Below, in pieces: positions 1-29,801 of a stretch of 29,801 bases of DNA. The position numbers were made by a program, and so were the translations under genes. This DNA comes from a virus. Where the stretch lies: positions 1-29,801 of the IMG/VR virus record IMGVR_UViG_3300024433_000032; one strand, written 5' to 3'. Numbering within the stretch: position 1 is the stretch's first letter; each line of letters opens with the position of its first letter. Under the pieces are notes generated by a model, which worked only from the letters and a program-made list of their open reading frames with translations, was not told where the DNA came from and made no database searches.

Positions 1-1584
1 CATAACTTACTAGGCTACGATGTGCCTCTTTTGGAGCTTCTATACGGCTGCAAATTTACAAACAAAATCTACGATACCCTGGTGGTATCTCACCTTATCT
101 TCACCGAACTATTCGACCAGGACGCTAGGCAAAGAAAGATCCCTAAAGCTTTGTGGGGAAAGCACTCACTAAAAGCGTGGGGTTATCGCCTAGATTGCTA
201 TAAAGGAGACTATGACGGCGGCTGGGATACCTATACTCCTGAGATGGGCAAGTACTGCAAGCAAGATACGGTAGTTTCCAAAAAGCTCTACGAATATCTG
301 ATGAGTTTAAATTACTCGGTTCGAGCAATAGATATAGAACACGAATTTAAAAAGATCATCCATCAGCAAGAACAAAACGGGATACTCTTCGACACAGCTA
401 AGGCCAAAGAGCTACAGACAGAGGTAGCGGCAGATGTGCAAGAGTTTAAAAAGAAGCTACTTCCACTGATGTCTGACGTAGTAAAGAGAACGCCGTTTGT
501 GCCAAAAAGGGATAATAGGACCCTTGGCTACAAAAAAGGCGTGGAAGTTATAAAGGTTAAAAGAACGCCGCCGAACCCAGGCTCAAGGGTCCAGGTTATA
601 AAGCACTTTGAAGCTAAAGGCTGGCGTCCCAAGGTTTTTACAAAGAAAGGGAATCCGAGCATAGGAGCGGAGATTCTTCGAGACATGGATTTTGAAGAGG
701 CTGAGCTATTTGCCGATTATTTCGACCGCATAAAGGTCCTAGGCTATCTGTCAGAAGGCAAGGAGAGCTGGCTAAAACACGTAAAAAATGGGCGAATTCA
801 CGGCGCTGTGAATACCAATGGAGCTGTGACCGGAAGATGCACTCACGCCAAGCCAAACCTAGCGCAAGTACCCTCGGTTCGAGGATATAAAGGCAAAGAA
901 TGCAGAGAGTTATTTCATGCAGGAAATGGCTGGATGATCGGAGCAGATGCCTCGGGCCTAGAGCTCAGAATGCTCGGCCACTACATGGCAAAATATGATG
1001 GAGGATCCTATGCAAAAGAAGTCATTACTGGCGATATACATACAACGCATCAACAGGCTGGAGAGCTACCGACCAGGGATCATGCGAAGACTTTTATCTA
1101 TGCCTTCCTTTATGGAGCGGGCGATGAAAAACTCGGTTCTATTATTACAGGCACGAAGAATGCTGACAAAAATAAGAAAGCTGGCAGGGAGCTAAGACGC
1201 CGATTCGTTACCAGAGTCGATGGGTTAGCTGATCTTATCAGAGATGTTAAACGAGGCGCGAACCGAGGCTATCTTAGAGGCTTAGACGGAAGAAAACTAT
1301 TAGTTAGATCCGACCACAAAGCTCTAAACACGCTCCTACAAGGCGCGGGCGCGGTTATCATGAAACAAGCAAACATAAACTTTTGGAAGATAAATTTACT
1401 AGACTGCTATCAAGTACTTAACATTCATGATGAGTGGGAGGTAGTAACTTTGCAGGAGCAATTTTGCGAGCAGATCGGTAAGAACATGGTAGATGCTATC
1501 GTCCAGGCAGGAGAGGATTTTGACCTTAGAATAGCCTTGGACGGAGAATACAAAATTGGAAAAAATTGGAGGGAGGTCCATTGA
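1..1584 (+). CDS. T7-type family A DNA polymerase, 5'-truncated by the window edge
   Basis: Replicative phage DNA polymerase with 3'-5' proofreading exonuclease and family A polymerase domain, closely similar in motifs to T7 gp5. The frame is open to base 1, so the GTG at 22 is internal. The window begins inside exonuclease motif Exo II (HNLLGYDVPLL, D7 of the visible protein). Exo III is YCKQD (D89). Polymerase motif A is DASGLELR (D316), motif B is RDHAKTFIYAFLYGAG (R359, K363, Y371) and motif C is HDEWE (H476-D477-E478). By comparison with T7, about 60 N-terminal residues, with Exo I, lie outside the window. All visible catalytic residues are present. The stretch between the exonuclease and the thumb (visible residues about 153-196), which carries the thioredoxin-binding loop in T7, is much shorter here. 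The stop overlaps the TTG start of the next gene. Confidence 0.97.
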   Translation, partial: HNLLGYDVPLLELLYGCKFTNKIYDTLVVSHLIFTELFDQDARQRKIPKALWGKHSLKAWGYRLDCYKGDYDGGWDTYTPEMGKYCKQDTVVSKKLYEYLMSLNYSVRAIDIEHEFKKIIHQQEQNGILFDTAKAKELQTEVAADVQEFKKKLLPLMSDVVKRTPFVPKRDNRTLGYKKGVEVIKVKRTPPNPGSRVQVIKHFEAKGWRPKVFTKKGNPSIGAEILRDMDFEEAELFADYFDRIKVLGYLSEGKESWLKHVKNGRIHGAVNTNGAVTGRCTHAKPNLAQVPSVRGYKGKECRELFHAGNGWMIGADASGLELRMLGHYMAKYDGGSYAKEVITGDIHTTHQQAGELPTRDHAKTFIYAFLYGAGDEKLGSIITGTKNADKNKKAGRELRRRFVTRVDGLADLIRDVKRGANRGYLRGLDGRKLLVRSDHKALNTLLQGAGAVIMKQANINFWKINLLDCYQVLNIHDEWEVVTLQEQFCEQIGKNMVDAIVQAGEDFDLRIALDGEYKIGKNWREVH

Positions 1585-1928
1585 AAACAGTAAAGGGAGA
1601 ACTTAAAAGCATCATCGAAAAGATTGACGCTAATAAGCCAAAAATTGAAGAAATTAACTACAAGATATTTGATGATATTTTAAACAATACAGACTTTAGT
1701 AAGACAAAAAATGCCCTAGAGTCTTTGAAGTTATTTTATGAGAGAATGTGGATGCACGTTATTTATCCACTTGAAGACGATCTTCACTTATACCAGAGGG
1801 AAAATGGTAGACTCATACTTGAAGCAGATACGAACCGTAGGAAAGCAGAAAAATACCAGGCAGAAAACGAAGATCTTAGAAAGAGACTTCAAGAAGCAGG
1901 TTGTCTCGAAGCTGAAACAAGTTCCTAA
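1581..1928 (+). CDS. Small coiled-coil protein of unknown function
   Basis: Not recognised. I choose the TTG at 1581 because a strong Shine-Dalgarno (GGAGGGAGG, 1568-1576) lies just ahead of it and the start overlaps the polymerase stop (TTGA). An in-frame TTG at 1566 would lie upstream of that site. The product is about 115 residues, charged and helical. Its C-terminal 40 residues are rich in E, K, R and N with heptad-like spacing (AEKYQAENEDLRKRLQEAG), suggesting a coiled coil. There is no signal peptide or membrane segment. Its 3' third overlaps the next gene in another frame. Location between the polymerase and a nuclease suggests a DNA-replication accessory role, but this is context only. 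Confidence 0.7.
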   Translation: MKTVKGELKSIIEKIDANKPKIEEINYKIFDDILNNTDFSKTKNALESLKLFYERMWMHVIYPLEDDLHLYQRENGRLILEADTNRRKAEKYQAENEDLRKRLQEAGCLEAETSS

Positions 1929-2202
1929 CCTGTATTTTTTCGTCAAAGAAGCAGCCTCGATCCGAGGCATTGCTGACATCATAGGCTGTACTGCAAGCGG
2001 CAGATTCTTTGCATGGGAGCTTAAGCGCTCAAAATGGGAGCTGTACTATAAAACCAAGCAAGGAATGAAGCTAGAAGGGCGAACAAAGCTACAATGGTAC
2101 AATTTGCAAAAGGTTAGAAAGAGTGGCGGTATAGGAGAGTTTATTTATCCCGAAAACTTCAGCGAACAACTCAAAATTATTTGCGAAAGCGATAAGGAGT
2201 AA
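1804..2202 (+). CDS. VRR-NUC domain nuclease
   Basis: Small nuclease of the VRR-NUC (PD-(D/E)XK superfamily) type, a family of structure-specific DNA nucleases common in phages. From ATG 1804 the product is 132 residues. The core is visible: KEAASIRGIADIIG with D58, then FFAWELK with E72 and K74, then Q97 in TKLQW, matching the family pattern G-x-x-D, E-L-K and a following Q. The start is uncertain: GAGGG lies only three bases from ATG 1804. TTG 1819 is the only other start codon in frame before the core, and the frame is open further upstream to 1738. With either start the gene overlaps the previous gene out of frame by over 100 bases. It probably acts in recombination or processing of replication intermediates alongside the polymerase. 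Confidence 0.85.
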   Translation: MVDSYLKQIRTVGKQKNTRQKTKILERDFKKQVVSKLKQVPNLYFFVKEAASIRGIADIIGCTASGRFFAWELKRSKWELYYKTKQGMKLEGRTKLQWYNLQKVRKSGGIGEFIYPENFSEQLKIICESDKE

Positions 2203-2455
2203 CAGCGTTAAAACCCATATCAATAAGTTTATCGCGTGTCTTTTGGTCGGTGAGATCATAGTACTCAGTTTCCCATTCTAAGCACTTCCAGATGAATCTT
2301 TTCGCGCAGTAATCATAGTATAAAACTGGAGCATCTTTACTGAAGCGTAACTTTCGATCTTGCAACCTCGGCGGCGAAGCTTTCACTAAGCTCGTACAGC
2401 TCGAACTCAAGGTTATCAAGCACAGCATGATCAGGACGCTCTTTCTTTTCTTCAT
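2177..2455 (-). CDS. Putative outer-membrane spanin-like lipoprotein (Rz1-like)
   Basis: Short lipoprotein of 92 residues. The N-terminus is MKKRKS followed by a hydrophobic stretch and LSSSC, a lipobox-like site with the modified Cys at about residue 20 (-3 is Ser rather than the usual Leu/Val/Ile, so imperfect). A proline pair (ASPPR) follows. I prefer ATG 2455 over TTG 2458: AGAGG lies seven bases upstream. The 5' 119 bases are nested out of frame in the 3' end of the upstream gene, the arrangement of Rz/Rz1 spanin pairs that disrupt the outer membrane in Gram-negative hosts. The C-terminal half (YYDYCAKRFIWKCLEWETEY, two Cys) is longer than a typical Rz1, so another lipoprotein role is possible. 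Its stop lies inside the convergent nuclease gene. Confidence 0.6.
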   Translation of the reverse strand: MKKRKSVLIMLCLITLSSSCTSLVKASPPRLQDRKLRFSKDAPVLYYDYCAKRFIWKCLEWETEYYDLTDQKTRDKLIDMGFNAVTPYRFRK

Positions 2456-2564
2456 CAAAGTACCTCTTTCTAAGCTTTAAATACTTATCCTGGTATTTAG
2501 TTTTCTCTTTGGAATCCCAGAGGCTGAGACCAGCCCCGAGGATTGATAAAAGTGTGTTAACCAT
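2337..2564 (-). CDS. Putative inner-membrane spanin-like protein (Rz-like)
   Basis: Protein of 75 residues. A short hydrophobic N-terminus (TLLSILGAGLSLW, residues 4-16) is followed by a charged helical body (residues 18-65), a plan like a small i-spanin that spans the periplasm. AAAGG lies seven bases before the ATG. The 3' end contains the start of the lipoprotein gene in another frame, which supports a spanin pair. The hydrophobic segment is short for a transmembrane helix, and the body is shorter than lambda Rz, so the assignment rests partly on the nested layout. Small proteins of this type are often left as hypothetical in phages. Confidence 0.55.
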   Translation of the reverse strand: MVNTLLSILGAGLSLWDSKEKTKYQDKYLKLRKRYFDEEKKERPDHAVLDNLEFELYELSESFAAEVARSKVTLQ

Positions 2565-2896
2565 TAGAGAACCTTTACGAGATTCGCTATCGCAAGTCCT
2601 ACTTGTAAAGAGGCATTAATTTTTTCAACCATTTCAGCCTCAGTAAATACACCTGTAAGCTTCTCAGCTGCAAAAGATAAAAGCTCTTTGGCTTCTTCTT
2701 CGTCTAAATCTTTAAACTCAGAGACGACTTCGCCAATGTCTTCAAAAGCTGGACCAGCAACAGGGATTAATTGCATTAAAAGACCTAAATCCTCTAACCC
2801 GATCTTTCCATCTGCCATTGCGCTTTTTAAAACGCCGCCAGCTGTAAAACCTAAAACCAGAACTTCTTTAGTATTCTCGATACCTTTCTTTTCCAT
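2564..2896 (-). CDS. Small conserved-looking protein in the lysis-cassette position, function unknown
   Basis: 110 residues, not assigned. It has three mildly hydrophobic or amphipathic stretches (VLVLGFTAGGVL near residue 12, LGLLMQLIPVAGPAF near 37-51, LQVGLAIANLVKVL at the C-terminus) separated by acidic helices. None looks like a clear transmembrane helix, so a classical holin is not supported, though the position directly before the spanin-like pair makes a lysis role possible. The start has a good site (AGAAGGAG, a few bases upstream). The gene follows a 34-base gap with a TATAAT box and abuts the next gene. Confidence 0.7.
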   Translation of the reverse strand: MEKKGIENTKEVLVLGFTAGGVLKSAMADGKIGLEDLGLLMQLIPVAGPAFEDIGEVVSEFKDLDEEEAKELLSFAAEKLTGVFTEAEMVEKINASLQVGLAIANLVKVL

Positions 2897-2924
2897 GACA
2901 ACTCCTTCTGTCTATCTGAATAGA

Positions 2925-2930
2925 ATTATA
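2925..2930 (-). promoter_or_regulatory. Candidate -10 box ahead of the lysis-like cassette
   Basis: A perfect TATAAT read on the minus strand, preceded by TG at one base distance (TGATATAAT), lies in the short gap before the 110-residue gene. The -35 region at the expected distance (about TTAATT) is poor. It could give extra host-polymerase transcription of the three terminal genes. AT-rich sequence makes chance matches common. Confidence 0.3.
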
Positions 2931-3632
2931 TCATAAGCCTAAAAGAGAATTAAGTTCAGCTAAAATAGCGTCCTTATCTGCCTGTGTGATAATTCCGCTA
3001 GGCGTATAAGCCTCTATCTCCACTTTGGCAGTAGCAAGTGAGCCGCTTTCCAAAAGAGCTTTAATCAGGCTTAAATCCGCGTCCTGTAGTACGGCTTTAA
3101 CCTGCAATGCTGTAGGATTCTTAGCTGCATTTAAAGCATTCATATAAGCCACGATCCGCTTGCCACCTTCGATGGCTTGCAGGGCTTGATTGATCCCGCT
3201 GTTTTTAGCTCTATCAACCTGAGCTGCAGGGACTTGGGCTTCCAAAGAAGCTAGCAGAGCTTCGTCTTTTTCATCCAAGATACGCTTTTTTAACAACTCC
3301 ATATTGGTCTCGTTATTGCCAGCTAATCTGGCCACTTCTATAAAGTCCACTGGGATTGCATCAATCCTATCTTGGAGCGCCTTCCTTGCATTTAGTTCTA
3401 CAAAGATAGCATCAATTCTAGCCTGCTCATCTACTTTAAACTCCGCTAGCTCGTCTTCGAAAATATCCAGCATAGGCTTGTTTTGCATAACGAGAGTCGC
3501 GTAGCTCGGCACTCCGCTAAAGGCAAACTGACCAGAAGCAATCCTTGGTACAAGCTTTGTTATCACGCTATCGACTGTGTAACCTGCAATAGCGTCTGTC
3601 CATTGTTGTAATGTTAATCCTTGGTATTCCAT
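2931..3632 (-). CDS. Helical protein of unknown function, probably fibre- or virion-associated
   Basis: 233 residues, not recognised. The sequence is rich in Ala, Leu, Glu and Asp and predicted mostly helical, with no signal peptide or membrane segment. The C-terminus (SGIITQADKDAILAELNSL) and middle (residues 90-200) read as short helical repeats. The start is coupled to the upstream fibre gene by a TAATG stop/start overlap, so it is probably translated with it; fibre chaperones and fibre-tip proteins often sit in this position. The role is inferred from position only. Confidence 0.75.
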   Translation of the reverse strand: MEYQGLTLQQWTDAIAGYTVDSVITKLVPRIASGQFAFSGVPSYATLVMQNKPMLDIFEDELAEFKVDEQARIDAIFVELNARKALQDRIDAIPVDFIEVARLAGNNETNMELLKKRILDEKDEALLASLEAQVPAAQVDRAKNSGINQALQAIEGGKRIVAYMNALNAAKNPTALQVKAVLQDADLSLIKALLESGSLATAKVEIEAYTPSGIITQADKDAILAELNSLLGL

Positions 3633-5635
3633 TAACCCACCTTCGTTATTTTAACTTGAGTAAATATTTCATCATCGCCAAAACTAGCTGCTGAACCGAA
3701 TCCATCAGAAGCTCTTGTCGTAGAACACCTGTGCTGTATCTCAAAAGTTTTCTGATCTAGTACCTGAAATTTAGCGTAAATGAAGCTGTGATTTAAACAA
3801 GCTGCGCTTGTCTGAGCATAAGATCCTAAAGATACGGTCAGAGCGTCTGTTATATTCTGCAAACGTGCTTTATGGTTACTAACTAAAAAACCTGGACAAA
3901 CAGCTTCTAAAATATATTCACCTTTAGGAAGAGTAAACTGGTTAGAAGCTAGAGTTACAAATTCTGAATCACCTTCCAAAGTGTTTAAAACTCTAGTTTG
4001 GTAAGAGCCAGATGTAAAAGTCCCTCCTACTGTTCCACTAGGCTTAACGTCTTTTAAATAAGCTACTCGCGCAGCTGGAACACCTACTACCTGAGAAGTC
4101 CCTATCTTAGTGATAGTAAAAGAAGCATGGGTATCTTGATTTGGAAACGTGTCGGTGTGACAGTAAATTCTAGTTCCAGTAGTAAGATATTTTGTAGCTG
4201 ATGCTGTATCATAAGGATTTACTGACGCATTTTGTGGTCGGCACATAGCCAAAACAGTAGTTTTATCAACTAGATCATAGATGTTAGTTGTAAACTCTGT
4301 AGTATCTTGAGTTATACCAAACCCAATGTTATTTCCAGTAGCGCCATCAACGTATGCCATGTGGTATACGCCGTTCTCTTTTACTTCAAAATAGGTTCCA
4401 TTATTTACATCATCCACCTTTTCGATTGCAGTACCTATAGCTTCTACATTGGTAGGGAAACGTCTTATGTGAGTATTTACCGCTCCATGCCCACTAGCAG
4501 GACCTGTTCTAATCATTGAAGGAGCAAACGAAGCTGCTCGTACAACTACCCCTGATGATTGCGATGGATCTTGCGAAACGGCTATTAAACCAAAATCCGC
4601 ATCAAAATCTGTACCTAGGTTGGATGATTCGAAAATCACATTACAGCTAGTGTTCGTAACTGAGTGTACGTTAACCTGATGATCTATAGCGGCTGCATCA
4701 ATACCACTGGCCACTACTACAGGCGGGTTAACAAATAGCCCTGCTGGAAAATTTATGGTTACTCTACCTACTGCTGTACGATTTACAGTAGTTATAAAGG
4801 TAGGCTCTTGTCTGATGATAGAAGCTGTAGCCCCATTATTAGCTATATTTGCTGTATACGTTTGCGATGAGCTTAGTTCAAAAGCTTTAAAAGCATCTTC
4901 TGTGAAAATAATATCATCCCAAATAAGCGTCCTAGAAGATTCCCCGTTAGTACACTGAAAGCCACACTCTACTTGTTCGCAGTCACTTGGCACAAAGTAC
5001 ATAAAAGAATAGAAGGCAGCCTCGTTATCGGCAGGAGTAACAGCTCCTAAGTTCTCAGTACCTACAGGAGACAGGATATTGGCATTAGTGGTATCTTTTA
5101 CCCTAAACGACATATTATCAGTGCCGCCATCCCACTTCGCTTTTACCAAAAAGACGAGATACTTTCCTCTACTCCCCTGCGGAATATCTATTACAGAATG
5201 TGCGGCGTAGTCATTAGTATTATTTCCTGCCGTAGCATTACCGACCCACTTAAATACATTGGCCCCAGAAATTAAGTCTGCCGCAGTAGTAGATTTTGAA
5301 AGGGTCCCTTGAAAAGTTCCCCCGCCATCAAAGACAGCATTGTTCCCAGTTGAAACACTAGCTATGTCCGTTTCATCAGCGTTGATAAAAGCCAAGGTCT
5401 GCGGATCGAGCTTGTTGATCTTAGACCAGTTAGTAGTAGATCCGTCATCTTGTTTTATAAACAGCTGCGGATCATTTAGTGTTGGTCTAATGTAGATCGA
5501 ACCGCGTCTCGCGTCTACAGCTGTAGTGTTTGGATTGTCTGTTAGATCCATGAACATTCGCCAATTGTTAAAAGCCTCGAACCGGCTCTTAAGCATCTTG
5601 ACAAAATTGCCTTTAAATATTGTAGGTGATCCCAC
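3632..5635 (-). CDS. Modular tail fibre / receptor-binding protein with jelly-roll-like C-terminal modules
   Basis: 667 residues. Modules by eye: a short virion-attachment-like motif (GSIYIR 45-50, LFIK 58-61, NWSKI 69-73), a beta-rich carbohydrate-binding-like region (about 100-250), a segment resembling H-type lectin folds (about 275-355, with INFPAGLFVNPPVVVAS), and two successive C1q/TNF-like jelly-roll-like modules (about 365-512 and 525-667, the last with FTLPKGEYILEA). Such modules trimerise and bind surface ligands in phage fibres. It is the largest fibre candidate and sits where T7 has its fibre (gp17), after the ejection protein genes. The module assignments are pattern-based. It most likely recognises the host surface. 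Confidence 0.75.
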   Translation of the reverse strand: MGSPTIFKGNFVKMLKSRFEAFNNWRMFMDLTDNPNTTAVDARRGSIYIRPTLNDPQLFIKQDDGSTTNWSKINKLDPQTLAFINADETDIASVSTGNNAVFDGGGTFQGTLSKSTTAADLISGANVFKWVGNATAGNNTNDYAAHSVIDIPQGSRGKYLVFLVKAKWDGGTDNMSFRVKDTTNANILSPVGTENLGAVTPADNEAAFYSFMYFVPSDCEQVECGFQCTNGESSRTLIWDDIIFTEDAFKAFELSSSQTYTANIANNGATASIIRQEPTFITTVNRTAVGRVTINFPAGLFVNPPVVVASGIDAAAIDHQVNVHSVTNTSCNVIFESSNLGTDFDADFGLIAVSQDPSQSSGVVVRAASFAPSMIRTGPASGHGAVNTHIRRFPTNVEAIGTAIEKVDDVNNGTYFEVKENGVYHMAYVDGATGNNIGFGITQDTTEFTTNIYDLVDKTTVLAMCRPQNASVNPYDTASATKYLTTGTRIYCHTDTFPNQDTHASFTITKIGTSQVVGVPAARVAYLKDVKPSGTVGGTFTSGSYQTRVLNTLEGDSEFVTLASNQFTLPKGEYILEAVCPGFLVSNHKARLQNITDALTVSLGSYAQTSAACLNHSFIYAKFQVLDQKTFEIQHRCSTTRASDGFGSAASFGDDEIFTQVKITKVG

Positions 5636-5658
5636 TTATGCCTCCTTTGGCAGTACTC

Positions 5659-7362
5659 TTATGAGTAGAAGTTGATCGAAATTTCACCAGCATCAGCTAA
5701 AGCTGATACGGCTTGTATACTTATTCTTGTCGCTGCTGGAACGTTAATATCAATAGGTCCGTTACCCCCTGGAAATACCAAAAACTGATCTACTTCTGCC
5801 GCAGCTGCGCCAAAGGCTATCTTTAGCGTCTGCCCAGAAGAATCAAAGATTTCCATCTTGTTAGCTGTGGCTGGTACGGATGCAATGATCTGCTCATAGG
5901 CTCCAGTAGTAACGTTCGTCACTGAGTAGTCTAAGCGGGCAAAACCTACAGCGGTTCGTCCTGCCTGAGTAGGAAGCTGCTCATCTGAAGAAAGAGTAAT
6001 GGACAAAGAAGCTGCCGCAGTCTGCTTTCCTAGAGCCGCAGGAAGCTTGGCACTCATTGCCGCTAGGGTAAGCTCTCTTGCTCCAAGAAGTAGCGTTGTC
6101 TCTGTGGCAAAATCTTCCGCAGCTAGGGCAGCTAGAGTAGTCTCTGTTGCTGCTCCTGTTGGCAAAGGAAGAGAGGCGGCACTTATTGGTAGCGTTGATT
6201 GATCAGAAGCGATAGCTACTGGGATAGATTGCGCCATGGTCTGCTGACCCTTTGCCTCGATAGAGCCACCGCCAGAGCTTATCCTTAGGTTAGATCCTAG
6301 AACGTTTTCGGTCCCTGCCCCTGTGTCAGCATCAAAAACGACAAGCTTGCCGTTAATGGCTGTATTTTGAGCTAAATTTGACGTATCTGTGACGTAAGCC
6401 TCACCCAGGTTATTAGCCTTTAGGGAGCCATAATCGCCGTCAGCTGAAGTAGAAGCTGCTAATGTGTCCTGACGCACCGTTAGCATATGATAACCTACGT
6501 CTGCATCTGTATGAGCCGCATCTTCTGCAAAGGTCCCAGGAGTTCCTGAGATAGTAATGTCACTAACCAGCAAGCGTCCGTTTACGTCAGTGTGCAAGTT
6601 AGCTCTATCGCCGTCATCATAAGTAGGAAGTACCGCGTTATATACGCCACCTACTTTGACCGGATTACCGGCATCAGCTGCGTTTGCAGCTACGTTACCT
6701 CCAGGCTGAGTTAGCGCCTCGCCTGCGGTTGATATTTGCAGTATCTCTGTGCCATCGCCGATCTGAGTAGAGTCGGCGCTTGCTCCAGTATGTGAGAGCT
6801 GAACATTCAGATCTCCTGCGGTAATGTTAATATCACCTGTAATATCTGTTAATTTAACTGGTAGAGGTCTGTTGTTAGCAGGAGTTACCGTATCCTCATT
6901 TACTGATACGTCTACGCCATCCAAAGTAAACTGAATAGGTCCCTGGATAGGAGCGCCTGATGAGGTAAACGTCTGCGAGATACCACCAAGTAAATCAAAA
7001 GTATCGCCTGGAGTTAGGTCAGCATCGAGCCGCCCTTCTAGCAAAAAGGAGTTAGCATCTACAATTTCTTTAATCGCTACTTCTTTTTGTCTGATCGTAT
7101 TAGCAGTAGTCTTAAGCCTAACTACTTGGCCAACATAAGCGTCGTGACCAGTTAGTACTACCAAAGAATCGGTAGATCCAGCCTCAACCACGCGATCCGC
7201 TGGTCCCTCTACAAATAAGCCGTTTGTAATTACATCTAAGCCTGATCTATTAGGTCCTAAAGGTAATACGGTAACGAACCGTTTTTGTGCTAATTTAGTT
7301 AATGTGTCAAAATCTTCCAAAGCTCCCTGATACGAAAACCCTTCTATTGATTGTCTGCCCAT
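5659..7362 (-). CDS. Beta-rich virion structural protein, probably tail/fibre-associated
   Basis: 567 residues, no signal peptide or membrane segment. Rich in Thr, Ala, Gly, Asp and Ser, with repeated short beta-strand patterns. It includes a stretch of a kind often seen in aquatic phage structural proteins (GQQTMAQSIPVAIASDQSTL, about residues 375-394) followed by imperfect repeats around TETTLAALAAE (about 405-440). The C-terminal about 100 residues look like a compact beta domain (LDYSVTNVTTGAYEQII onwards). It lies between the ejection-protein and fibre genes, so it is probably a tail hub, fibre connector or decoration protein. I do not recognise an exact family. Confidence 0.75.
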   Translation of the reverse strand: MGRQSIEGFSYQGALEDFDTLTKLAQKRFVTVLPLGPNRSGLDVITNGLFVEGPADRVVEAGSTDSLVVLTGHDAYVGQVVRLKTTANTIRQKEVAIKEIVDANSFLLEGRLDADLTPGDTFDLLGGISQTFTSSGAPIQGPIQFTLDGVDVSVNEDTVTPANNRPLPVKLTDITGDINITAGDLNVQLSHTGASADSTQIGDGTEILQISTAGEALTQPGGNVAANAADAGNPVKVGGVYNAVLPTYDDGDRANLHTDVNGRLLVSDITISGTPGTFAEDAAHTDADVGYHMLTVRQDTLAASTSADGDYGSLKANNLGEAYVTDTSNLAQNTAINGKLVVFDADTGAGTENVLGSNLRISSGGGSIEAKGQQTMAQSIPVAIASDQSTLPISAASLPLPTGAATETTLAALAAEDFATETTLLLGARELTLAAMSAKLPAALGKQTAAASLSITLSSDEQLPTQAGRTAVGFARLDYSVTNVTTGAYEQIIASVPATANKMEIFDSSGQTLKIAFGAAAAEVDQFLVFPGGNGPIDINVPAATRISIQAVSALADAGEISINFYS

Positions 7363-7391
7363 GCCTAACCCTCCTGTGGTATCCTAGCGCA

Positions 7392-9791
7392 TTAAAAGAT
7401 AAAGGACTGTCCTTTCTCCTTCATTCGTTTTTTTATTCTTCTACTATAATTAGGATTACCTGCTTCATAAAGCCCATCCCAAAAAATCTTATCTAAAGCT
7501 GGTCTTAAAAAAGGTATGTACGTACCTGGGAGGTTAGACTGCAAAAGCCTAAGTCCTCTATTATACGACTGCTTACCCGAACGTTTATCGCTAGCTATAT
7601 CTTTAGAAACGCTGGAAATAAAAGCAGCTGTATCGTCGGCAAAGCCGCCCACTGGACCTGCTAAATCTTTTACCAAAGATCTATAAAAATTATCGTAATC
7701 ACCGCTGAAAGCTTGAATAGTATATTGTCCCCATAAAGGCATTATAGTTCTAGTCGCGGCTTCTACTAAGTTTTCAGACTTTGTAAAATCCCTAGGCGTT
7801 TTATTAAAAGCAATATCCCTTACCGCGAGTCCCGCCATTCCAGTTAAGAAAGACCCTACCATTAATGAACCAAATAATTGAGCATTTCCCTTACTAGATA
7901 GAGCCCTTAAAAAAGTAGAATTATCAGCATTAGGGTTAGATTTCATTATTTCATCTATTGCCCCTACCGCTCTTAGAGAAAAAGTTTTAAACAACATCAT
8001 GCTAGAAAAGAACTTACCTGCGGTAGAGTCGGGATGCACCCATGGTCTAATGGCCTTAGTCCTAGCATCAGGGGAGATAGCTCCAAAATTAGAATTACTA
8101 GTTATAAAAGCGCCATACTTATTTATAGTCTTTCTTGAGACATTGTTTTCTTGCAACTTTCTATCTGAAATAACACCTAAACCTGCCGCTTCATCTACAC
8201 CTTTTTCTCGCAAAATATCCCATTCTTTTTTTGTTATACCAAAGGATTCTAACTCAGCTTTTAGCCTGGGGTCTAAGTTCTCCATTGATTTAAATCTATT
8301 TTCCCAAAGGTTATTACCAAAAGCTAACGCAGAGGCGGTTCTACTAGTTTTAGTGGTGTAATTTAAAAGAGTAGCACTCATAATAGGCTTGGTAAATTTA
8401 CCGAACATACTCTCATCAGCTTTCTCGCCTGTGAACCTGTTTAGGTCATCATCCATAGCTATACCCATTAAAAGACCTACTTCTCTTTTATTTTCTTTTG
8501 TAAGAGATTTAGTCCAAGTATTTATGGTGTCGTTATATGCTTTTAAAATAGGAACACCTGTTTTCGCCGCAAAATTCATAGCTGATACTGGCAAGTCACC
8601 TACAGTTGAAATAGAAGCAGCGCCTAGCTTAGACACAATTTGTAAGTTTTTAACTGCATCCAATCCTTTACCTATAAGAGTTACGTCTGGAGATCTACCA
8701 TACCCTACTGTTTCTTCTAAGATTTTTTCTCTAGCTTCTTTATTGTCTTCAAATTTTTTTAGGGCATCAAAACCTTGCGTTTCTTCTATATGCTTAGCTG
8801 TAAACTTTTCTAAAGAATCAAGCATCTCTCTAGGTCTAGTCCCTAATTGTGTATACAAAGCCTCTTGTTTTGCAGCTGCTCTAAGAGTTCTAGCTAAAAT
8901 ATCGTGCACTGATCCTTCGCCAAACTGGTTATGGTACTCAGCAAACTTTCCCTCTGCAAAGTGGATAGACCTTGCTGCTCCCATTTTAGAAGGGTTTATC
9001 CCTCCATAGTTGTTACCAAGGATATCATCGTAGACTGCTCTTAAGATTTTAACTTGTCCTTTAACGTCCTTAGTGTTGGGAAAAGTTTTGTCTTTATTTA
9101 TTTTAGGGAGAATAAAATTTTTCCAAGCTTCAAAACCTGCTTTCCCTATTTTACCTCTATCGTGACTCTGTCTTATAATATAATCGTCATTGTTTCTAAT
9201 TTCTATACCACTAGCCTTTAAATCTTTAAGAATCTTTTGTTGGGTATTCCGTATCGCTTTTGCGATAGCTTTAATCTCTGGAGATAACGTATCAAAGTCA
9301 CTAGCTCCTTTATTAAGCTTATCTATACCGTCAAAGATTTCTTGAGTATATTTAGGGTCTGTCATTCTATCCATGGCTACTTTAGTAGGTAAGTTTTCAG
9401 AATCCAGCTGAGCTTGAAAGAATCCTTTATTTCTATTTGACAAAGACTCAGCGTTTATTGCCAAAGAATTTTTATTCTCTCCTGCCACCCTACTGCCTCC
9501 GTATAAGTTCACAAAAAAATCTTCTGCATTTTTACCCGAAGTAATGTGCTTTACTATTTCTTTTTTAAGCCTTCTGTTTAATCTGTTGTTATGAGATTTT
9601 TGACCAGCTAAGTAGTCTCTTTGTTCTTGAGTTAGCTCGACAAATTCGTTTTTAAACTTGTTCCATTTACCTTCCTGTATAGCTTGGGCTATTGTAGGCA
9701 TCATCTCATCTAAAAGCTCGTCACTAATAAGATCCTCTGAAATGGTCTCTCTAAGCCTAAGTTTACATTGTTCAAAACGCTTATTGGTCAT
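7392..9791 (-). CDS. Large internal virion / DNA-ejection protein (T7 gp16 position)
   Basis: 799 residues, largely helical and charged. It sits where T7 encodes its largest ejection protein, which enters the host envelope with the DNA. A hydrophobic stretch near residues 653-675 (MVGSFLTGMAGLAV) could insert into the membrane. I see no lytic transglycosylase motif (no catalytic-Glu ES... GLMQ pattern), unlike T7 gp16. Its ATG overlaps the previous stop (ATGA), implying translational coupling. Together with the 387-residue gene it may represent a split counterpart of one large ejection protein. Confidence 0.75.
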   Translation of the reverse strand: MTNKRFEQCKLRLRETISEDLISDELLDEMMPTIAQAIQEGKWNKFKNEFVELTQEQRDYLAGQKSHNNRLNRRLKKEIVKHITSGKNAEDFFVNLYGGSRVAGENKNSLAINAESLSNRNKGFFQAQLDSENLPTKVAMDRMTDPKYTQEIFDGIDKLNKGASDFDTLSPEIKAIAKAIRNTQQKILKDLKASGIEIRNNDDYIIRQSHDRGKIGKAGFEAWKNFILPKINKDKTFPNTKDVKGQVKILRAVYDDILGNNYGGINPSKMGAARSIHFAEGKFAEYHNQFGEGSVHDILARTLRAAAKQEALYTQLGTRPREMLDSLEKFTAKHIEETQGFDALKKFEDNKEAREKILEETVGYGRSPDVTLIGKGLDAVKNLQIVSKLGAASISTVGDLPVSAMNFAAKTGVPILKAYNDTINTWTKSLTKENKREVGLLMGIAMDDDLNRFTGEKADESMFGKFTKPIMSATLLNYTTKTSRTASALAFGNNLWENRFKSMENLDPRLKAELESFGITKKEWDILREKGVDEAAGLGVISDRKLQENNVSRKTINKYGAFITSNSNFGAISPDARTKAIRPWVHPDSTAGKFFSSMMLFKTFSLRAVGAIDEIMKSNPNADNSTFLRALSSKGNAQLFGSLMVGSFLTGMAGLAVRDIAFNKTPRDFTKSENLVEAATRTIMPLWGQYTIQAFSGDYDNFYRSLVKDLAGPVGGFADDTAAFISSVSKDIASDKRSGKQSYNRGLRLLQSNLPGTYIPFLRPALDKIFWDGLYEAGNPNYSRRIKKRMKEKGQSFIF

Positions 9792-10951
9792 GCTAAGAAC
9801 CTCTCACCTAAGCAAGCTGCTATTATGTCAGAGGCTTCTTCTACTTTAAGACGCCCTTGTTCATAGTTTTGCTTATCTTTTAAAATAATAGCTTTTTCTT
9901 CTGCAAGGTCTGTATCCTCTAATTCTCTAGTAAATGTCTGATCAACCACTTCTTTTGTACTAGCTACCTGGGGGTTTTTAGTAAATTCCTCTACTTCTCT
10001 TTGAGCTTCTTTGTCATAATACAAGTCTTGATCTCTAGAGTTAGCCTGTTCTCTTAAACCTTTCTCGTCTGATGCTTCTTTATCTAGCTTTGTTATAGAA
10101 TCCTCTAAAGCATCTAACTCTTGCCTAATTGCAAAACCTTCATCTTCACTTGCAGATTCTAATTTTGCACTTAACTCTGTTTTTCTATCTATAAGTTTAT
10201 CTAGATCTGCTCTAGTTACCGATTCCATCTCTGCGATAGATCCAAAAGGTTTTTGTCCTGCGTTTATTCTCATCTCTATTAGATTAAACATTTTAGCAGT
10301 AGCTTTGAACCCTAGCCCTAAGCCTTTTAAAGCTATGGGAAAAGTTACACCACCATATATAGCATTTACTAAGTTATCATATGTATCAATATCCTGCTGT
10401 TCTTGTTTGGCGTTTGGAATAACAAAAGCTGCTTCTGCAACTAGATTACCTACTACACCATCTACGACTCTAGTCCCTATTCCTCCTGCTCTAGCGGCTA
10501 ACCCCGCTTTTGCCATAACTTTTGCAGCAAGTGAACCTGTTACTACCCCTGAAGCTATGCCGATAGGATCTACGGCTTGAGCTGCTAGGCTTGATCCAAA
10601 AGAGACTATCGCATCTACATTATCATTAGCTCCGTTTGCAATAATATCTTGGAGTTTTTTTCTCTCTATATCCTCTTTTACTAAGCGATCAAACTTTGCT
10701 CTAGACATAGGCTTATTCAAAGGCACAGGTAGTCTGTATTCCTTATTTAATGCCTGATGATCTTCTACGTCCTTATCACTATTTGCAGCTTCGTTTTTTA
10801 AAGTTCGTACAAGAGAAGATGTTTCAGCCTGCTTAAAAGATAGATTAAAAGCTGCTCCTGCAATATCCAGTCTACTAGACGGTTTTGTAACCGTAGGTAT
10901 ATTGTTAGGATCAAAAGCGTTAAAATCGGGGACTAGACTATCTCTACTCAT
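9788..10951 (-). CDS. Internal virion / ejection protein with hydrophobic glycine-alanine segment
   Basis: 387 residues. The N-terminal half resembles the start of large podovirus ejection proteins. Residues about 108-170 are rich in Gly, Ala and Val (AQAVDPIGIASGVVTGSLAA and following), suitable for membrane insertion. The second half (about 245-387) is charged and probably coiled-coil. It overlaps the upstream gene by 8 bases and the downstream gene by 4, so the three ejection-type genes form a coupled series like T7 genes 14-15-16. No enzymatic motif seen. Confidence 0.75.
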   Translation of the reverse strand: MSRDSLVPDFNAFDPNNIPTVTKPSSRLDIAGAAFNLSFKQAETSSLVRTLKNEAANSDKDVEDHQALNKEYRLPVPLNKPMSRAKFDRLVKEDIERKKLQDIIANGANDNVDAIVSFGSSLAAQAVDPIGIASGVVTGSLAAKVMAKAGLAARAGGIGTRVVDGVVGNLVAEAAFVIPNAKQEQQDIDTYDNLVNAIYGGVTFPIALKGLGLGFKATAKMFNLIEMRINAGQKPFGSIAEMESVTRADLDKLIDRKTELSAKLESASEDEGFAIRQELDALEDSITKLDKEASDEKGLREQANSRDQDLYYDKEAQREVEEFTKNPQVASTKEVVDQTFTRELEDTDLAEEKAIILKDKQNYEQGRLKVEEASDIIAACLGERFLA

Positions 10952-13166
10952 TTGAAGGAGTCCTTAAACTTTTCATATTTCTAGATCGCTGAGCTTCTAT
11001 ATTAGCTTTAAGCCTTTTAAAAGCATCTGGGTTAACGTCTTTTAATCCCGTAAAGAAAGGCTCGTTCATTTTATCCAGTACCACTTGATTAAATCTGCCT
11101 CCGTTTACAATATCTGTAAAAGGAACTTCTAAAGGTATTGGACCTGCCTCTCCTTCTACAAAAATAGGAGAAGTAGCGCCGTTATCCGCAGTATAAACAG
11201 GGATTAGACCATCTCTAGTATTGTTTAATCTATATTCAAGTCCTGAGTCAATTATGTGTTCTAAGAACTCTTCTTCGTTTTTAAAAGTTCCCGCTGGACC
11301 TTCTACTATATTTATTTGATTTTCTAGTTTAATACCTAAATCATCTTTCATGGCCATAAGGTTTTTTGGATTGCTGTACGTATCCATAAAAGTTTCTATT
11401 TCACGCTGATTTTCTCTCATATCTCCGCTTAGAAGAATAGCTGAGTCTTTAGATTTAGCTATTACGTACTCACTTCCAAAAGTTTTTTGTACTATGTTTT
11501 GTGCTATTTCATCGGCATCTGAGCTTCCTGAACGAATCATCTCCTGTTTAACCATAGCTTCTGTAATTTCCCTCATACCATTTACGAAGGTATCGTTTCT
11601 ATTGTATGCCTTAGAAAACTCTTCTAATGAAGTGTTGACGGCATCTTTTACTGTAGCGCTTTCAGCTATATCAGCCGCGTCAAAAGACTTGTTAATTTCT
11701 TTAGGGTTTATATTTAGCATAGCAGTTCTCGTTATAGGGTTTGTGAACTCTGTAGCAAGAACAAACTTCGCTAAAGATTTATCCTTTTGCGCCATTTGCG
11801 CTAACCCCTTGTTTGCCAACGGGTATTGAGACTGTATCTCTTTTAAAGCTTGAGCTTTGTTTGGGGAATTTTTAAGTGTTTCGGTTATAGTAGTTTCTAC
11901 ATTGTTTGAAAAAATTCTAGGACTTAAAATACCTCTAGCTTTTTGAATTTCCAAGAACTCTTGGGTCCCTTGCTTGATTGTAGGATTTTCACTAGCTATT
12001 AACCCGCCTGGATCTTCACCCATTCTTTTTTTATAAGCGTTAACTTTATTTATACGCCTGTTTATTTGTTTAAGATCCGATCCTGCTTCTAAAAGACTGT
12101 CTGTTTGAACCGTATTAGCTATATTAGAATCAGTCATTTTATTAAGTTCATCTCTGGTTAATACTGTTAAACCATTTTGAAAATCTACGTCAGCTAAAGC
12201 GTTTTTTAAATCTTCCCTAGCTTCTAAAGCTTTAGGCGTACCTATTTTTCCAAGAGATTCGATGGCTTTTAACGCTTGATCTTTTATTAAAGGGTTTACT
12301 ACCCCAGATTTAGCCGTACTAAGTCCTATGGCATCAACTAAAGCTTTGGATTGCCCTACCGCTAAACCCGTCATTTTCTTTTTTTCTAAAAGTAGTTTGT
12401 TATCAACTTTCTGTAAAAAACGCGCTCTATCTTTGGCGTCTAATAATTTTAGCTCGTCCTTATAGGCACTTTTACCTTCCAAAAAAGCTTTTGCTTCTAG
12501 AAGTTTTTGTCCTCCCTGCATATACATACCATCTAAAGTAGAAGCAGTTAGGTTAGATGCTAGTTTTAGCTGATCTTCTTTTTGCTTAGCACTTAGAACA
12601 TTTGAACTCTGTACATCTAAAAGATGTTCATTTGCAGCAATAGACAACTCTTTTAATGAAGCAGCCTCAAAAACATGATTTTCTCTAGCTTTTCTAGACT
12701 TTTCAAATTGGTTAATTCTATAGCGCAAAGCCTGTGTGTTTTGGTAAGAGGAATCATCTGCAAGAGAAGCTTGAGCTTCAGTGTCGTAAAATCTTTTTAC
12801 ATACTCCTGCTTTCCTTTACTGTCAGCTTTATCTAATGCTAATTGTTTTTGCTCTTTAATCCACTCTTGTTGAGCCTGAGCGTATCCTTTAGCATCTGTT
12901 CCGTCCATTTTCTGACGAAGCTCTCTTTCACGCGCTACTTTTTTAGCTCTATAAGTTATCCGGTCTTCTTGAATAAATGTGTCATCTTCAGCCTTCTGCC
13001 TGTTCTGCTCTAAAACAGTAAGCCCTCTTCCAAGGTTAGATACCCCTTGACCTAGTGCTTGTAAGGACCTACCTGATCTACTCGCTTCTGAAAGTGATTG
13101 CGTAGGCTGGACGCCCACATCACTCGATATACCTCTATTAAAATTTGCTTTAGGTATCCTTGGCAT
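10944..13166 (-). CDS. Large internal virion protein (T7 gp15 position)
   Basis: 740 residues, almost entirely helical and highly charged, with long coiled-coil-like runs (about residues 55-260). No signal peptide, membrane helix or enzyme motif. The N-terminus (MPRIPKANFNRGISSDVGVQ) followed by a heptad-rich region is the plan of internal core/ejection proteins placed after the small gp14-like gene. A GAGGG Shine-Dalgarno precedes the ATG. It probably forms part of the internal core or the ejected conduit. Position and composition support this; sequence identity to T7 gp15 cannot be judged by eye. Confidence 0.75.
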   Translation of the reverse strand: MPRIPKANFNRGISSDVGVQPTQSLSEASRSGRSLQALGQGVSNLGRGLTVLEQNRQKAEDDTFIQEDRITYRAKKVARERELRQKMDGTDAKGYAQAQQEWIKEQKQLALDKADSKGKQEYVKRFYDTEAQASLADDSSYQNTQALRYRINQFEKSRKARENHVFEAASLKELSIAANEHLLDVQSSNVLSAKQKEDQLKLASNLTASTLDGMYMQGGQKLLEAKAFLEGKSAYKDELKLLDAKDRARFLQKVDNKLLLEKKKMTGLAVGQSKALVDAIGLSTAKSGVVNPLIKDQALKAIESLGKIGTPKALEAREDLKNALADVDFQNGLTVLTRDELNKMTDSNIANTVQTDSLLEAGSDLKQINRRINKVNAYKKRMGEDPGGLIASENPTIKQGTQEFLEIQKARGILSPRIFSNNVETTITETLKNSPNKAQALKEIQSQYPLANKGLAQMAQKDKSLAKFVLATEFTNPITRTAMLNINPKEINKSFDAADIAESATVKDAVNTSLEEFSKAYNRNDTFVNGMREITEAMVKQEMIRSGSSDADEIAQNIVQKTFGSEYVIAKSKDSAILLSGDMRENQREIETFMDTYSNPKNLMAMKDDLGIKLENQINIVEGPAGTFKNEEEFLEHIIDSGLEYRLNNTRDGLIPVYTADNGATSPIFVEGEAGPIPLEVPFTDIVNGGRFNQVVLDKMNEPFFTGLKDVNPDAFKRLKANIEAQRSRNMKSLRTPSNE

Positions 13167-13174
13167 AAATCCCT

Positions 13175-13624
13175 CTATTTTTTAGCTGCTAAAAACTGAC
13201 CAAGCGCAGATAGACCAGTTCCCGCTGCCTGTAGTGGAGCGTTCTTTTCAATATTTCTTCCAGTTTGATCGGCTATAGCTGCGCCTCTAAGAGCTGCTTC
13301 TGCTTGGTAGCCTGCTACTCTTCTTCTGTTTTCTATTTCAGCGTTTGCCGCTCTACTTGTATTTTCCATCATAACTAAAGGTGCGCCTGAGCCGATATCA
13401 ACCCCGCTGCCAGCAAAAGCAGCTGCCTGCCTTGCTTCAAATTGTTCGACTTCTTGCTTTAGAGCTTTTATATTTATTTCATTTCTTGCAAGTATTTCAT
13501 CGGCTTGAGCTCTTCTTGCGTCAGCCTGCGCAGAAGCTGCTTTCCGCTGATCTTTAGCTGCTTTCATCTGTCCATAGATATTTAAGCCTACGCCTGCGGC
13601 TGTAGCTATTGCCCCGACTGCCAT
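13175..13624 (-). CDS. Small internal virion protein (T7 gp14-like)
   Basis: 149 residues. The N-terminus is hydrophobic and Ala/Gly-rich (VGAIATAAGVGLNIYGQ), followed by a long Ala/Gln/Glu/Arg helix (about 20-75), a Gly-rich turn (GSGVDIGSGAPLV) and a second helix. This plan is typical of small podovirus core/ejection proteins in the T7 gp14 position, thought to form the outer-membrane pore at ejection. Its start overlaps the GNAT-like gene by 19 bases. Confident as to class, less so for exact role. Confidence 0.82.
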   Translation of the reverse strand: MAVGAIATAAGVGLNIYGQMKAAKDQRKAASAQADARRAQADEILARNEINIKALKQEVEQFEARQAAAFAGSGVDIGSGAPLVMMENTSRAANAEIENRRRVAGYQAEAALRGAAIADQTGRNIEKNAPLQAAGTGLSALGQFLAAKK

Positions 13625-14055
13625 CTTACCACCTTGTAAAATATTTCATGATTCCTGTAATGCTCATCATAAGCCTCGCAGGTATGGGAGTGTTTAAAAC
13701 CTAAAGCTTTCGCCCACTTTATCCCTTTCTCCCAGCCAGATAAAATGGCTATCTCTAAACGTCTGTAGCCCATCTCTTTAAAAGCTAGATCGTAGATAAG
13801 AGAATATACAGCTTTAAAAAAGCCTAATTTGTATTTATCTACCTCTACTCCAGGAATAAGCCATAATTCACCAGCTCCGACCCTATGCTCTGATAAGCCT
13901 GCAAAAGCAATCGCTTTATCATCTCTTAGCATTGATACTATTTTTATGGCCGGATTTTGTTGAGCTTTAAGCATATCTCGGTTCAAATCCTCAAAAGAAT
14001 CCTTAGACGTAAAACTGTCTAAATCTTCTTTTTTAAAGATGGCCAAGTTAATCAT
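13606..14055 (-). CDS. GNAT-fold protein in the T7 gp13 position
   Basis: 149 residues. The pattern of a GNAT acetyltransferase is visible: AIAFAGLSEHRVGAGELWLI (beta strands 4-5), a helix with GFFKAVYSLIYDLAF, then YRRLEIAIL and KWAKALGFKHSHT, the usual C-terminal alpha4-beta6-beta7 region with the (A)LGF signature. The classic acetyl-CoA pyrophosphate loop (Q/RxxGxG/A) is weak, so catalysis is doubtful. T7-like phages carry GNAT-like proteins at this place, needed for virion assembly. Probably a structural or assembly factor; an active acetyltransferase is an alternative. Confidence 0.82.
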   Translation of the reverse strand: MINLAIFKKEDLDSFTSKDSFEDLNRDMLKAQQNPAIKIVSMLRDDKAIAFAGLSEHRVGAGELWLIPGVEVDKYKLGFFKAVYSLIYDLAFKEMGYRRLEIAILSGWEKGIKWAKALGFKHSHTCEAYDEHYRNHEIFYKVVRWQSGQ

Positions 14056-16645
14056 AGCTCACACCTCTGTAGGTAATTGCTACGATGTTAAACGGAGTAG
14101 GATCATCATGCTCAAAAACGACCTGGTTATCTATATTAGGAGTTATTTCAAATTCTAGTCTACGTATCTCAGTTACTACTTCGTTATCTACATATTCCAG
14201 AGGATAGAGCGTTGCTTGGTTAGAGTTACCATATTCGCCGCCCTGAGATCTATACAAACGCACAGCTAGTCTATCAATACGTTGTCTGTTACCTTGGGAT
14301 ACTCCAAAGTCGCCACCTGCTTCTATATCTACGGTCCTAAGCCTTGCTCTGTATGGCAAGCCTACAATAGCTATAGTCCCTGCGTCTTGAGATTCGGGAA
14401 GTGTTACTTGCCCGCCTGTAACCGTTAAAGATTTATAGACGCTGCTTCCTGATAAGACGTTTACTGTTTCTGATTCTAAGTGCCCTAATCCTGTAATAAC
14501 AGTTCCAGCCCCTACAAATTCATATCTAACACTAGAGTCTGAGTACCAGGCTTTGTCATCATCTTCAGACGATGAGTTATCCAAAAAGGTATGCTCAAAA
14601 TCATCACCCATTTTCTCTAGGTAACGTTTCGTGCCTCCGTTGATGCTTCTCTCTACTACACACCAAATTTCATCGTAGCTACCATTTTGAGAAGGGATAA
14701 TAGACAAGGATCTAAATTTGTCTCCGCTTCTTGTGGTGTGATAGTGCCATGCCTGAACGTTACTCTCCCTGGATAAGGTAAGAGCTATTACTTCAAAGTT
14801 AGAAGTTACGCACCAGAGAGTATCTCTGGAAGGCTGGTAGTGCATCTCTTTAATTTCTACGTTCTTAAGGGTCGAGCTAGCCTGCTCGTCAAAGCCTTTA
14901 AAAACCATATGATCAGCTAAAATACTCAGATTAACAGAAACATAACTGCCATTATCACGATTGAATTTAAAGCTCCTAACCCTTCTTCCGTCCCTTGACA
15001 CAAACAGTGTGGCAACGCCAATAGAGACGGCTTCAGTATTATTAGAGCCATAATCAGTTTGCTTGGTAACAAATACTGACTCATTAGATAAAGTGAGGTC
15101 CCCTCCGCTAATGGTGTATTCAGCGCCAAGAGTACCAAGTAATAAGACATTTTGACTCTCCAACCATTGAATGATGTTCGTCTGCTTTGCAGATATAGTG
15201 AACGAGAAAGGATCTGTGGTTTTAACATCGCCAAATAAAGCGAAGTTAAAACCCGTATGTGTTTGACCGAAAGCTGTTGGAGCAGCAGTATCTTGCTGCA
15301 GCCTTCTGGCCATAAAATTAAATATATTTCCGATGTTTGAACAAAACACATCGCTAGGTCTTCTTCGAGTTCCACCAAAGATAAGTCTTTGCTCATGAAA
15401 CACTACTGCTCTAGGAAAACCCTGCTCAGTAGACCACGCAGCCTCCTGCCAGTTATCAGAAGCGTTTGCTGGAGTATCTACTCCTGCGGGAAAAGCTACT
15501 TCTACGGTAGCAGATATTTGACTGACACACTCTGCTTGGATTCTTAGACCTCTATCTCCTGCATCAGTAAAGTTTATAATATTTGTGTTTGCGTCTGCAT
15601 CAGCAAGAGTAGGATGAAAAGTTATATTATTTGCATCTATAAATCTAACGTAGAATTGGCCATAACCGTCTGCTGTAAGAGGGTATCCATCTATTACAGG
15701 GTCAGTAGTTCCTGGTCCTCCCGTTACATTTAAAGTTACAAGATCTCTTGTTAAGTATCCATGTGCTGTTGCATTAACGACATCAGTTCCCGTATTTATA
15801 TTAGCAGACATTACAAGAATGTCTGCTTTCCAATCTTCTCCAAAAGCTACGCCTTCGCTACTTCCAGACTGTACTTTAAAATAAGCTCCTACTCGCTCAA
15901 ACGATGAGCTGCTGCCAAAGGTATGACCTAATTTAAAAAATGGAGTAGGTATAGAGTTCCTATCTACCATAACTAAAGCTCTGCCTGTTCCAACAGCTAC
16001 GTTAGAGACATACAGTCTTAAATCTGGATCAATGTTCGGATCTAAATAAGGTCTGTTTACAGCTGGGTTTAATTTCCCAACGCTAGGTATCTTGTCAAAG
16101 AAATAAGGCGATGAAAAAGTGACTACGTTAAAAACCGTAGGAGATGTTCTAAAAATAAACACAGGAGCAATAGAAGTGGCTTTAGTGATACTTGTTGTTG
16201 CCGACTCGCCTTCTATTCCTGGGTCAGAGTATGTCAGTACCAAAACATCAGAGTCTTGTGAGTACTTCCAATTCTTAGGATTGTATCCCGTTAGAGAAGT
16301 AGGGTTTAAAAAGTCCTCCGTGTTAACTGTGCACTCAGTTCCATCATTTCTAAATATTCTAATAGGAGTTATGCTTCCAAAGTTAGAGTCAAAGACAACG
16401 CTGTACCCATCTGTATTAGATGCGCTGAAGGGTATGCTTCTATCGCCAATAAAAAAACTAGAAGATTCTAAATCCACTAGGAATCTAGTACCTGGTCTTT
16501 TAACGGCTCCGCCTTGCCTTTGTACTATATAGTTCTCTAACCTATCACAAGCTTGTCCGTACTGTTCTAAATCAACGCGTCCTTTGGATCGGTCGCTGAT
16601 CTCTCCAGCTACAAAAGAAGTTTGTCCTTTGTTGAACTTGCTCAT
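14048..16645 (-). CDS. Tail tubular protein B (T7 gp12-like nozzle protein)
   Basis: 865 residues, beta-rich. The N-terminus has the family's typical opening (FNKGQTSFVAGEISDRSKGR, then a conserved YGQACDRLENYIVQRQGGAVKRPGTRF split over residues 28-54). The middle carries AVVFHEQRLIFGGTRRRPSDV (about 410-430), common in these tail nozzle proteins. T7 gp12 forms the six-bladed nozzle below the gp11 adaptor. The gene overlaps gp11-like by one base and the GNAT-like gene by 8. Length is close to T7 gp12 (about 800). Confident. Confidence 0.93.
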   Translation of the reverse strand: MSKFNKGQTSFVAGEISDRSKGRVDLEQYGQACDRLENYIVQRQGGAVKRPGTRFLVDLESSSFFIGDRSIPFSASNTDGYSVVFDSNFGSITPIRIFRNDGTECTVNTEDFLNPTSLTGYNPKNWKYSQDSDVLVLTYSDPGIEGESATTSITKATSIAPVFIFRTSPTVFNVVTFSSPYFFDKIPSVGKLNPAVNRPYLDPNIDPDLRLYVSNVAVGTGRALVMVDRNSIPTPFFKLGHTFGSSSSFERVGAYFKVQSGSSEGVAFGEDWKADILVMSANINTGTDVVNATAHGYLTRDLVTLNVTGGPGTTDPVIDGYPLTADGYGQFYVRFIDANNITFHPTLADADANTNIINFTDAGDRGLRIQAECVSQISATVEVAFPAGVDTPANASDNWQEAAWSTEQGFPRAVVFHEQRLIFGGTRRRPSDVFCSNIGNIFNFMARRLQQDTAAPTAFGQTHTGFNFALFGDVKTTDPFSFTISAKQTNIIQWLESQNVLLLGTLGAEYTISGGDLTLSNESVFVTKQTDYGSNNTEAVSIGVATLFVSRDGRRVRSFKFNRDNGSYVSVNLSILADHMVFKGFDEQASSTLKNVEIKEMHYQPSRDTLWCVTSNFEVIALTLSRESNVQAWHYHTTRSGDKFRSLSIIPSQNGSYDEIWCVVERSINGGTKRYLEKMGDDFEHTFLDNSSSEDDDKAWYSDSSVRYEFVGAGTVITGLGHLESETVNVLSGSSVYKSLTVTGGQVTLPESQDAGTIAIVGLPYRARLRTVDIEAGGDFGVSQGNRQRIDRLAVRLYRSQGGEYGNSNQATLYPLEYVDNEVVTEIRRLEFEITPNIDNQVVFEHDDPTPFNIVAITYRGVSYD

Positions 16646-17205
16646 TAAAGCCTCGAATTTAAAAACAGTTCAGCTTCCAGTCTTTCTGGTTTGCCTTCCT
16701 GAGCGTCAAAAGATCTAGTATCTCTTAGTTCTCTTTTGTACTCTTCTCCTAGCTCTCTTTTCAAAGTGTTACTTTGAACTAAAGGGTAAGAGATCTCATA
16801 AGCTAATTTTAAAGAAAGTAGTTCGTCAAAAGAAGCATCAAACATAGTTGGGTCTGTTACTTTAGAAATATACAAAAGATTAAAAGTTTGCTCGTTAGCT
16901 AAAAGCTTTCCGCCTTCGATCTTCCAATCAATCGTCTTGTCTTCTTCACGAACTCCTCTAAGGTAGTCTGCAGGTAGATCAAATTCCTGCTCGTATTCAA
17001 AAGTAGGTGTGTTTCCGTTTGGAGTAAGAGTTACTCTTTTCATAGCAAAATTCCACGGATGAGATCTGAGAAGTTTATCTCTAATTTTCTCATACTGTCC
17101 GTTTATAAGCCTTGCTCTACGAGAGTTATCTGCCAGAGAAGTTATAGGCTCTGCTCCCACTTTAGCTAACGCGGAGTTAGCTATTTCAACATCTGATGCT
17201 GCCAT
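16645..17205 (-). CDS. Tail tubular protein A (T7 gp11-like adaptor)
   Basis: 186 residues, near the usual length (T7 gp11 about 196). The N-terminus ASDVEIANSALAKVGAEPI and the following RDKLLRSHPWNFAMKR (about 57-72) are signature sequences of the gp11 adaptor family, which joins the portal ring to the tail nozzle. A GGAG Shine-Dalgarno lies six bases before the ATG. It is the first gene after a strong intrinsic terminator, so its expression depends on read-through or a separate promoter. Confident. Confidence 0.94.
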   Translation of the reverse strand: MAASDVEIANSALAKVGAEPITSLADNSRRARLINGQYEKIRDKLLRSHPWNFAMKRVTLTPNGNTPTFEYEQEFDLPADYLRGVREEDKTIDWKIEGGKLLANEQTFNLLYISKVTDPTMFDASFDELLSLKLAYEISYPLVQSNTLKRELGEEYKRELRDTRSFDAQEGKPERLEAELFLNSRL

Positions 17206-17217
17206 AAAATCTCCATT

Positions 17218-17259
17218 AAAAAACCGTCAGAGAAACAATGGAGATAATCCCTCTGACGG
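17218..17259 (-). terminator. Intrinsic terminator between head and tail genes
   Basis: On the minus strand CCGTCAGAG (17259-17251) pairs perfectly with CTCTGACGG (17232-17224) across an 18-base loop and is followed directly by six T (17223-17218). The site lies after the capsid and head-protein genes and only 12 bases before the tail tube A start. T7 has its main late terminator in the same place, after gene 10. It would raise the molar ratio of head proteins over tail proteins. Confidence 0.9.
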
Positions 17260-17266
17260 CGTAAGG

Positions 17267-17719
17267 TTAGTCTACGATATAGTAAACTTCCCACTGAATT
17301 ACGTTACCAGTAGAGTCCGTAGATGCTTCTGTGCATACTAACTCTAGCTCTGTCTCAGCTTGAAGTTCTTTGTTGTAGCCTGCTACTGTAGCTGCCATTT
17401 TAGAATCTAAAGCGGCTCCACCAAAGTCAGCACCAACGAAAAGTCCATCAGCGTCAGCTGCATCTTTTCCGTTAGCTGCCCAGCCCATGTTAACAATTCC
17501 TGCGGCTGAATCAGCAGGAGCTACGATTCTAGCGTCAACGATTTTAGCTCCAGAAGGAAGAACACCTGCTTTGATAACGTCGTTAACAGCAAGCTCTGCT
17601 CCTAACGTATAGCTATCGTACAAACGTCTTACTCGTCCGTGAAGCTCTTTTACACTTACCTTCCCTGAGGGCTCGTCTACCCTGGAGAGTTGGAAGTTTA
17701 CTGCATTAAAAGTTGCCAT
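17267..17719 (-). CDS. Head-associated structural protein, probable capsid decoration or stabilising protein
   Basis: 150 residues, beta-rich, Ala/Gly/Asp-rich, no membrane segment. Not matched to a named family with certainty. It starts 17 bases after the capsid gene with a GAGAGG ribosome site and ends just before the strong terminator, so it is in the highest-expressed part of the operon with the capsid protein. The motif GAKIVDARIVAPADSAAGI is like small head-stabilising proteins found behind podovirus capsid genes. Capsid decoration is the best guess. Confidence 0.75.
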   Translation of the reverse strand: MATFNAVNFQLSRVDEPSGKVSVKELHGRVRRLYDSYTLGAELAVNDVIKAGVLPSGAKIVDARIVAPADSAAGIVNMGWAANGKDAADADGLFVGADFGGAALDSKMAATVAGYNKELQAETELELVCTEASTDSTGNVIQWEVYYIVD

Positions 17720-17736
17720 TATTTACCTCTCAGTTA

Positions 17737-18678
17737 TTATTCAGAGCAGATTACTTCTACTACTTTTTCTTCTTCCATTCTAGTCGCACCGATACTTAGA
17801 CAAGCATAAACTTGAGTAGCGTAAGACTTGTCTTCACGCTCGCCAATTCTAGCTTTCATGTCTTTACCGATTGCAAGAAGAACGCCATCTTCTGCCCAAA
17901 AAATACATCTTCGAGAGTTAGCAGCTGTAACAGTCCCTGTCCCAGCACCTACGCTACCGTCATTTACATTGTACGTTGTGTTAGCGGCGGCACGTCCAAG
18001 TCTTTCAGTTCTGATGAACTTAAATCCCATGAACATATCAATGTCACCTTGTACAAGAGCTTTAACAGTGTTGAAGTCAGAGCTTGTTGTCTCTGTTTCA
18101 GCAAGTAAAGATTGCAATTGAGAAGAAGTGATAGCTCCGTATTTACGAATTGATTCGTCAACATCGTTGCCATCAAATTTTTCTTTGGTTTTTCTTAAAG
18201 TTCTAACGTTAAGGTTAACGCCAGTAGTAGTTGACCCATCATGAGCCGCTACTTTTTGAGAATCAGGTAGAGGGATCTCTACTGTACCTTCTTCGCCGCC
18301 AAAAGCTGAACCTAAAGCGCCTGCAATGATAACATCGTCCATTGCTCGACCTAACGCCCACATTGCAGCTTGTGCATAAGGGTTAGTTGGATCGAAAATT
18401 GTACGAATTTTATCTTGCTCGTCCACTAAATCTGCATACTCAAAGTCGCTCATAGTAACTCTACGTCTACTATGCGGAGTATCAATCTGTGGCGTATCAC
18501 TGTGACGTGACGTTTTCTTTTGTGCTACTGCTTGTCCGATTCTATCGTAAAAACCAGACTTCCCTCTTAAAGACTCGTTTCGCGTAGCTGGTCTTAAACG
18601 AGATCCTTTTTGTTGTGAAAGGTGGAATACGTTAGCAGAATACTGCTTGACGTGTGCCACTGGGATTTGTTGAGACAT
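17737..18678 (-). CDS. Major capsid protein (HK97-fold type expected)
   Basis: 313 residues. Pattern of the podovirus capsid family: N-terminal arm with SRLRPATRNESLRGKSGFYD, a loop with RRVTMSDFEYADLVD (about 73-87), then an alpha-helical spine-like segment NPYAQAAMWALGRAMDDVII (about 98-117), and a C-terminal domain with ITSSQLQSLLAE and DIDMFMGFKFIRTERLG. The order portal, scaffold, capsid fixes the identity. A strong GGAGG site precedes the ATG, and a separate promoter-like region with a hairpin lies upstream. Length fits T7-like capsid proteins (about 345). Confident. Confidence 0.93.
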   Translation of the reverse strand: MSQQIPVAHVKQYSANVFHLSQQKGSRLRPATRNESLRGKSGFYDRIGQAVAQKKTSRHSDTPQIDTPHSRRRVTMSDFEYADLVDEQDKIRTIFDPTNPYAQAAMWALGRAMDDVIIAGALGSAFGGEEGTVEIPLPDSQKVAAHDGSTTTGVNLNVRTLRKTKEKFDGNDVDESIRKYGAITSSQLQSLLAETETTSSDFNTVKALVQGDIDMFMGFKFIRTERLGRAAANTTYNVNDGSVGAGTGTVTAANSRRCIFWAEDGVLLAIGKDMKARIGEREDKSYATQVYACLSIGATRMEEEKVVEVICSE

Positions 18679-18791
18679 ATCTCTCCTCCAAAAAAGTGTT
18701 AATAATTTTTGATTTTCGGCGGGATTGCCCTAACTATTTAGGATCTTGCCTTGCTCCCTTCTTTGAAGGATCGGCGCTGCGATTGTCCCAA

Positions 18792-18814
18792 GGTAGCATA
18801 CTTAAAATGCTACC
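18792..18814 (-). other. Perfect 8-bp inverted repeat upstream of the capsid gene
   Basis: GGTAGCAT, a 7-base spacer, ATGCTACC. As RNA it would form a hairpin in the capsid gene leader or just after the scaffold stop. No T run follows, so it is not a standard terminator. It could be an RNase processing site, an mRNA-stabilising 5' structure or an operator over the candidate -10 box. Confidence 0.6.
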
Positions 18815-18834
18815 AAAGGACTTTTATTTGTCAA
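18807..18834 (-). promoter_or_regulatory. Candidate sigma70-type promoter for the capsid gene
   Basis: Minus-strand TTGACA (18834-18829, containing the scaffold stop codon TGA) is followed after 16 bases by TAGCAT (18812-18807), a weak -10 matching four of six bases. The 152-base gap before the capsid gene is the largest inside the late operon, which makes a promoter here plausible. A phage-polymerase promoter is an alternative. The -10 overlaps the inverted repeat. Confidence 0.35.
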
Positions 18835-19781
18835 GAGTTAGCTATCGCAGAAAGTTTTGCCATCTCCTCAACCGCTTGAGCATGAGAAGCGTGATGAGAG
18901 TTCCAATAAGCATGGTTTTGATCATCAAAAACAGCGTTCATCTTCTTCATTGCCGCCTCTTTTGTCATTCCAAAATGGCCATGAGATTCGCTATCGAATT
19001 TATCTTCCAGTAATCCCTTACCTATTTTGTTAAACATTTTAATAAGGGTTACGTTCTTGTCTAAACCTGTTTGTTTTAAATAATCAAGGGTTTTCTCGTC
19101 AGCAAACTCTTTGACAGCTCTTTGAGCTGTACTTAGCTCAGTTTTAAATCCTTCCCCCCATTCTTTTTGTAAGTCTTCGATTTCTTTATTGTAAGCCTGG
19201 GTTTGAGTCTCCGCTAACTGCTGCTGGTTACTGTTACTATATTTATTAAACCAATCGACTAAAGTCTGTGCTTGTTTTGCCGATAAGCCAACTTGATGGG
19301 CTTCTTTCTTAAATCCTTTAAACAAGTCTTCATCCAATCCTTGCCCATCATCCAGGGAGTTCTTGATCTCATATTGATCAAGGCTCTCTGGTCTCATCTT
19401 ATTGTAAAAATCTGCCCATTCTTCAGGAGTAGAAGCGTCTGTAGGTAACTGGATACCTTTCTCGCCCATCTTCCTTTGCGCGTGAACGTAAGATTTAGCT
19501 AAGTTTTCATAGTTAACGTTGCCCTTATCGTCGATAAAGACTTTTAAAGAAGGATCATCTCTTAGATCCTCTGGCAGATTAGAAAAAACAGGTTCTGGTG
19601 CTGATCCTCCATCATTAAGACTCGGGTCCCCAGCTGCTCCTTCATCAGATACTCCGTCACCGCCTCCTGTACTCGCTGGATCTGGCGCTGGTTCTGATCC
19701 TCCATCTGTAAGTGATATGCTACCACGCTCATTTGTTATACATTTTACCAACAAAACTAGAAATAATTTAATAAAAACCAT
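18831..19781 (-). CDS. Capsid scaffold (assembly) protein with unusual hydrophobic N-terminus
   Basis: 316 residues from ATG 19781, chosen because AGGAGG (19793-19788) lies six bases upstream; the frame is open further but that start would ignore this site. Residues about 20-55 are disordered and Gly/Ser/Pro/Asp-rich, with imperfect repeats (LTDGGSEPAPDPA and LNDGGSAPEPVFS). The rest is acidic and helical: DQYEIKNSLDDGQGLDEDLF, WGEGFKTELSTAQRAVKEFA, and a C-terminal helical end, as in scaffold proteins between portal and capsid. The oddity is MVFIKLFLVLLVKC at the N-terminus, a signal-like hydrophobic stretch not expected of a scaffold. The start overlaps the previous gene by 14 bases. Confidence 0.88.
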   Translation of the reverse strand: MVFIKLFLVLLVKCITNERGSISLTDGGSEPAPDPASTGGGDGVSDEGAAGDPSLNDGGSAPEPVFSNLPEDLRDDPSLKVFIDDKGNVNYENLAKSYVHAQRKMGEKGIQLPTDASTPEEWADFYNKMRPESLDQYEIKNSLDDGQGLDEDLFKGFKKEAHQVGLSAKQAQTLVDWFNKYSNSNQQQLAETQTQAYNKEIEDLQKEWGEGFKTELSTAQRAVKEFADEKTLDYLKQTGLDKNVTLIKMFNKIGKGLLEDKFDSESHGHFGMTKEAAMKKMNAVFDDQNHAYWNSHHASHAQAVEEMAKLSAIANS

Positions 19782-20055
19782 TTTTTTCCTCCTGTAATCT
19801 TTGTCTAAAATCATCCATTATCTTCTTAGGACTTTGCTCAAGTCTGTTCATTATAAAATTAAGAACATTTCTCTCGCCTTCCCTAAATATTGTGTCGTTA
19901 ACATCTCCTTGATAGGAGCTACTAAAATAATGGAATTGTTTACACAGCTCATACAGGCAGTCTTTACCTTGTTCTGTTCCAAACACTTGCTTTAGGTAGC
20001 TTAAATTAGCTACCGCTTTCTCCATTTTCTTTTCTGCTTTCTCCATTTCGCTCAT
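19768..20055 (-). CDS. Bbp19-like small phage protein
   Basis: 95 residues. The pattern LKQVFGTEQGKDCLYELCKQ (about 20-39) and DTIFREGERNVLNFIMNRL (about 54-72) fits the Bbp19-like family, small proteins found between portal and scaffold or capsid genes in many podoviruses. Molecular role unknown, probably head assembly. The start is adjacent to the portal stop and the end overlaps the scaffold start, with the scaffold's ribosome site inside this gene, so scaffold translation is likely coupled to it. Confidence 0.78.
   Translation of the reverse strand: MSEMEKAEKKMEKAVANLSYLKQVFGTEQGKDCLYELCKQFHYFSSSYQGDVNDTIFREGERNVLNFIMNRLEQSPKKIMDDFRQRLQEEKNGFY
19995..20014 (-). repeat. Inverted repeat with arms like the capsid-leader hairpin
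   Basis: GGTAGCT, six bases, AGCTACC, inside the Bbp19-like gene. The arms share GGTAGC/GCTACC with the inverted repeat at 18792-18814 and the middle shares TTAAA. It may be chance within coding sequence, but both copies precede head genes. Confidence 0.35.
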
Positions 20056-21693
20056 TTATACTCCTGCTTGATCTAAGCTTACTCCAAGGTTGCGAGCTGA
20101 TTCAGATTGCATTTTCTGTTTTTCTAGCTCAGCTGCTTCTTGTTGAGCTTGTTGCCTCTGCTGTCTTAATTGCTCTACGTCTTTTCGTTTTCTGAACATT
20201 TCATGCGGAACGCTAAACACATTTCCAACAAAACGAAGCATACCGTCACCGTCAATATTATCCATAATTTCGGGTTGTGCCTCAACAACAGGTCCCATGA
20301 TACCAATAACTCTTGTAATATTGTCTGCTTCACTAGCTCTTTGCGCCCTTGCTATCATAGAGCTAAACCTTACCTTTAAATCAACGTCCTCTAGTACATC
20401 AGGAACATTCTCTGGTAACAAGTTTGCTCTATCTAAAATACCCATCATTCTATCAATAAGAGGTTTTAAAAACTCGAAGTGTAATCTTCCTAGAGTAGGT
20501 CCAAGAAGTCTAATCTTTTCCTCTGTACGTTGCAGCACTTCGGTTGCAGTCATTTGAGGACCTTCCAGAAGTTGCAATTGGTCAATGAAAAAGGATTCTC
20601 TGATTCTATTACGCAGCTTTTCCAGAAAATCATCTGTTATGTCTAATCTTCCACCAAGCTCGATAGGTTGTATCCTATCAGGAGTCCCTGCTCTGTAATA
20701 GTTAATCCCGCCTGGAGTCAATGCAATAGGTAGAACCATTCCATCATCAGGGACTTGAACCGCTGGGTCTACGGTTTTCTGAGCTGCTCTAATTTGCGCT
20801 TTCATAGCTTCGTTAAGCATCTTTATATCAGGTAGAGCCTCTAAGCCTGGACCACGTCCATAAATTTCTGAGGTTGTTTTAGTCCATCTAGGTACTACCG
20901 CAGGAAATTCTTTAAAGCCTTTAACTTCTATTGCAATGTCTAATTCTTCTATAATGTGAATGGATACCCAGTTAAACCTGGTCATTCTTTTAGGTAAATA
21001 TTTAGCTGGTATCTCTTTTCTAGGATACACATAATGAATAAAATTCCACTCTCTAAGTGGATCTTCCTTAATCTTGTCTATTTTGTGCCTATCTATTTCA
21101 GGAAGCTTTGAAGCTACAGTTTTTAAGTTCCATTTACCTTCTATTTGTCTTCCAGTTAAAGGATAATCCCTTGAAAAACCATTTACTAACCCTCTGTAGT
21201 CTTCTGATATGTAATGCTCATAAATAGGTCTAGCGTGAAATCTAACGACGTCCTCGTCGTCTTCTTCAATACGTAAAAACGCAGTACCAATACCTCCAAG
21301 ATCTAAATAAGCCTCATGCACCTCTGTATGGAAATTAGATTTAGATAAAGTATCAATCATAACCCTGGTTAGCTGCTGCAAGTACTCAATTACATCATCA
21401 TCCTTATCTAACTCAGGGTCTCCTGTCTCTAAAGAAAACCACTGTGTCGCAGGGTTAGTGAGCATCCCTTGCAAGGCAGCTGCTAGGATCTTGTTGGCCG
21501 TAATAGGAGAAGAGTCGTATACCCTAACCATTCTTTTTTCGCCTCTAGTCTCTCCCGTTGCAGAAGTTTGAAAGACGTTCCTTTTTCTAGGAATAATGAA
21601 GTCTAAAGCTTCTTGCCAATGGGAATCCCAGTTAGCTCTCTCGCCTTTTAATCTTCCATGATGTTTCTTTACGTACTCTACTAAATCTTGCAT
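20056..21693 (-). CDS. Portal (head-tail connector) protein
   Basis: 545 residues, typical length for T7-like portals (T7 gp8 536). Family features: N-terminal helix with WDSHWQEALDFIIPRKRN, then YDSSPITANKILAAALQGML and NPATQWFSLE (about 60-90), EAYLDLGGIGTAFLRIEEDD (about 146-165), and GRGPGLEALPDIKMLNE (about 276-292). The Gln/Glu-rich C-terminus (EQLRQQRQQAQQEAAELEKQ) is also usual. It forms the dodecameric ring for DNA packaging and joins to tail tube A. Clear assignment. Confidence 0.96.
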   Translation of the reverse strand: MQDLVEYVKKHHGRLKGERANWDSHWQEALDFIIPRKRNVFQTSATGETRGEKRMVRVYDSSPITANKILAAALQGMLTNPATQWFSLETGDPELDKDDDVIEYLQQLTRVMIDTLSKSNFHTEVHEAYLDLGGIGTAFLRIEEDDEDVVRFHARPIYEHYISEDYRGLVNGFSRDYPLTGRQIEGKWNLKTVASKLPEIDRHKIDKIKEDPLREWNFIHYVYPRKEIPAKYLPKRMTRFNWVSIHIIEELDIAIEVKGFKEFPAVVPRWTKTTSEIYGRGPGLEALPDIKMLNEAMKAQIRAAQKTVDPAVQVPDDGMVLPIALTPGGINYYRAGTPDRIQPIELGGRLDITDDFLEKLRNRIRESFFIDQLQLLEGPQMTATEVLQRTEEKIRLLGPTLGRLHFEFLKPLIDRMMGILDRANLLPENVPDVLEDVDLKVRFSSMIARAQRASEADNITRVIGIMGPVVEAQPEIMDNIDGDGMLRFVGNVFSVPHEMFRKRKDVEQLRQQRQQAQQEAAELEKQKMQSESARNLGVSLDQAGV

Positions 21694-21695
21694 TT

Positions 21696-22178
21696 CTACT
21701 CCACTAAGGAAAGTCTAGTCTGTGATGAACCAGGCTCAAAAGTTTGTTGTTGGATTTCATTTCTTCTTGTAGAGAAGGCTTGTACTAACTTTCTAAGTCT
21801 CTCCGTTCTAGGATCAGAGCCAATAAAAGATAATGAGTCAAAATCAAAGTCCGATGTCTCGCTGCCTGTAAGTCTTCCTTGAAGACTCTCAGCTAACCTA
21901 AAGACTTCTTCGTTAAATTGCTGTCTTTGATTCTCGTCGTTTGCAGCATCTCTTTGCTGTTCGATAGTCTCACCTTGCTCTCTTCCAATAGATGCTCCTA
22001 TAAGCGCTCCGGTAGGGTTAGAAGTTAAAGCTCCACCTAGAGCTGCTCCACCTAATAAACCTGCAGTAGAAGGGTCACTAACTCCTGCTGCCCTACCTAA
22101 GCCTCTGCCTAAAGATCCACTTATGGCAGCTATAGGGTTAATGGCTGCCGAAACAATTTTTCCTGCACTTGAACTCAT
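21696..22178 (-). CDS. Small Gly/Ala-rich virion assembly protein of unknown function
   Basis: 160 residues. The N-terminal half is Gly/Ala/Ser-rich with GLLGGAALGGALTSNPTGAL and GASIGREQG, giving a flexible or membrane-active region (about 15-65). The C-terminal half is charged with helices (EQQRDAANDENQRQQFNEEV). It sits directly before the portal gene, where T7 has its small gp7.3 tail-assembly protein, and overlaps the terminase stop (ATGA). A gp7.3-like role is inferred from position only. Confidence 0.72.
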   Translation of the reverse strand: MSSSAGKIVSAAINPIAAISGSLGRGLGRAAGVSDPSTAGLLGGAALGGALTSNPTGALIGASIGREQGETIEQQRDAANDENQRQQFNEEVFRLAESLQGRLTGSETSDFDFDSLSFIGSDPRTERLRKLVQAFSTRRNEIQQQTFEPGSSQTRLSLVE

Positions 22179-23497
22179 GCTGTCTCCAATTCATTATATT
22201 CTAAATTTGCCTGCCTTGGCAGCTCATCGTACTTTGTATCCCCAAAGAAAGATTCTCTCCTATCAAGAGCTGAGTATCCAAAAGAATCTGCTGCATGAGA
22301 GGTCCAATCGTGCTTTGGTTTATTTTTAAATATTTGTAATTTCGAATCCCAATCTTTTTGATAATTCATAAGAGAATCTAGACCTTTTTGGGTTAACTCT
22401 CTGTTGAAAAAACTTGTTGGGATAATATTTCGTGCGGCTTGTATTCTATCCTCTACCGCCTGTCTCTTTTGCATTTCTACATTTTTTAAATGTTTTCTAA
22501 ACGTATTGATTCTAGTCTGTCCACTAGTCATTTCTTTTACGTTAGCGTCCCAAGGGACAACGTGTCGTCCATAACTATATTCTTTTTCTTTTATAATTTT
22601 GCACATTTCAGGAATCGATAAACCATTATCTTCAAAGTATTCTATATAACGAAAACCTGAGCGGTCTCTTTGTCTAAACCATACAGACATCGAATCATCC
22701 ATGCCTAGATCCCAGAAAGTGTCTACAGGTAATCCAGGATCGTACGGGTAAGCTCCTATCTGACCTTTTTCTTCAATGATGTTTAATTTTTTAGCAAAAT
22801 ACGCGCCTCTAATAGCAGCGTTAAAAGAGCATTCCATCTCTTGCATATATTCTTCCTCTTCGATCTCATCGCGGATCTCAGCTAGTTCTTCATCATCAAT
22901 AATACCAGTTTGACTAGCTTTGAAAATACAAGTAAACCAATTTGGATTCTCACAAGCATCATTATATCTTTTTTCAAAATGATTCTTACCCTTTGGCGTC
23001 CCAATAAATATGGCCCATCCCTTTCGATCAGACAGAGCTGGTCTGGCCACCTCTCCCCAAATAATAGGGTCACACTGGGCGAACTCATCAAATACAGCTC
23101 CGTCTAAATAGACACCTCTAACTGTATCGGGATCTTCACTACCAATTAAAAGGATCTTTATCGTATCCGGGTCTGGTAGCCAGGTTCGTTGAATCATTAT
23201 AGTTAATTCTTGCTTGTTTTCTTTAAACCCTGGAATATGACGGGCATATTCTTTCAAAGGGTCCCATGCAATACGTTTCGCCTGCTTGTAAGTAGGCGCA
23301 AAATAGGCATATTGAGGATTTCTCAAAGGATTTGTTAAAGCTTTTGCCAATAAGTGGTTAAGAGTAAAGATCGTTTTGCCGAAACGTCTATGACAGACTA
23401 GGACGTTAAAACGTTTTAGCTCCTTATGCAAAAAAGCTTGCAACGGACGCGGCTCGTATCCTGTATTGAACTCTTGTTTAATCAAATCGCATCCCAA
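22175..23497 (-). CDS. Terminase large subunit (ATPase and nuclease)
   Basis: 440 residues. Walker A is CHRRFGKT (35-42), Walker B is GAVFDE with D137 and E138, and a coupling motif is IGTPKG (165-170). The C-terminal nuclease shows FWDLG (D263), PWDA (D317) and HAADSF (D404), the three acidic residues expected of an RNase H-like terminase nuclease. It pumps DNA into the prohead through the portal and cuts it. The start overlaps the preceding hydrolase-like gene by 16 bases and the stop overlaps the next start by 4. Complete and confident. Confidence 0.97.
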   Translation of the reverse strand: MGCDLIKQEFNTGYEPRPLQAFLHKELKRFNVLVCHRRFGKTIFTLNHLLAKALTNPLRNPQYAYFAPTYKQAKRIAWDPLKEYARHIPGFKENKQELTIMIQRTWLPDPDTIKILLIGSEDPDTVRGVYLDGAVFDEFAQCDPIIWGEVARPALSDRKGWAIFIGTPKGKNHFEKRYNDACENPNWFTCIFKASQTGIIDDEELAEIRDEIEEEEYMQEMECSFNAAIRGAYFAKKLNIIEEKGQIGAYPYDPGLPVDTFWDLGMDDSMSVWFRQRDRSGFRYIEYFEDNGLSIPEMCKIIKEKEYSYGRHVVPWDANVKEMTSGQTRINTFRKHLKNVEMQKRQAVEDRIQAARNIIPTSFFNRELTQKGLDSLMNYQKDWDSKLQIFKNKPKHDWTSHAADSFGYSALDRRESFFGDTKYDELPRQANLEYNELETA

Positions 23498-23970
23498 GTC
23501 ATGTGAAGGTCCCAGTTATCTGGATCATTTAGTTTAAGTCCATCAAACTCCACCAAAAAAGAAAGAATTAATTCGCTACAAATAAGCTTTTCAAAATTAC
23601 TTCCGGATTTGTTAAACCCTCTTATGTTAAGAATTTTTAACGCTAACCCTAGAATCTGTTTATGATCGTAAACTTTATGTTCGTGACTCTCTAGCCATTT
23701 TAAAAATTCTATTCTATCAATGCCGTACGTTCTTTTTTTAATATCCACTTTATCGTATTTTTTAAAAAAAGCATCGCCTGTCATCTCTCTTGCTCCGGCA
23801 AAAGGGACATCAGCTATCTTTAAAGCTCCTGTCTCGGAATGAAATCCCATCGCCATATGCGAATATGCATTTTTCTTCCAAGGAAGCATCCCTTGAAATA
23901 CCATTATTGCCCAAGAAAAAAGAGGAAACGGATGGTAGGTTGGTCTTAACTTATAAAAGTAAATTATCAT
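23482..23970 (-). CDS. Putative permuted papain-fold (NlpC/P60-like, YiiX type) cysteine hydrolase
   Basis: 162 residues. The N-terminus is a hydrophobic beta-strand then WAIMVFQGML, followed by YSHMAMGF (H38), a middle region (ADVPFAGAREM) and LICSELILSFLV (C131), with FNKSGSNFEKLICSEL matching the Cys helix of permuted papain-fold enzymes, in which His comes before Cys in sequence. Such enzymes act as amidases or peptidases on cell wall or other amide targets. It could be an endolysin-like or virion-borne hydrolase; no signal peptide is clear. It is encoded directly before the large terminase, coupled to both neighbours. Activity is inferred. Confidence 0.65.
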   Translation of the reverse strand: MIIYFYKLRPTYHPFPLFSWAIMVFQGMLPWKKNAYSHMAMGFHSETGALKIADVPFAGAREMTGDAFFKKYDKVDIKKRTYGIDRIEFLKWLESHEHKVYDHKQILGLALKILNIRGFNKSGSNFEKLICSELILSFLVEFDGLKLNDPDNWDLHMTWDAI

Positions 23971-24845
23971 ATACTAAACTCGTTTACTAAATACTGCCTA
24001 ATAGTTATACCGCCACCAAAAACAGGAGGAGCAGAGTCAAGCCATTGAACGTAATTAGCTTTATTTTCTTCTTCGATTTTTACAACAATTGATTTTTTTC
24101 CAAAATTAGGGTCAGCAGGGTCGTTAATTGAAGATGAGTTATCCACAAATTTATTAAATTCAGTTTCATACTCATCCATAAAATCACGACCTTTTAGTAT
24201 TACTGTTCCCTTATCAAACCCAAGAGGCATGAGTACTTCCATCATTCCTTGAAGGACAGGAAATTGAATTGATTTAACAAGAAGTGATCTTCTTTTTACG
24301 CCTTCATCAATTTGGTCTGATGGATTAACAAAGTAATGTTTATGGGTAATTTTATTTTCTTCATTGTCGGATTCATCAATATTGATCCATGTTCTCGTAG
24401 TCGTTCTGCTTATTGCAAATCCAGATGCATCTCTATTATAAACTACTTCAACTCTAATAACCTTATCTTGAGGAGCATTGTTTTCATCAAGAGATTTATA
24501 CCAATCGACTTGGGTTACTTCACCCTTAGTAACTGTTCTAATTGGTATTAAAGATTGAGTAAGCTCAACACTTTTATAATTTATATCAGTGTGGTGCTTT
24601 GATTTAATACCATCTCTAACAATGCTGTATATCTTAGGAACTTTTAATGCTGGGTCTGTATCTACAAAGTTTGTAATTAAATCATCTAGATCGGACTCTT
24701 CCTGAGCAGTAAGTGGCTCAGTTAAGGTAAATCTTAAATCATCATCTCCAAATTTTAATACTATTTCTATCTTAGAAATTAAAGCCTTTGCATCATCATT
24801 AAACTTGTTTAAATCTAATATGTTCGCAGTCTTATTTATATACAT
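23967..24845 (-). CDS. Virion-associated protein of unknown function in the fibre cassette
   Basis: 292 residues, not recognised. Mixed alpha/beta and acidic, without signal peptide or membrane segment. A stretch such as RVEVVYNRDASGFAISRTTT looks like paired beta strands (about 130-150), and the C-terminus is APPVFGGGITIRQYLVNEFS. The gene lies between the collagen-like fibre gene and the hydrolase gene, overlapping both by one and four bases, so it belongs to the same coupled cassette. Possibly a fibre adaptor or base plate-like component. Confidence 0.7.
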   Translation of the reverse strand: MYINKTANILDLNKFNDDAKALISKIEIVLKFGDDDLRFTLTEPLTAQEESDLDDLITNFVDTDPALKVPKIYSIVRDGIKSKHHTDINYKSVELTQSLIPIRTVTKGEVTQVDWYKSLDENNAPQDKVIRVEVVYNRDASGFAISRTTTRTWINIDESDNEENKITHKHYFVNPSDQIDEGVKRRSLLVKSIQFPVLQGMMEVLMPLGFDKGTVILKGRDFMDEYETEFNKFVDNSSSINDPADPNFGKKSIVVKIEEENKANYVQWLDSAPPVFGGGITIRQYLVNEFSI

Positions 24846-25435
24846 TATGAGTACCTCACCAAAAATGCAGAATAACCTTTAAGCTGTGCAGTTCCACCAG
24901 TAGCTTCTTTAGAAAATCTTAGATCTAAATCTTTATTACCTGCCGTTACGTTTCCTAAAGGGAATGTATAAGATCTCCACATTGACTGATCAGCGATATT
25001 ATCTTTATGTTCTTCAGCATATTCGGGAGTTAAAATAGATCCATCAAAGTCTAGGTCAAACTCCATGTCATTACCTGTGCTATGTGTTCTGACAGCTAAC
25101 GAGACTTGCAAGTAACAATTACCAGCGGTAGATACGTTAAAAGTATCAGTATAGATAATAGTTTTAGTTGTAGTGTTTGGAAGTGTTACTGTTCCAGGTT
25201 CATTTACCTCACCCTCAACGCTCATTGGTCCTGCTGGTCCTTGTGGTCCTGCTGGTCCTGCTGGTCCTGCTGGTCCTGCTGGTCCTGTAGCTCCGGGAGG
25301 TCCAATTAAACTTTGAGCCGCTCCTGCATCCGTTTTGTAGTAAGGCTCGTTAGTGCCTTGATCGGCATAAAAACGCATCTTACCGCTTGCAGGCGTATCA
25401 GGCTCATTTTGTTTGTTAAACTCTATATAACTCAT
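24845..25435 (-). CDS. Collagen-like short tail fibre protein
   Basis: 196 residues. An N-terminal adaptor (about 18-43, GKMRFYADQGTNEPYYKT) is followed by nine Gly-X-Y triplets (residues 45-71, mostly GPA), then a beta-rich C-terminal domain (about 75-196) that looks like a jelly-roll. Collagen-like triple helices are used as trimeric fibre shafts in phage. The C-terminal domain probably caps the trimer or binds a ligand. It is part of a group of fibre genes upstream of the large terminase. Confidence 0.85.
   Translation of the reverse strand: MSYIEFNKQNEPDTPASGKMRFYADQGTNEPYYKTDAGAAQSLIGPPGATGPAGPAGPAGPAGPQGPAGPMSVEGEVNEPGTVTLPNTTTKTIIYTDTFNVSTAGNCYLQVSLAVRTHSTGNDMEFDLDFDGSILTPEYAEEHKDNIADQSMWRSYTFPLGNVTAGNKDLDLRFSKEATGGTAQLKGYSAFLVRYS
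25227..25288 (+). repeat. Tandem 9-base repeat encoding the collagen-like shaft
   Basis: Repeats of GGTCCTGCT (plus strand; AGCAGGACC as read in the gene), almost identical in several successive copies. They encode the GPA triplets of the collagen-like fibre. Identical codons in each unit suggest recent expansion and make this tract prone to slippage, so length variation in frame is expected. Confidence 0.9.
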
Positions 25436-25770
25436 AGTACAATAGCCTCCCCTTCAAGGATTAAATTGCCCGTAGTAAAACAAGCATCATGCAAAACAAC
25501 AAATTTGTTCTCTGGCACTAAAATATCATCCAGATAAATTCTATCAATAAATCTATCTTCAATTAACTTTGACCAATTAGTAGCTCCTAAAGCGAACTTA
25601 CGCCAAACAGACCCGCTATCTTGATCAATATACAAAGTGGCAATAGGGGAGTCAGTTCCTACTGGACTCCCACTACCACCTGTTAAATAATATAAAACAT
25701 TGCCGTCGTCGTCTTTAAACGCAACCCCAAAAGGTTCTAGTCCATAAGCTTCTTCGGCATTAATTGTCAT
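25432..25770 (-). CDS. Small fibre adaptor-like protein
   Basis: 112 residues, not a named family. Residues about 44-70 (ATLYID ... WRKF ... TNWSKLI) match the short attachment motif of the large fibre protein (SIYIR ... LFIK ... TNWSKI). The rest is beta-rich with no signal peptide. It overlaps the collagen-like gene start by 4 bases (ATGA). Probably an adaptor joining a fibre to the virion, or an accessory fibre subunit. Confidence 0.7.
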   Translation of the reverse strand: MTINAEEAYGLEPFGVAFKDDDGNVLYYLTGGSGSPVGTDSPIATLYIDQDSGSVWRKFALGATNWSKLIEDRFIDRIYLDDILVPENKFVVLHDACFTTGNLILEGEAIVL

Positions 25771-25778
25771 ACACTATC

Positions 25779-27080
25779 CTATAAAGCAGCTACGCCTGTT
25801 CTTCTAACAGTATATCTGATACCGTCAGCATCGCTAGTATCAAGCTGTAATCCCATTGTCTGAGAAGCTCCTGTCCCAGATAAAACGACACTAGCTTGGA
25901 TATTAAAAGTTCCACCAATGTTTTGTCTTCTAGAAATATCGTCTTTTACAACAGTAGCGTCAGCTCCAGCGTGTCCGTTGTGAAAACCTTCTATTCTAAA
26001 CTTTCTTACCTTAGTAGGGTCTCCAATATCGTGTGCTGTTACTTCCCACTCTGCCGATTGAAATTCATCTACTAAAACAGTATCCACTACAGTTGGAGTA
26101 TTTTGTGCAATATCAGCTGGTCCTGCTGTAGATTCTAAAGCTTCGATAGCAGATTCTAATTCTTGATTAACCGTTCTCTGGTTAACGTTATCAGAAATAA
26201 TGTTTCCAGTGTAAACACCCATGTCTACGTCGCCAGCAACTCCACCAAGACTAGTTCTAAGAGCTTGCGCTTCAGTTTCTAGTTGTTGAATATTCTGCTT
26301 AATAGACTCGCCATCGTTAAGTAAAGATCCAGTATAGTTACCCATATCAGAATCAGATTGAACATTTCTACCTAAGATAGAACTAGTGTTATCCAAATTA
26401 CCATCTAGTTTCTGTAGAGCACCTTGTACTGTATCAGAAGAAGATACGTCTCCAGCTGAAGCTGCGTAACCAGCTGCGATGTTAATACCATCTGCAAAGT
26501 TCCAATCAACATCTGCAAGTTTGATCATAACCGAACCGTTATAAACAACTAGAGCATCGTTTTCCTGTGATGCTGGAGAGTCCGGTAAATAATTACGAAC
26601 AATAAACGCATCGTTATTTGCTAAAGGATCTGCCGCAGCGGCTAACGTAATATTAGGTGCTGAAATTGCCGTTACTTCAAAAAGAGCTGGAGTACCATCA
26701 GCATCACCAATAACAAACTCGCCTACTGTAAAATCACCAGCGGCTACTGGAGTCTCGTTATCACTCCAAGAAGTAGGATCTACTGAGCCCGCTGCAACCG
26801 TATCGTCAGTTAGAGCTCTAACTACCTCGCCTCTCCATGACAAATTTAATAAGTCATCTGCATCTGAAAGCTTGCTCCACTTGTCAGTCCCTGCTCCTGC
26901 GCTCTTTTTTACGTAAACTTCACCGGCACTGTTATGATAAAAAGAACCTGGGTTAGCGTTATCCTGAAAAGAGCCGTCAGCTCCAGGCGCACCTGATCCT
27001 CGTAGAGTAGAAATAGGTGAATCACCATTTTCTTCAAATAAATTAAAACCTAATTCAAAACCTGCAATATCTCTAGACAT
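25779..27080 (-). CDS. Fibre-like structural protein with internal repeat
   Basis: 433 residues, beta-rich with helical repeats. The N-terminus contains the adaptor motif (GSFYHN ... EVYVKK ... DKWSKLS, about 46-72). Two repeats of about 37 residues lie at about 237-274 and 279-315, each with DMGNYTG or DMGVYTG followed by a Gln/Asn/Glu-rich helix, which suggests a trimeric coiled shaft. The C-terminal domain (about 325-433) is a beta sandwich candidate. It is the longest member of the fibre cassette between the two terminase genes. Confidence 0.78.
   Translation of the reverse strand: MSRDIAGFELGFNLFEENGDSPISTLRGSGAPGADGSFQDNANPGSFYHNSAGEVYVKKSAGAGTDKWSKLSDADDLLNLSWRGEVVRALTDDTVAAGSVDPTSWSDNETPVAAGDFTVGEFVIGDADGTPALFEVTAISAPNITLAAAADPLANNDAFIVRNYLPDSPASQENDALVVYNGSVMIKLADVDWNFADGINIAAGYAASAGDVSSSDTVQGALQKLDGNLDNTSSILGRNVQSDSDMGNYTGSLLNDGESIKQNIQQLETEAQALRTSLGGVAGDVDMGVYTGNIISDNVNQRTVNQELESAIEALESTAGPADIAQNTPTVVDTVLVDEFQSAEWEVTAHDIGDPTKVRKFRIEGFHNGHAGADATVVKDDISRRQNIGGTFNIQASVVLSGTGASQTMGLQLDTSDADGIRYTVRRTGVAAL
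26136..26372 (-). repeat. Two-copy internal protein repeat (coding)
   Basis: The coding region for residues 237-315 of the fibre-like protein holds two diverged units sharing DMG(N/V)YTG and a following Asn/Gln-rich helix. It is a protein-level repeat, not an identical DNA repeat. Confidence 0.7.
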
Positions 27081-27423
27081 TAAACACTCCTCGTATTAAT
27101 TCGATATCCAAATCGAATGTCTCGTTATTAATAACTTCTAATTCGGCATTTACCCCGTTAACCTTCACTGTTAACTCAATATTCATGCCTCCAGCTATGA
27201 ACTTATTAGAAATAGTATCCCTTAAGTTCGAATTTTCATTAGTTACGTTAAGCTCAAACCTGTTATAACGGCTGTTTACCTCATTACTTATACTAACAAA
27301 ATATTTGGCCGCTTTTAGCTGGGAAAGAGCTGCTATATCCACTACAAACGTCGATGTACCAGGAATCACCCTTCTTAGCCTACGCCAAGGGGTAGGTCCT
27401 GATACCGCTGTCGTTAACGTCAT
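27073..27423 (-). CDS. Small beta-rich protein of unknown function in the fibre cassette
   Basis: 116 residues, no family recognised. Predominantly beta with alternating hydrophobic residues (AAKYFVSISNEV, FELNVTNEN, IELTVKVNGVNAELEVI), compatible with a small jelly-roll or immunoglobulin-like fold. It overlaps both neighbours by 4-8 bases. No signal or membrane segment. Its place among fibre genes suggests a virion role. Confidence 0.68.
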   Translation of the reverse strand: MTLTTAVSGPTPWRRLRRVIPGTSTFVVDIAALSQLKAAKYFVSISNEVNSRYNRFELNVTNENSNLRDTISNKFIAGGMNIELTVKVNGVNAELEVINNETFDLDIELIRGVFNV

Positions 27424-28064
27424 TGCGCTATTGCCTCCACGTCCAAAGTAACCGCACCTAGTTCACTTTTTGCATAAACTAGAAAAGTTACGTCGGCGAT
27501 TGCCCTCGGAAACAACGTATAAATTCTTTCCTGCTGATCAGCCAATTGCTGACCCAAAAACCCAGGCTCTGTATTATCAAAATTTAATCTAACGTTTTGA
27601 CCTGTGTTGTTTTGGATATTAAGACTTACAATATTATCAATTACATTGGCAGGTACAAGAGTCCAACCAGTATTGTTAATACCTACTTGAAAAGTAGTCC
27701 CTGTTGACCCTCCTCCAGTTGGAGAAAACACAGTTCCGTCGCTTGTAAAAATCCTAACAGGCGGTATAAACAAATTCGGATCCCCAGGCGCTGCGCCCGT
27801 GCCGTTGGCAGGAGGTCCGAAAGATGCAAGCCTATTATCCCAGGACTGAGAAAAGCGGGCATCGTCGGCGTATTCCACCTCTACGATAACCCCGTTTGCA
27901 ACAATGGTACGCTCTAAAAGCCACGCCTCGTCCGCATCCAAAACTCCCCTAGAGGCAAGCCCTCTAATGGTAGTGTACTCGTCGATATGATCGACACGCG
28001 TAATGAAGCGCCCGTTCTCCTGTCTAAATAGCTCGAAAAAATCGAAATGCTTTCTACCCGCCAC
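27420..28064 (-). CDS. Protein of unknown function in the fibre cassette
   Basis: 214 residues, unassigned. The N-terminal about 80 residues (DFFELFRQENGRF, ITRVDHIDEYTTIRGLASRG) are mixed and charged, then a Gly/Pro/Ser-rich linker (about 85-125), then a beta-rich domain (about 125-214). This two-domain plan with a flexible linker fits a virion adaptor or decoration protein. It overlaps the downstream gene by 4 bases and adjoins the coiled-coil gene upstream. Confidence 0.68.
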   Translation of the reverse strand: MAGRKHFDFFELFRQENGRFITRVDHIDEYTTIRGLASRGVLDADEAWLLERTIVANGVIVEVEYADDARFSQSWDNRLASFGPPANGTGAAPGDPNLFIPPVRIFTSDGTVFSPTGGGSTGTTFQVGINNTGWTLVPANVIDNIVSLNIQNNTGQNVRLNFDNTEPGFLGQQLADQQERIYTLFPRAIADVTFLVYAKSELGAVTLDVEAIAQ

Positions 28065-28366
28065 TACTTAGCTTCTTTTTCCATCTGCTTGATAATGCCT
28101 TCGGCTTTCGCCAAAGATTTGGTGAGGCGCTCGTTCCCCTTCTTGAGCTCAAAGATCTCCCGCTCAAGCGCAACGATAGTATCCTTAGCCTCGTTTAGCT
28201 CCACGCTTCGCTGCTTCTCAAACGCCTTCTTCGAATCTTCAATCATACGCGTTAGTTTCTTAATCTTACCCTGAAGCGCATAGACGGCTTCTCTACTCGT
28301 ATCAACCGTTTCCGCCTGGTTAACAAAACCACGATCCGCTAGGACTCTATTTTTCAAACTGCTCAT
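28064..28366 (-). CDS. Small coiled-coil protein next to terminase small subunit
   Basis: 100 residues, highly charged and helical. Residues about 25-98 form a continuous heptad-rich region (ALQGKIKKLTRMIEDSKKAF, ALEREIFELKKGNERLTKSL) that should form a coiled coil. No other motif. Its start overlaps the small terminase gene by 20 bases and the base composition there appears richer in GC than the later fibre genes. Possibly a packaging accessory or fibre assembly factor; unknown. Confidence 0.7.
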   Translation of the reverse strand: MSSLKNRVLADRGFVNQAETVDTSREAVYALQGKIKKLTRMIEDSKKAFEKQRSVELNEAKDTIVALEREIFELKKGNERLTKSLAKAEGIIKQMEKEAK

Positions 28367-28976
28367 GCTCTACCTCTATAGTTTTTACGTTCGGCGATTC
28401 GCTATCCAATGGAACCCCCGTATTTATAATCATTTGGACTGGACCAGTTGCAGCGTCATTAGGTCCAGATTTGGTCCCATAGCCCTTAGGGTCCGATTTC
28501 TCCGCAAGCCACTTAAGCTTATCCATCCAAAGCTTTTCAGCTGGTACTTCATCCTTTGCCAGATCCTTAGTCTCTTCCAGGGAATCTATGATCTGGTCAA
28601 CGAATCCTTCCGCACGTGCCTGCTTTGCGGCCTTAATAGCTTCCTCAAAATCAGGATTCTCCCTTCGCCACTTTGCAATAATGGTAGTACATGGCATTTC
28701 TGGACGCTTTGCAATAGATGTGAACGAATGTCCTTTAGCAACGAGCTGCACAATGAGGTCGTGGTAGAGCTGGTTGTAATTCCAAAAAGCTGAGTTTTGA
28801 TTCGTGAACACTGGATGATAGTCACGACCAGGAATTTTGCCATCTTCAAAGCGCGGTGCGCTTCGCACAATTTCACCAGAAATGACATTTACGACGTGAA
28901 TATCGCCGTTTTCATCCATGTAATGGTAATTTTCGTCCGTTTTTTCGATATCGGTCAGGGATTTTGATTCTTCCAT
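28347..28976 (-). CDS. Terminase small subunit-like DNA-recognition protein
   Basis: 209 residues. The middle matches the terminase small subunit family: a helix-turn-helix-like segment HDLIVQLVAKGHSFTSIAKR (about 72-91), PCTTIIAKWRRENPDFEEAI (about 95-114), KQARAEGFVDQI, then the dimer helix ending in DKLKWLAEKSDPKGYG (about 152-167). This is the usual domain order of DNA recognition followed by oligomerisation. It is expected to recognise the packaging site and hand DNA to the large subunit. It is the first gene of the late operon and lies beside the structured non-coding region. No convincing Shine-Dalgarno is seen before its ATG. Confidence 0.82.
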   Translation of the reverse strand: MEESKSLTDIEKTDENYHYMDENGDIHVVNVISGEIVRSAPRFEDGKIPGRDYHPVFTNQNSAFWNYNQLYHDLIVQLVAKGHSFTSIAKRPEMPCTTIIAKWRRENPDFEEAIKAAKQARAEGFVDQIIDSLEETKDLAKDEVPAEKLWMDKLKWLAEKSDPKGYGTKSGPNDAATGPVQMIINTGVPLDSESPNVKTIEVEHEQFEK

Positions 28977-29080
28977 TTCAAAAAATTACCAAAAAAGAGA
29001 GTTCGAGGCAACAGGGTAGTTTCTCCGTAGGTTAAGGTAGCTTAAAAATAAGAATTCGCTTATGCTCGACGCGTTACCGG

Positions 29081-29086
29081 ATTATA
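29081..29086 (-). promoter_or_regulatory. Candidate late-operon -10 box / phage promoter core
   Basis: Leftward TATAAT inside CACTATAATCC, about 105 bases before the small terminase start. The -35 at standard spacing (GCATAT) is poor. The CACTATA part resembles the core of T7/SP6-type phage promoters (CACTATAG), so a phage polymerase promoter is an alternative. No RNA polymerase gene is in the window. Confidence 0.3.
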
Positions 29087-29101
29087 GTGTATAGATTTTA
29101 G

Positions 29102-29113
29102 TAATATGCGAAC
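29102..29113 (+). repeat. Direct repeat TAATATGCGAAC, copy 1
   Basis: Exact 12-base repeat, start-to-start distance 38 bases from copy 2. It is in the divergent control region, so a protein binding site or promoter element is plausible. Confidence 0.7.
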
Positions 29114-29139
29114 TTTTGTAAATAAGTTTAGGGTTTAAA

Positions 29140-29151
29140 TAATATGCGAAC
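29140..29151 (+). repeat. Direct repeat TAATATGCGAAC, copy 2
   Basis: Second exact copy of the 12-base repeat. Both copies are preceded by a T/A-rich stretch (TTTAG or TTAAA). Confidence 0.7.
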
Positions 29152-29188
29152 CTAGTAAAAAGGGGGAAAGGGTGGGGTGCGTGAGGCG

Positions 29189-29338
29189 ATGTATTACACT
29201 AACCCCGGGCAGCCTATTTTTGGGGTATACCCCCCCTTAGACTATGCCCTAGACTATAGACCCCCCTATAGGCACATAGCGGTCCGTTGTCTTAGTGCTG
29301 AGATTCGTGAGTCAAGAGCCTATGACCGCGCACCGTGA
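29189..29338 (+). CDS. Possible 49-residue open frame in the control region (doubtful)
   Basis: An ATG-initiated frame, stop-free for 49 codons. It is Tyr/Pro/Arg-rich (YPPLDYALDYRPPYRH), which follows directly from the DNA repeats and C tracts. GAGG lies only two bases before the ATG, too close for normal initiation. No family match. Probably not a gene; listed because it is the only frame of any length in this gap. Confidence 0.15.
   Translation: MYYTNPGQPIFGVYPPLDYALDYRPPYRHIAVRCLSAEIRESRAYDRAP
29222..29233. other. 12-base perfect palindrome within C tracts
   Basis: GGGGTATACCCC, continuing into a run of seven C. It is followed by a repeat of TAGACTAT (29238-29245 and 29250-29257) and two CTATAG palindromes (29254-29259, 29266-29271). 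It may be a protein-binding or cleavage site. Confidence 0.5.
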
Positions 29339-29346
29339 ACCATTTT

Positions 29347-29377
29347 CACAACGCATTGCGGTGCGTGCTACGTTGTG
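29347..29377 (+). other. Inverted repeat in the leader of the small genes
   Basis: CACAACG (29347-29353) pairs with CGTTGTG (29371-29377); an alternative inner stem ACGCA/TGCGT (29351-29366) shares bases with it. The two folds are mutually exclusive, which is seen in switching leaders but may be chance. Confidence 0.4.
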
Positions 29378-29400
29378 CGATCATACGTGTGTAAAAACTT

Positions 29401-29423
29401 GCGGTTCGAATAACTCGAATCGC
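29401..29423 (+). other. Stem-loop directly before the first small gene
   Basis: GCGGTTCGA, loop ATAAC, TCGAATCGC: a 9-bp stem with one G-T pair. It ends a few bases before the AAGG ribosome site. It could stabilise the transcript 5' end, be processed by RNase III, or modulate translation. Confidence 0.5.
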
Positions 29424-29441
29424 GAAACGAAGGATTAACCC

Positions 29442-29600
29442 ATGACCAAAGTACTAATAACTCTAGTAATAGCTACAACGCTTCTAGTAATAAGCCACGA
29501 TAACCAAAAACCAAGCGCCGAGAACGTATACCAAGATAAAGAATTGATCGAGTGTCCTGGTATATTCAACTACGAAACAGAAAAATGCGAAATTAATTAA
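29442..29600 (+). CDS. Small exported or membrane peptide (52 aa)
   Basis: 52 residues. The N-terminus MTKVLITLVIATTLLVIS is one hydrophobic segment with a single Lys, like a signal peptide or membrane anchor. The remainder is hydrophilic with two Cys (ECPGIFNYETEKCEIN), able to form a disulphide in the periplasm. AAGG lies eight bases before the ATG. It is followed after 37 bases by a second gene of the same kind, suggesting early genes. Function unknown; such peptides may act on host membrane or envelope processes, or exclude other phages. Confidence 0.6.
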   Translation: MTKVLITLVIATTLLVISHDNQKPSAENVYQDKELIECPGIFNYETEKCEIN

Positions 29601-29637
29601 ACTTGCGCGGTCCACGGATAGGACCTACCATTATCTC

Positions 29638-29801
29638 ATGACTCAAATATTACCGATTCTCGCCCTTTCAATCCTAACCCTTATCCTAACCCTCGAAGAC
29701 CAAGTAACGCCAAAAAAGGCCCATTTTTGCGCCAATAACTACCAGGTTATTGAAAGCCCGCGCTTCGAGCATCTTGCCAGGATGAATGACTCCACTCTCA
29801 C
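29638..29801 (+). CDS. Small exported or membrane peptide, cut by the window edge
   Basis: Open reading frame to the end of the window, at least 54 residues. The N-terminus MTQILPILALSILTLILTLE is strongly hydrophobic and is followed by a charged body (DQVTPKKAHFCANNYQVIES). It resembles its upstream neighbour in plan (short, hydrophobic N-terminus, Cys in the body) but not clearly in sequence. No strong ribosome site is seen; GGACC lies well upstream. The downstream end is not visible. Confidence 0.5.
   Translation, partial: MTQILPILALSILTLILTLEDQVTPKKAHFCANNYQVIESPRFEHLARMNDSTL

Follow-up and report, generated by a model that had tools for sequence, protein, structure and literature searches.

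A terminase-oriented G-run/C-run palindrome upstream of the late operon as a candidate packaging-initiation site in a podophage-type genome and related phages

A G-run/C-run palindrome and its terminase-side flank, together about 45 bp (29191-29236), probably form the packaging-initiation site of this phage, a candidate assignment that we hold with modest confidence and that was drawn from sequence comparison. The type, position, and orientation of the element are conserved upstream of terminase genes in many phages. Two features by which cos sites are tested were found, in that the element adjoins the terminase genes on their upstream side and its sequence is conserved in related phages. In the mechanism we propose, the terminase would load at the site on concatemeric DNA, make its first cut there, and then reel the DNA in. 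The terminase would bind the element itself, and the cut would fall in or beside the G-run, the centre, and the C-run; the flank, a GC block plus an AT-rich or GTTAGG-like block, may serve as the docking place for the small subunit or another factor. A cos site, a direct terminal repeat, and a headful start (pac) are all compatible with such a site. A packaging start or cut site would explain the presence of one copy per genome in the genomes checked, its orientation, its proximity to the terminase genes, and its retention despite diverging flanks.

The window, that is, the whole stretch of DNA that was analysed, comprises the 29,801 bases of the linear record IMGVR_UViG_3300024433_000032, from a genome of podophage type. 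It is probably a genome fragment, because the contig of its nearest relative (L002/G001) measures 40.9 kb, and in this fragment no terminal repeat of 12 to 200 bp was found. A fragment of a family-A DNA polymerase gene lies on the plus strand at the left of the window, followed by a long series of leftward genes that includes T7-type portal, capsid, tail, large terminase (TerL), and small terminase (TerS) genes. The features used below are as follows.

22175-23497, minus strand: TerL, the large terminase subunit, about 5 kb downstream of TerS.
28347-28976, minus strand: TerS, the small terminase subunit, Sf6 gp1-like by Pfam, phrog, and PDB matches, leading the late operon.
28977-29441, no strand: intergenic region from which the late (terminase) and early operons diverge, from the open reading frame (ORF) list and the sequence.
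29100-29160, plus strand: TAATATGCGAAC repeat in two copies, near 29100 and 29138, 38 bp apart.
29191-29216, minus strand: terminase-side flank, a GC block GGCTGCCCGGGG and then GTGTAATAC, about 25 nt from the C-run.
29217-29236, minus strand: core element TTTTTGGGGTATACCCCCCC, a single copy in the window, with counterparts conserved in other phages.
29222-29233, no strand: perfect 12-bp palindrome GGGGTATACCCC within the core, from a palindrome search.
29261-29266, no strand: second C-tract, CCCCCC, on the early-gene side of the palindrome at a distance of about 31 bp.
29327-29425, plus strand: part of the early-gene leader with two stretches that tend to form hairpins (stems 29327-29338/29356-29367 and 29399-29409/29415-29425).
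29442-29600, plus strand: small ORF without a family match, from the ORF list, opening the rightward (early) operon.

TerS matched Pfam Sf6_terminase (3e-21), phrog_1482, and PDB 3hef/4dzj (7e-10), and the Pfam and PDB matches place it in a type seen in the headful family. Several genes occupy the roughly 5 kb between TerS and TerL (within 22175-28976), including a collagen-repeat tail-fibre-like gene at 24845-25435, and the same separation is seen in the relative G001. Within its rightward early block, G001 also carries a D5-type primase-helicase gene on the minus strand (28383-30773), and a SNF2-type helicase is encoded at 30973-32394.

The preliminary description of this DNA had singled out 28977-29441 as a large gene-free region that separates divergent units and touches the TerS gene. 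Indeed, this 465-bp gap is the biggest in the ORF list of the window and holds no convincing gene, its sole candidate being a 53-aa GTG ORF; leftward TerS ends the gap on one side, and the rightward ORF begins at 29442 on the other. That description had also reported an unusual concentration of G/C tracts and palindromes. The tracts are clustered: the window has 8 runs of five or more G or C, and 3 of them fall in the gap, where 0.12 would be expected by length. The GC content of the gap is only slightly higher than that of the window (about 44% versus about 41%). The concentration of palindromes did not hold, since of the window's 29 even palindromes with a length of 10 bp or more just 1 lies in the gap, with about 0.45 expected. 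Folding of the whole gap as DNA (z = -0.25) and of the RNA leader at 29290-29441 (z = -1.24) resembled that of shuffled sequences, so the idea of a structure-rich region was rejected. BLASTN of the gap region against cultured phages gave no match, and Rfam, tRNA, and terminator scans of the region found nothing.

Read on the terminase strand, the core at 29217-29236 is GGGGGGG-TATA-CCCC-AAAAA, that is, a G-run, a self-complementary centre, a C-run, and an A-run. Because G-run/C-run palindromes can fold, such an element could be some other structure that precedes late operons by coincidence, for instance a leader RNA hairpin, a terminator, or a recombination or pausing site; in the locus L353, terminator-like repeats do adjoin it. 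However, the palindrome is not followed by a T-run on either side, the terminator scan scored no candidate site, and the folding values above match shuffles. We therefore regard a structural role of this kind as quite improbable.

The nearest relative (L002/G001) shares the divergent layout of the window, with identities of 70% for the portal protein, 78% for TerL, and 57% for TerS, and it was the one close relative returned by TerS protein searches. In its gap, TTTTGGGGGTACCCCCC is retained at the position of the window's TTTTTGGGGTATACCCCCCC, and most of the remaining gap aligns poorly. Read toward the terminase, both sequences consist of a G-run, a self-complementary centre, a C-run, and an A-run. 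The flank has a counterpart in L002 as well (GCGTAATAG). A GGGGGTC tract at about 2912-2924 of L002 lies at a distance from the palindrome similar to that of the second C-tract in the window. The direct repeats TAATATGCGAAC were not seen in L002 and, on this comparison, probably lie outside the conserved site. Thus, conservation of the motifs in related phages, which had been named beforehand as a test, was borne out for the G/C palindrome but not for the direct repeats.

More distant loci with a related TerS extend this pattern. In L005, L074, L086, and L115, a run of G5-8, a short centre, C4-7, and A's stand upstream of TerS, and inspection revealed the same arrangement in L060. Of the 22 loci with a window-type TerS, 7 carry G4+N1-6C4+A in the 400 bp upstream of TerS, where dinucleotide shuffles predict 0.13, and 10 carry the C-run/A half alone, for which the same procedure predicts 1.7. 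The relatives L022 and L076 do not have the element, and among prophage-type or bacterial-genome loci with this TerS even the C-run/A half was seen only in L242. By eye, a GTTAGG/GTTGGG/GTTAGC block was noted 21 nt after the C-run in L074, L086, L005, and L075; in that clade, it may be an additional component of the site.

The element also recurs in HTVC010P-type pelagiphages, whose loci we collected by TerL alone. Here it forms a composite of a G- or C-run, usually TATA, a C-run, and then ATATACATGGGA, the counterpart of the window's flank, after 26-28 nt. This spacing was fixed in 65 of 66 anchored cases, and the composite sits 300-430 bp upstream of TerL. Of the 74 upstream segments, 53 carry it on the terminase strand and none on the opposite strand, and it was present in 1 of 1336 other segments. 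Even between pelagiphages with about 97% identical TerL (L154-L233), the left half can switch from a G-run to a C-run or back; therefore, the element is not a strict palindrome in every phage, and the C-run/A half is its constant part. Isolates HTVC027P, HTVC023P, and DSL-LC04 carry reduced versions only. The window-type TerS was not detected in HTVC010P-type phages.

This spacing bears on the strongest rival to a packaging site, namely, a promoter/operator of the terminase operon. According to this explanation, the element would be the control region of the late promoter, with a palindromic operator just upstream of the -10 box that is bound by a phage or host activator. The element always precedes the first late gene, and in HTVC010P-type phages a TATATATACA box at the fixed 26-28 nt would place the palindrome near -45, a usual activator position. 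Similarly, TAATAC/TAATAG is found at about 25 nt in the window and L002. Palindromes also fit dimeric regulators, and the element recurs beside different terminases. On the other hand, L074, L086, L005, and L077 keep the G/C tracts without a -10-like box at that spacing, and in L340, L377, L381, and L437 the element and the predicted start of TerL are about 25 bp apart. Moreover, among the genomes checked there was one copy per genome and none before other operons, the left half flips from G to C, and promoter-like sites showed no excess. Altogether, we consider a promoter/operator unlikely, although it is the main rival.

We further searched viral contigs by pattern. An exact scan for TTTTGGGGTATACCCC matched 30 contigs, and 18 of these have, on the A-run side, a TerL gene that points the same way and begins no more than 2.5 kb from the element, with no mirrored case. 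A composition-matched control pattern matched 6 contigs, none with a TerL resembling that of the window; a wider TerL panel gave weak matches (26-32% identity) in 4 of the 6, of which one pointed the same way at a distance of 2 kb, one was mirrored, and two were elsewhere. An independent scan for GGGGGTACCCCCNAAA matched 116 viral contigs. TerL was recognisable in 72 contigs: in 60 it starts no more than 2.5 kb away and in the same direction, in 5 it is mirrored, and in 7 it lies elsewhere; dereplication leaves 32. Some TerLs found in these loci were reused as queries, and the total of 60/116 depends on that step; the orientation contrast of 60 versus 5 is independent of it. The TerLs beside GGGGGTACCCCCNAAA belong to several lineages, including phrog_2 types, phrog_38 types, and PaP3/P22-like types. 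L384 and L412 combine a PaP3-like TerL with a G5TAC5 element. These two loci appear as mosaics in which a PaP3/P22-like TerL is combined with HTVC010P/window-type genes for portal, capsid, and tail, with the element kept upstream.

Could the element be a G/C-rich spacer without conserved function, arising by chance? G and C runs are common in some genomes, and a few of the 116 GGGGGTACCCCCNAAA matches fall within ORFs. Nonetheless, chance is contradicted by the orientation contrast in the GGGGGTACCCCCNAAA contigs and by the pelagiphage counts of 53/74 versus 0/74 and 1/1336, and we give it almost no credence.

Taken together, comparison of these loci suggests that what they share is where the element lies and which way it points with respect to the terminase genes, rather than one TerL lineage or the window-type TerS. 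Recurrence with unrelated TerLs and the failure to detect the window-type TerS in HTVC010P-type phages weigh against a packaging site, as do the flipping left half, the reduced versions, and the relatives without the element. For the window, the comparison supports the candidate packaging site of the preliminary description in the form of the location, orientation, and conservation of one terminase-linked element. More tentatively, the G-run/C-run palindrome plus A's might be a start or cut signal shared by unrelated terminase lineages of aquatic phages, HTVC010P-type phages included, from which the ends of uncultured phages could be predicted from sequence alone; we regard this broader proposal as possible but doubtful. 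Virion sequencing is needed to locate the ends of a phage genome, and most uncultured phages therefore have no known ends or packaging site. If true, an oriented, terminase-linked signal in HTVC010P-type and related phages would be a testable predictor of the packaging start, and one would have to ask what maintains a single G/C palindrome across differing lineages of terminase.

The same gap had alternatively been proposed as a replication start. An origin would combine the G/C tracts of the divergent region with an adjacent AT-rich stretch where unwinding begins. The region does have a strand switch, an AT-rich repeat adjoins the site in pelagiphages, a TTATCCACA box lies nearby in some of these phages, and DnaA-like proteins are annotated in records. 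However, a perfect DnaA box is absent from the window gap, no DnaA box at all was found in Lederberg or L043, and the gap shows no phage-wide origin hallmark. The relative G001 encodes, along with its D5-type primase-helicase, a family-A polymerase, and a strong orientation toward the terminase would have no obvious reason at an origin. The GC-skew check that had been suggested was uninformative by itself, as the minimum in G001, near the gap, coincides with the switch of gene strands. Thus, a replication start found little support and is very unlikely.

Next to the preferred reading of a packaging site, we examined genome ends. Among about 45 contig ends fetched independently of the motif, 2 fall within it (about 0.2-0.3 expected by simple proportion), without a strong pile-up at the site: L160 begins with GGTATACCCC and L225 with CCCCCCCCTATACCCC. 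Since homopolymers alone can break assemblies, these two ends give weak support for genome ends at the motif. A further end at the motif, in L366, was set aside as uninformative, as it follows a 17-nt tag that is present at both contig ends and looks like an amplification primer. The published record ends of P26218 and OH do not carry the motif, and the HTVC010P record ends lie about 570 bp away from it. Several HTVC010P-group pelagiphage isolates were assembled as circular contigs (PMC10504331), the only statement on pelagiphage termini that we found in the literature searched, and circular records also exist; such assemblies disfavour a simple cos end. For Pelagibacter phage Skadi (records OP131293-OP131302), a 125-bp terminal repeat has been published (PMC10504331). 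This value is the same as the difference in length 35392-35267, and isolates differ in how far their record ends lie from TerL; the repeat may therefore reflect overlap in the assembly and not a true terminal repeat. A TerL tree had long branches and placed the window TerL with no phage of known packaging.

Three known systems invite comparison. Sf6 and P22 are headful phages. The window TerS is Sf6 gp1-like, whereas the window TerL is neither P22- nor Sf6-like by BLAST, and P22 pac lies inside the TerS gene (a feature of the P22 record), unlike the intergenic element of the window, which also differs in sequence. PaP3 (Bruynoghevirus) is a podophage with two oppositely transcribed regions and cos ends, whose terminase binds and cuts cos (PMC3488191). 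Its cos has 20-nt 5' ends, and a PaP3-like TerL accompanies the element in the two mosaic loci; however, the published cos GCCGGCCCCTTTCCGCGTTA is unlike the element, and BLAST detected no similarity between the window TerL and that of PaP3. In Byrnievirus HK97, the 3' cos has G/C-rich segments near the cut just upstream of terS, and the small terminase occupies a CCCG/T-tract junction 15-29 bp away from that cut, with a TerS site that ends in an A:T tract (PMC10370121). The HK97 ends are without GGGG-TATA-CCCC, and the window TerL is not close to HK97 TerL; nonetheless, pelagiphage sites likewise appear to have a GC block and then a T/A tract at a similar order of distance, a parallel that we take as architectural resemblance and not as a test. 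No published description of the element in phages was found in the literature searched, in which the papers matching its sequence do not concern phages; this negative does not extend to the literature as a whole. A packaging site beside terminase genes is of a known kind, and what appear to be new are its sequence form and its recurrence with different terminases.
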